49,759 nt of DNA from Chloroflexi bacterium HGW-Chloroflexi-2 (GTDB lineage: Bacteria; Chloroflexota; Anaerolineae; Anaerolineales; Anaerolineaceae). The notes below the pieces were generated by a model, which had not been told where the DNA came from, searched no databases, and saw only the letters and a program-made list of their open reading frames with translations. The stretch spans positions 1-49,759 of the forward strand of contig PHBY01000021.1 in the NCBI GenBank assembly GCA_002840735.1. Reading direction: 5' to 3'. Position numbers and translations under genes: made by a program. Shown piece by piece: positions 1-49,759 of this stretch (positions are counted from its first letter, which is position 1; every line of letters starts with the position of its first letter).

Positions 1-252
1 TTGAATACTGGATGGGTTTCTTTTCTTTTCATTCCTTAATTGAATCATCTTTTTTTAAAAAAGTAAAGAGGTTGGCTTTACTTTTTGGACAGCCTCTTGG
101 ACTCTTCCTATCCGTGGATTTGAATCCACGGGGACGAGAGCCAATCTTTTCAAAGCATGAATTCTCTCAACAGCTCAACAGCTTTATAGCTTAAACGCTA
201 TTTTCTTCAGCCTTCAGCCTTAATCCTATAAAATCCAATATATAATTCAACC
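1..252. other. Intergenic start of window with perfect palindrome and AGCTCAACAGCT-type repeats
   Basis: No gene is supported here. Positions 112-131 hold a perfect palindrome with 9-bp arms (CCGTGGATT / AATCCACGG) around a TG centre; the same arms recur in inverted sense at 19531-19550. Positions 168-192 contain short repeats of the type CAACAGCTCAACAGCTTTATAGCTT, and 208-222 repeats TTCAGCC. A small open frame across the palindrome has no recognisable domain and is left out. Confidence 0.6.
241..246 (+). promoter_or_regulatory. -10 element for a leaderless hyuA mRNA
   Basis: A perfect TATAAT ends 6 nt before the hyuA ATG at 253. A bacterial -10 box normally starts transcription about 6-8 nt downstream, so the transcript should begin at the ATG. 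No Shine-Dalgarno sequence precedes the start. At least seven other genes in the window have the same arrangement. Confidence 0.6.
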
Positions 253-2255
<2,003 letters not shown>

Positions 2256-2259
<4 letters not shown>

Positions 2260-3836
2260 GCTATGACCCCATTCGCCTGGAAATTTTCAAGCATTTATTT
2301 GCCTCCATTGCGGAGGAGATGGGCACTGTCCTGCGCAAGTCCAGCTACTCCCCCAATATTAAGGAAAGAAGGGACTATTCCTGCGCGGTATTTGACGCAC
2401 AGGCGCAGATGATCGCGCAGGCAGCCCACATCCCGGTGCACCTGGGATCCATGCCGCTCTCGGTGCTGGCTGCCATCCAGCAATTCTCCAATCAATTACA
2501 ACCTGGAGATGCCGTCATTCTGAACGATCCCTTCCGCGGTGGCACGCATTTGCCCGATATCACCATCGTCTCCCCGGTCTTTTCGAGTGATTATTCACCT
2601 GTTCTGCTCGGTTTTGTGGCTTCGCGTGCCCACCATGCGGATGTAGGCGGTATGACACCCGGATCCATGCCGGTCGGGCGCGAACTCTTTCAGGAGGGTT
2701 TGATCATCCCACCTGTCAAACTGGTGCGCGCTGGGAAAACCGACCAGGCAATCCTGAACTTGATACTGGCGAATGTGCGCACTCCGGAAGAACGCCTGGG
2801 GGATCTACTGGCGCAGCTGGCAGCCAACCAGCGTGGCACGGAACGGCTGCTGGAAATGGTCAGCCGTTATGGCAGCGAGGAGATCTACACTTCCATGCAG
2901 GCGTTGCTGGCTTATACCGAACGCATGACCCGTAATTTGATCACATCCTTACCGGATGGCACCTTTTCCTTCAGCGATTCCCTGGACGATGACGGCATCA
3001 CCACTCAACCCGTCCCCATTTGCGTCGCGATCACCATTCAGGGCGATCATGCCACCGTAGATTTTAGTGGCTCTGCTCCGCAACAACAGGGTAATATCAA
3101 TGCTGTCTACGCCATCACCCTTTCAGCAGTCTACTATGTGTTTCGCTGTCTTCTGGAACTGGATGTACCCAATAACTCAGGTTGCCTGGCGCCGGTGGAA
3201 GTGATTGCTCCGGAAGGAACAGTGGTTAATGCCCAGTCACCTGCCGCAGTGGCTGGTGGAAACGTGGAAACTTCCCAGCGCATCGTGGATGTGCTTCTAG
3301 GCGCTTTATCCCAGGCCTGCCCGGAAAAAATCCCGGCTGCCAGCCAGGGCACCATGAACAATATCACCATCGGCGGTCCCTTGCTTTCTGGTAGCGGTTC
3401 CTTTACTTATTATGAGACCCTTGCTGGCGGTACCGGCGCTACCATCGAACAGGATGGCGCTTCTGCCGTGCATTCGCACATGACCAACACCCTCAACACC
3501 CCGGTGGAAGCACTGGAATACGCCTACCCTTTACGAGTAATGCGCTATGAAGTCCGGCGTGGATCTGGTGGATTGGGTCGCAAACGTGGCGGTGATGGTC
3601 TGCGTCGCGATCTCCAGGTGCTGGTCAATTGCCAGGCGACCTTGTTGACAGAACGACGCAAACACCAACCTTATGGACTGATTGGTGGGGACCCAGGACA
3701 GAGTGGTTTAAACAGCCTGTCGAGGGGAGAAGATACAATCCTCTTAAAGGAAAAAGGCACCGTGGAATTGCAACCAGGTGACATCATCAGCATCCAGACA
3801 CCCGGGGGTGGGGGATACGGATTTATCAAAGGCTAA
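2256..3836 (+). CDS. hyuB: Hydantoinase/5-oxoprolinase family protein, subunit B
   Basis: Small subunit partner of the preceding gene (526 aa, typical for HyuB). Recognisable family stretches are the N-terminal YDPIRLEIFKHLFASIAEEM and the metal-site-bearing region IPVHLGSMP, followed by LNDPFRGGTHLPDI and SRAHHADVGG. The C-terminus ends in the usual Gly-rich PGGGGYG. HyuA and HyuB form one ATP-dependent hydrolase. The frame starts inside the hyuA stop codon (ATGA), which fixes the start. No terminator hairpin is seen after the stop; the next gene has its own -10 box only a few bases downstream. Confidence 0.93.
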
Positions 3837-3843
3837 AATCCTG

Positions 3844-3849
3844 TATAAT
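3844..3849 (+). promoter_or_regulatory. -10 element for leaderless mntA
   Basis: TATAAT lies only 8 nt after the hyuB stop and 6 nt before the mntA ATG at 3856, predicting a leaderless transcript. It suggests the toxin-antitoxin genes are transcribed independently of hyuAB. Confidence 0.55.
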
Positions 3850-3855
3850 TTGGTT

Positions 3856-4149
3856 ATGAAACGAAAAAAGGTGCTTGAGATTTTAAATCAATATCAAACA
3901 GAATTACAGGAGATGGGGGTAAAGAGTCTGGCGTTGTTCGGTTCGGTTGCCCGTGATGAAGCTACACCGGAAAGCGACGTAGACATCCTGGTTGAATTTA
4001 ATCGCCCAATGGGATTATTTGGTTTGATTGAAGTACAGAATCGATTAGAAGAATTATTGGGTTGTAAAGTTGATTTGGGAACATTGGATAGTCTGAAATA
4101 TAGAATTCGCGAGAATGTTCTGAAGGATTGTTATTATGTCTCCTCGTAA
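3856..4149 (+). CDS. mntA: MntA-type nucleotidyltransferase antitoxin
   Basis: Small (97 aa) minimal nucleotidyltransferase of the MNT family. The catalytic signature is complete: G29-S30, then DxD at D41/D43 (GSVARDEATPESDVDI), matching GSx10DxD. In MntA-HepT type VII toxin-antitoxin systems this enzyme AMPylates a tyrosine of the HEPN toxin and inactivates it. An in-frame upstream start at 3778 would lie inside hyuB and is less likely than the ATG at 3856, which follows a -10 box by 6 nt. The frame overlaps the hepT start (ATG 4136), as usual for this pair. The toxin is broken while the antitoxin looks intact. Confidence 0.9.
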   Translation: MKRKKVLEILNQYQTELQEMGVKSLALFGSVARDEATPESDVDILVEFNRPMGLFGLIEVQNRLEELLGCKVDLGTLDSLKYRIRENVLKDCYYVSS

Positions 4150-4511
4150 ATGGGTTGTGAGAATCCAGGATATTATAGACGCAATTCATGAAATAAAATC
4201 ATTTATAAATGAGATGACATTCCAGGAATTCGTATCCGATACAAAAACTATTCGTGCGGTTGAACTTAATTTTATCATTATTGACAGAAGCTGTCTCCGC
4301 AATTCCAGATGAGGTCCAATATTTGTATCAGGATGTGCCATGGCATTTAATGCGTGGTTTACGGAATCAATTGGTTCACGCATATTTTTCGATAGCACCA
4401 AAAATTCTATGGGATACGATCAGAAGATCAAACTATTTTTTTCTGATTGCGGCTAATTATCCTCAAACTTTTTTCGTTTACGCCTTTTCAACCAGATCAT
4501 ACCTGATATGA
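4136..4511 (+). pseudogene. hepT: HepT-like HEPN toxin, frameshifted
   Basis: The frame opening at ATG 4136 reads MSPRKWVVRIQDIIDAI and continues to about residue 51 (VELNFIII), then stops at once. The next frame carries the rest of the domain: EAVSAIPDE, DVPWHLMRGLRNQLVHAYFS and PKILWDTI. It includes the HepT catalytic motif Rx4HxY (RNQLVHAY). One extra base near 4285, between ATTATT and GAAGCT, accounts for the break. After WDTI the end no longer resembles the family and runs into the oppositely oriented DedA-like gene, so the 3' end may also be eroded. Without a recoding event this gives no active toxin; a sequencing error is the main alternative. Confidence 0.82.
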
Positions 4512-5034
4512 CGACAAAAGCCGTGACTGTCAGAAAAATCGACTGCATTTCTCTGGAAGCTTTTCCAATGGCGGATGCATAGAGAAATAATAGCGTAACA
4601 AACATACTGGACCTTATCAATTCAGCCAACACCAGCATGCCTATCCAGCGTCGTACGGGCACCTTATTCAATCCCGTAGCGATCAGAGATGGGACCATTA
4701 ATCCCACAGTGAATTTTGCCATAAAGAGGAAACGTGGAGCGTGTTGCTGGATTTCAAGCGAGATGTCATCAATTAATTGTAAGTCCAGTTTCAATCTATG
4801 TGCCAGTCGTTTGATTCTGTCCAATTGGAAATAACGCCCCAGGTTATACCAGGCTATATCAGCCGTTAAGTTACCAGCAACTAGAGCAACAAAAACCAGT
4901 ATCGGACGCAAATACACCTCGGAAATGGTAATGCCAGCTGCCAGATTGCTTAAGAGGTCTTCCAGCAGAGTTGTTAATCCCATGGCAAGATAAGGTAATA
5001 CGGATTCGGTGATGAGAGTCAAAATAAAATACAT
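4453..5034 (-). CDS. DedA/VTT-domain membrane protein
   Basis: A 193-aa integral membrane protein with four to five hydrophobic segments and the VTT (SNARE-associated Golgi/DedA) signature. This comprises the central AGNLTADIAWYNLGRYF stretch, then FMAKFTVGLMVPSLIATGLNKVPVRRW, equivalent to the FxxRFxPxxR region. DedA-family proteins act in the cytoplasmic membrane as lipid or undecaprenyl-phosphate flippases and help maintain proton motive force; the role of this member is not defined. The C-terminus is basic (WLKRRKRKKFEDN). Its 3' end overlaps the eroded hepT end on the other strand. Confidence 0.78.
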   Translation of the reverse strand: MYFILTLITESVLPYLAMGLTTLLEDLLSNLAAGITISEVYLRPILVFVALVAGNLTADIAWYNLGRYFQLDRIKRLAHRLKLDLQLIDDISLEIQQHAPRFLFMAKFTVGLMVPSLIATGLNKVPVRRWIGMLVLAELIRSSMFVTLLFLYASAIGKASREMQSIFLTVTAFVVISGMIWLKRRKRKKFEDN

Positions 5035-5440
5035 ACTGTCACTTCTTTTTTTTCCTGGTTTGTTTGAACATCGACAAATCGAAAATTGTGTCAGAACCTA
5101 ACAAGACCATAACCTTCGATTGTACCCTTTATTCTGCTTTCCAACCAATTAATTCTAATCGGCCAGATTATCCCCGACAACACCAAATCTATTTCATCAG
5201 GATTCAGAATACCAAAATTTTCCCGTTCAACCCGGCATTTTGTACTCTGTATCCCTGGATTTTCCGTTTATCACGGCTAAATCTTTTTCGGTAATCCAAT
5301 CTCGTCCCGAATTGTAATAATAATCAAATTTGACTATACTCTACATCAATAGGTGATTTTCCTCAAAATCCGCACCTATAACTGATCTGTCCTAAAAATC
5401 CCTGATTTAAAAAACGATAATTATCAATAGGGAACCAACA
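5035..5440. other. Divergent intergenic region, no gene recognised
   Basis: A 406-bp AT-rich gap between the DedA-like gene (minus) and a lipoprotein gene (plus). It must hold both promoters, but no strong -35/-10 pair, hairpin or repeat is evident. A 76-codon open frame at 5064-5294 has no family resemblance and unusual composition and is not called. Confidence 0.5.
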
Positions 5441-5944
5441 ATGATTAAAAAGAATCGAAATCCAGTATTTGTGTCCATCATTTTCCTATTGTCATTGACA
5501 CATTTAGCTTGTATATTAGGCGATATTCCAGCTGCCAATGAGTTTGGAAATAATCCTGATCACATTGCGACGCTTACTGCTCAAGCAACTTTACAGCAAG
5601 AAGAAGTTCAAACAAGCACAGAAACAGTAAATGTAACGCCAACCGCCACAAACACCGCTTTGGATATGATACCCGGAACCTGGACAGGTACCGCTCAATG
5701 GATGTGTGATGACAATCCTGCCTGGAATATGAGCATGAATTTTCGGGCAAATGGGACTGTTACCATCACATTATCAGGTCCTGGTGAAACAACCTCTGCG
5801 GAGGGAAAATGGGTACTCCAGGATAATAAGATCAGCATTCAATTGCAAACAAACTTTTGGTACGGAACTGTTTCAGAAAAAACCATCAAAGGATCCTTTG
5901 AAGAAAATGATTGTAGCGGTGTCTGGAAAGCGCAGAAAAAATAA
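5441..5944 (+). CDS. Putative lipoprotein with Thr-rich linker
   Basis: A 167-aa exported protein: positively charged N-terminus (MIKKNRN), hydrophobic core and a lipobox-like LTHLAC around Cys 25, so probably a membrane-anchored lipoprotein. Residues 45-75 form a Thr/Gln/Ala-rich linker. The C-terminal 90 residues form a compact domain beginning PGTWTGTAQW with two further cysteines (CDDN and DCSG) that could form a disulfide; the pattern resembles a small beta-barrel fold, but I do not recognise the family. An AGGGAA ribosome-binding site lies upstream of ATG 5441. A DUF1697 gene follows 9 nt after the stop and may be co-transcribed. Confidence 0.7.
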   Translation: MIKKNRNPVFVSIIFLLSLTHLACILGDIPAANEFGNNPDHIATLTAQATLQQEEVQTSTETVNVTPTATNTALDMIPGTWTGTAQWMCDDNPAWNMSMNFRANGTVTITLSGPGETTSAEGKWVLQDNKISIQLQTNFWYGTVSEKTIKGSFEENDCSGVWKAQKK

Positions 5945-5953
5945 GGACATTTC

Positions 5954-6490
5954 TTGAATACTTACGTTGCCCTCTTTCGCGGCATCAATGTCGGTGGTAA
6001 AAATATTCTCAAAATGAAGGACCTGATCAACCTGCTGGAAGGGCTGGGGGCAAAGCAAATTAAGACCTATATCCAGAGCGGGAATGCTGTATTCCTATCT
6101 CTCCAGGAGCCCACCCAGATTTCAGAACAGGTCAGCCAGGCCATCCAACAACGCTTTGGATTTACCCCACTTGTGCTGATACTCTCTCGAGTTGAATTCG
6201 AAAAAGCCATTACAGAAAACCCTTTTCCCGAAGCAGTATCCAACCCGAGTTCTCTGCACCTTGGGTTTCTGGCTCGTCCACCTGAAAAACCCAATTTGGA
6301 AGGGCTTGAGAAACTCAAACATGAGAGCGAAAAATATCACCTGACCGGCAGAGTCTTTTACCTGTACGCTCCTGAAGGGGTTGGTAGGTCAAAGTTAGCG
6401 GCCAGCTGTGAAAAACTGCTGGGTGTTCCCATGACCGATCGCAATTGGAAGACGGTTTGTAAGATCCAAACGCTGATCGAGGAGAATTGA
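5954..6490 (+). CDS. DUF1697 family protein
   Basis: A 178-aa protein of the DUF1697 family, recognised from the conserved N-terminus YVALFRGINVGGKNILKMKDL and the following KTYIQSGNAVF and GVGRSKLA stretches. The function of the family is not established. The start is a TTG at 5954 with an AAGGA ribosome-binding site; no earlier in-frame start is available. It lies 9 nt downstream of the lipoprotein gene and converges with the methyltransferase-like gene that ends at 6505. Confidence 0.85.
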   Translation: MNTYVALFRGINVGGKNILKMKDLINLLEGLGAKQIKTYIQSGNAVFLSLQEPTQISEQVSQAIQQRFGFTPLVLILSRVEFEKAITENPFPEAVSNPSSLHLGFLARPPEKPNLEGLEKLKHESEKYHLTGRVFYLYAPEGVGRSKLAASCEKLLGVPMTDRNWKTVCKIQTLIEEN

Positions 6491-6504
6491 ACAGCTAACC
6501 AGCA

Positions 6505-6972
6505 TTAAATCCATCGACGAACACTGGACTTGTATTTTGCATATTCCAAACCAAACTTTTCTTCCAGGTAGGTCTCCTCTGGAATGATCACCCAGATAGT
6601 AATCAGCCATACCAGCAACGGAACAAACAGTAATCCCCACATGTTTTGATTTAAGATTAGTGCACCTGCAAAAACCATTGTTAGTCCAACATACATCGGA
6701 TTTCTTGTGCGCTGATAAACTCCGGATAGAATCAAAGTGGTTGAAGGTCGCTGTGGAATTGGAGATGTCTTCGCTTGAAGCATACCACGAATAGCAGGGA
6801 TTCCAAAAACAAAATTCAGAACAATCAGAATAACACCTAAAATCCTGGCAAGAATGACAGGCATGAAAGAAAGCGGCAGAACTACTTGAAGTAAGATGGC
6901 AACGCCAGCCAGCCCAATATAAACCACAATTGGGTTAACAACAACTGATGCATGATCTCTTTTTGGTTCCAT
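6505..6972 (-). CDS. Isoprenylcysteine carboxyl methyltransferase-like membrane protein
   Basis: An integral membrane methyltransferase-like protein (155 aa from the ATG at 6972). It has several hydrophobic segments and the ICMT/PEMT-type C-terminal signature: GVYQRTRNPMYVGL, then PEETYLEEKFGLEYAKYKSSVRRWI. In this family the RNPMYxG and EExxLxxxFGxEYxxYxxxVxRW blocks bind S-adenosylmethionine and the lipid substrate. The substrate here is unknown; bacterial homologues occur in many contexts. The ATG at 6972 is preferred because GGAG lies just upstream; an in-frame TTG at 7023 would add 17 residues. It is divergent from the tetR gene and shares its operator-bearing promoter region. Confidence 0.83.
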   Translation of the reverse strand: MEPKRDHASVVVNPIVVYIGLAGVAILLQVVLPLSFMPVILARILGVILIVLNFVFGIPAIRGMLQAKTSPIPQRPSTTLILSGVYQRTRNPMYVGLTMVFAGALILNQNMWGLLFVPLLVWLITIWVIIPEETYLEEKFGLEYAKYKSSVRRWI

Positions 6973-7046
6973 TTTCCAGATCTCCTTTAGGATTGGCGAT
7001 GAATCGTGATTGACAATCACCAAATTTGAATATAAACTTATTAATA

Positions 7047-7080
7047 ACAGTAATGCTATATTAGATACAGTATTGCTGTA
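7047..7080. promoter_or_regulatory. Candidate TetR operator pair in divergent promoter
   Basis: ACAGTAATGCT (7047-7057) and ACAGTATTGCT (7067-7077) are direct repeats exactly 20 bp apart, about two helical turns. The second is centred in the palindrome TACAG-N5-CTGTA (7066-7080). They sit between the methyltransferase-like gene and tetR, where an autoregulating TetR dimer pair would bind. Confidence 0.5.
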
Positions 7081-7114
7081 ATGAATATAACAAATTGGAC
7101 AAACTTTGTCAAGT

Positions 7115-7774
7115 ATGAATAAAAAAGAGTCTTATAATAAACGACCTTATAATTCCAAACGCCGGCGAATGCAGGCCGATCAAACCCGATTGCTGATTGT
7201 GGAGGCAGCTCGCAAGTTGTTTTCCGAACGTGGTTATACCGGTGCAACTATAGAGGCAATTGCACAGGAAGCAGGTGTGGCCGCTGAGACAGTTTATGCT
7301 GCCTTTGGTAATAAACGCGAAATTTTATCAAAGTTAATTGATGTGTCAGTTGTTGGTGATGATCAACCTATCCCCCTTTTGCAAAGAGCTGGTCCATTGT
7401 CGGTAATGCAAGAAAAAAACCCACATCGCCAGATTGAAATCTTTTCGCATGACATTTTTGAGATTATGAGCCGCATGGCCCCCATCTTTGAAATTATGCG
7501 TATCGCAGCCAAAACAGAGCCAGAGATTTCTGATATACTGCAACAAATTCTCAAGAGCCGGTACCATGGCATGGAAAAGTTTATCCAATATCTATCTACA
7601 AATATCACCTTGCAAGAAGATCTCACACCGGCTGAAGCTGTCGAAACTGTTTGGGCCATTACCAGTGCTGAACTCTACAACTTATTGACTGTCGATCGCG
7701 GTTGGTCCGGTGAACAATATGAACAATGGCTGGCAAAAACACTGAAAAAAATCTTATTGGAGGCAAACCAATGA
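7115..7774 (+). CDS. TetR/AcrR family transcriptional regulator
   Basis: A 219-aa TetR-family repressor. The basic N-terminus leads into a canonical helix-turn-helix around residues 44-66 (ATIEAIAQEAGVAAETVYAAFGNK), followed by a helical ligand-binding and dimerisation domain. The ATG at 7115 is preferred over an in-frame TTG at 7106. Its TGA overlaps the ATG of the nitroreductase gene (ATGA at 7771-7774), so the two are one operon and the repressor most likely controls the nitroreductase and perhaps the divergent methyltransferase-like gene. The ligand is unknown. Confidence 0.92.
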   Translation: MNKKESYNKRPYNSKRRRMQADQTRLLIVEAARKLFSERGYTGATIEAIAQEAGVAAETVYAAFGNKREILSKLIDVSVVGDDQPIPLLQRAGPLSVMQEKNPHRQIEIFSHDIFEIMSRMAPIFEIMRIAAKTEPEISDILQQILKSRYHGMEKFIQYLSTNITLQEDLTPAEAVETVWAITSAELYNLLTVDRGWSGEQYEQWLAKTLKKILLEANQ

Positions 7775-8625
7775 ACCTGTACGAAATCATGATGAATCGC
7801 CGCTCGGTGCGCAATTTTAAAGATCAAACCATTCCTGCGGAGATCATTAATCAACTTCTGGATGCCGCCAACAACGCCCCCTCCGGTGGAAACATCCAAC
7901 CTGTCTCCATTATCCTGATCCAGGAAAAGGAGAACCGGACGATCCTTTCTGAGATGGTAGGCAACCAACCCTGGGTCAAGAATGCCCCGTTATCGATGAT
8001 CTTCTGCCTGGATTTCAACCGTGTCAAACGTTGGGCTGCCTTGAATGGAACTGAGTTCAAAGGTGAACAGGCTCTCGCTCACTTTTTGATTTCCTATGCG
8101 GACGTAATGTGCGCTGCCCAGTCGGTGGTTTTGCTGGCGGAGAGCCTGGGCTTGGGCTCGGTTTACGTGGGCACGATCCAATCCCAGATGGACGAAGCAC
8201 GGGAACGATATGCGATCCCAGATTTCGTATTACCCCTGATGATTCTTTCTTTGGGGTACCCCAAATCAATTCCCCGCACCATTTCAAAGCTACAACCAGA
8301 AGTGATTGTGCATCACGAACAGTACCAATCGCGCAGTGATGATGAGATCCAGCAGGCTTTCCATCAAAAATATGGCAATTTCAACATAAAGGCAGAAGAA
8401 TATCTGGAGAAAGCATTCATTGAAGCCGTCGAAGCCGATAAGCAAAGTGGCGAAGGCTGGACTGAATGGGCTGTGGATCAAATGAAGAAAATGGAAATCC
8501 GCAACGATGCACAATTTCTCTTTCAATTTCGTTACCCAACCCACCTCATGGTACAGATGAACGCCGAATTGATCGAATCCTTCAAAAATGCTGGCTTCGA
8601 TTTCTTTGTGGAACCGGAATCCTGA
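7771..8625 (+). CDS. Nitroreductase family protein
   Basis: A 284-aa FMN-dependent nitroreductase-family enzyme. The N-terminal signature YEIMMNRRSVRNFKDQTIP with NNAPSGGNIQP gives the FMN-phosphate-binding Arg/Ser residues; GLGSVYVGTI and LSLGYPK are the conserved C-terminal flavin contacts. Family members reduce nitroaromatics, quinones or flavins with NAD(P)H. The last 90 or so residues (from IVHHEQY) extend beyond the usual 190-aa core and are acidic and helical. Start at ATG 7771 has a GGAGG ribosome-binding site and overlaps tetR. An intrinsic terminator follows. Confidence 0.9.
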   Translation: MNLYEIMMNRRSVRNFKDQTIPAEIINQLLDAANNAPSGGNIQPVSIILIQEKENRTILSEMVGNQPWVKNAPLSMIFCLDFNRVKRWAALNGTEFKGEQALAHFLISYADVMCAAQSVVLLAESLGLGSVYVGTIQSQMDEARERYAIPDFVLPLMILSLGYPKSIPRTISKLQPEVIVHHEQYQSRSDDEIQQAFHQKYGNFNIKAEEYLEKAFIEAVEADKQSGEGWTEWAVDQMKKMEIRNDAQFLFQFRYPTHLMVQMNAELIESFKNAGFDFFVEPES

Positions 8626-8664
8626 ACACGCATTATACAATAATTACAAATACTAAAGATCTCC

Positions 8665-8699
8665 ATCCCTCCAAGATTCATCTCGGGAGGGATTTTTCC
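8665..8699 (+). terminator. Intrinsic terminator after nitroreductase
   Basis: Stem arms ATCCCTCC (8665-8672) and GGAGGGAT (8686-8693) close a 13-nt loop and are followed by TTTTCCTTTTTT. The position, 40 nt past the nitroreductase stop, fits the end of the tetR operon. Confidence 0.75.
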
Positions 8700-8922
8700 T
8701 TTTTTGCCTTTAGCCTTTAGGTTTGAGCCTTCTTTTCCCTTTAGACTTTAGACTTTAAACTTTTTTTCCACCTTTCATTTTTGTTAACTCCGTTCCCAAC
8801 CGTTTTGCGTATCGATCGTTGAGCACAGGCGTCTTAAAGGATAAGTCGACACCAGCAATCGTTGGTGACATCCCAATCAAAATCAATCCCATACTTATAA
8901 AGCATTAAGAAAGAGAGATCCA
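8700..8922. repeat. Heptamer-type low-complexity spacer
   Basis: Contains CTTTAG-based heptads (CTTTAGC, CTTTAGG, then CTTTAGA, CTTTAGA, CTTTAAA near 8740-8760). The remainder (8770-8915) shows no gene; it presumably contains the promoter of the DUF5667 gene. Confidence 0.5.
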
Positions 8923-9750
8923 ATGAAAATTTTGACAATCGCAACAATCCTTATGTTGTTGTTGGGGGGTGGAATATCCACCGTAGCGGCGCAAACCAGC
9001 TTACCCGGCGATGTGCTTTACCCGGTGAAAGGGCTGGTGGAGGATATCGAATTAGGACTGGCAACCAAACCTGAAACTCAATTCCAAATTGCATTAAAGC
9101 ATGCCAACCAACGATTTTTAGAAATCCAAACTCTGATTGAAAGCGGTGAAATGGTTCCCGAACCATTGTTCTTTGAATGGCATATGCAACTTTGTACTGC
9201 TTTACAATTCGCGCTCCAATCGGGTGACCCCACTGGAAATTTATTGATGGTTCAGCAAATGTTACAACAACAAACCATGCGGGCAAATAAGGGAGAACAA
9301 ACGGGTGAACCGATCATGAATCTCTTCAAAAACACCCTGCAAAACCAGATGAAATTCGTAGGTGCCGGTATTGAAGAGCCGGATAAATTAGCCAGTGAAC
9401 TCAATTATATGGTGAATTATCAAAAGAAGAATAGCAAAGCCGAGCTGGAAGATCAATTTCAGACGCTTTATCTAGCCACCGACGAATCGGTTGATCAGGA
9501 GGTCAGTGGAGAACAAGCCATGTACCAATGGATGTACATGACCAACCTTGACGAAGATAAAGAAGATGGCGGCCAGAACTCCCACAATGAGCAAAACAGC
9601 GGTGATAACCAGGGTGGCAATGAGAATGGTGATGGCAACGACAGCAGCGGTGGTGACAATGGTGGGAGTGGTGGCAACGGTGGAGGAAACGGTGGTGGTA
9701 ATGGCGGTGGCAACGGCGGCGGCGGTGGTGGAGGTGGTGGGGGCGGTTAA
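8923..9750 (+). CDS. DUF5667-domain secreted protein with Gly-rich tail
   Basis: A 275-aa exported protein with a signal peptide (MKILTIATILMLLLGGGISTVAAQ) and a DUF5667 domain: LPGDVLYPVKGLVEDIELGL followed by FQIALKHANQRFLEIQTLIESG. DUF5667 occurs mainly in Chloroflexota and Actinomycetota and its function is unknown. Residues 212-240 are acidic and Asn-rich (EDKEDGGQNSHNEQ), and the last 40 are almost pure Gly/Asn, ending in a run of 11 glycines from GGT/GGC/GGA codons. The tail is encoded by slippage-prone trinucleotide repeats and may vary in length between strains. The gene stands alone between two terminators. Confidence 0.85.
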   Translation: MKILTIATILMLLLGGGISTVAAQTSLPGDVLYPVKGLVEDIELGLATKPETQFQIALKHANQRFLEIQTLIESGEMVPEPLFFEWHMQLCTALQFALQSGDPTGNLLMVQQMLQQQTMRANKGEQTGEPIMNLFKNTLQNQMKFVGAGIEEPDKLASELNYMVNYQKKNSKAELEDQFQTLYLATDESVDQEVSGEQAMYQWMYMTNLDEDKEDGGQNSHNEQNSGDNQGGNENGDGNDSSGGDNGGSGGNGGGNGGGNGGGNGGGGGGGGGGG

Positions 9751-9784
9751 ATAACCACAACAATCCTTACGAATCGTCTTATAA

Positions 9785-9812
9785 GGGTGCATCGCTGATG
9801 CATCCTTTTTTA
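9785..9812 (+). terminator. Intrinsic terminator after DUF5667 gene
   Basis: GGGTGCATC (9785-9793) pairs with GATGCATCC (9797-9805) with one G-U pair and a 3-nt loop, followed by TTTTTTAT. A textbook rho-independent terminator. Confidence 0.88.
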
Positions 9813-9884
9813 TAATAGCAGAACACGGGTTAATGAATCGAACGCTTTATGGATGACAATGATGGGGTGTTTGTTAATTAATCT

Positions 9885-9956
9885 GTAGGGATGAAGGATC
9901 GGATAATAGTCTCTAATTTTCACCTATCATTTCGTTATCCGATCCTTCATCCCTAC
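9885..9956. repeat. 22-bp-arm hairpin repeat, copy 1
   Basis: Perfect inverted repeats of 22 bp (9885-9906 and 9935-9956, beginning GTAGGGATGAAGGATCGG) enclose exactly 28 nt. Copy 2 lies at 46457-46528 with the same arm and loop lengths. Two base pairs differ between copies, and both are compensated on the other arm. Confidence 0.85.
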
Positions 9957-9981
9957 CTGTGGAAATACGGTACCATGCACT

Positions 9982-10521
9982 TTGAGATTAACACAGAAAA
10001 TCATTTTAATCACCCATACATTTTCAAGGTATATAATAAAATCAGATCCCGTCAAAGGAATCATCATACTAACCTATAAACACAGACAATTTGGCACATT
10101 CATGGTCAACGGGTTGGGGGCAGGTCTTATCATGATGCTGCTTATACTATTCAGAACCCCTCCCGGACCGGCTAAGCTCATCACTTTAGTGGTATCTCTG
10201 CTGATCTTTTGTAGCCTGCTATTATTCTGGTCACTCACCGTCGAAGTAAAAAACGATCATATTCTGGTTTACTTTGGATTTGGCGTCATCCACAAGAAAA
10301 TTTTCCTTTCAGATATCCAACAGGTGAATGTCGTGCGCACCCCATTGTACTACGGCTGGGGGATCAGGCCTGCCCCGCATGGTTGGATGTTCAATGTCTC
10401 TGGCCTGGGTGGTGTGGAGCTGATTTTCAAAAATAATGAGCGTTTTCGCATCGGCAGTGATGAACCCGGACGTCTTGCAGAGGTGATCCAGAATCAAATG
10501 CTTGTGGCAGATGACCAATGA
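9982..10521 (+). CDS. PH-like membrane protein (start uncertain)
   Basis: A small membrane protein with two hydrophobic helices (MVNGLGAGLIMMLLILF and LITLVVSLLIFCSLLLFW) and a C-terminal bacterial-PH-like beta domain (VEVKNDHILVYFGFGVIHKKIFLSDIQQVNVVRTP, then GWGIRPAPHGWMFNVSG). The open frame reaches back to a TTG at 9982, but a TATAAT at 10032-10037 implies the mRNA begins near 10044. An AAAGGA lies at 10054-10059 and the family-like sequence starts at LTYKHRQFGTF just after it, where only ATC/ATA codons are present. The nearest ATG is 10102. So the start is either non-canonical or mutated. The stop overlaps the next ATG (ATGA, 10518-10521). Function unknown. Confidence 0.68.
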   Translation: MRLTQKIILITHTFSRYIIKSDPVKGIIILTYKHRQFGTFMVNGLGAGLIMMLLILFRTPPGPAKLITLVVSLLIFCSLLLFWSLTVEVKNDHILVYFGFGVIHKKIFLSDIQQVNVVRTPLYYGWGIRPAPHGWMFNVSGLGGVELIFKNNERFRIGSDEPGRLAEVIQNQMLVADDQ

Positions 10522-10997
10522 CCACAAAGAAACAGGGAAATTACCCGCCCGGTCGCTTCTTGCAAAGCTTATATCGCTTTCCGGTTTATCTATATGCATG
10601 GGGACTGGGTTGGATGTTTGATAAGCGTTTTGTTCTATTCCATCATGTTGGTCGCAAATCCGGTAAACATTACCAGACCGTGGTGGAAGTGGTTGAGATT
10701 TAGAAGGATACTGGTAATGTGATTGTGGTGGCTGGCTATGGCAGCCGCACCCAATGGTATCAAAATCTCCAACACATGCAAACTACCACCATCCAGCTGG
10801 GAAAACACAAATTTCCAGTCAACATTGAAATGATCAGCCCCGAAGACGGCTCGGAGATCATGGCGCGTTATCACCAGCGTTATGGCAAGATCACAGGTGT
10901 GTTGTTTTCGATTCTGGGATATGAATGGGATGGCACAGAAATGGGTGCTCGCCATATAGCACGGGATTACCTATGTTTTGTGCGTTTTTTGCATTAG
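10518..10997 (+). pseudogene. Deazaflavin (F420)-dependent nitroreductase-like protein, interrupted
   Basis: The frame from ATG 10518 reads into LYRFPVYLYAWGLGWMFDKR and FHHVGRKSGKHYQTVVEVVE. This is the start of the deazaflavin-dependent oxidoreductase (DUF385/Ddn) family, including the GRKSG substrate/F420 motif. A TAG at 10701-10703 stops it after 61 codons. The same frame resumes immediately with NVIVVAGYGSRTQWYQNLQ and DGTEMGARHIARD, clearly the rest of the domain. The C-terminal end also seems shifted by one base after ARD. A single nonsense change plus a small deletion makes this a young pseudogene, unless TAG is a sequencing error. Confidence 0.75.
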
Positions 10998-11023
10998 TCA
11001 TCATGGCTACATCAAAAAACGGT

Positions 11024-11761
11024 TTATACCTGACACTCAATTCCGAGTCCTTCAAACGCCAGCCGTAATGATTGTTGCACCAGGTCAAAAAATTCATCAG
11101 TATTCTTGTCTTCCAGCCCATACTTGCGGTACACCCAATCGGAGTGATGATAATTCATGCGATCCAGGATCACGAAATCCACCTTGCCTGCCAGCAAGTC
11201 CGGCAGATCTTCACAGCCGGGCAGCAATGGCGCAACCATCGCAAAGGTGCGAATACCGGCTTGATGCAGTTCATCCAGTGTACGAATACGCTCCGGGATG
11301 GGTGGAGCCGATGGCTCAAACAAATATCGAACATTGTCATCTGCTGTGGTGATACTCATCCCAACCTCGAAGGACTCTCCTCTTTGCAGAATATCCATAT
11401 CGCGCAACACCAGTGGGGAGCGTGTTTGCACGGTGACCGGCCAATTATGCTCTACCAGAATCTGCAGACAGCCACGCGTCAGTTGATATTTGCGCTCCAA
11501 TGGCTGATAAGGATCGCACACCCCGCTCACCCAGACTCTACTCTGTTCTTTCCTTGTTATTTCATGCCGCAGCAACTCGATCGCGTTAATCTTCACATCC
11601 GCGAACTGTCCCCAGGGTTCAGAATGCCCCGTAAAGCGTTTCATGAAACGTGCATAACAATAGGTGCAGTTATGCTGGCAGCCGACATAAGGATTGATCA
11701 CATACGGAAAGATTTTTGATTTCGAAAGAATCGCTTTCGCGTGAATTTCTTTGATGTACAT
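11024..11761 (-). CDS. SPL-family radical SAM protein
   Basis: A 245-aa radical S-adenosylmethionine protein with C28-x3-C32-x2-C35 (NPYVGCQHNCTYCYARF), which coordinates the [4Fe-4S] cluster. The segments VWVSGVCDPYQPLERKYQLTRGCLQIL and VTVQTRSPLVLRDMDIL belong to the spore-photoproduct-lyase-like / Rv2578c-type subgroup. Its substrate in non-sporulating bacteria is not known. The ATG at 11761 is preceded at 6 nt by a TATAAT (11768-11773 on the plus map, minus sense), so the mRNA is apparently leaderless. It converges with the broken reductase gene. Confidence 0.87.
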   Translation of the reverse strand: MYIKEIHAKAILSKSKIFPYVINPYVGCQHNCTYCYARFMKRFTGHSEPWGQFADVKINAIELLRHEITRKEQSRVWVSGVCDPYQPLERKYQLTRGCLQILVEHNWPVTVQTRSPLVLRDMDILQRGESFEVGMSITTADDNVRYLFEPSAPPIPERIRTLDELHQAGIRTFAMVAPLLPGCEDLPDLLAGKVDFVILDRMNYHHSDWVYRKYGLEDKNTDEFFDLVQQSLRLAFEGLGIECQV

Positions 11762-11885
11762 GAGTTAATTATATGCTTTGCTGTGATCGTGAAAAATCAT
11801 TGAGAAGGAACCTTTCGCAAGCATGATCACTATGACCATTCAGAAGTGTCTTAATACAAGGTTTTAACATGTCAAGGTTTTAACA

Positions 11886-11914
11886 TTGCATGGTCTACAC
11901 AACTCTGCTATACT
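11886..11914 (+). promoter_or_regulatory. Sigma-70-like promoter
   Basis: TTGCAT (11886-11891), a 17-nt spacer and TATACT (11909-11914). The upstream 14-bp direct repeat abuts the -35 box and could be an activator or repressor site. Confidence 0.5.
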
Positions 11915-11920
11915 TAGTAC

Positions 11921-12033
11921 GGGATATTAATAAATTATCTGGTTCACCATGATCGACCTGGGATGTAAATCTCAGGCCTGAAATTCTGGTCAAAGTCATG
12001 AAGAAGTGAGGACGTTTCCTTCGTCCCACTTTT
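11921..12033 (+). ncRNA. Candidate small structured RNA
   Basis: Starting about 7 nt after the -10 box, a transcript of about 113 nt would contain a stem CCTGGGAT/ATCTCAGG (11957-11976, one G-U pair, GTAA loop). It would end in a second stem (AAGTGAGGACG with CGTCCCACTT, 12004-12031) followed by a short T-run. No reading frame of note lies in it. It could instead be the attenuated start of a long hflKC leader. The T-tract is short, which lowers confidence. Confidence 0.35.
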
Positions 12034-12426
12034 ACCGATCCCTTTTTTCAAGACTTTCAAATTTTGTTCCGACCGGCATTAGGTATCGATCTAACCTTTC
12101 GCAAACAAGTACTGGATTGTCCTGGTACAACAGATACCACTTGTGGCGATTGTCGTCCCTCCTTTTATTAACCGTTTGGAACTTTTTGTTATAGATAAAC
12201 AATTGAATTCCATCGGACATGCATTCACATTCTGATCATTATTCACAAAAAATGTGAATGCAACGTTGAACAGGAAAAAATATGAATTTTCATCAGGCAA
12301 ATAATCCAACTTCATTTGTCTGACATAAAAAGCAACCCACCCTTCGTTTTATTAATTTCGCAGGTCATTATGATCTGCATATCTATCAAAGCATGTTCAA
12401 AAAATTAGTAACAATAGGAGAAAACA

Positions 12427-13473
12427 ATGATAAGACAAAACAAACCGATCGAACCTGGAGGAAATCCTTTGTTCAATCCGGATCAACTCGCCAGGTTTTT
12501 ACGGTCACCTCGACTACTTTGGATCCTTGTGATCGGAGTGGTGATTCTTTGGCTGCTCTCTGGAATTTACATGGTTGGTCCAGGTGAGCGCGGTATTGTA
12601 CTTACATTTGGCAAGTACACCAGCCAAAGTGAGCCTGGATTACATTACCGTTTCCCGGCGCCGATCCAATCCAACTATGTGGTAGATGTTGCCCGGGTTC
12701 GTACGGCTGAGATTGGTTATCGTTCTGAGGGCAATGACCAAAGAGTGATGCTGGAAGAGGCACAAATGCTTACCGGTGACGAGAATATGGTCGTCGTTCA
12801 ACTCTTCATTCAATATCTGGTATCCGATCCGGTGCTGTTTCTATTTCATGTACGTGATGCTGAGACCGTGCTAAAGTCCTCGGCAGAGATTGCTTTGCGA
12901 TCAACAGTGGGCCAAAACACGATTGACTTCACGATGACGGAGGGGCGTGTAGAAGCACAAGCTCAGGTGAAAACCCTGTTGCAGAACCTGCTCGACCAGT
13001 ATCAGACAGGTTTGTTAGTTACGGAAGCCCGACTACTAGCCGTAGACCCACCTGCTGAAGTGCGTGACGCGTTTCATGATGTGGTTCGTGCTTTTGAAGA
13101 CCGCGAACGGTTGGTAAAAGAATCTGAGGGATACGCCGAGCAGGTGGTTCCAGAAGCTCGTGGAGAAGCAGCCCAGATGGTGCTGGAAGCAGAAGCCTAC
13201 CGTGAACAACGGTTGATCCGAGCCGAAGGCGATGCAGCCCGTTTTCTGGCTTTGTTGGCTGAATATCTAAAAGCTCCGGAGGTGATGCGTGAACGGTTAT
13301 ATCTCGAAAGCATCGAACGCGTCCTGGCAGACGCAACGCTCTTCGTGTTGGAAACCGGGCAAAGTGGTGTTTTGCCTTTCTTACCCCTGACTGACATGAA
13401 TACAACAACCGTCGAACCAGTCATCGAACCCAGCCAATTAATCGAACCAACAGAACCAACCCCGGTCCCTTAA
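12427..13473 (+). CDS. hflK: FtsH protease activity modulator HflK
   Basis: A 348-aa membrane-anchored SPFH (stomatin/prohibitin/flotillin/HflKC) protein. A single transmembrane helix at about residues 32-52 is followed by the HflK-type IYMVGPGERGIVLTFGKY, EPGLHYRFPAPI and the SPFH core, then a long coiled coil rich in Glu/Ala/Arg and a Pro/Thr-rich tail. HflK assembles with HflC into a membrane cage around the FtsH protease and modulates turnover of membrane proteins. An AGGAG ribosome-binding site precedes ATG 12427. hflC follows after 34 nt. ftsH is not in the window. Confidence 0.93.
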   Translation: MIRQNKPIEPGGNPLFNPDQLARFLRSPRLLWILVIGVVILWLLSGIYMVGPGERGIVLTFGKYTSQSEPGLHYRFPAPIQSNYVVDVARVRTAEIGYRSEGNDQRVMLEEAQMLTGDENMVVVQLFIQYLVSDPVLFLFHVRDAETVLKSSAEIALRSTVGQNTIDFTMTEGRVEAQAQVKTLLQNLLDQYQTGLLVTEARLLAVDPPAEVRDAFHDVVRAFEDRERLVKESEGYAEQVVPEARGEAAQMVLEAEAYREQRLIRAEGDAARFLALLAEYLKAPEVMRERLYLESIERVLADATLFVLETGQSGVLPFLPLTDMNTTTVEPVIEPSQLIEPTEPTPVP

Positions 13474-13507
13474 TGGACAGGTATTCTGTGTGTAAAGGAG
13501 AATAAAT

Positions 13508-14380
13508 ATGAAAAAAACCATTATTATCGGAATATTACTGCTCTTAGTCGTTGTAGCAGTTAACTCAGCATATTTGATTAACGAAGGGCAGCAGGGTTTG
13601 GTGTTTCAGTTTGGTGAACCTATGCGCGAGGTGCGTGATCCAGGTTTATACTTCAAATTGCCTTTTGTCCAGAATGTAGTCCTTCTGGAAAAACGCGTTT
13701 TGGGGACAGAACCTTTAAGTGCAGAGTATTTGACTCTGGACAAAAAACGTCTGCTGGTTGATCATGTCTCTCGCTGGCAGATCACGGATCCATTGTTGTT
13801 TTACCGTACCGTGCAAAGCGAAGCGGGAGCAAAAGCCAGATTGGATCAGGTCATTGCTGGTCGCTTGAGAGAAGAGATCGCCAAACACAATTTTATTGAT
13901 GTCATCCGCGAGAGTCGCGAGTCAATTATGACCACTGTCACGGATGGAGCACAGGATGCTGCTACCTCATTTGGCATCACACTGCTGGATGTGCGCATAT
14001 TGCGGGTTGACCTGCCAACCGAGGTACAGGCCAGCGTCTTCGCTCGAATGGAAGCTGAACGTGAGCGAATAGCCAAACGGTATCGTGCAGAAGGAGAAGA
14101 ACAGGCACGAGAAATACGTGCGGAAGCTGAAAAATCACGCGAGATCATCCTGGCAGAAGCGTATTCCAAAAGCCAGGTACTGCGTGGCGAAGGCGATGCA
14201 CAGGCTGCACTGGTGACTGCACAGGCATTTGGGCAAAATATTGAGTTCTATAGCCTTGTGCGACGTCTACAGGTCTATGAGTTGATATTGGGTGAAGATT
14301 CCACCATCATATTGCCACCCAGCTCAGATTTACTGCGCTACCTGGAATCACCGACATTTGTTCCAGAACCAACAAATTAA
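13508..14380 (+). CDS. hflC: Protease modulator HflC
   Basis: A 290-aa SPFH protein with an N-terminal membrane anchor (KTIIIGILLLLVVVAVNSAYL, residues 3-23) and the HflC-like VNSAYLINEGQQGLVFQFGEP, then DPGLYFKLPF, VQNVVLLEKRV, IIAGRLREE-like region and an EAER/EQAREIRAEAEKSREI coiled coil. It forms the HflK-HflC complex with the preceding gene product at the cytoplasmic membrane. AAGGAG precedes ATG 13508. An intrinsic terminator closes the operon. Confidence 0.93.
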   Translation: MKKTIIIGILLLLVVVAVNSAYLINEGQQGLVFQFGEPMREVRDPGLYFKLPFVQNVVLLEKRVLGTEPLSAEYLTLDKKRLLVDHVSRWQITDPLLFYRTVQSEAGAKARLDQVIAGRLREEIAKHNFIDVIRESRESIMTTVTDGAQDAATSFGITLLDVRILRVDLPTEVQASVFARMEAERERIAKRYRAEGEEQAREIRAEAEKSREIILAEAYSKSQVLRGEGDAQAALVTAQAFGQNIEFYSLVRRLQVYELILGEDSTIILPPSSDLLRYLESPTFVPEPTN

Positions 14381-14405
14381 TAACCACAAGATAATCAATG
14401 GGATA

Positions 14406-14431
14406 GGGAGAATGGACATTCTCCCTTTTCT
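14406..14431 (+). terminator. Intrinsic terminator after hflKC
   Basis: GGGAGAAT (14406-14413), GGAC loop and ATTCTCCC (14418-14425), followed by TTTTCT. Lies 25 nt past the hflC stop and overlaps the end of the convergent UroD-like gene. Confidence 0.75.
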
Positions 14432-14432
14432 A

Positions 14433-15500
14433 TTACCCATACTCTTTATACAATTCCCTCGCCTGGCTGGCAGTCAGCATGACATCCTCATTGATGTGGA
14501 AATAAAAACCCTGCCACCCCAACGCTGAAATGATCTTCTCCATCCCGGCGCGGGTGACGTACACCTGGCACAGCTTGCCAGCCTCTCGTATCTTCTTCAA
14601 CACATCCAGCCATTCTTCCGGCTCAGGTTGCCCGGCACCTGGAATCCACTGGATGCCACGCAGATTTGGGATCGAAAGAAGTTGATCGAGATGATTGAGT
14701 TGACCTACCCCATCCATATGGTAAAAGGCGAAGTCCAGAAAATCACAGCAGGCGGTCAGATCCGGCATCACAAAGCGCTTGAACATGCGCGGGGAGATCA
14801 TATAGGAGAAGTCGGACTGCAGCATGTAGAATTTTCCAGGTGCCCACATTGGGCTCCAGCCACAGCTGCCATGGGTGGCCCCATCGGTCAGGGTATAGAG
14901 CTGATCATAATACTGCATCCACAGGCGGGTGATCTCAGCCGTGATGCGCAGTACTTCATCCGGCGAGTCATTCAGATCCAGGAGCAATTTCTCGCTGCTG
15001 CGCAAGGAAGCCAGAATGTCAAGATTACCACCCAGATCGGTCAGCCCCACCATCGCCGTGCCCTGCCAACGCCGGGTTGCCAGAGTCGTCAGCTTTTGAA
15101 CGCGTTGCCACCACTGGTTCTGTGGGTCGAAACGTGGCTGGATTTGCTCCAGCTCTTCCACTCCCAATGGATCAAACCAGACTGTATCCGGATGGATGTG
15201 CAGTTCTGATCCTAAAAATGCCGCCATCACCCCTGGACCGTAATTGGTCCAGAATTTTGGATAAGCGCCACCAAACCAGTGGATGCCCATGCCGAACTGC
15301 TCAATACCGTCCAAAATCTGGTCCACACTGAGCTCTTCGCTCTCCATCGGGGTGATTTCATTGTAATAAAACGGTGTTCCAGTAAGCGCATTATCAATCG
15401 CCTCAACTCCAAAAAAGGGATGCTCGAGCGTCCCTGCCCACCAAGCCATCCAATCCTGCTTGACGCGCTGCATATCATGTTCAGAAAAATGTAAATTCAT
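14433..15500 (-). CDS. Uroporphyrinogen decarboxylase-like (URO-D) family protein
   Basis: A 355-aa protein of the URO-D superfamily, whose members include uroporphyrinogen III decarboxylase and corrinoid/coenzyme M methyltransferases. The (beta/alpha)8 barrel signature is seen in LTDLGGNLDILASLRSSEKLL, ACCDFLDFAFYHMDGVGQLNHLDQLLSI and IPNLRGIQWIPGAGQP; the HMDG/GIQW stretch is the usual active-site face. It is not a heme-biosynthesis HemE by appearance (no N-terminal RQAGRY motif). No corrinoid protein or methyltransferase activator is adjacent, so the substrate is open. ATG 15500 has a GAGGT ribosome-binding site and is preferred over an in-frame start at 15518. Confidence 0.8.
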   Translation of the reverse strand: MNLHFSEHDMQRVKQDWMAWWAGTLEHPFFGVEAIDNALTGTPFYYNEITPMESEELSVDQILDGIEQFGMGIHWFGGAYPKFWTNYGPGVMAAFLGSELHIHPDTVWFDPLGVEELEQIQPRFDPQNQWWQRVQKLTTLATRRWQGTAMVGLTDLGGNLDILASLRSSEKLLLDLNDSPDEVLRITAEITRLWMQYYDQLYTLTDGATHGSCGWSPMWAPGKFYMLQSDFSYMISPRMFKRFVMPDLTACCDFLDFAFYHMDGVGQLNHLDQLLSIPNLRGIQWIPGAGQPEPEEWLDVLKKIREAGKLCQVYVTRAGMEKIISALGWQGFYFHINEDVMLTASQARELYKEYG

Positions 15501-15740
15501 CGACCTCACCTCTACCACTTTGATGATTATATATGATTGAATGGAAAGAAAAGTGAAATAATCACAGAAACCATCATGAAATAGATTTTATTGATATTGC
15601 TTTATTTTTCAAAACAAAATTTGTATAATGGCTGGAGCGACTTCATCCCATTCCCATCGTCATTTTCTATAGCAACACAATATTCGTAATAATACGCTTA
15701 GCTGTCTATGCCCCTGTCAATCTATAAATTTCTTGATCTA

Positions 15741-15963
15741 ATGAAGAGAATCGAAGAAATACTCATCAAAGAATCTGGGCATTGCCCTCATTTCCAGACG
15801 TATTGGTAACAGTGGGCACAATATAATGACTGCTGCTGCTTTTCATATCATTTCTCTGGACCTGGAGTGTGTCGTCGTCCACAAAGTCAATTACACGGGT
15901 TCACACCAATGGTTTGTTGGAGAAATTAAAGCTTACAAATGCCAAGAAAATTGCAATAAATAA
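15741..15963 (+). pseudogene. Flavin-reductase-domain remnant
   Basis: Pieces of a flavin reductase (FMN-binding split-barrel, DIM6/NTAB type) protein are scattered over two frames: LIKESGHCP, then PDVLVTVGT, then NIMTAAAFHIISLD, joined directly to LECVVVHKVNY and HQWFVGEIKAYKCQENCNK, ending at TAA 15961-15963. The order matches the family (xxVxVTxGT, NIMTxAxF, LEC, WFVGE), with frameshifts and a large internal deletion between SLD and LECV. It cannot encode a working enzyme. The assignment rests on motif order alone. Confidence 0.55.
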
Positions 15964-16032
15964 ATCGTATAGAATTTAACTGGGTTAATAAATACGCTTA
16001 TTGGCTTCTAATTCTCTAATTTCTTCATTAAT

Positions 16033-16241
16033 TTATCTATTGTCTAACTCAACTCCTCTTTTTTCAACACCATTGTTGATCTTTCTATATTTTTTCTCTA
16101 CTGACTTTTTCACAGCAATACTACCGCTTCGTCTATCAGAAAATTTTTTTCCACAAAAAGCACAAATGAATAAGGTGGAGTAATTTGATGCTATTAGTTT
16201 AGCACCACATGCGGGACATGTAAGGCGTTTTTATCAGACAT
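16033..16241 (-). pseudogene. Small zinc-ribbon protein gene, single-base frameshift
   Basis: A good ribosome-binding site (GGAAGGAA) and ATG at 16241 begin MSDK, but the frame is wrong after the A-run. One base on, the sequence reads LTCPACGAKLIAS and FICAFCGKKFSDRRSG, followed by a basic KK-rich tail that ends at TAA 16033-16035. The two CxxC pairs make a treble-clef or zinc-ribbon. The shift lies in a run of five A (16225-16232 region), where six would restore about 69 codons. It may be a real mutation, a homopolymer sequencing error or a slippery switch. Confidence 0.65.
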
Positions 16242-16553
16242 AATTCCTTCCCTGGTCGAAATATATTCATATTATCCATTAATAATGGTAAAAATTCAAT
16301 TTATAAATAATTGTTTGCACCTACTACCACCTCACCCTCCAAAAAAGAATTTTCTCGCTGCCAATTCCCCAACCATTGCATCCCCTTTTGCGCTGCAATT
16401 AACGTTAACGAAAACCCCGATTTATCTCACTCTATACTCGCTGTCCAAGAACACAAAAGTGAGTTGCAGCTAGAATTGAAGCCTCAGGTGCAATGCACCA
16501 CGGCATTATCTAAATAGCTCAATAGCTGAACAGCTCAATAGCTAAATAGCTAC
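16242..16553. other. Intergenic, with AATAGCTCA-type repeats
   Basis: No gene is seen. Positions 16487-16499 carry the palindrome GGTGC-AAT-GCACC. Positions 16513-16552 hold imperfect tandem repeats of AATAGCTCA/AACAGCTCA, similar to those at 168-192, directly after the msrP-like stop. Confidence 0.5.
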
Positions 16554-17462
<909 letters not shown>

Positions 17463-17490
17463 CATTTACCTCATTTACCAATAAAATCCA

Positions 17491-17850
17491 TCAGGTAATT
17501 ACCTGTATTTTTTTGTATGTGATTCTATTAAACCAATAAAGACCCGCAAACGGTAGCATTTGTATAACAGAAGTACGTGTTTGTTGGATTTCTAAAAAGA
17601 TTGCACTGAAATAACTGACCGTCGACATCAGAATCACCCCCCCCAGAGCCATCAGGATGACACCAAAGTCATCGATCAGATAAGCCGTGACTGCACCCAA
17701 CAAAGCAATTAAAGAAAATGTGCGAATCCCAGCAAAATCGGGGGAATCCTCTTTTTATTGATAATATTCACGCTCCAACCCGATCAGAGCACCAATCAAT
17801 AACGCGAAACCAAACCACCACCAGGGTTCAAAATCTGCGATAGTAAACAT
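17491..17850 (-). pseudogene. MgtC/DUF4010-like membrane protein, internal stop and truncation
   Basis: From ATG 17850 (ribosome-binding site GGAGAGGATAAAG) the frame gives FGFALLIGALIGLEREYYQ, the MgtC/SapB N-terminal signature, then a TAA. The same frame continues with EDSPDFAGIRTFSLIALLGAV and AYLIDDFGVILMALGG. This is the normal continuation (FAGIRTFxLIALLG), after which the sequence leaves the family and stops at 17491, far short of the usual 150-400 aa. An in-frame nonsense codon plus 3' truncation indicates a dead gene. A full-length MgtC lies at 37761-38444. Confidence 0.72.
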
Positions 17851-17973
17851 ACTTTATCCTCTCCCATACCCAATTTTTTAATGTAAATGGATTGAACCAA
17901 TGGCATTCTTATAAAACCATTATTCAAAATTGAGGGATGATTTCAAAATTGAGACATTACTTTCATCCTATGA

Positions 17974-17979
17974 TACAAT
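17974..17979 (+). promoter_or_regulatory. -10 element for leaderless ygjP-like gene
   Basis: TACAAT within an extended TGATACAAT ends 7 nt before ATG 17987; no ribosome-binding site is present. Confidence 0.45.
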
Positions 17980-17986
17980 CGCCTGC

Positions 17987-18664
17987 ATGGGTGCAATCAA
18001 GATTGACGAGGTGGTGCGCAGTCGCCGCAAGACCATTGCCCTGGTGGTGCAGCCGGATGGTCGCCTGGTGGTGCGCGCTCCGTTGCGGGTCAGCCAGAAG
18101 ATTATCGATGCCTTTGTAATCAGCAAAGCTGACTGGATTGAGAAATCCCGCCAATCGCAGGTTGCGCGGCGCAAATTCTTTCCCAAACGAAGTTTTGCCA
18201 GCGGGGAACTGTTCTGGTATCTGGGAAAACAATACCCGATAAAAGTTGTCAAGTCGCAACGCCCAGTCTTTCAATTTCAATTAGGCTTCTCGCTGGATGA
18301 GAATGCTCTGCCACAGGCCAAAAAGCAATTCGAAAAGTGGTACCGCGATCAGGCGCGCCTTTACCTGAATGAACGTGTGGTCCATTATGCTCGCCTGTAT
18401 AATTTCCACTATCAGAAGATCCGCGTCAGCAGCGCCCGTACCCGTTGGGGATCCTGCAGCGCGCGCGGCACCCTCAGTTTCACCTGGCGTTTGATCATGT
18501 CGCCACCCGAGATTATCGATTATGTCGTCATCCACGAGCTGGCACACACCATCCACCACAATCACAGCCCGCAATTCTGGGGATTGGTGGGTTCTATCCT
18601 GCCGGATTATGCTGAAAAACGCAAATGGCTGAAACACAACAGCCACCTGTTCCACTGGGATTAA
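17987..18664 (+). CDS. YgjP/DUF45-type zinc metallopeptidase
   Basis: A 225-aa soluble metallopeptidase of the YgjP-like (DUF45, M48-related) family. It starts with the typical strand region VVRSRRKTIALVVQPDGRLVVRAP and carries the diagnostic RTRWGSCSARGTLSFTWRL and zinc-binding HELAH (VVIHELAHTIHHNHSPQFW). The downstream KRKWLKHNSHLF also matches. Members are often encoded beside type I restriction genes but not here. ATG 17987 is preferred over an upstream TTG at 17930 because homology and the -10 box begin there. The 3' end overlaps the convergent GxxExxY gene by 4 nt. Confidence 0.9.
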   Translation: MGAIKIDEVVRSRRKTIALVVQPDGRLVVRAPLRVSQKIIDAFVISKADWIEKSRQSQVARRKFFPKRSFASGELFWYLGKQYPIKVVKSQRPVFQFQLGFSLDENALPQAKKQFEKWYRDQARLYLNERVVHYARLYNFHYQKIRVSSARTRWGSCSARGTLSFTWRLIMSPPEIIDYVVIHELAHTIHHNHSPQFWGLVGSILPDYAEKRKWLKHNSHLFHWD

Positions 18665-19074
18665 TAATTTAGATATGCGCCTGGCTGAATGTGCCGGAAC
18701 TCGAACTGGTCCGCGCCAAAGTTAACCAGCAGCACTGCCTTGCAACCGGTATTGCGCAGGTAAGTGCTGGCCTGAATCTCATCCTGAATCTCCAGGTTGG
18801 ATTGCGCCCGCACCAGAATCATCAGATCATCGACCACAAAGTCCACCCTTTTATGCCCGATACGCTGCTGGCGATAGACCAGGTCGATCCATAAATCGCA
18901 AGAATAGGGAATCTTTAACGCATCTAACTCCAGCCCCATGGCGCGTTGGTAAATTTGGATCTCAAACCCCGGTCCCACATTGGCATACACATTCTCGGCC
19001 GCCACCGTCACCAGGCTGGTGATATCGATCATTTTTTTATTGGATACGTTTTGCAAGTCAAACACTGATTCCAT
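18661..19074 (-). CDS. GxxExxY family protein
   Basis: A 137-aa protein of the GxxExxY family (distant PD-(D/E)XK nuclease fold). The motif region is NVGPGFEIQIYQRAMGLELDALKIPY, and the later I/V-rich RVDFVVDDLMILVRAQSNLEIQDEIQASTYLRNTGCKAVLLVNFG corresponds to the DxxV...E(Q/I)K core. The usual catalytic lysine region (ELK) is replaced by VRA, so nuclease activity is doubtful. Such genes are abundant in repeat-rich environmental genomes and no function is proven. GGAG precedes the ATG at 19074. Confidence 0.8.
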   Translation of the reverse strand: MESVFDLQNVSNKKMIDITSLVTVAAENVYANVGPGFEIQIYQRAMGLELDALKIPYSCDLWIDLVYRQQRIGHKRVDFVVDDLMILVRAQSNLEIQDEIQASTYLRNTGCKAVLLVNFGADQFEFRHIQPGAYLNY

Positions 19075-19983
19075 CGGGTTGCATCTCCGTGTGATTTATT
19101 GATACTGTAGTAATAGCAAGATTCTTGCCAAAAGACTGGATTTAGGGTTGAGTTTTATTTTTGAGGATTGAGGGGTCAAGCCTTAGGCCTAGGGGTCAGC
19201 TACTACCTGGTGCATCGCACTTAGAGGTTATCGTGAAATACCCTTCTCTTACGAGAACCCGAATTAAAGTGCCACCAGGAGTGCGTTGCACCCTATCGCT
19301 GGTGGAGAATAGCAAAAAAGTCCGAACTAGGGTTTACAGGATTTTGAGTATTTGGTTTACCAGAAAAATTTCCGGGTTAGGATTATTGATATTCAACATT
19401 TGATGACAGGATTTACAGGATTCGCTCTTAACCTGGCGCATTCCACTTTGACTCGTCCTGGAATAGGTTTACAGTTTTTGATTTGGGTCAGGATTTGCTC
19501 AAAGAGTATTGGGATGAATTAGAAATTATTCCGTGGATTCAAATCCACGGCTACCAAAGTTCAAACCTGTTCAAAACAGGTTGGGAATCCTTTTAAAGGA
19601 TTTTTGATTCAATATCCTGTGAATTGATTCATAGGATACTATCCGATCTGATAACGAGCGTGATGGTCATGATACCCAATGGGCATGATAGGCAAAGGGC
19701 ATGATACCCGGGGGTACAGGTGGAAAATGTGATAAAAAATATCATAGTCCATTGTCAAATCACCAAAATCAAAGTTCAAAACTCCCCATTCAACTGTCGG
19801 CTTTCAACTTTCAACTTCTCCCTTTCCTCTTTCGCCTTTAGCCTTCTCCCTCCCTAACCCCTAACACCCAGCACCTAACCCCTCCATTTCTTTCGACATC
19901 GAACATTATACAACCCCATTGTCCATCTCTCCCCACTCTGCTATTATTTCGATATCGAACGATTTTATTGGAAAGGACTACAC
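19075..19983. repeat. 909-bp repeat-rich spacer
   Basis: No gene. It contains: GGTGCATCGCACT (19209-19221) and its near-inverse AGTGCGTTGCACC (19280-19292); the palindrome CCGTGGATT-CA-AATCCACGG (19531-19550); AACCTGTT-CAA-AACAGGTT (19564-19582); AATCCTTT-T-AAAGGATT (19586-19602); several versions of the dispersed motif TACCCAAAGGGCATGATA (19670-19710); and heptads CTTTCAA, CTTTCAA and CCCTAAC (19800-19870). The last 100 bp hold the mhqO promoter and operators. Confidence 0.7.
19892..19959 (+). promoter_or_regulatory. mhqO promoter flanked by two TTCGAyATCGAA palindromes
   Basis: A promoter TTGTCC (19919-19924), 17-nt spacer and TATTAT (19942-19947) is bracketed by near-identical palindromes TTCGACATCGAA (19892-19903) and TTCGATATCGAA (19948-19959). 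The second touches the -10 box and covers the start point. The TCGA-centred palindromes recall the operators of MarR-type quinone sensors of the MhqR/YodB kind; that link is inference. Confidence 0.6.
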
Positions 19984-20940
19984 ATGAAAACAACCGGTTT
20001 ACATCACATCACAGCCGTCACCAAAGACTTACAAACCAATATCGACTTTTACCAGCAGGTGCTCGGGCAGCGCCTGGTGAAAACTACCGTCAATTTCGAC
20101 GATCCGGGGGCTTATCACCTCTACTATGGCGATTACACCGGGGACCCCGGCACAGCCATGACCTTCTTTGGTTGGTTAAACACCGTTCCAGGCAAGGTGG
20201 GCAGCGGGGAGACGCAAGCCGTGGCTTACAGCATCCCGCAGCATTCGGTCAGCTACTGGAACGCACACCTCAAGCAAATGGGATTCTCACCCGCACGGGT
20301 TGAGTCGCGTTTCGGTCAGGACGTAATCCCCTTCGACGATCCGGAAGGGATGCACATGGAACTGGTGGCTGAGGAAAATTTACCCGCGGTGGAAGCCTGG
20401 CCGGTTAGCCCGGTGCCAGAAGAGCACGAGTTGCACGGTTTTTATGGCGTCAGTTTGTGGCTGGACGAGATTGAGTCCACCACCCGCATTCTGAGCGAGA
20501 TCCTGGGCTATCAACAGGTCGGGCAGGAAGGCAATCGTTACCGCTTCCGTGTGCCTGGCGATGCACCCGGCAAGGTGGTCGACCTGGTACACAAGCCCAA
20601 CAGCGGGCGGGGAGTCTTTGGCGCCAGCTCCATCCATCACATCGCCTTCCGCACCTCCTCGGGTGAACACCAGCAGGAGATCCAGCAGCAGGTGCGCAAG
20701 ATAGGCATCCACGCCACGCAGGTGATCGACCGCCAGTATTTCCGCTCGGTTTACTTCCGCACCCCTGGCGGCGTGCTGTTCGAAATTGCCACCGATCAAC
20801 CCGGTTTCACCGTAAATGAATCGGCATCTGAACTGGGTTCCCAACTGGTGCTGCCACCCTGGTATGAAACGCGTCGGGATGAGATCGAAGCCCACTTACC
20901 TCCCATTCGACGCAGCTTACCGCAGGAGGAGAATGCATGA
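19984..20940 (+). CDS. mhqO: Ring-cleaving dioxygenase of the VOC family (MhqO-like)
   Basis: A 318-aa protein with two vicinal-oxygen-chelate (glyoxalase/bleomycin-resistance/dioxygenase) modules. The first begins LHHITAVTKDLQTNIDFYQQVLGQRLVK, the second LHGFYGVSLWLDEIESTTRIL with SIHHIAFRTSSGE. Metal ligands are expected at His 8, the His of SIHHIAF and the Glu of GGVLFEIATD. The closest characterised relatives are MhqO-type dioxygenases induced by quinones in Bacillus. AAAGGA precedes the ATG. It overlaps the esterase gene (ATGA, 20937-20940) as in mhq operons. Confidence 0.88.
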   Translation: MKTTGLHHITAVTKDLQTNIDFYQQVLGQRLVKTTVNFDDPGAYHLYYGDYTGDPGTAMTFFGWLNTVPGKVGSGETQAVAYSIPQHSVSYWNAHLKQMGFSPARVESRFGQDVIPFDDPEGMHMELVAEENLPAVEAWPVSPVPEEHELHGFYGVSLWLDEIESTTRILSEILGYQQVGQEGNRYRFRVPGDAPGKVVDLVHKPNSGRGVFGASSIHHIAFRTSSGEHQQEIQQQVRKIGIHATQVIDRQYFRSVYFRTPGGVLFEIATDQPGFTVNESASELGSQLVLPPWYETRRDEIEAHLPPIRRSLPQEENA

Positions 20941-21590
20941 GCACAATCCCCAACCCACACCTTTCACAACCGGTACTCAGTCTGGGAGCGCCCTTCCAGG
21001 ATGCCCAGCAGGTGATGATCATGCTGCATGGTCGCGGTGCCAGTGCCGAGTCGATCCTCTCGCTGGCGGCCGAATTCGATGCCCCCGAGACACATTTCCT
21101 TGCGCCCCAGGCAGATCAATACCGCTGGTACCCGTACAGCTTCCTCTCCCCGCTTGAGCGCAACGAGCCGGATCTCACCTTCGCCCTGGAGCGGGTGGAT
21201 ACCCTGATCAAGCGCCTGCTGACCTCCGGCAAACGCCTGGATCAGATCGTCCTGGCGGGGTTCTCGCAAGGTGCCTGCCTGGCCAGCGAGTATGTGATCC
21301 GCAATCCGCGCCGCTATAGCGGGTTAATTGTGCTGAGTGGCGGCTGGATTGGCCCACAAACCATGCAGCGCAGCACGGACGCCAACCTGGAGGGTATGCC
21401 GGTCTTCATTGGCTGCAGCGATATCGATCAGCACATCCCGCTTTCGCGCGTGGAAGAGACCGCCAGCCTGTTCGAGAGCATGCAGACGGATGTGCGTCTA
21501 CGCATCTATTCCGGGATGGGGCACACCGTCAATGCGGATGAGATTATGCAGATCAACACCTTGCTCAAGCAGGTGGTCAAAGCCGGTTAG
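20937..21590 (+). CDS. mhqD: Phospholipase/carboxylesterase family hydrolase (MhqD-like)
   Basis: A 217-aa alpha/beta hydrolase. Visible are the oxyanion region IMLHGRGAS, nucleophile Ser 110 in GFSQGA, the acid near Asp 162 (CSDIDQHIP) and His 196 (GMGHTVN). It belongs to the phospholipase/carboxylesterase (AB hydrolase 2) family like MhqD. Coupled to the dioxygenase gene by an overlapping ATGA, it probably works in the same quinone or ring-fission detoxification route. It converges with rnhA, sharing 4 nt. Confidence 0.9.
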   Translation: MSTIPNPHLSQPVLSLGAPFQDAQQVMIMLHGRGASAESILSLAAEFDAPETHFLAPQADQYRWYPYSFLSPLERNEPDLTFALERVDTLIKRLLTSGKRLDQIVLAGFSQGACLASEYVIRNPRRYSGLIVLSGGWIGPQTMQRSTDANLEGMPVFIGCSDIDQHIPLSRVEETASLFESMQTDVRLRIYSGMGHTVNADEIMQINTLLKQVVKAG

Positions 21591-22111
21591 AACAAACCCG
21601 GTTGTTGCTGGTTGTCCGCCTGGCTGATTTCGTAGCCATGGTCGGTTAATAAGTGGCGTCCCTGGGCGGCCTGAACCGCGAGCTGGTCGCAGCGCTCGTT
21701 CTCGGGGTGTCCGGCATGTCCTCGCACCCAGATCAATTCCACATCGTACTCATCCATTAACGCCACCAGTTCTTTCCACAAATCCGGGTTGAGCACCTTG
21801 CCTTTGCTGGTTTTTTTCCAGTTTTTCGCCCGCCAGATATCCACCCAACCCAGATTAATCGCATCCGAGAGATATTTCGAATCCGTGAATAAGCGCACAT
21901 GTGAACCGGGTGGAATGGCTTTGAGCCCCATGATGGCCGCTAGCAACTCCATGCGGTTGTTGGTGGTCAGGCGATAGCCCTGCGAGAGCTCCCTGCGTTT
22001 GCCGTCCTGCACAATGATGACCCCATACCCTCCTGGCCCGGGATTGCCGGTGCAGGCACCATCGGTGTAGATTTCCACAGGGGTCAATTTCGGGTTGAGT
22101 TTCATGTGCAT
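21587..22111 (-). CDS. rnhA: Ribonuclease HI
   Basis: A 174-aa RNase HI that degrades the RNA strand of RNA-DNA hybrids. The metal-binding carboxylates are all present: Asp 17 (YTDGACTGNPGPGG), Glu 55 (NNRMELLAA), Asp 77 (FTDSKYL) and Asp 142 (NERCDQLA), along with the catalytic His in VRGHAGH. The basic handle WRAKNWKKTSKGK is kept. A C-terminal extension of about 20 residues (HGYEISQADNQQQPGLF) exceeds the usual 155 aa. A ribosome-binding site AAGGAA precedes ATG 22111; 22105 is an alternative start. Confidence 0.95.
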   Translation of the reverse strand: MHMKLNPKLTPVEIYTDGACTGNPGPGGYGVIIVQDGKRRELSQGYRLTTNNRMELLAAIMGLKAIPPGSHVRLFTDSKYLSDAINLGWVDIWRAKNWKKTSKGKVLNPDLWKELVALMDEYDVELIWVRGHAGHPENERCDQLAVQAAQGRHLLTDHGYEISQADNQQQPGLF

Positions 22112-22125
22112 TCCTTAATAATTAA

Positions 22126-22158
22126 AGGTCTGGAGTAATTGTACATTACTTCAGACCT
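22126..22158. promoter_or_regulatory. Inverted repeat over the rnhA -10 region
   Basis: AGGTCTGGAGTAAT (22126-22139) and ATTACTTCAGACCT (22145-22158) form 14-bp arms with one mismatch around a 5-nt centre. On the minus strand a TACAAT lies across the centre, so the palindrome may be an operator at the rnhA promoter, or a hairpin in the leader of the divergent membrane-protein gene. Confidence 0.45.
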
Positions 22159-22278
22159 GCATTTGGCTTTATTACCCAATGATAACTTTTTACCAAATAC
22201 ATCACATAATTTTTTGGTTTGAAATGTGGTTTGCTTTTTTTTTTACAATGCTATAATTTTTCTGGAGGGAAAATTAAA

Positions 22279-22755
22279 TTGATCAATCAACTGATTACAG
22301 CATTTTTTCTCATGCCTGGCTTCTGGTTGGGATATAAATTCTCTCCCCTTGTTGTAGATTGGATACAAAAAAATCCTAACCATCCCATTCATTTTTCATC
22401 TGGTCAAAAAACCATCCTATGGTTGACAATAGGTAGTCTATTTTCAAATACCTTGATTTTTATCTATGGATTTATACAATCTGCCATATCCATGTTTATT
22501 ATCCCAGGTTGGTGTTACACACAGTCAGACCTTATGACCCGGTTTGGCAAGATATCCAGTTGCCTTCATAGTCTGCCATCGTTCGTGTTTTTAATCATCA
22601 TATTGATATTGGTCTTCAAATATGGCTATTCCTTCGTTTCCAATGAAACAACAAAGATAAATAAATTCTACGTGGTCATGATTTTATTAACCATTGTTAT
22701 AGTGATCTACCAGATCGTGCAAATGCTTTATATTCTAATCCTCGGCCCAGGGTAA
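22279..22755 (+). CDS. Hypothetical four-helix membrane protein
   Basis: A 158-aa protein with four predicted transmembrane segments (LITAFFLMPGFWLGY, ILWLTIGSLFSNTLIFIYGFI, FVFLIIILILVF and VVMILLTIVIVIYQIVQM). I do not recognise a family. The TTG at 22279 is chosen because GGAGGG lies 9 nt upstream; the open frame itself reaches a TTG at 22219 without a ribosome-binding site. It is AT-rich compared with rnhA and the mhq genes and lies directly before an inverted-repeat element, so it may be recently acquired. Confidence 0.55.
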   Translation: MINQLITAFFLMPGFWLGYKFSPLVVDWIQKNPNHPIHFSSGQKTILWLTIGSLFSNTLIFIYGFIQSAISMFIIPGWCYTQSDLMTRFGKISSCLHSLPSFVFLIIILILVFKYGYSFVSNETTKINKFYVVMILLTIVIVIYQIVQMLYILILGPG

Positions 22756-22790
22756 ACAAAATTATAAATATGTGACTATCTGAAACGGTT

Positions 22791-23024
22791 GGTGCGTTGT
22801 CGTCCGCCCTTTGGGTGCACTTAGGGATAAACAATTATCACACATCATGGCAGAAGTGATTGGTTATCACAATCCCAGAAGTGCGCTGCACCTGAATGTG
22901 AGCTCTAGGTTTACAGACCAGGTGCATCGCACTTTTGGTTTTTGGGTTGAAAGAAATCTGGTTCCATTCGATAGTATTATGTCAGTCCCTAAGTGCACCC
23001 AAAGGGCATCTTCGACAACGCACC
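22791..23024. mobile_element. 234-bp nested inverted-repeat element (MITE-like)
   Basis: The ends are inverted copies of each other: 22791-22827 begins GGTGCGTTGTCG and contains GCCCTTTGGGTGCACTTAGGGA, and 22986-23024 is its reverse complement with a small mismatch block. A second pair, AAGTGCGCTGCACCT (22879-22893) and AGGTGCATCGCACTT (22920-22934), lies inside. No transposase or long frame is present. Size, terminal symmetry and lack of coding capacity fit a non-autonomous element, but no target-site duplication is obvious. Confidence 0.6.
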
Positions 23025-23108
23025 TTAAATTCATTCAACTATTAGCTTGTTTTTGCTATCCTTTTAACTGGTTTGTCTATTCATGGTGGTCTTTTTCGTG
23101 TGAGAATT

Positions 23109-23831
23109 TTATTGAATAGATTCTGCTATTTTTATCAACTTGTCTACAGAAACATCTTCGTTAATTCCTTGTAAAGTGTAAAGTTGACCATCATGATACC
23201 AGGATAGCGTAATCACCTCTAAGTTATCATCCCACATCTGAGTGTCTGCGTTCCAACCACCCAAAATAAGGGCAGCGGGTTCACCATTCACCAAATGCTC
23301 CTGGACACTCCCCTCACCAACCACGAGACCCCAGTTCTCTCCATCCAGTCTGTGTTGAATGATAAGTGAAAATATTGAATCCGATGGAGTTTTCCAATCA
23401 ATATATGCGCTGATGGCAATTTCATCAAATCTTGTTACTTTTACCAACGGAACCAATTCAAATTCATCTGGTATCCATTGAGGAAGTCCTAACGCAAAAG
23501 GCAATTCATTTTCAACTTCAACCAGGTTGTATCGTTCATAGGGCAATGTCTGAACTGGAGATCCCATGCCTGGGTATTCATTGGTTTCAAGAATAAAAAC
23601 ACCACCAATTTGTTGCATCCATTCATTAACCTGGGCACGGACAACTGGAGAAACGAGCAACAATGCACTTATAAGTACTATTACCAATATAACGATTGCC
23701 ATAGGTTTTAAAGTAAGCATCGTCCGATTTGTTTTGTGTTTTTCTCGATTCAACTGAAGCTTTTCTTCAACTTTTCGAATTGATCTTTGATTTGGAAATT
23801 TATAATAATCTCTTAAAAATTGGTCATTCAT
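23109..23831 (-). CDS. Membrane-anchored anti-sigma-like protein with DUF4367-type domain
   Basis: A 240-aa single-pass protein: about 42 cytoplasmic residues, one transmembrane helix (PMAIVILVIVLISALLLVSPVV, residues 43-64) and an extracytoplasmic domain with DUF4367-like LPFALGLPQWIPDEFELVPLV, WKTPSDSIFSLIIQH and VNGEPAALI...ITLSWYHDGQLYTL. Its start overlaps the sigma-factor stop by 8 nt (23824-23831), the classic arrangement for a membrane anti-sigma factor controlling its cognate ECF sigma. The cytoplasmic part lacks an evident zinc-binding HxxxCxxC motif, so binding to sigma is inferred from context. Confidence 0.78.
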   Translation of the reverse strand: MNDQFLRDYYKFPNQRSIRKVEEKLQLNREKHKTNRTMLTLKPMAIVILVIVLISALLLVSPVVRAQVNEWMQQIGGVFILETNEYPGMGSPVQTLPYERYNLVEVENELPFALGLPQWIPDEFELVPLVKVTRFDEIAISAYIDWKTPSDSIFSLIIQHRLDGENWGLVVGEGSVQEHLVNGEPAALILGGWNADTQMWDDNLEVITLSWYHDGQLYTLQGINEDVSVDKLIKIAESIQ

Positions 23832-24375
23832 TTTTAACCTCCAAACTCTTTCTCAAAAAAGAAACAACCCGATGCAGGATCGTTCCAATATTCGATTCGG
23901 TCAAACCTGTAAATTCTGCAATATCACGATTTGTCATCCCGGTTCCATATTTTAGCGCTACCAATTCTCTCTCCCGATCAGGAAGCTGGACAAGCAATTT
24001 CCTTAATTTTTCAAAAATTTCGGTTTGCAGAATTTCCTGTTCGAGGTTGTGGGTCTGTGATCCGGATTCTTGTTTTTCATCAAGCGTATCAATTGGATAT
24101 TCGGTCTTTTTTGTTCGATAATAATCAATCAAGGTATGCTTGGCTATTGTTATTATCCAGGTGGTTACTGCCGATTTCTCAGGGTTATACTTATTCCTTG
24201 CGCGCCAGGCTTTTTCAAATGTTGTCGATGTCATTTCTTCAGAAATATCATCATCCAAACCACAAAAGCGAAAATAATTAAACACTTTTGGAAAATCGCT
24301 TCGCACAACTTGATCCCAGTCGATTGTGTCTATCCTATTGAATAAACCTTTTTTTGCTCGAGCATTTGAGTTCAT
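23824..24375 (-). CDS. ECF-type RNA polymerase sigma factor
   Basis: A 183-aa sigma-70-family factor of the extracytoplasmic-function type. Region 2 is ISEEMTSTTFEKAWRARNKYNPEKSAVTTWIITIAKHTLIDYYR (-10 recognition). Region 4 is LPDRERELVALKYGTGMTNRDIAEFTGLTESNIGTILHRVVSFLRK, a helix-turn-helix for the -35 element. No regions 1 or 3. It is followed by an overlapping membrane anti-sigma-like gene. The ATG at 24375 lies 7 nt from a TATAAT (minus sense, 24383-24388), so the mRNA is apparently leaderless. Confidence 0.93.
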   Translation of the reverse strand: MNSNARAKKGLFNRIDTIDWDQVVRSDFPKVFNYFRFCGLDDDISEEMTSTTFEKAWRARNKYNPEKSAVTTWIITIAKHTLIDYYRTKKTEYPIDTLDEKQESGSQTHNLEQEILQTEIFEKLRKLLVQLPDRERELVALKYGTGMTNRDIAEFTGLTESNIGTILHRVVSFLRKSLEVKNE

Positions 24376-24496
24376 TTGTTAAATTATACGAACTCGAATC
24401 CAAAGTATCACATTTTTCTACTGATATAGACAGAATTCTTGCTCATGGTACACTTCAATGATAAGCTATGCATAGAATTCATTTACGGGGTGCAGC

Positions 24497-25918
24497 ATGC
24501 GCTTATTTGAAATAATCATTCTGGCAATTACCTTGCTTTCCTTCCTGTTGCGTTTCCTTCCTTTAAAGAAATTCACCTGGATTTACCTTTTACCAACCTT
24601 GAATCTGTTGGCGTTCGCCTATCACCTGTTCTTCGAAGGTACGCGCTGGCAGATGATTCCGCTCTATATCCTGGTGATCGCCTTCATCCCCATGGGCTTC
24701 CGCAAGATCATTCAACCTGAACACCGTTTCAAATGGGTAGTCACCATCCTGACTGCCGTCCTGTTGCTGGTTGGGGCAGCTTTGCCAGCCTTGTTACCTG
24801 TGCCGGTCTTTCCAGATACGCAGGGACCCTACGCCGTTGGCACCACCTTTTACTACTGGGTAGACCAGAATCGTCTGGAAGCTTACAGCCCGGATCCTGA
24901 TCTGGTGTATGCCGATCCGCCCTCCGAACCGCGCCGGGTGATGGTTCAGGTCTGGTATCCAGCCACAGCGGGGCAGGTTGGTGAACCTGCACCTTACCTG
25001 CCGGATGGGGGCATCGATGCGCAGGCATTGGCTACCAGCTTTGACTTTCCCGGTTTCTTCCTCAATCATTTCCAGCATGCCACCACCAACAGCCTGCTGA
25101 ATGCGCCCATCGCGACCTGTTTTGATCAATGGCCGGTGCTGGTCTTTTCGCACGGTTGGAATGGTATGCGTTACCAGAATACCGCCCAGATGGAAGCGCT
25201 GGCTTCGCATGGCTATATCGTTTTCGCCCCGGAGCATGCCTATGGCGCGGTGGTGACGGTCTACCCGGATGGCACTCGTATCTACAACAAAGATGGTGCC
25301 CTACCCTCCGGCGTATCGGACGAGGAATATGCCGCCGCAGCTTACATCCTCGGGCAGAGCTGGGTCGGGGATCTGGTCTTCACGCTGGATCAGGTCGAAC
25401 GGTTGCAATCCGGCGAAATCATTTCTATTTTCCAGGGGCACCTGGATACCATCCGCATCGGGATGATCGGGCACTCCACCGGGGGTGGAGCTGTGCTGCA
25501 AACCTGCTGGCAGGATGAACGCTGCAAAGCGGTGGTGGGAGAAGACCCCTGGCTGGTACCATATGACCGTGCCATGCCAGCCAGTGGATTGAGTCAGCCT
25601 TCCTTAAATATGTTCTCCGAAAACTGGGCTAAGGATCCTAATCTCACCCTGCTCAACCAGCTGTGGGATAACCAACCTCCCGGCTCACAGCGCATGACCA
25701 CCCGGGGTACCCAACATTACGACTTCTCGGATATCTCACTCTATTCTCCTCTGGGTGCGACACTGGGATTAAAAGGACCCATCTCAGCCGAGCGCGAGAT
25801 CAGCCTATTCAATGATTTTCTGGTTGGATTCTTCGATCAACATCTGGTGAACCAGAATTCCACCCTGCTGGAGGACGCCATCCAGGAATATCACGAAGTG
25901 ATTTTCGAACAGAAGTAA
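24497..25918 (+). CDS. Membrane-anchored alpha/beta hydrolase, PAF-acetylhydrolase-like
   Basis: A 473-aa protein with three N-terminal hydrophobic segments (about residues 1-20, 33-62 and 76-100). A large alpha/beta-hydrolase domain like plasma platelet-activating-factor acetylhydrolase follows: DPPSEPRRVMVQVWYPA, oxyanion region VLVFSHGWNGMRYQN and nucleophile Ser 327 in IGHSTGGG. The acid is probably in VVGEDPWLVP and the His in GTQHYDFSD. The substrate may be an ester or phospholipid. The gene stands alone in front of the P-loop kinase gene. Confidence 0.82.
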   Translation: MRLFEIIILAITLLSFLLRFLPLKKFTWIYLLPTLNLLAFAYHLFFEGTRWQMIPLYILVIAFIPMGFRKIIQPEHRFKWVVTILTAVLLLVGAALPALLPVPVFPDTQGPYAVGTTFYYWVDQNRLEAYSPDPDLVYADPPSEPRRVMVQVWYPATAGQVGEPAPYLPDGGIDAQALATSFDFPGFFLNHFQHATTNSLLNAPIATCFDQWPVLVFSHGWNGMRYQNTAQMEALASHGYIVFAPEHAYGAVVTVYPDGTRIYNKDGALPSGVSDEEYAAAAYILGQSWVGDLVFTLDQVERLQSGEIISIFQGHLDTIRIGMIGHSTGGGAVLQTCWQDERCKAVVGEDPWLVPYDRAMPASGLSQPSLNMFSENWAKDPNLTLLNQLWDNQPPGSQRMTTRGTQHYDFSDISLYSPLGATLGLKGPISAEREISLFNDFLVGFFDQHLVNQNSTLLEDAIQEYHEVIFEQK

Positions 25919-26020
25919 ATCAATCTGGTCAAACGTCCAGTGTAAAATTCCTTCCTTTAGCAGGGTACGGGGTTTCTGAGTTCTGTTAGAATCCATGCAT
26001 CCTCTTCAGGAGTTCGTATA

Positions 26021-26581
26021 TTGACCCGAAACTCAACCAGATTTCCTACTCCCGGTACCCGCATCGCCGTGATTGGTGCCACAGGCAGTGGCAAGACCAC
26101 CCTGGCGCAGCGCCTGGGTGATATCCTGGATTTGCCGGTGATCGAGCTGGATGCGCTGCACTGGATGCCCGGCTGGACCGAGAAACCCTGGCCGGAAATC
26201 CGCACCGAGCTGGACCCCATGACCCACAAGGACAGATGGATCACGGATGGGAACTACAGCCAGGTTCGAGATCTGATCTGGCCACGTGCTGATACAATCA
26301 TATGGCTCGATTACTCATTTCTACACATTTTCTTACGTCTCTTCATCCGTACCCTAAAAAGAGTATTTCTCAAGGTCGAACTCTGGAATGGAAACCGTGA
26401 ACGCTTTCATGAAAACTTCCTCTCACGCGATTCCCTGTTCGTCTGGTTACTGAAATCCCGCCCCAAACACAAAAAGAACTATCCCCTGGCGTTTCAGGAG
26501 CCACAACATGCCCATCTGCAGGTGCTACGCTTCACCCATCCACGCCAAACCGAACACTGGTTAAAAAAAATAAAAACATGA
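26021..26581 (+). CDS. P-loop NTPase, topology-modulation/adenylate-kinase-like
   Basis: A 186-aa soluble P-loop protein: Walker A GATGSGKTT at residues 19-27, then LPVIELDALHWMPGW, DRWITDGNYSQVRDLIWPRADTIIWLDY. These match small kinase-like proteins annotated as FlaR/DNA topology modulation proteins or adenylate-kinase-related. The true substrate is unproven. It starts with TTG at 26021 behind a CAGGAG ribosome-binding site; no ATG is available before the P-loop. The C-terminus is basic (WLKKIKT). Confidence 0.82.
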   Translation: MTRNSTRFPTPGTRIAVIGATGSGKTTLAQRLGDILDLPVIELDALHWMPGWTEKPWPEIRTELDPMTHKDRWITDGNYSQVRDLIWPRADTIIWLDYSFLHIFLRLFIRTLKRVFLKVELWNGNRERFHENFLSRDSLFVWLLKSRPKHKKNYPLAFQEPQHAHLQVLRFTHPRQTEHWLKKIKT

Positions 26582-26836
26582 TCAATCTTAACATCAATGC
26601 TGGACTGTTTCTTTAATTGATAGTTATCCATAGACCATTCTTCAATCACCATCAGGTTCTCATTTGGGACGGTTTTACGTTCATTCATTCGTTTTCTATA
26701 TCACCCTGTGTGTTCGTTGACGGCAATCCTTTTAATTTCCTCCCAAAATTTAACAATCATTTAACCCAATCCGTTGTAAAATAAAGTGAACTGGCATACC
26801 GCTTAGTTTTTTTGTTTTTAATATCAAGGAGATAGC

Positions 26837-27409
26837 ATGCAATTATTAAAAGATATGATTCTTCAAAAAGGGGCAAATCTGGGTGGTGGTATTTTAAAAG
26901 TCGATGGTTTTATTAATCATCAGGTTGATCCAGTTTTGATGAATGCCTGTGGTCAGGAACTGGCAAAGCGCTTTGAAAAAATTGGAGCCACAAAGGTGCT
27001 CACGGCAGAAATTTCCGGGATTGCGCCAGCTGTGATGGCGGCATTCTATCTCGGTATTCCAGTCGTTTATGCCCGCAAGACTAAACCCATCACCATGCCG
27101 GATACGGTTTATCTGACCACCGCCCCATCCCACACCAAAGGCCGCCTGGTGGAGTTGATCGTCTCCCCCGAATACATCGCCCGTGGTGAGAAAGTCCTGA
27201 TCATTGATGACTTCCTGGCGTCTGGTAATACCATTCAGGGTCTGGTACGCCTGACGTTAGCTGCTGGCGCCAAACTGGTCGGTATTGGTGCCCTGGTCGA
27301 GAAGAGCTTTGAAGGTGGGCGCCAGAAACTATCCGCCCTGAATATTCCCATTGAATCGCTGGTGATTATTTCAAGCATGGATGACGGCAAGATTGAATTT
27401 TTGGATTAG
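26837..27409 (+). CDS. xpt: Xanthine phosphoribosyltransferase
   Basis: A 190-aa type I phosphoribosyltransferase converting xanthine and PRPP to XMP. It has the PRPP-binding motif VLIIDDFLASGNT (residues 120-132) and Xpt-specific stretches ILKVDGFINHQVDP, EISGIAPAVMAAF and VVYARKTKPITM. AAGGAG precedes the ATG. It sits 3 nt before guaA, so XMP made here by salvage is passed straight to GMP synthase. The 255-bp upstream gap shows no purine-riboswitch core that I could recognise. Confidence 0.95.
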   Translation: MQLLKDMILQKGANLGGGILKVDGFINHQVDPVLMNACGQELAKRFEKIGATKVLTAEISGIAPAVMAAFYLGIPVVYARKTKPITMPDTVYLTTAPSHTKGRLVELIVSPEYIARGEKVLIIDDFLASGNTIQGLVRLTLAAGAKLVGIGALVEKSFEGGRQKLSALNIPIESLVIISSMDDGKIEFLD

Positions 27410-27412
27410 TCC

Positions 27413-28969
27413 ATGAGTGACACCATCGTTGTCCTTGATTTTGGCTCGCAATACAGCCAGCTGATTACCCGCCGTGTTCGCGAGGTGCAGGTCTACGCCG
27501 AAATGTTCCCCTGGGATGCTTCTGAGCAACAGGTCATGGCATTGCATCCCAAGGGCTTTATCCTCTCCGGTGGACCCAACTCTGCTTATGAGCCTGATGC
27601 TCCCTATGTGCCGGCATATGTACTGGCATCTGGTCTGCCTGTGCTGGGCATCTGTTACGGCATGCAGGCTATCACCGTCGCAATGGGTGGCAGGGTCGCC
27701 CCTTCTCAGGAACGCGAATATGGTACAGCCGAGATCACAGTGCTGGCATCCAACCCATTGATCGAAGCCGGCAATTATCCGGTCTGGATGTCACACGGTG
27801 ACCGCCTCGAATCACTCCCGCCTGGTTTCGTCAAGCTGGCCACCAGTGGCAACAGCCCGTTCGCTGCCATGGGTGATCTGCAACGCCATTACTACGGTGT
27901 GCAATTCCACCCGGAAGTGCGCCATACACCCATCGGCGTCGAGATGATCCGTCGCTTTGCCGTCGAGATCTGTGGGGCACAACCAACCTGGACACCTGAT
28001 TCCATCATCGAGCAGAGCGTCGCTCATATCCGTGCCCAGGTCGGACAGGAACGCGTGCTGGTGGGTGTCAGCGGCGGCGTCGACTCAAGCGTAGCCGCTG
28101 CCCTGGTACATCATGCTATTGGTGATCAACTGGTGGCCGTCTTTGTTGATCACGGACTGCTACGCCAGGATGAACGCCAGCAGGTGGAGATCGCCTTTAA
28201 AGCCAATCTGGGCGTCGAGATGCACACTGTGGACGCTATCGAGGACTTCATGGACGCTCTGGATGGGGTCACCGATCCCGAAGCCAAGCGGCGCGCCATC
28301 GGCACCACTTTCATCCGTGTCTTCGAACAAGCTGCTCTCAAGGTGGGTAAACCACGTTTTCTGGTGCAGGGTACTATTTATCCGGATGTGATCGAGTCCA
28401 GTGCGCCGGATCGCAACAAGGGACACAAAATCAAATCACATCACAACGTTGGCGGTCTGCCGGATGATCTGTCCTTCGAGCTGGTTGAACCGCTGCGTTA
28501 TTTATTCAAAGACGAAGTGCGCGCCGTGGGGGAAGCATTGGGATTGCCCGTCGAATTGGTCTGGCGGCAGCCCTTCCCGGGTCCCGGGCTGGCAGTGCGC
28601 TGCCTGGGAGATATCAGCATGAGCCGTCTGGTCACCTTACGCGCTGCCGACGCCATCTTCACCGAAGAACTCACCAAAGCTGGGCTGCTGGGTAAACGGA
28701 AAAGTGTGGACGAACCCGGCATCGCTCAGGCCTTCGCGGTGCTGCTGCCCGTGCGCACGGTGGGTGTCATGGGAGATGCACGCACCTACCAGGAAGCCAT
28801 TGCCCTGCGTGCCGTCGCCACCGACGATTTCATGACCGCTGACTGGGCACGCCTGGATTACGATCTGTTGGCTCGCATCGCCAGCCGTATCGTCAACGAA
28901 GTCTCCGGTGTGAACCGCGTCGTCTACGATGTAACCTCCAAACCGCCAGCTACGATCGAGTGGGAGTAA
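27413..28969 (+). CDS. guaA: GMP synthase (glutamine-hydrolysing)
   Basis: A 518-aa two-domain enzyme converting XMP to GMP. The N-terminal class I glutamine amidotransferase has Cys 81 (LGICYGMQ), His 166 and Glu 168 (FHPEVRHT). The central ATP-pyrophosphatase P-loop is [15 protein letters not shown]. The C-terminal dimerisation domain has [27 protein letters not shown] and the final KPPATIEWE. Full length and intact. It forms an operon with xpt. Confidence 0.97.
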
Positions 28970-28998
28970 CAGTTGAGGTTAGGTTGATATTTTCATTT

Positions 28999-29090
28999 CG
29001 CCAACTGAAACAATAAAAACACGCCAACTTATACAATAATATCGCAACAACTAACACAATAAAAATACGCCAATTTCCACAATAATCATT
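28999..29090. repeat. Four 23-bp tandem repeats (iteron-like)
   Basis: ACAATAA occurs at 29010, 29033, 29056 and 29079, exactly 23 bp apart. The full unit is approximately CGCCAACTkAwACAATAA plus 5 variable bases. Units 1 and 3 match best, as do 2 and 4. There are no unique spacers. The array ends just before the AT-rich ATPase gene and may be its operator or a binding array. A related CAATAAATACGCCAAT occurs at 45959-45974. Confidence 0.75.
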
Positions 29091-29121
29091 GACATTGGTT
29101 TGTTTTGAGGCTATGATATGC

Positions 29122-30396
29122 ATGGTGATAAAAGTTTCTAAATATCTGAAAAGACTTATTGATAAAACTCTTGTCCAAGAATTAGAAGCATTTGGTGCTG
29201 TTTTACTTACTGGTCCAAAATGGTGTGGAAAAACAACAACCGCAAAACAATTGGCTAGAAGTGCTTTATTCATGCAAGATCCAGATAAGAGAGAGTCTTA
29301 TTTAAGAACCGCTGAGTTACAGCCTTCTGCTCTTTTAATTGGAGATAAACCCAGACTGATTGATGAATGGCAAATGGCGCCACAATTATGGGATGCTGTG
29401 CGGTTTGATATAGATAAACAAGGAACTGAAGGGCTTTATATTTTAACTGGTTCAACAACGGTAGACGAAGAGAGGATTGAACACTCTGGGGCTGGAAGAA
29501 TTTCTCGCATCATGATGAGAACCATGAGTCTTTATGAATCTGAAGATTCAAATGGATCAATAAGTCTAAAAGAATTATTTGAAAATCCGAGTGAAATTAA
29601 TGGAGTTTCATCGAAAACGATTACAGATGTGGCAAAATTAGTGGTCAGAGGTGGTTGGCCAAATTCAATCGGAAAAAAAGAGGAAATTACTCGAAGACAA
29701 ATAGCTGGATATTGTGATGTAATCACCAAATCTGAAATCAAGACCATTGATGGCGTTCAAAGAGATGAGGAAAAGACGAAAGCTGTCCTTAGATCTTTTT
29801 CGCGTCATATTTCGACACAAACACCAAATTCCACAATTTTAAAAGACATACTATCAAATAACGAATCCCTGCATAAGAACACACTCGATGCATATATTAC
29901 AGCATTGAAAAAACTCTATATTATTGAGGATCTTTCAGCTTGGAGTCCAAAATTAAGATCAAAAACAACAATCCGAACATCTGATACCAGACATTTTATA
30001 GACCCAGCTATAGCAGCGTATTATTTAGGTGCGACATCCAGAGACTTAATTTATGATCCGGAAACATTTAGCTTTTTATTCGAATCTATGGTTATCCGGG
30101 ATCTAAGAGTTTACTCTCAAAGTCTTGAAGGAACCGTTTATCATTACAAGGATAAAGATGGATTAGAAGCAGATGCAGTTATTCATTTAAATGATGGAAG
30201 ATGGGGTGCCATCGAAGTAAAATTAGGTGCTAAATGGATAGATGAGGGAGCCAAAAATTTACTGGCTTTGAAATCTAAAATTGACAATAATCAAATGCCC
30301 CTCCCCTCATTCCTGGCAGTAATTACTGCTTCTGAATTTGCATATAAAAGAGAAGATGGAGTGTTGGTAGTGCCATTGTGTTGTTTAAAAGATTAG
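29122..30396 (+). CDS. AAA-type ATPase with DUF4143 domain
   Basis: A 424-aa ATPase: Walker A GPKWCGKTTT (residues 31-40), Walker B PRLIDEWQ, sensor-like LTGSTT, then a winged-helix region and a C-terminal DUF4143 nuclease-like domain (SFLFESMVIRDLRVYSQ, DGLEADAVIHLNDGRWGAIEVKLG). The domain keeps an E-x-D-...-E-V-K pattern of PD-(D/E)XK type. These proteins are widespread, often laterally transferred, and of unknown role. Starts at 29113 or 29122 are both possible; 29122 is used here. Codon use is strongly AT-rich beside GC-rich guaA, and the four 23-bp repeats immediately upstream support acquisition as a unit. Confidence 0.85.
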   Translation: MVIKVSKYLKRLIDKTLVQELEAFGAVLLTGPKWCGKTTTAKQLARSALFMQDPDKRESYLRTAELQPSALLIGDKPRLIDEWQMAPQLWDAVRFDIDKQGTEGLYILTGSTTVDEERIEHSGAGRISRIMMRTMSLYESEDSNGSISLKELFENPSEINGVSSKTITDVAKLVVRGGWPNSIGKKEEITRRQIAGYCDVITKSEIKTIDGVQRDEEKTKAVLRSFSRHISTQTPNSTILKDILSNNESLHKNTLDAYITALKKLYIIEDLSAWSPKLRSKTTIRTSDTRHFIDPAIAAYYLGATSRDLIYDPETFSFLFESMVIRDLRVYSQSLEGTVYHYKDKDGLEADAVIHLNDGRWGAIEVKLGAKWIDEGAKNLLALKSKIDNNQMPLPSFLAVITASEFAYKREDGVLVVPLCCLKD

Positions 30397-30565
30397 TTGC
30401 ATGGAGATAAAAAATCTTTCTAAATTAACCTCTTCGTTTTGAATAATACAAATTAATATATAATATGCACCAATCTTGGGCTATGATAGGTGCAAAGATA
30501 ATAACCATTGTCTTTATTTGAAAGTTAATTAACCAATTTAAAATTCCACCGACAAAGGATTTAGA

Positions 30566-30991
30566 ATGAATACATTCAAAATACAATTGTTTGTTACTTT
30601 AGCCTTCACGACCATCTTAAGCGCCATTCTCCTGACCGCCTGCAGCGCTCCAGCCTTATCCGCGGATTTCAATGAAAACAAAGTCAAACTGTTATCCCAG
30701 GATGTCGTCTCTTTACTGAATGCGCAAGATTCAAAGGGACTCAGAGCTATCTTCACCGAACAAATGAACACCGCCATCACTGACGATGTTTTCGTTCAGA
30801 TCTACGCGGCCATCGAAGGGGGCGGCAAATTTGAAGTGATCGACAACATCACAGTGGTGGGATCCACTGACAAATCCACCGGAGAGGAATTCGCCACCGC
30901 CGTTGTCACCGCAAAATACGAAAACCAAACCTTCACCTACACCATCACCTTCAACAAGCAGATGCAACTGGCAGGTCTGTATTATAGATAA
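30566..30991 (+). CDS. DUF3887-like lipoprotein
   Basis: A 141-aa lipoprotein: signal peptide with lipobox LLTAC (Cys 26), then a single small alpha+beta domain (VKLLSQDVVSLLNAQDSKGLRAIFTEQMNTAIT ... FEVIDNITVVGSTD ... ATAVVTAKYENQTFTYTITFNKQMQLAGLYYR). This resembles DUF3887, an NTF2-like fold found in secreted proteins. Likely anchored outside the membrane; function unknown. AAAGGA precedes the ATG. It stands alone. Confidence 0.78.
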   Translation: MNTFKIQLFVTLAFTTILSAILLTACSAPALSADFNENKVKLLSQDVVSLLNAQDSKGLRAIFTEQMNTAITDDVFVQIYAAIEGGGKFEVIDNITVVGSTDKSTGEEFATAVVTAKYENQTFTYTITFNKQMQLAGLYYR

Positions 30992-31212
30992 AATCACTTC
31001 AGTCATCATCACATATTCAAATCTAATCGAGTTGAGTCTTAACACGTTTAGATAATCAAAACAACGATCTGTTGAGCAAGAATATTCAATCATGATTTAT
31101 TGGTTTTTTCGCTTTAGCCTTTCACCTTTTTGCTTTCAGCCTTTAGCTCTCCCCCTGTCGACTTTGGACTGTCAACTTTAAACAAACTATAATCAACACT
31201 CATCTTTACTGT

Positions 31213-31218
31213 TAGAAT
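31213..31218 (+). promoter_or_regulatory. -10 element for leaderless HD-domain gene
   Basis: TAGAAT ends 6 nt before the ATG at 31225; no ribosome-binding site lies between. Confidence 0.45.
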
Positions 31219-31224
31219 AATCTC

Positions 31225-31719
31225 ATGAACCTCAGCCCCCTCATCACCCAGGAACTGCTTGACTTCCTCAAAAGCCATTACCCGCTGCATTGGGATGGAC
31301 TGCATGGCTTTCAGCATTGGGTGCGGGTGAGAGAAAACGGACTGCGCTTGGCTGCGCTGAACGGTGCCAACCAGAAGATAGTCGAATACTTCGCCTTTAC
31401 CCATGATATCCAACGAAAATCCGATGGCTACGACCCAGGTCACGGTGCGCGTGCCTGTGCGTTTATCCGTTCGCATCTCATAGACCGCATCGACTTAACC
31501 CCGGACGAGGTCAACCTGCTCTGCCTGGCTACATCAGGACATACCGATGGCAAATGCCACTCAGACATCACCATCAGCACCTGTTGGGACGCTGACCGCC
31601 TGGACCTGATGCGCGCCGGTATCCGCCCTCACCCGAAACGACTCTGCACCTCACATGCCCGCGACCCTAAGATCATCGAATGGGCGATTCAGCGGAGTTT
31701 GGGAATGTCTGAACTATGA
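31225..31719 (+). CDS. HD-domain phosphohydrolase-like protein
   Basis: A 164-aa small HD-superfamily protein. Likely metal ligands are the His of LHGFQHWVRV, the HD pair of FTHDIQRKSDGYDPGHG, the His of TSGHTDG and the Asp of CWDADRLDLMR. The order H...HD...H...D fits HD hydrolases acting on phosphomonoesters or nucleotides. The substrate is unknown. It converges on pepF with a strong palindrome between them. Confidence 0.8.
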   Translation: MNLSPLITQELLDFLKSHYPLHWDGLHGFQHWVRVRENGLRLAALNGANQKIVEYFAFTHDIQRKSDGYDPGHGARACAFIRSHLIDRIDLTPDEVNLLCLATSGHTDGKCHSDITISTCWDADRLDLMRAGIRPHPKRLCTSHARDPKIIEWAIQRSLGMSEL

Positions 31720-31733
31720 TTTTTATGATTGAT

Positions 31734-31768
31734 TGATGAACTATGATTATTACTATCATAGTTCATCA
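31734..31768. repeat. 14-bp-arm palindrome in convergent gap
   Basis: TGATGAACTATGAT (31734-31747) and its exact complement ATCATAGTTCATCA (31755-31768) enclose 7 nt. Two further ACTATGAT/ATCATAGT copies lie at about 31712 and 31782. It sits between converging genes and could stall or terminate transcription both ways, though no T-tract follows. Confidence 0.6.
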
Positions 31769-31861
31769 TGCCAATCCTTGGTAATCATAGTTGAAGAAGA
31801 GGCAGGTCATCTCAATGACCATGCCCCTCAAATCTTTTTCCTAAAACCTAATACCTAACCC

Positions 31862-33622
31862 CTATAGCGCTTCCAGCTCTCCAATCAGCCCCGCCAGCAC
31901 ATCGAAGCCACCCTGCCAGAATCTGGCATCAAAAATATCAATACCGGCTTCCGAGAGTACCTGCACCGGCGCTTTGGATCCGCCAGTGGAAAGGATCTTC
32001 GTATAACGCGGAATAAAGCTCTCGCCTTCCTGCTTATATTGTTGGTAGAGTGATAGCACCAGCAACTGTCCGAAAGTATAGGCGTACACATAGAAGGGTA
32101 CGTCATAAATGTGCGGAATGGAAACCCACTCCCACTTGAATTCATCACTGACATCCACCGCGTCACCAAACTGATCTTTGAGGTTCTGCAGATATGCCTC
32201 CGCGAGCTCATCCACCGAAGCACCTTTCTGGATCATCTCATGTGCCTGGCGTTCAAACAGGGCAAAGTATGCCTGGCGCATAATGGTGGCATAGGCACCA
32301 TCCACCTGCCCGAAGAGTATGTCACGGCGCACACTTTCATCCGTCTCATGTTTGAGCATGTGATCCACCAGTACCATCTCACCAAAGGTGGAAGCTGTTT
32401 CTGCCAGTGGTAAATTGGAATGGAAGGTGAAGATACTGTGATCTGCTGCCAGCATGCTGTGGACTGCGTGTCCCAACTCATGCGCCATGGTGGAGACATC
32501 ATCTGCTTTACCCTGATAGTTCAACATCACCCACGGAGTCAGGTCGGGACTGGATGGCCAACAGAAGGCGCCACCCCGTTTGCCTTTACGCACCTCACTA
32601 TCCAGGTGATTCTGGGCAAAAACCCGCTCTGCCATTTCTGCAAATTTGGGGTCGAACGCTTGATAGGCGTCCAGCACCATTTTCGTTCCCTCAACAAACG
32701 GGTAAGTCTTGTCTGATTTCACCACTGGGGCATAAATGTCATAACGCCGCAACTTGTCCAAACCAATCAGCCTTGCTTTCAGCTGGAAAAAGCGCTGAAA
32801 CACTTTGGCATTCTTCTGGCATACATCCAGCAGGGTATCCACCACCGCATCCGGAATATCGTTAATCAGGTTACGGGCAGCAATGGGCGAAGCATGTTTG
32901 CGCAGGTTGACCTGTTCGTTACGCCAATCGCGCACGAGGGTCTGGTAGATCTGACCCAGGAGTGAGCCATCGTCGCCATAGACCTTGTAAAGCTCCTGGT
33001 AGGCCCTGGCGCGCAGGTCGGGGTCTGCTGTGCGGACATACATCATCAACTCCCCACGGGTCAATTCCTTCATCTCGCCATCCACTTCCAGCTTGAAGAC
33101 GTAGCGGTTGGTCAGAGAGGAGTACACCATTTGTAATGCGCTCTGCCCGGTGACGTTCTTGATGTTGATGATCTTTTCTTCGGCTTCACTCAGGGTGTGC
33201 CGGATGAACAGGCGCATTGCTTCCAACCAGTAGGCATAATCCCCACTACCCGCCACTAATTCCCTGGCTTTCTCTTCCGGGAGCGCTTTCCACCACAGGT
33301 TGAAGAACAAAATACGGTTGGACATTTCTGCTACGAACTGTTCTACCCGCGCCATCAGGTTTTGCGCTACCTTATTCTGGGTATCTTCTGAGAAATACAG
33401 TCCAGCAAAGGTATAAATCTTCTGCCCCAACGTGGTGTTTTGATCCAGTTCCTTCACGATCGAAAGAAATGTTTCCAGGTTGATATCATCCGTCAACTCA
33501 GGACGGCGTTTCTCCAATATCTCCACCTGTTTTTCTAATTCTACAAAAGCAGCTTCCAGTTCTTCAGACTTCGGTCCCGGAAATAAATCGCCCAGGCTCC
33601 AGCGAGTTTGTTGGTAGGTCAT
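31862..33622 (-). CDS. pepF: Oligoendopeptidase F, M3 family
   Basis: A 586-aa cytoplasmic zinc metallopeptidase of family M3B. The active site is HELGHAVHSML starting at His 381, with the downstream Glu in ASTFGEMVLVD. The N-terminal helical half and the C-terminal YTFGQLLVLSLYQQYKQEG and LSTGGSKAPVQVL are typical. It degrades oligopeptides of roughly 7-17 residues. The ATG overlaps the stop of the upstream methyltransferase gene (33619-33622), so the two are coupled. Confidence 0.95.
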   Translation of the reverse strand: MTYQQTRWSLGDLFPGPKSEELEAAFVELEKQVEILEKRRPELTDDINLETFLSIVKELDQNTTLGQKIYTFAGLYFSEDTQNKVAQNLMARVEQFVAEMSNRILFFNLWWKALPEEKARELVAGSGDYAYWLEAMRLFIRHTLSEAEEKIINIKNVTGQSALQMVYSSLTNRYVFKLEVDGEMKELTRGELMMYVRTADPDLRARAYQELYKVYGDDGSLLGQIYQTLVRDWRNEQVNLRKHASPIAARNLINDIPDAVVDTLLDVCQKNAKVFQRFFQLKARLIGLDKLRRYDIYAPVVKSDKTYPFVEGTKMVLDAYQAFDPKFAEMAERVFAQNHLDSEVRKGKRGGAFCWPSSPDLTPWVMLNYQGKADDVSTMAHELGHAVHSMLAADHSIFTFHSNLPLAETASTFGEMVLVDHMLKHETDESVRRDILFGQVDGAYATIMRQAYFALFERQAHEMIQKGASVDELAEAYLQNLKDQFGDAVDVSDEFKWEWVSIPHIYDVPFYVYAYTFGQLLVLSLYQQYKQEGESFIPRYTKILSTGGSKAPVQVLSEAGIDIFDARFWQGGFDVLAGLIGELEAL

Positions 33623-34725
33623 TTTTCTAAATCTCCTTTTTCCGATAGATATTCACGCAATTGTTGTCTTAAGCGGTCAATTGGATAGCGTTTCCCTTTG
33701 GTTTCATCGTGATAAAACCAGGCGGTCCATCCATTGACCGGACCATTCTTTAACTGTCGTCCCAACTGATGGATTGATCCACGTTTGCCATTCAGCACCA
33801 ATGATCCATCTGCCATCACCTGGGCTGTCAGATCGCTTTTTTCGCCAAAATATAACATTGTCCCCGGCTTCAGAAAACCATTTTCGATCAACCCACCAAA
33901 TGGTAAGCGTGGTTCACGGCGTGGATTGATCTGCGACAGCAGGAAATCCTCACCCAATGGGTTCACCCCAGCGATTCGTTCGGATGCAATGCTCACATAG
34001 GATTCCTCACGCTCGATACCGATAAAACGGCGTCGCAATAGACGTGCAGCAGCACCTGTGGTGCCGCTACCGAAGAAGGGATCCAGCACCACATCGCCCA
34101 CGTTGGTACATACCTGCAGCACTCGATACAATAGCGCCAATGGCTTCTGAGTGGAGTGTGCCCGCGATCCGTTTTCCTTCAATCGCTCCTTGCCACTGCA
34201 GCGCGGGAAGTACCAATCACTGCGCATCTGCAGGTCATCGTTCATCATCTTAAGGCTATGATGATTGAAGGTGTAGGGTGCACCACGTTCTTTTTGTGCC
34301 CAGATCAAAGTCTCATGCGCATTCGTCAGTCGCACCCCACTGAAGTTTGGCATCGGATTTGATTTCACCCAGACCACATCATTCAGAATCCAATAACCCA
34401 GATCTTGCAGGACGGTTCCTACCCGGTAGATATTATGATAACTACCGATGACCCATAAGGTGCCGTTCGGTTTCAGAATGCGTTTACAGGCTTCCAACCA
34501 ATCACGCGTGAATTGATCATACTTTTGAAAATTATCAAATTTATCCCATTCATCATCAACCGCTTCGACATACGATGAATCAGGACGATATAGTTGTTGT
34601 TTGATCTGTAAATTGTAGGGTGGATCTGCAAAAATCATATCCACAGAGGTAGGCTCCATCTGGCGCATAACTTCTACACTGTCCCCGAGGATGATCTGAT
34701 CTTCGTCAATGTCGATTCGTTTCAT
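33619..34725 (-). CDS. CcrM-like adenine DNA methyltransferase with RAMA-type C-terminus
   Basis: A 368-aa type II N6-adenine methyltransferase of the beta class: catalytic DPPYNLQ at residues 34-40, then the target-recognition part (DDEWDKFDNFQKYDQFTRDW, LNDVVWVKSNPMPNFSGVR), S-TQKP and the SAM motif DPFFGSGTTG. These blocks align closely from memory with CcrM/HinfI-type GANTC methyltransferases. The last 100 residues (PFGGLIENGFLKPGTMLYF...DGSLVLNGKRGSIHQLG...NGWTAWFY) form a RAMA-like domain. No restriction gene is nearby, so it is probably an orphan regulatory methyltransferase. Its ATG lies 7 nt from a TACAAT (leaderless). Coupled to pepF. Confidence 0.9.
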   Translation of the reverse strand: MKRIDIDEDQIILGDSVEVMRQMEPTSVDMIFADPPYNLQIKQQLYRPDSSYVEAVDDEWDKFDNFQKYDQFTRDWLEACKRILKPNGTLWVIGSYHNIYRVGTVLQDLGYWILNDVVWVKSNPMPNFSGVRLTNAHETLIWAQKERGAPYTFNHHSLKMMNDDLQMRSDWYFPRCSGKERLKENGSRAHSTQKPLALLYRVLQVCTNVGDVVLDPFFGSGTTGAAARLLRRRFIGIEREESYVSIASERIAGVNPLGEDFLLSQINPRREPRLPFGGLIENGFLKPGTMLYFGEKSDLTAQVMADGSLVLNGKRGSIHQLGRQLKNGPVNGWTAWFYHDETKGKRYPIDRLRQQLREYLSEKGDLEK

Positions 34726-34998
34726 AGGCTTTATTGTACTTGAAAAACGGTTCAGAACCTTATTTTGTCTGATTTTTTTGATGTAGGTTTTTAATAATTA
34801 CCATCAATTTTGTAATTAAATTCGCCTGCAATCTTTCCGATTTGTTGGTTGACATTATTTGAAACTACTCTAAAATTGAATATATCTTTTCAATTGGATT
34901 TTTGTGATAATTTTTCTCAAAACAGTTTGGACATATTTTCATTTATGGAAAAATCAATTTTTTCATATTTTTAAGTGTTTCTATTTTCTGGAGGTTTG
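34726..34998. other. AT-rich divergent intergenic region
   Basis: 273 bp between the methyltransferase gene and the protease gene. It contains the TACAAT box (34733-34738, minus sense) for the methyltransferase. Several T- and A-tracts occur, but no further gene or clear repeat is seen. Confidence 0.5.
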
Positions 34999-36729
34999 AT
35001 GAAACTTAAGATCGTTATTCCCTTATTGGTTTTGATGTTGTTGTCATTAGCTTGCAATTTGTCAGCTGATAAAATCTCACAAGAAACGGATGAACCAGCA
35101 CGCGTGGTGGTGTCAGAAGAACCAGCCAGCCAACCAGATCCAGCCGCACCTGTGGAACCTGCTCAACCGGTTGATGAGAGTGGCGCAGCCAAGAGCATTG
35201 ATGATGTGCGCCCGGCTGTATTCCAGTTATTCGCAACCGGCACGTACAATGATATTGAGCAGGGATTGGTATTGAATGCTGAATGGGGTGGATCCGGCTT
35301 CTTCATTGATCCATCCGGCATCGGTGTAACCAATAACCATGTGGTGGCTGGTGCTGCCATCCTGAAAGCTTATGTCAACGGTGAAACCACCCCGCGCAAT
35401 GTGCGTGTTCTGGGAACTTCTGAGTGTGCTGATCTGGCAGTGGTACAGGTGGAAGGCAGCGATTTTGCTTACCTAGATTGGTATGAGGATGAAGTTAAGA
35501 CCGGTCTGGATGTGTATGCAGCCGGCTTCCCACTGCTGGATCCGGAGTACAACCTCACCAAGGGTATTATCTCCAAAGTAAATGCTGATGGACAGACATC
35601 CTGGTCCTCCATGTCCTATATTTATGGACACGATGCCAAGATCAACCCCGGCAACTCGGGCGGACCATTGGTCACTGCAGACGGCAAAGTGGTTGGTATC
35701 AATTATATGACCCAGGCAACTTACGACCAACAGTTCGCCATCCCGGCTGACCAGGCAATTCCGATCGTCAACCAACTGCGCGAACGTCAGAATGTTGCCT
35801 CTCTGGGGTTGGACGGTATCGCAATCGTTTTTGGACCCAACAGTGAATACCCGGGCATTTGGGTAAATTCGGTCACAACCGGCAGTGTTGCGGACAAGGC
35901 AGGCATCAAACCCGGTGATATCATCCATGAGGTTGAGGACATTCTGGTTGCCACCGATGGCACCATGAAGGATTATTGTGATATTCTCAAAAGCCATGAT
36001 CTGGAAGATGAGTTGAAAGTTTTTGTCTACCGTTGGAAAACCGATGAACTGCTCGAAGGCTCACTAAACGGCGAAAAAATTGCTCTTTACGGTTATGCCG
36101 GATTATCTGGCGAAGCCGAAACCTGGGTGGAAGAAGAGGGAACTACCACCACAACCGAGAACGAGCCGTTCCGCACCGAGGAATTCGACGGAAATATCGA
36201 CTGGTGGACCTGGTTTACTACCAATGGAGATGAGAACCAACTGGATATTTATCAGGATAATGGACGAATTATCTTCGAAATGTACGATACCAACATCTGG
36301 GCTTACCTGACTTATGATGAATATTATTATGATGATGTCTTTTTACAAACCCTGGTGGAAAACAGGGGTATGAACTCCAACAGCATCAGTCTGGTGTGCC
36401 GTTATGATGAAAATCTTGGTTGGTATGAATTCAACGTTGGCAGTGATGGCTTGTATGATATCCTGAGGTTTGATGGATCTCTCAGTAATGGAGATTACAC
36501 CTTACTGGCCAATGGCGGTTCAACACGAATCAAAACTGGGAAGGAATACAACGAATATGCCATTCAATGTGCTGGTGATACATTGACGTTATGGATCAAT
36601 GGCTACGAAACCAACAGTGTGCGGGATCGTACCTTCAAGGAAGGCCTGATCGGCATCTCCGCTTCTTCTTACAGTTCAACACCAATCATCGTCGAATTTG
36701 AATACGTGGATATCATCTATCCGTATTAG
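34999..36729 (+). CDS. HtrA-like serine protease lipoprotein with PDZ and C-terminal beta-sandwich
   Basis: A 576-aa exported protein: lipobox LSLAC (Cys 19), a Pro/Ala/Glu linker, then an S1C trypsin-like domain with catalytic His 114 (TNNHVV), Asp 145 (CADLAVV) and Ser 220 (NPGNSGGP). It is followed by a PDZ domain (IWVNSVTTGSVADKAGIKPGDII) and a Thr-rich spacer. A C-terminal domain of about 190 residues looks like a LamG/DUF1080-type concanavalin-like sandwich (IYQDNGRIIFEMYD, DTLTLWINGYETNSV). The last domain is unusual for HtrA proteins and may bind carbohydrate on the cell surface. GGAGG precedes ATG 34999. Confidence 0.9.
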   Translation: MKLKIVIPLLVLMLLSLACNLSADKISQETDEPARVVVSEEPASQPDPAAPVEPAQPVDESGAAKSIDDVRPAVFQLFATGTYNDIEQGLVLNAEWGGSGFFIDPSGIGVTNNHVVAGAAILKAYVNGETTPRNVRVLGTSECADLAVVQVEGSDFAYLDWYEDEVKTGLDVYAAGFPLLDPEYNLTKGIISKVNADGQTSWSSMSYIYGHDAKINPGNSGGPLVTADGKVVGINYMTQATYDQQFAIPADQAIPIVNQLRERQNVASLGLDGIAIVFGPNSEYPGIWVNSVTTGSVADKAGIKPGDIIHEVEDILVATDGTMKDYCDILKSHDLEDELKVFVYRWKTDELLEGSLNGEKIALYGYAGLSGEAETWVEEEGTTTTTENEPFRTEEFDGNIDWWTWFTTNGDENQLDIYQDNGRIIFEMYDTNIWAYLTYDEYYYDDVFLQTLVENRGMNSNSISLVCRYDENLGWYEFNVGSDGLYDILRFDGSLSNGDYTLLANGGSTRIKTGKEYNEYAIQCAGDTLTLWINGYETNSVRDRTFKEGLIGISASSYSSTPIIVEFEYVDIIYPY

Positions 36730-36758
36730 TTAGCTCATAAGCTTTCAGCTTTCAGCGA

Positions 36759-37670
36759 TCAATACATCCACGCATCCAACGGCTGCGGACCGGACATCAC
36801 ATCTCTGACGATCCGCAAGTTACCGATAATATCCGGACGCACACTCCAGCGCACCATCGCGATCTGGCCATAACGGATTTCCATCCCGGTAATGCTGTAC
36901 GGTGAAACCACCGATCCAGTGTTGAAATAGGGCACATGACTCAAGGCTGGAAAACGTGGTCGATGCGTGTGTCCGGCTACAATCATCTTGCGATTTTCTC
37001 TGCTCCAATAGATCAATTTCTTATCCACCCGTTTGGCGATGGTGAAATTCTTGGCAGCGCTGGTGGGATCACCCAACCCATATAGTTGTAAATTGCGCCA
37101 GAAAGCACGCACAAAGAAGCGACCAATTGGCCACAACAAATCGGACATTAAATCACCCTGGTGACCATGCACAAGGAATAATTCGCGCCTGGTGGGTTCA
37201 TGCTCCAAAATCAAGCCAGGAAAGATTTCTAAATTTGGAAAAAATGGTTTCCTCATCTGTGAGATCTCGTCAAAATAGGTGTGCAATTGCGCATTGACAA
37301 AACGTGGATACGCTTTTTCAATATCATGATTTCCAAGCATCATATAAAAACGATTTTCTGCATGGTAATGCATGAGGATCTCAAAGATCACCCGATGCGC
37401 TGTGAAAATTTCGTGGAAATTATGGTGCTTCCAGAGATCATCCCCATCACCTAATTCGATGTAGGTGTATCCTTCGTGAAAATAGTAAGACAGTGCGTGA
37501 TAAACCAGGTTCTGATTCTTGGCAAAATCATCTGCCCAACCGTAATCACCGCGATGACAATCACTGAATATGATGATGCGCGAATCATTATCAATCTGAA
37601 TTCGTTTGGCTTTAGCATGGACTATGCTCAAGCGATTAAATGTACTCATCTTGGAACCAGGGATTACCAT
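36759..37670 (-). CDS. Calcineurin-like metallophosphoesterase
   Basis: A 303-aa metallophosphoesterase with all dimetal motifs in order: FSDCHRGDYG (D-x-H), LGDGDDLW (GD-x-D), LGNHDIEK (GNHD), VHGHQGD and AGHTHRP (GHxH). The overall pattern is of the UDP-2,3-diacylglucosamine hydrolase-like or DUF-type phosphoesterases, but the substrate is unknown. GGGAGG precedes the ATG at 37670; an internal ATG at 37649 is possible. It converges with the HtrA-like gene. Confidence 0.88.
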   Translation of the reverse strand: MVIPGSKMSTFNRLSIVHAKAKRIQIDNDSRIIIFSDCHRGDYGWADDFAKNQNLVYHALSYYFHEGYTYIELGDGDDLWKHHNFHEIFTAHRVIFEILMHYHAENRFYMMLGNHDIEKAYPRFVNAQLHTYFDEISQMRKPFFPNLEIFPGLILEHEPTRRELFLVHGHQGDLMSDLLWPIGRFFVRAFWRNLQLYGLGDPTSAAKNFTIAKRVDKKLIYWSRENRKMIVAGHTHRPRFPALSHVPYFNTGSVVSPYSITGMEIRYGQIAMVRWSVRPDIIGNLRIVRDVMSGPQPLDAWMY

Positions 37671-37760
37671 TTTTAAGCCTCCCTGATATTTGAACTTGTT
37701 TTCACCTTATTATCATTATACGACTGAATAAAATGGATTTCACCCATTTGTCTGAACATA

Positions 37761-38444
37761 TTAGATCTGAATGGTTTTGCCAAAATGGACCTTCCGCAAT
37801 CCCGGTAAAGCGTAAATTTCCTTTTGAATATCGTCAATCAATTCGGTGCGTTTACAACTATATTCCAGATTGATCTTGGTTTCATCATCTGTAAAATCAT
37901 GTTCATGGCTGAAAGTGATAAGATGAACGTGTTTATGGTCAAAAATTTTGCGGATTTCTGCCAGGTCAGGTGGGACATCTTTAATCCACATGGTAATAGG
38001 AGCGATCGTCTTTGGATGAAACAATTTATTTTCCAATTTATTCATTACAGATAAGACAATAAAAAGAGTAATGGTCACAATTACTGCCGCAGAGAAAAAT
38101 CCTGCACCAACCGCCAGACCAACCACTGCCATGGTCCAGATAGTCGCGGCAGTGGTCAACCCGCGAATATTAACTCCGGCATGCAGAATTGCCCCAGCCC
38201 CTAGAAACCCGATACCGGATATCACCTGCGCCGCCAGACGGGCTGGATCACCCATACCGCCCACCGGTTGATAGACATGCGCAAGCGACACCGAAAGGAT
38301 CATCGCGAGCGCCGACCCCATTACCAGGATAATGTTGGTGCGCAGACCTGCCGGCTGGTTGTCCAGTTCACGCTCAATCCCGATAATAGCACCCAACAAA
38401 AAAGCTACACCTAATCGAATAGTAATATCCATCTCAGAAATCAT
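37761..38444 (-). CDS. MgtC/SapB family membrane protein
   Basis: A 227-aa protein with four to five transmembrane helices and the MgtC signature LGAIIGIERELDNQPAGLRTNIILVMGSALAMILS, ISGIGFLGAGAILH and RGLTTAATIWTMAVVGLAVGAG. A C-terminal soluble ACT-like domain (about residues 145-227) follows. MgtC proteins support growth under low magnesium and inhibit F-type ATP synthase in pathogens; here the role is unknown. AAGGAGG fixes the ATG at 38444. A second, broken MgtC-like gene lies at 17491-17850. Confidence 0.92.
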   Translation of the reverse strand: MISEMDITIRLGVAFLLGAIIGIERELDNQPAGLRTNIILVMGSALAMILSVSLAHVYQPVGGMGDPARLAAQVISGIGFLGAGAILHAGVNIRGLTTAATIWTMAVVGLAVGAGFFSAAVIVTITLFIVLSVMNKLENKLFHPKTIAPITMWIKDVPPDLAEIRKIFDHKHVHLITFSHEHDFTDDETKINLEYSCKRTELIDDIQKEIYALPGLRKVHFGKTIQI

Positions 38445-38699
38445 GTTTTCCTCCTTGATCATTTAAGAATAAATAATGTAAATCACTAATGATAACTTCT
38501 AAACTCATTCTAACAAATAATCATCCATCAGACATTGTTTTCCTTATAAATAAACGATCCAACAAAATTACATCATAAAAAATAAAACATATGTTCTAAT
38601 TTAAGTTTATAATCTATTTCAGGTCATGACTGGATTAATATTCTTCATAAAGAGCTGCTTTCACTTGGAAAGACAGCTCTTCCACAGTCAACCATTTTA

Positions 38700-39515
38700 T
38701 TAGAGGTCCAGGAGAACCACCCTCTCCTGATCCATCCGCTTGGCTGTCCTGATGATCACATATAACATCCCAAACGAAATCAGGATTAACCCGGCTTCGA
38801 TCAACCAGACGTTCACACCAAAGGACATCCCCAACACTGCCAGTCCATCCACCACGGCATGATACAAGACTGCCAGCCAGAACCAGAGCGGTTTGCGGAA
38901 CGAGATGGCAATCCAGACCATCACGCTCAGGGCAATGTGTAATCCCAGGGCGGCGATGCGTTCGACTGCACCAGCCAGCGGCATATGCCAGGGCGTGGCC
39001 CAGTATGCCTGCATCTGTTGCCGCGCCAATGCAGCCTGATTGGGCGATAATGCCGAAAGGGCCTCGCTGGAACTTTGCAACGCCAGCATCGAAACTAGCG
39101 ACGCCAATACGCTGGCACCAATGATGATGGCTTCGATGCCACCATGCCCAGCGCCCAGCGTCAGTGCTGCACCAAAGGAATTACCCTTCTTCTTGAGCAA
39201 TTTATACCCGATCCAACGGGCAGTCTCCTCGAAAATGCCTGCCAGCAGGCCAAGAACGATGGCGTTAAAAAACGGCGCAAAGCCTGGATCAACATGTGGG
39301 AGCAAACCAGTCGAAAAGGCCCTGGTCAGACCATTGACTACTGGCAGATGGAAGATTTGCGAACCGATAAAGGTCAGCACACCCACGCCGAACAACTTCC
39401 AGCTGGTGCCTTTCCGCTTAATGATCCACCAACCCAGAACGAGTGGAAAGATAACATTAAATATCCCGGCTAAAAGGAAAGTTACAATTAATACAACATT
39501 CAGACTATTTTCCAT
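38700..39515 (-). CDS. YhfC-type intramembrane metalloprotease-like protein
   Basis: A 271-aa integral membrane protein with seven or eight hydrophobic segments and the YhfC/CAAX-protease-like motifs GIFEETARWIGY, GAGHGGIEAIIIG and LYHAVVDGLAV, which supply the Glu-Glu and His residues of Abi/CPBP-type glutamic proteases. Last gene of a five-gene operon with an ABC transporter, an SdpI-like protein and a GntR regulator. Such membrane proteases commonly act in bacteriocin maturation or immunity; that role is inference. ATG 39527 is an alternative start. Confidence 0.85.
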   Translation of the reverse strand: MENSLNVVLIVTFLLAGIFNVIFPLVLGWWIIKRKGTSWKLFGVGVLTFIGSQIFHLPVVNGLTRAFSTGLLPHVDPGFAPFFNAIVLGLLAGIFEETARWIGYKLLKKKGNSFGAALTLGAGHGGIEAIIIGASVLASLVSMLALQSSSEALSALSPNQAALARQQMQAYWATPWHMPLAGAVERIAALGLHIALSVMVWIAISFRKPLWFWLAVLYHAVVDGLAVLGMSFGVNVWLIEAGLILISFGMLYVIIRTAKRMDQERVVLLDL

Positions 39516-39536
39516 GATATTCCTCAATGACTTTCA

Positions 39537-40364
39537 TTAATGCGCGCTTTGATAAAGCAAGGTCTTGCGATTGAATTGTTGAATCGCCAGGAAGAACAGC
39601 ACCCCCGCTGCCAGCCAGACGACGAATCCCAAAATCATCCCAACCCAAACGCTCAGATAGATCAATCCCGATGCCTGACCTACAACCAACCCCAATACCA
39701 GAATCACCAACGAACCACTGGCCTGGTATGCGCCCATAAAAGTCTGGACTTTCGCCGAGATTAAAACAGTAGCCCCTACACCCAGGGCAGAAAACGCCGG
39801 CATGACCCAGAATACCAATGGATACCAGGTATCCAGCGGGAACCAGACATACCCAAATAGTGGATAACCACCCACATTCAACACGACCGTGTAAACAATA
39901 AAGCTGACGAGCGACACCAGTACAGCCGGCACAAATGCTGCCAGCGCTTTTCCAATGAATAATTCTGTATCGGTTGCAGCCGTATATAACAATGCTTCGA
40001 GTGTCTTGCGCTCGCGTTCACCGGCAAAAGACTCTGCCGCAATGCTGGATGACAGCATCAATGGCATGATCAGGAACATGGGTGCAAACAAGAAGCCCAA
40101 TATCATGGCGACGGACAGTTGGGCATCATTCAAATTCCCCAGCATCTGCGCGATGGAGGGTGGAATACGTTCAAACATCATCTGAATATCCGGATCATTC
40201 AAGGCATCTGCTGATCCGGTGGTATTGACAACCACCAGCATAACCGCCGGTAAAACCACCATGATAATCAATGGGACCATCACCATGGAAATCAGCACAG
40301 ATTTATTCTGGCGAACTTCCAATATATCTTTCCAGGCAATAATACGAATTTTGCGCCAGTTCAT
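39537..40364 (-). CDS. ABC-2 type transporter permease
   Basis: A 275-aa permease: N-terminal cytoplasmic WRKIRIIAWKDILEVRQNKSVL, then six hydrophobic segments and AESFAGERERKTLEALLYTAATDTELFIGKAL, the conserved ABC-2 (NatB-like) coupling stretch. It forms an exporter with the ATPase whose stop overlaps its start (40361-40364, ATGA). Substrate not determinable; sodium, a peptide or a lipid are all possible. Confidence 0.9.
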   Translation of the reverse strand: MNWRKIRIIAWKDILEVRQNKSVLISMVMVPLIIMVVLPAVMLVVVNTTGSADALNDPDIQMMFERIPPSIAQMLGNLNDAQLSVAMILGFLFAPMFLIMPLMLSSSIAAESFAGERERKTLEALLYTAATDTELFIGKALAAFVPAVLVSLVSFIVYTVVLNVGGYPLFGYVWFPLDTWYPLVFWVMPAFSALGVGATVLISAKVQTFMGAYQASGSLVILVLGLVVGQASGLIYLSVWVGMILGFVVWLAAGVLFFLAIQQFNRKTLLYQSAH

Positions 40365-41326
40365 TTTGTACCTCCGTTGTGACCGTTATTACTTTTGTGG
40401 TTGCTGTTTTGTAATTGTAAATAAACCTGCTCGAGTGGAATTTCCTGTGGTTGCAGACGCAAGATCAATGCACCCAGAGCGACCAGACCGGAGACAACCT
40501 GCGGGATCGCTGCTTCTGAATCTACTTCTATCTTAACTTCCTGCAATGAATGCACATCCAGGCTCAACACACCCGCGATCGCGCGAATCTGATCCATCTT
40601 TTCAAACGGGCTCAGGAGTTGCACCTCCAGCCACATTCCGGGAGAGACCAGCTTGCGTAATTCTGACAAGGTGCCTATCGCCAATGTGCTACCCTGGCGC
40701 ATGATCAACAAGCGATCACACAAGCGCTGGGCTTCATCCAGATTGTGGGTGCAAATCAGTACCGTAGTGCCTTCTTTCTGGCGCACATCCGCGATCAATT
40801 CACGTACCTGTGCCGCTGCTTCCGGGTCTAAACCTGAGGTAGGCTCATCCAGGAAGAGCAATTTAGGGTTCGTCAGCCAGGCTCTCGAGAGCGCCAGACG
40901 CTGCTTCATACCCTTGCTGAACGTCCCTGCGCGATCATCCGCCCGAGGACTGAGATCAAACATCTCCAGCAACTCATCGCTGCGACGTTCAATCTGCTGA
41001 TCGTCCATCCCTGCCAGCACACCAAAGAAGCGCAGGTTCTGCCGGGCGGTCAGGCGCTCGTATAACGCCGGGGTTTCTGTCAGCACGCCGGCCTTCTCGC
41101 GGATTTTTTCACCAGATTTCATCGGATCAAACCCCATCACGGAGATTGATCCCCCACTGGCTTCGAACATGCCATTCAATAGGCGAACTGTGGTTGTTTT
41201 TCCAGCGCCATTCGGGCCCAACAGGCCAAACACTTCTCCCTGTTGTACGTCAAAGGAAAGTTCCTGAATCGCCTGGAAATCACCATACTTGTGTTGCAAA
41301 CGCGATACTTCAATAATTTTTTCCAT
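40361..41326 (-). CDS. ABC transporter ATP-binding protein
   Basis: A 321-aa ATPase with Walker A GPNGAGKTTT (about residues 37-46), signature FSKGMKQRLALSRA, Walker B LLFLDEPTSGLDP and the switch His in ICTHNLDEA. A C-terminal extension of about 90 residues is typical of NatA-like drug or peptide exporters. AAGGAT precedes the ATG, and a perfect parS sequence lies 15 nt upstream, between this gene and the SdpI-like gene. Confidence 0.95.
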   Translation of the reverse strand: MEKIIEVSRLQHKYGDFQAIQELSFDVQQGEVFGLLGPNGAGKTTTVRLLNGMFEASGGSISVMGFDPMKSGEKIREKAGVLTETPALYERLTARQNLRFFGVLAGMDDQQIERRSDELLEMFDLSPRADDRAGTFSKGMKQRLALSRAWLTNPKLLFLDEPTSGLDPEAAAQVRELIADVRQKEGTTVLICTHNLDEAQRLCDRLLIMRQGSTLAIGTLSELRKLVSPGMWLEVQLLSPFEKMDQIRAIAGVLSLDVHSLQEVKIEVDSEAAIPQVVSGLVALGALILRLQPQEIPLEQVYLQLQNSNHKSNNGHNGGTK

Positions 41327-41340
41327 GCTTTTATCCTTGA

Positions 41341-41356
41341 TGTTTCACGTGAAACA
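41341..41356. promoter_or_regulatory. parS-type centromere site 1
   Basis: TGTTTCACGTGAAACA, a perfect 16-bp palindrome identical to the canonical bacterial chromosomal parS sequence bound by ParB. It lies in the 40-bp gap between the SdpI-like and ABC ATPase genes. Confidence 0.8.
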
Positions 41357-41366
41357 TTTCTTCACG

Positions 41367-42029
41367 TTATTTTTCATTTCCATTCATATTAGGATGTTTT
41401 CGCCGATAAGCCACATACGAATAAACTACCGTAAAAACCGACACTGCCAATAATGGCGCCATCATAGCCCATATGGCTATACTCGGGAAAACAACACCAA
41501 CCAGGGTTAAAACACCACTTATCTTAAATCCCTTTGCACCAACGCGATGTGTTTCAGCCCATACTTCATCATCAGCCAATGTCCAGGGAGTGCGGATACC
41601 AATAAAATAATTACGTTTCGCTTTTTCCATCATGACGCCAATGTAATAGAAAAAAACACCAAAGGCAGGGATCATCAAGGCAAACATATTGAAGCGCAAA
41701 CCCAGGTTAAAGAGCAGACTGATCACATGCAGGTAGAAAAAGAAAATAACAAACAATAGAATAAACGTATTGTATTCCTTACGAAATTTAAAAATGTTTT
41801 TCTTGAGTGGGTCAATTTGTGGAATTCCCAACAACAACAATGTCAACCCAATCGTCATCAAAGGTAAAAACCACAATCCCATAAACCGAGACCCATATCC
41901 ATCTGCTTCACCCCTTTCATTCCAGTGGATTGCCATTGGATCCGCAAAACGAGGTTCCAGAATCAGCCCTAATGCCAGAGCAGCCAAAGCCAGGACAATC
42001 GTCCAGATTAATACAGTGCGTGCTTTCAT
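41367..42029 (-). CDS. SdpI-like (DUF1648) membrane protein
   Basis: A 220-aa membrane protein with six hydrophobic segments. Its N-terminus carries the DUF1648 signature (EPRFADPMAIHWNERGEADGYGSR), and a C-terminal SdpI-like part follows (RNYFIGIRTPWTLADDEVWAETHRVGAKGFKISGVL). SdpI is the Bacillus immunity protein to the SdpC cannibalism toxin, and its family is often encoded beside GntR or ArsR regulators. AAAGGAG supports ATG 42029; an in-frame ATG at 42059 would translate the parS palindrome as MFHVKH and is less likely. parS copies lie on both sides of this gene. Confidence 0.88.
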   Translation of the reverse strand: MKARTVLIWTIVLALAALALGLILEPRFADPMAIHWNERGEADGYGSRFMGLWFLPLMTIGLTLLLLGIPQIDPLKKNIFKFRKEYNTFILLFVIFFFYLHVISLLFNLGLRFNMFALMIPAFGVFFYYIGVMMEKAKRNYFIGIRTPWTLADDEVWAETHRVGAKGFKISGVLTLVGVVFPSIAIWAMMAPLLAVSVFTVVYSYVAYRRKHPNMNGNEK

Positions 42030-42042
42030 GTTTTCTCCTTTA

Positions 42043-42058
42043 TGTTTCACGTGAAACA
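42043..42058. promoter_or_regulatory. parS-type centromere site 2
   Basis: A second perfect TGTTTCACGTGAAACA, 702 bp from the first and in the gap between the gntR and sdpI-like genes, 13 nt ahead of the sdpI-like start codon. Confidence 0.8.
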
Positions 42059-42092
42059 TTATTTGTTAATTTTTTATCATATTCTTTCACCA

Positions 42093-42506
42093 TCAGTCAT
42101 TGGTTTCGACCATTTTCTGTCTTTCACGCAGATTGCGCCGAAACACAGCCTGAATTTCTGCGTTGCTATATCCCTGTCTTTCCATCTGATCCAGAAAATC
42201 CCTGGTCAACCGGTCCAACTCCCTGGATGTTTCCGTCTCCTGTGGGGGCACATCCGGCAGGATGTAGGTGCCACGCCCATGCTGGGTGTTGATCACCCCG
42301 GCTTGATCCAGGATGCGATAGGCGCGCGCTACTGTGTTGAAATTAACCTTTAATTGCCGCGCCAGATCCCGCACCGTTGGTAACTGCTCGCCGGTACGCA
42401 ATTCTCCCAGCACGATGCCATCATAGATTTGTTCCACGATCTGATCGGTAATTGGGATACCTGAACGAAAATCGATGTCAATATGCAAGGGGACAGCTTC
42501 TGTCAT
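42093..42506 (-). CDS. GntR family regulator, YtrA type
   Basis: A 137-aa short GntR-family protein: N-terminal winged helix (ITDQIVEQIYDGIVLGELRTGEQLPTVRDLARQLKVNFNTVARAYRILDQAGVINTQHGRGTYI) and only a short helical C-terminus (about 50 residues). This is the YtrA subfamily that typically heads ABC-transporter operons and represses them. First gene of a five-gene operon (gntR, sdpI-like, ABC ATPase, permease, yhfC-like). Six 8-bp repeats lie 39-86 nt upstream of the start. Confidence 0.92.
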   Translation of the reverse strand: MTEAVPLHIDIDFRSGIPITDQIVEQIYDGIVLGELRTGEQLPTVRDLARQLKVNFNTVARAYRILDQAGVINTQHGRGTYILPDVPPQETETSRELDRLTRDFLDQMERQGYSNAEIQAVFRRNLRERQKMVETND

Positions 42507-42544
42507 TTTTTATCCTTTTATAATTCATGAGTTACTTTGTCAAT

Positions 42545-42592
42545 ATTGTATCATTGTATAATTGTATCTTTGTGTGATTGTATCATTGTTTT
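42545..42592. repeat. Six 8-bp tandem repeats upstream of gntR
   Basis: Units ATTGTATC, ATTGTATA, ATTGTATC, TTTGTGTG, ATTGTATC and ATTGTTTT follow each other without gaps. They occupy the gntR promoter zone; they could be an operator array or a slippage-prone promoter element. Confidence 0.7.
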
Positions 42593-42742
42593 TATGATTG
42601 TCAAGTGTTTTTTGTTCGAATCTTTCAAAAATCGCTGTGTTTTTGAAAAGACTATCCACCTGGCCAGGTGTGATCTCGTCCAATCTCAATCCGAGAATCC
42701 TTTATAATCCAAAGTGTAAACTTCTTTATAAGGAATAGACCC

Positions 42743-43633
42743 ATGACTCTACCCAACAACAAACCCGAGTATCTCTTCAATTTTGGTTATCTCAACCTGG
42801 ATAAATTGTTGCGCCTGCAACAAAAACCTGAGCCCTTCACCCCCGGCGAGCCGCTCTTCTGGAATGACCCACACATCTCAAAACAGATGCTGGCTGCCCA
42901 TCTCAGCCAGAACACTGATCTCGCCAGCCGCAGGCAGGAGACCATCGACGCCACTGTGCGTTGGCTGGTGGATTATCTGAAGCTCAAAATCGGCCAGACT
43001 GTGCTGGATCTGGGTTGCGGCCCCGGCTTGTACGCCACGCGCCTGGCACAGCAGGGATTGCAATTGACTGGCGTGGATTATTCGCAGAACTCGATCGAAT
43101 ATGCCACCCGCGCTGCTGATGAGATGGGGCTGCCAATTATCTATCGTTATCAGGACTATCTGACCATCACAGACACGGCTCAATACGACTTTGCCCTCTT
43201 GATCTATGGTGATTACTGCCCGCTCAACCCCGAGCAACGCAGCCAGCTGCTGCAGAACGTGTTGCGCGCGCTCAAACCCGGCGGCTACTTCGTGCTGGAC
43301 GTGACCACCCGCGCCGGACGCGCCAAATGGGAACAGAAGAACTGCTGGTATGTAGTCGAATCAGGATTCTGGAAACCGGGTCCGCATCTGGTACTGGAGG
43401 AGGGTTTCGATTATCCCGAGCAGGATATCTACCTGGATCAATCGATCGTGATCGAAGCCGATGGCAAGTTATCCGTCTATCGCAACTGGTTTCAGGATTT
43501 CGACCAACGTTCGATCACAGCCGAATTAACCCGTGCCGGTTTGCGTGCGGATAGCCTGTGGAATGATCTGCAGGGCACACCCTTCAGCGAGGGTGGTGAC
43601 TGGATCGGTGTGGTCGCGCAGAAGCCGTTCTAG
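42743..43633 (+). CDS. Class I SAM-dependent methyltransferase
   Basis: A 296-aa methyltransferase. The SAM-binding motif I is VLDLGCGPGLYATRLAQQG (about residues 91-109), with LTGVDYSQNSIEYA as motif II and ALKPGGYFVLDVTT as motif IV. The N-terminal 85 residues (PEYLFNFGYLNLDKLL) form a lid-like extension. Substrate unknown. TATAAT at 42703-42708 and AAGGAA upstream of the ATG indicate a normal leadered mRNA. Divergent from gntR and convergent with the nucleosidase-like gene. Confidence 0.87.
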   Translation: MTLPNNKPEYLFNFGYLNLDKLLRLQQKPEPFTPGEPLFWNDPHISKQMLAAHLSQNTDLASRRQETIDATVRWLVDYLKLKIGQTVLDLGCGPGLYATRLAQQGLQLTGVDYSQNSIEYATRAADEMGLPIIYRYQDYLTITDTAQYDFALLIYGDYCPLNPEQRSQLLQNVLRALKPGGYFVLDVTTRAGRAKWEQKNCWYVVESGFWKPGPHLVLEEGFDYPEQDIYLDQSIVIEADGKLSVYRNWFQDFDQRSITAELTRAGLRADSLWNDLQGTPFSEGGDWIGVVAQKPF

Positions 43634-43641
43634 TGGCTGCC

Positions 43642-44328
43642 TTACGAAAAATCGACACAATCCAGCCAGGCGGGTAGATGCCCTAACAGGTCAGTGATGA
43701 TCTCTTCGCTGGCCTTGTGGAAGACTTTGATGTTTCCATAGGCTTCCCCGCCATCTGGGCTCACCAGGTCACTGACCCCGCGCAGGATCAGGCACTTGAC
43801 TTTGTTCCGGCTACACACCCAGGCAATCGCACCGCTTTCCCAGTCGGCCGCCACCCCACCAAACTGCTCCTGCAGCCAGCCGACCTGCTCGGGGAGAATG
43901 TCCCGATCGGCCGAGAGCAATAAGCCACGTTGCACAGGTTGTGGATACGAATCTTGCAGCCAGCTCAAATCCAGCTCACTGGTGTATTGATCATAGGCGG
44001 TTTGTTGATCGCCCATCTGTTCGATCACGTCGTATACCAGGGTGCGCTCGGCCAGGATCACATCCCCACGCTGCACCTGCCCCTGCAAGCCGCCGCAGGT
44101 ACCCAGGTTGATGACCAGATCAGGTTTCCAGCGGACGATCGCATACTGCGCGCTGGCTGCCGCCGAGATCTTGCCCCAGCCGCCTTCCAGGTAGATCAGC
44201 GTGCGTTCGCCCTCCAGCAGGGCAAAGCACTCGCCAAAGGGGGTCGTTTCTACAAAGGTGACCTTGCAACATTTACGGGCTGCCCGCCATTCCGCGTGTG
44301 ATGAAAAAATGATGACAATCGTGCACAT
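43642..44328 (-). CDS. Purine nucleoside phosphorylase / MTA-SAH nucleosidase family protein
   Basis: A 228-aa protein of the PNP/UDP phosphorylase-1 superfamily. Recognisable are ALLEGERTLIYLEGGWGKISAAASAQYAI, LVINLGTCGGL, VAADWESGAIAWVC (equivalent to the DMExxA substrate site) and ILRGVSDLV with its catalytic Asp. These fit MTA/SAH nucleosidase or futalosine hydrolase better than trimeric phosphorylases, but subfamily is uncertain. The ATG at 44328 has CAGGAG upstream and is preferred to 44364, which would run into the L,D-transpeptidase stop. Confidence 0.83.
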   Translation of the reverse strand: MCTIVIIFSSHAEWRAARKCCKVTFVETTPFGECFALLEGERTLIYLEGGWGKISAAASAQYAIVRWKPDLVINLGTCGGLQGQVQRGDVILAERTLVYDVIEQMGDQQTAYDQYTSELDLSWLQDSYPQPVQRGLLLSADRDILPEQVGWLQEQFGGVAADWESGAIAWVCSRNKVKCLILRGVSDLVSPDGGEAYGNIKVFHKASEEIITDLLGHLPAWLDCVDFS

Positions 44329-44364
44329 GAGAACTCCTGCGCCAATTGTAACGTCTTTTGGCAA

Positions 44365-45915
44365 TTATGGCAGAATTTCCACCACCACACCGTTCTCTGC
44401 CCAGTTGTAGAGTGTCTCTCCGCTGGTTAAATCCAGGATGATGCAGCCATACGAAGCTGGACTGCCCAGCACGTTGGCCCACAATCGCACCCCGCTCGAG
44501 AGCACCGGCAACCCGTGGATCCCGTTCATAAAGCCCGGCACTGCCTCGTAGATGCCCATGAAATGCGGCATCCACAAATCCCAGTTGGAGGCGTAGGCAT
44601 TGATCTCGTGCGTCTGGATCTGGAAGACACCCGGCAGCGTGGGGGAATTGGACATCCCGGTGCTGATGACGTGCTCGGATTTCAATTCAAAGTTCTCGTA
44701 GACCCACATGTGTTGCTCTGTGATGCTGATCACGATGCGCTTTCCGAGTACCGGCGGATAGGGTAGCATCTCGTTTTTCGAGGGGATCGTCAGTACCTGC
44801 CCGGCACGCACCCCGTAGATGCTGCTACCCGGGTTGGCTTCCTGGATCTTCCAGTAGGGCATACCGACTTTGAAGCCGATCCCAACCAGGTTGTCGCCAT
44901 ATTGGACGGTGTACTCGGTGGGTTTGTGTCGCAGGAAGATGGTGTAAACACCGCCACCCACCCAGACGTCATCCAGAGTTTCCACGGGGTCTTTGAAGTC
45001 GATCTCGCGGTTGACGATGGTAGATTGCCATTCCTGCAGATACGCCTCGAATTCGCCGGCATCCACCTGCAGATAGGGTTCGCCATACGGGTCATCCAGC
45101 CGCACCCAGCCCGCCACCAGCTCTTGCGGCAGGTTCCAGATCATCAGTTCGTCTGTGATGGCATCCCAGGCGCGCAACTGCAGCGGGCGCTGGTAATGCA
45201 TCGCAATGCGCTGCACCTCGGACGAGAGATCCGCCACGGCCGGGGGAATTACCACCATGGGCAATTGTAAATATCCCTGTGCCAAGACTGCTCCCGGATC
45301 CGCCTGGATGAGCGCCAGTGTCGCTTCCACATCCAGACCCCAGCCCGGCACACCCGCTTCGGCAACCCAGCGCCCCAGGGGGTCGCGTACCAGACGGGCG
45401 TCGACCGGGGGAATCTGCATGCGGGTGGCCAGATCTGTGAAGACCTCGCGCGCAAAGTCGGCGTTGAAGGTCACCACCGGCGCGATCTCATAGCGTCCCA
45501 AAGCTGCCAGCTGCATGATTTCAGCCGTGCCACCACTGTCGCGTCCCACCCCATAAGCCAGCTGGGCGGTCTGTGCCGGGTCAATCCATAAACCAAAATT
45601 GGGCGGGGTAACTGTCCACTTGTAATCCTCATTCAGCACCACAAAATGGGTGGTGTTGTTCCAGTAATCGTCGATGTAGGCGGCAGCATCCGTGAGGGGC
45701 AGGTTACTCAAGTCCACCGGGCCTACACGCACGCCGGGCAGCACCATCTGCGCCTGGCGCACATACAGGGCTGTGCCTGCCACCACCACCATGGGCACCA
45801 GCAGCGCCAGCAAAGCCAGGACGAGCAGGATATTGCCAACTATCCGCTTTCCATTGGATCGCGGTTGGCGTTGGGAATGGGCCTGACGGACAGGTATTGT
45901 TGCGCTGTGTTGCAT
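44365..45915 (-). CDS. L,D-transpeptidase with PG-binding and LysM domains
   Basis: A 516-aa membrane-anchored cell-wall enzyme. It has a basic cytoplasmic N-terminus, one transmembrane helix (ILLVLALLALLVPMVVVAGTALYV), two VanW-type peptidoglycan-binding domains (LPGVRVGPVDLSNLPLTDAAAYI), LysM (YTVQYGDNLVGIGFKVGM) and a C-terminal YkuD domain (KRIVISITEQHMWVYENFE). The catalytic region reads FMNGIHGLP...SPASYGCIILD; the usual His of SHGC is Tyr here while the Cys is kept. It should make 3-3 peptidoglycan cross-links or attach wall proteins. GGAG supports ATG 45915. Confidence 0.88.
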   Translation of the reverse strand: MQHSATIPVRQAHSQRQPRSNGKRIVGNILLVLALLALLVPMVVVAGTALYVRQAQMVLPGVRVGPVDLSNLPLTDAAAYIDDYWNNTTHFVVLNEDYKWTVTPPNFGLWIDPAQTAQLAYGVGRDSGGTAEIMQLAALGRYEIAPVVTFNADFAREVFTDLATRMQIPPVDARLVRDPLGRWVAEAGVPGWGLDVEATLALIQADPGAVLAQGYLQLPMVVIPPAVADLSSEVQRIAMHYQRPLQLRAWDAITDELMIWNLPQELVAGWVRLDDPYGEPYLQVDAGEFEAYLQEWQSTIVNREIDFKDPVETLDDVWVGGGVYTIFLRHKPTEYTVQYGDNLVGIGFKVGMPYWKIQEANPGSSIYGVRAGQVLTIPSKNEMLPYPPVLGKRIVISITEQHMWVYENFELKSEHVISTGMSNSPTLPGVFQIQTHEINAYASNWDLWMPHFMGIYEAVPGFMNGIHGLPVLSSGVRLWANVLGSPASYGCIILDLTSGETLYNWAENGVVVEILP

Positions 45916-45927
45916 AATTGACTCCAA

Positions 45928-46641
45928 AGTTAGTGTACAAAAGAATTAATTTCGGTGCAATAAATACGCCAATGTGGATAAGACGAGTTGGGGCTTGATT
46001 GAGTTCCAGATTAAAATGGCGCTAAGGAATCTAAGGTCGCAACCCCCCAGCGGGGGTGGTAAGGACGCAAAGGTCTGAACTGGGATTGAGTTAGCTCATC
46101 GCTGATACCCAAAGGGCATGATATGGCTGACGGCTGACGGCTGACGGCTGACGGGAAAAAATTTCCGAACTGGGATTGTGTTAGCTCATGGCTCATACCC
46201 AAAGGGCATGATATGGCTGACGGCTGACGGCTGACTTGAAAAGAAATTTGAACAGGGATTGTGTTATCTCATGGCTCATACCCAAAGGGCATGATATGGC
46301 TGACGGCTGACGGGAAAAAATTTTGAACTGGGATTTACAGGATTGTGGGTATATTTATTGCTGGAGACTGTTGCCGGTTTGGATATGTTAATTTGCAGTG
46401 TAGGTTTGCAGGATTTACAGGATCGGTCCATCGCAAAATGGGATTGTTGGCCGGCCGTAGGGGTGAAGGATCGGAGAACGATATCTTGGGTGGAAAATCG
46501 CGATTATTCTCCGATCCTTCACCCCTACTTACGATGACCCTGCGGGGGCACATCGAAACGCATCGACCAAGTCGGTTTGTTTCTAAAAACAATTCGGAAC
46601 AAATCGATTGGCTCATCACCTCAACAGCTAACCCTTTGCCC
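45928..46641. repeat. VNTR units with GCTGACG heptamers
   Basis: A 714-bp non-coding region. Units starting GAACtGGGATTG at 46077, 46167, 46250 and (partial) 46325 contain GCTCATACCCAAAGGGCATGATATG followed by four, three and two GCTGACG heptamers. The spacings therefore shrink 90, 83, 75. Position 45959-45974 has CAATAAATACGCCAAT, like the 23-bp repeats at 28999. A GGATTTACAGGAT motif recurs at 46330 and 46410. The second hairpin repeat (46457-46528) is listed separately. Confidence 0.8.
46457..46528. repeat. 22-bp-arm hairpin repeat, copy 2
   Basis: Arms at 46457-46478 and 46507-46528 are perfect 22-bp inverted repeats (GTAGGGGTGAAGGATCGG...), with a 28-nt centre as in copy 1 (9885-9956). 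The centres are unrelated in sequence. Confidence 0.85.
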
Positions 46642-47130
46642 TTAATCGCTAAGACCCGGGTGACCATCATCCCTCAAACCTGAATCCTGATCCCTCAAAA
46701 GTTTGGCGCCCTCAATGTTATTTTCTGGCCACATTCCATCATCTATTTCTTTTATCAAGTTGCTGATAATTCCGTGCAGCGTATTTTCCGGATCTTGCGG
46801 CTTGAGAAACTGCGTGCGGATCAGGCGTGTGAGGGTTAAGTTACCCATGCAGATGGCGCGCAGGGTGTCGAGGTTTTCGCCATGTGTGTTGGATGTTTGT
46901 GAGCTCTCGAGCACGCGCCGCATCAAGGCCCGGATCAGCTCGATCTCGTTACGCACATCCAGTGGTTCCATCTCCTCGAAGTCACTGACTTCCTGTGGGG
47001 TGTAATGCCGGGCATAAAAGCCATGTTTGTAGGCATTTTTATTGCCATATGGCGCGCCACGCTTCTTCTTCTCGATCTGGTTTTCAGCGTTGGATAGATC
47101 CTCATTTTCGTTTTCAAATTCGTCATTCAT
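46642..47130 (-). CDS. Terminase-small-subunit-like hypothetical protein
   Basis: A 162-aa protein with an acidic N-terminus, the stretch RGAPYGNKNAYKHGFYARHY (residues 24-43) seen at the start of many phage terminase small subunits and orphan relatives, and a helical body (NEIELIRALMRRVLESS, LDTLRAICMGNLTLTRLIRTQF). The C-terminal 15 or so residues (QDSGLRDDGHPGLSD) are encoded by repeat-like DNA, suggesting the frame has run into the repeat. No other phage gene is present. It lies between two large tandem-repeat blocks. Confidence 0.68.
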   Translation of the reverse strand: MNDEFENENEDLSNAENQIEKKKRGAPYGNKNAYKHGFYARHYTPQEVSDFEEMEPLDVRNEIELIRALMRRVLESSQTSNTHGENLDTLRAICMGNLTLTRLIRTQFLKPQDPENTLHGIISNLIKEIDDGMWPENNIEGAKLLRDQDSGLRDDGHPGLSD

Positions 47131-47358
47131 AAATCCTCCTTTGGTTAGCTCATGGCTGATGGCTCATAGCTGATAGAATACACGTTCTATGATAAATGAT
47201 CTTATTACCCTGTCAACCTGCCTAAATGTGCATGTTTTTAAGCAAAAATGGTGGAATTTGGCAGGTTTTTGGCATATTGGATAAGAATGGTGGGGATAAC
47301 GCAAAGGGGGCCAAGAACGCAGAGAGCGCGAAGGCTGATACCCAAAGGGCATGATAAA

Positions 47359-47617
47359 GCTGATGGCTGACGGCTGACGGCTGATGGCTGATGGCTGACG
47401 GCTGATGGCTGACTGCTGATGGCTGACGGCTGATGGCTGACGGCTGATGGCTGACTGCTGAAGGCTGACGGCTGATGGCTGACGGCTGAAGGCTGACTGC
47501 TGAAGGCTGACGGCTGAAGGCTGATGGCTGACGGCTGATGGCTGACGGCTGATGGCTGACGGCTGAAGGCTGACGGCTGACGGCTGACTGCTGACTGCTG
47601 ACGGCTGACGGCTGACG
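47359..47617. repeat. 37 perfect-length GCTGAyG heptamers
   Basis: 259 bp equals exactly 37 units of 7 bp. All begin GCTGA; the last two bases are CG, TG, AG or CT, often alternating to give a 14-bp higher-order repeat. The flanks (TACCCAAAGGGCATGATAAA before, GGAAAAGAATTTTGAACAGG after) are the same as those around the short 2-4-copy heptamer runs at 46.1-46.3 kb. Confidence 0.92.
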
Positions 47618-47790
47618 GGAAAAGAATTTTGAACAGGGATTGTGTTAGCTGGCAGCTGATAGCTGATAGCTGACGGCACAAGATCCGAACTGGGATTGGT
47701 TTAGCTGGTACCGAAAGGGCATGATAAAGCTGACGGCTGAAGGCTGACGGCTGACGGGAAAAGAATTTTGAACAGGAATTGGTTTAGGAC

Positions 47791-47930
47791 GGGCGAAGCA
47801 TTGGATAGCTGGGATTGCATCCCGAATGGTTTTGAATCAGATTCTGAATCCGTACGGGCGAAGCATTGGATAGCTGGGATTGCATCCGGATTGCATCCCG
47901 AATGGTTTTGAATCATCCAATGCTTCGCCC
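47791..47930. repeat. GGGCGAAGCATTGGATAGC pair with inverted copy
   Basis: Direct copies begin at 47791 and 47856, 65 bp apart, followed by the inverted core ATCCAATGCTTCGCCC at 47915-47930. An internal duplication of GCATCCcGAATGG-type sequence occurs at 47881-47903. It belongs to the same family as the array at 49284-49759. Confidence 0.8.
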
Positions 47931-47995
47931 CTACCACCTCAATCCTGATACAGTACAATTAACCCATCCCACCACAATTCTGATCAGGCATAAGA

Positions 47996-48355
47996 ATGGA
48001 ACTTACCGACTTCTTCAGCGGCTACGAAAAATCCAGAGAGCTCTTCGACCACCTCTACCAACGCATCCGTCAACACGCGGATTTTGATCTGCGTGTGACC
48101 AAAAGCCAGATCGCATTCGTCACCGACAAACCCTGTGCCTGGGTCTGGATTACTGCCCGCTACATCAAAGGACCTGACCTGGCTCCCCTCGTCTTGACCC
48201 TGGTCCTTCCTTATCAACATCCCTCCCCGCGCTGGAAAGAAATCGTCGAACCCCGCCCCGGCTCCTTCACCCACCACCTGGAACTCCATAGAATTGAGGA
48301 TATTGACCAGGAAGTGCTGGATTGGCTCATGCAGGTTCTCACCGGAAAAACATAG
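47996..48355 (+). CDS. DUF5655 domain protein
   Basis: A 119-aa soluble protein with the DUF5655 pattern: ELFDHLYQRIRQHADFDLRVTKSQIAF, WVWITARYIKG and PRWKEIVEPRPGSFTHHLELHRIEDIDQEVLDWL. The family is thought to be related to small transport-associated or nucleotide-binding folds but has no known function. The gene lies between two tandem-repeat regions. No ribosome-binding site is obvious. Confidence 0.82.
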   Translation: MELTDFFSGYEKSRELFDHLYQRIRQHADFDLRVTKSQIAFVTDKPCAWVWITARYIKGPDLAPLVLTLVLPYQHPSPRWKEIVEPRPGSFTHHLELHRIEDIDQEVLDWLMQVLTGKT

Positions 48356-48387
48356 CTGGCGAGGATTCTGAAATCCAATAACTATTC

Positions 48388-48591
48388 TTATTTCCTTCTC
48401 TTTTCAATTTCAGAAACAATTTCATCCAGGGATTTATTGGCAAAAAGATCATCACGTTCCTTTGTGTAATTTCCATACCCTTTAGTAAATTGTTTAAAGA
48501 AACGAACAGCGTTAACAACACCTAATTCTTTATAAAGAAGGCGAATTGCTTGCTGATTAATTTCAATTAATGGTTTCATATCAGTTATCAT
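48388..48591 (-). CDS. Putative antitoxin of PIN module
   Basis: A 67-aa small charged protein (INQQAIRLLYKELGVVNAVRFFKQF ... RDDLFANKSLDEIVSEIEKRRK) whose ATG overlaps the stop of the PIN gene by 4 nt (48588-48591). Size, coupling and composition fit an antitoxin, though it follows rather than precedes the toxin. I do not recognise a DNA-binding fold; the assignment is from context. Confidence 0.6.
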   Translation of the reverse strand: MITDMKPLIEINQQAIRLLYKELGVVNAVRFFKQFTKGYGNYTKERDDLFANKSLDEIVSEIEKRRK

Positions 48592-49028
48592 TTTTCAATC
48601 TCCTGAACCAGATCAACTGGACTAAGTACTTTTACCTTTAAATCCATTATTTGTTTGGATTTTTTTAGAATAGCATCATCACAAGTACAAAAGTAATCTG
48701 CCTTACCTGATTCTGCTAAAGCTAAATGCAGCGCATCAAGAGGTTTTATTCCAAAAACTAAGAACTCTGACGCTCGAGATTTATCTTTTTCAGTGATAAA
48801 TATCATATCCTTTGATTTTTCCAAAACCGCATAAGAGTGTTCTCGTCGGATTGGTAAAGTACTTTGTTCTGCTTCATACAACAAAGCTTCTGACGAGATT
48901 AACTCTGCTCGACCACTTTCACAAAAAGAAAACAAACCCAGAACAGCTTCAGATTCTAAAATAATTCTAATCTGATCTACTGTGTCTAGTGGTCGCTGAA
49001 TAGCACATAAATCAAAATATATTTTCAC
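48588..49028 (-). CDS. PIN-domain protein, putative toxin
   Basis: A 146-aa PIN-domain ribonuclease-like protein. The acidic residues are Asp 6 (MKIYFDLCAI), Glu 41/48 region, Asp in GIKPLDALHLALAE and Asp-Asp in FCTCDDAILKKS. These make the usual four-carboxylate Mg2+ site, cleaving RNA in VapC-like toxins. It starts with GTG at 49028, 6 nt after a TAAAAT (minus sense, 49035-49040), another apparent leaderless gene. AT-rich compared with neighbours, hence probably mobile. Confidence 0.83.
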   Translation of the reverse strand: MKIYFDLCAIQRPLDTVDQIRIILESEAVLGLFSFCESGRAELISSEALLYEAEQSTLPIRREHSYAVLEKSKDMIFITEKDKSRASEFLVFGIKPLDALHLALAESGKADYFCTCDDAILKKSKQIMDLKVKVLSPVDLVQEIEK

Positions 49029-49283
49029 ATTTTTATTTTACCATTTTTTGGATACTGGCATCCAATTATCAAAGGAAACACCACCAAACAGCAAGAATTG
49101 TAGTGTGTGGTCCCTACCCAACGGGTATGATAAGACCCCGCCAAACCCATTCTGACCCGTCAACCCTAAATTCTCAACCTCTGTAAGGTGCGGTCCCCTA
49201 CCCACCATTACCTCACGGGTCACTCAATCCTCTGATCCTGAATCCTGAAACCTAATCCCTAATCCCTAACCCCCAACCCGGAT
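49029..49283. other. Intergenic with heptad repeats
   Basis: No gene. Contains a variant of the dispersed CTACCCAACGGGTATGATAAG motif (49114-49134) and tandem heptads CCTAATC, CCTAATC, CCTAACC, CCCAACC at 49251-49278. Confidence 0.55.
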
Positions 49284-49759
49284 GGGCGAAGCATTGGATA
49301 GCCGGGATTATATCCCGATTGGTTGTGAATCAGATTCTGAACCTCCAACCTTTGCGGGCGAAGCATTGGATAGCGGAGATTGGATCCCGATTGGTTGTGA
49401 ATCTGGTCCTGAACCTCCAACCTTTGCGGGCGAAGCATTGGATAGCCACGATTGGATCCCGATTGGTGTGAATCAGATCCTGAACCCGGACGGGCGAAGC
49501 ATTGGATAGCCGGGATTGGATCCCGAATGGTTGTGAATCTGGTCCTGAATCCGGACGGGCGAAGCATTGGATAGTTGGAATTGCATCGCGAATGGTTGTG
49601 AATCAGATCCTGAACCTCCAACCTTTGCGGGCGAAGCATTGGATAGCCGAGATTGCACCCCGAATGGTTGTGAATCAGATCCTGAATCCGGACGGGCGAA
49701 GCATTGGATAGCCGGGATTGGATCGCGAATGGTTGTGAATCAGATCCTGAACCCGTGGG
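49284..49759. repeat. 65/72-bp tandem repeat array running off the window
   Basis: GGGCGAAGCATTGGATAG starts at 49284, 49356, 49428, 49492, 49557, 49629 and 49694, giving spacings 72, 72, 64, 65, 72 and 65. Units share ...GGATTGGATCCCGATTGGTTGTGAATC... and differ by one of two linkers: CCTCCAACCTTTGC (72-bp form) or CCGGAC (64/65-bp form). No unique spacers and no neighbouring cas genes. Confidence 0.9.

Follow-up and report, generated by a model that had tools for sequence, protein, structure and literature searches.

What are two copies of a bacterial centromere sequence doing inside an operon of membrane-protein genes, with the genes of the partition system elsewhere in the genome? The window (the whole stretch of DNA analyzed here, 49,759 nucleotides, which is one entire contig, C22) carries two perfect parS sites around an SdpI-like gene, 702 bp apart, as an earlier note had claimed; the coordinates proved exact, and both gaps are intergenic. 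The pair very probably provides parS handles for separating copied chromosomes. The two sites are:

41341-41356, no strand assigned: parS site 1, a perfect 16-bp palindrome within the 40 bp that separate the stop codon of SdpI from the start of the ABC ATPase gene
42043-42058, no strand assigned: parS site 2, a perfect 16-bp palindrome within the 66 bp that separate the stop codon of GntR from the start of the SdpI gene

Both sites match the parS palindrome TGTTTCACGTGAAACA with 0 mismatches, and the rest of the window holds no further match at up to 3 mismatches. Shuffled versions of the window gave a mean of 0.30 matches at this threshold, with at least two matches in 7 of 100 shuffles. Genome-wide (a 4.1-Mb draft of 40 contigs, 99.87% complete), there is no third copy at up to 1 mismatch and a single 2-mismatch match elsewhere. 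A chance origin of the pair is ruled out by the shuffles together with the whole-genome count. A role as mRNA hairpins was also considered, and the predicted folds of the two parS-containing leaders gave z-scores of -2.26 and -0.54.

The earlier note had read the sequence as the canonical ParB-binding site within an operon. Indeed, the sites are the exact consensus, and the operon genes are supported by Pfam:

42093-42506, minus strand: short GntR-family regulator of 137 aa, the operon's first gene (PF00392)
41367-42026, minus strand: SdpI-family membrane protein, DUF1648 + SdpI (PF13630, E 1.2e-19; PF07853, E 1.6e-13)
40361-41326, minus strand: ABC transporter ATPase (PF00005)
39537-40364, minus strand: ABC-2 type permease (PF12679), with a 4-bp overlap with the ATPase
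38700-39527, minus strand: YhfC family intramembrane metalloprotease-like protein (PF10086)
37761-38462, minus strand: MgtC-family membrane protein (PF02308), the last gene or a separate unit, after a 237-bp gap

On the minus strand, the order is GntR, parS gap, SdpI, parS gap, ABC ATPase, ABC2 permease, and YhfC, then MgtC, a homolog of which adjoins parS in a few other genera. Based on its size and gene context, we take the GntR of the window to be of the YtrA type. YtrA-type operons start with a small GntR gene followed by an ABC exporter, and SdpI immunity involves an SdpI-family membrane protein. Our operon shares this arrangement, with a small GntR first, an ABC exporter behind it, and an SdpI-family protein; however, here centromere sites occupy the gaps, and SPFH, YhfC, or MgtC is present depending on the lineage. 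Upstream of gntR, there are two overlapping elements:

42577-42604, minus strand: promoter-like site, TTGACA-16-TACAAT, 11 of 12
42545-42591, minus strand: ATACAA boxes in 8-bp steps, a candidate GntR operator distinct from parS

The promoter-like site is the best match between 38400 and 42800. Overall, the promoter scan returned fewer sites than shuffled sequence did (5 vs 7.5), so this call rests on the site's own match and its conservation. The parS sites lie ~0.5 and ~1.2 kb from it, on its downstream side. From the gntR promoter to the ABC ATPase, the scan of the operon strand gave no terminator-like site, so both parS sites probably fall within a single transcription unit.

The presence of parS raises the question of which protein would bind it. 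The earlier note was right that parA and parB are absent from the locus: the genome's single ParB_N gene is on another contig (C12, L004), and dnaA is on C19. A ParA-like ORF, its P-loop sequence recognized by eye, precedes parB. The ParB matches structural chains 1vz0, 4umk, 6t1f, and 6sdk (E 1.6e-52 to 3.8e-48); 4umk is a Helicobacter chain, and we take 1vz0, 6t1f, and 6sdk to be Thermus, Caulobacter, and Bacillus ParB/Spo0J chains, respectively. In an alignment with what is presumably the Caulobacter chain, ParB has R/T/K/G at the positions of R173/T179/A184/G201, i.e., RXXG, with Caulobacter numbering obtained by a constant, hand-counted offset of 10. According to PMC7383237, four ParB positions decide between parS and Noc-site specificity, and RXXG residues mark the parS-specific type. 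We considered whether the palindromes could be Noc-binding sites (NBS) and rejected this, as the sole ParB_N match has R and G rather than Q173/R201-type residues.

ParB_N genes are present in 95 of the 101 genomes. In the common arrangement of chromosomal ParABS systems, parAB does not lie far from parS, unlike here. In each of the five genomes in which parB and parS share a contig and the distance could be measured (G023, G036, G050, G053, and G071), the best ParB_N match is ~1.1-1.6 Mb from parS by the shorter way, the values for G036 and G050 being lower bounds due to a second contig. In G023, parB is at 1.637 Mb (G023:C1:1636984), near a skew change between 1.67 and 1.80 Mb. Weaker ParB-family matches occur closer to parS in G035 (17 kb away, E 5.5e-24, the second-best match there) and G097 (13 kb away, E 6.7e-5).

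Sites with up to 1 mismatch were found in 82 of the 101 genomes, our own included. Within the family Anaerolineaceae (n=61, including our own), 35 genomes have two such sites, 11 have one, 5 have three, and 10 have none. Among 146 paired sites, chosen at up to 2 mismatches, the two outermost bases account for 62 of the 75 mismatches and the inner 14 for 13. Of the 19 genomes without a site at up to 1 mismatch, three (G015, G060, and G085) have pairs of 2-mismatch sites, and ten have scattered single 2-3-mismatch matches (for G065, among the matches listed); for G061, G062, G063, G076, G080, and G099, positions were not among the matches listed.

In most family lineages, and in some beyond the family, the sites have stayed with the operon. 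We scored linkage with the window proteins as tblastn queries (at least 30% identity, at least 60 bits, hits on one strand within 3 kb of parS). By this rule, two or more of the six genes of the operon are present at 28/39 family parS loci outside the genus, representing 23/33 genera; at least one is present at 31 of these 39 loci and none at 8. All 7 loci examined from our own genus carry at least two operon genes near parS. Among the other families of the order, four of nine parS loci have at least two operon genes and five have none. In all, no operon gene was found at 13/48 parS loci outside the genus, three of which are on contig ends under 3 kb. In six of the same genomes, the same rule found two operon genes in 0/585 six-kb background windows and one in 44.

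The operon can be generalized as GntR-[SPFH]-[SdpI]-ABC-ABC2-[YhfC]-[MgtC]. Of the 33 loci with a GntR homolog, 29 have an operon gene beginning no more than 1.5 kb past a parS site, and in none does parS lie inside an aligned operon gene. The gene beside the site varies (SPFH/Band 7, SdpI, YhfC, or MgtC), and because gene content varies, the sites sit in different operon gaps among genera. Individual operon genes show the same association, with the caveat that the cut-offs for the "strongest" matches were chosen after the linkage lists were known. SdpI homologs (E ≤ 1e-10) occur in 34/101 genomes; of the 29 strongest (E ≤ 2e-45, at least 36% identity), 26 are within 0.4 kb of sites with up to 1 mismatch, and the remaining three, in G015, G060, and G085, adjoin the pairs of 2-mismatch sites. 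Five weaker SdpI homologs (23-35%) are unlinked to parS, including the G097 copy, which is 28 kb away on the parS contig. Similarly, 27 of the 28 strongest ABC2 matches (at least 46%) are within 2 kb of parS, the exception being G008, which has no recognizable parS. Two matches at 41-42% are unlinked, while of 35 weaker matches (27-35%), 10 are within 2 kb, one is at 3.9 kb, and 24 are unlinked.

A broader set of named SdpI loci, the best 80 of 567 matches with lineages taken from record titles, gave a similar picture. In the 30 Chloroflexota loci, parS (up to 2 mismatches) is within 1 kb of SdpI in 24, with at least two sites in 19 and sites on both sides in 16 (~30-120 bp ahead of the match start and 570-755 bp past it). 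One locus, from a MAG labeled Anaerolinea thermophila (L312), has two perfect sites around SdpI. Seven of these 30 loci overlap the main set; among the 23 new loci, 17 have a site. Sites were found near SdpI in 0/32 archaeal loci and 1/18 other loci. This both-sided flanking at similar spacing is what one might expect if SdpI-ABC were a mobile or immunity cassette with its own partition site. That reading earns little credence, however: parS also occurs at loci in which no cassette was detected, each of the 34 genomes with SdpI has one copy, there is no parA or parB at the locus, and 49/50 SdpI loci from archaea and other bacteria lack a site. Separately, one locus titled Candidatus Eisenbacteria (L288) has SdpI between two parS-like sites, through either Chloroflexota contamination or transfer.

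The operon's own regulator offers another explanation, raised by the earlier note as a local operator that had converged on the same palindrome: the sites could be operators of the adjacent GntR that equal parS by coincidence. They do lie in a GntR operon, and in 33/33 loci with a GntR homolog all parS sites with up to 1 mismatch are downstream of gntR, on the gntR strand. However, the sites are kept in 14/36 well-flanked loci where no GntR homolog was detected within 20 kb (tblastn with the window GntR, >50 bits), and the sole ParB carries parS-type residues. Furthermore, parS (up to 2 mismatches) is in 0 of 33 gntR upstream regions, while at least two ATACAA boxes are upstream of gntR in 29 of the 33 sequences (32 loci plus the window) instead. 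Coincidental GntR operators are very improbable.

The ATACAA boxes, in contrast to parS, are placed where an operator might be expected. In the window, ATACAATG consists of 8-bp direct repeats that overlap the TTGACA promoter upstream of gntR (42545-42604). At least two boxes were found in 6/3237 random 240-bp stretches and 28/1650 shuffled upstream sequences. The spacing is exactly 8 bp in 50/69 cases, the first box begins 22-23 bp past the start of [CT]TTGAC in 18/33 sequences, and in our own genome, exact tandem boxes are confined to the gntR upstream region. A search for a shared inverted repeat as the GntR operator found one in common among at most 4 sequences. As judged from this sequence conservation, the ATACAA boxes are the probable candidate operator of this GntR group.

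A chromosomal centromere would be expected near the replication origin, the likely position of which we assessed by several markers. In our own genome, the contig ends 7.7 kb past parS, and dnaA (C19) and dnaN (C2) are on other contigs, so both genes were set aside as origin markers for the genus, and clusters of DnaA boxes with SpoVS/dNK were used instead. In two members of the genus, G003 (contig C1) and G007 (contig C12), orthologous DnaA-box clusters lie 8 and 53 kb from parS, the latter with ~43 kb of extra genes between the cluster and parS. Each cluster has a dNK/nucleotidyltransferase-like pair on one side and SpoVS on the other, with dnaA located elsewhere, and the clusters are likely the oriC of the genus. 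In the window, the shared gene order runs no further than the gene at 44365-45927. Tandem repeats (7-bp GGCTGAC units; 65/72/137-bp units) make up the contig end (46125-49755) and may account for an assembly break near the origin. Because the shared order stops there and the contig ends in tandem repeats, we infer that oriC of our own genome is probably past the contig end.

In other relatives, GC skew supports an origin near parS in G023 and G036 and is weak or conflicting in G050 and G053. In G023, a single contig with parS at 296.3 kb, skew changes sign at the site, going from -0.095 (286.4-291.4 kb) through +0.013 to +0.075 (296.4-301.4 kb). In G036, skew changes sign at 550-665 kb and parS is at 690 kb, i.e., 25-140 kb apart, with a 6-box DnaA cluster at 677 kb. 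The skew of G053 changes sign 10-166 kb from parS. In G050, a 7-box DnaA cluster is 15 kb from parS, but the sign change of the weak skew is 170-400 kb from the site. Across the 40 parS loci longer than 9 kb, clusters of at least 5 DnaA boxes (up to 1 mismatch) per 600 bp occur 4.2-8.6 kb from parS in 7 and are absent in 33, including G023; background clusters were found in 2/58 stretches, both 13-15 kb from parS (G036 and G050). The dnaN gene, for which Pfam was run on a cluster representative, is within 10 kb of parS in 15/36 well-flanked loci, and in our own genus the two are on different contigs in 8/8 drafts, some of which have short contigs. Where dnaA and parS share a contig, the distance between them ranges from 1.5 kb to more than 1 Mb, and it is at least 1 Mb in G036 and G071. 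The earlier note had entertained a distal parS cluster and proposed searching the whole genome for parS and parB. That search revealed no second parS set and a ParB with parS-type residues; the sites in the window are the only parS found in the genome, and the same sites are near oriC in several relatives, so the distal reading is not supported.

The sequences establish the identity and uniqueness of the sites, the specificity residues of ParB, proximity to the origin in several relatives, linkage to the operon, and a separate candidate operator for GntR. On this basis the best explanation, in which we have high confidence, is that the pair is the chromosomal centromere of an Anaerolineaceae bacterium, with predicted ParB loading and ParA movement at sites inside an operon. 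Weighing against it are the contig end just past parS in our own genome, the 33 loci lacking a DnaA-box cluster, the skew of G050 and G053, the distance of dnaA in G036 and G071, the remote parAB, the 19 genomes with no site at up to 1 mismatch, and the 13 loci with no operon gene. By analogy with established ParABS biology, ParB from the distant parAB pair would bind and load at the two parS sites as CTP-dependent clamps and spread over the operon. ParA would then move the ParB-parS complex, SMC loading being probable, and the nearby replication origin would segregate first as a result. The transcription unit itself would begin at the GntR-controlled promoter with its ATACAA boxes and encode SdpI, the ABC exporter, and other membrane proteins. 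The likeliest consequence for these genes would be mild repression by ParB, as a putative side effect.

The system resembles the chromosomal ParABS of Bacillus, Caulobacter, and Pseudomonas in its palindrome, its ParB R/G residues, the ParA-like gene beside parB, and its few clustered sites near oriC in several relatives. It differs in that parAB is remote (on another contig, and near the skew terminus in G023) and in that, for most of the family members examined, the sites lie in the gaps of a single operon of membrane-protein genes headed by gntR.

How the centromere came to be associated with this operon may have a passive explanation, in which parS entered once in an ancestor and the origin region has rarely been rearranged, with no ParB-operon influence. 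Other origin genes (dnaN, SpoVS, and dNK) are often close as well, and lineages in which operon genes were not found keep parS near the origin, as seen by skew in G023 and by DnaA boxes in G012. On the other hand, the operon seems more closely tied to parS than dnaN is (29 SdpI and 27/28 ABC2 vs 15/36), and the sites occupy differing operon gaps as genes come and go. We judge the chances of purely passive synteny to be about even.

Alternatively, ParB clamps at the intra-operon parS sites may repress the operon, so that expression of the envelope operon would follow the state of the centromere; this we consider possible, though somewhat doubtful. There is a precedent in Pseudomonas aeruginosa, where ParB represses the PA0011 and PA0013 promoters through parS3/parS4 (PMC5521831). 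As in that case, our sites are intergenic and beside genes that might be controlled, and they are origin-proximal in several relatives, and the parS-operon linkage is old. However, the P. aeruginosa sites precede the promoters of other genes and the effect was measured (PMC5521831), while ours are downstream of the sole good promoter and known from sequence. Also, other genes of the P. aeruginosa parS region were unchanged in parB and parS mutants (PMC7022226). A second precedent is KorB, a ParB-family CTPase clamp of plasmid RK2 that acts over distances of up to 1.5 kb to silence promoters, KorA serving as the lock (PMC11790492). Here too, the putative clamp sites are within 1.5 kb of a promoter with its own small DNA-binding regulator, but this regulator is GntR, not KorA, the ParB is chromosomal, and co-repression is putative.

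With the parS sites ~0.5 and ~1.2 kb away from the promoter of gntR, and with KorB as a precedent, a hypothetical ParB-GntR co-repression model becomes concrete and testable. The most far-reaching version would be a single regulatory unit, in which ParB-CTP clamps slide upstream, stop at GntR on the ATACAA boxes, and jointly silence an envelope-defense operon; once envelope stress released GntR, transcription through the centromere and membrane insertion of the products would feed back on origin segregation or anchoring. We regard this version as unlikely, and passive co-inheritance is at least as likely as ParB-GntR co-repression.

The parS element itself is well known, but its conserved home in one operon with a remote parAB was not met in the literature searched. 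Among open papers (the 2007 parS survey of Livny et al. lies outside this set), no titles were found on parS in Chloroflexota/Anaerolineae or on parS-operon linkage, and the available part of PMC7203096 contains neither parS nor ParB as whole words. Together, these data chart parS, the likely oriC, and parAB across Anaerolineae; in the five genomes where the distance could be measured, parAB is remote from the centromere. They bear on a general question: what sets the position of bacterial centromeres, and whether they affect surrounding genes. Many genera of one family, and some beyond, share the centromere-in-operon arrangement, and the operon's other cis-elements are now visible, which makes the question testable. 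The arrangement may be a clear example of hitch-hiking at an origin in the course of evolution; alternatively, ParB may couple segregation to an envelope operon.

One further observation concerns the annotation of SdpI. An ATG within parS site 2 lengthens its ORF to 42059; we set the start at 42026, as it is preceded by AAAGGAG. The extended palindrome ATGTTTCACGTGAAACAT encodes MFHVKH, and ORF callers can begin SdpI inside parS (41367-42059). As a guess, MFHVKH N-termini in databases may mark genes with an upstream parS.
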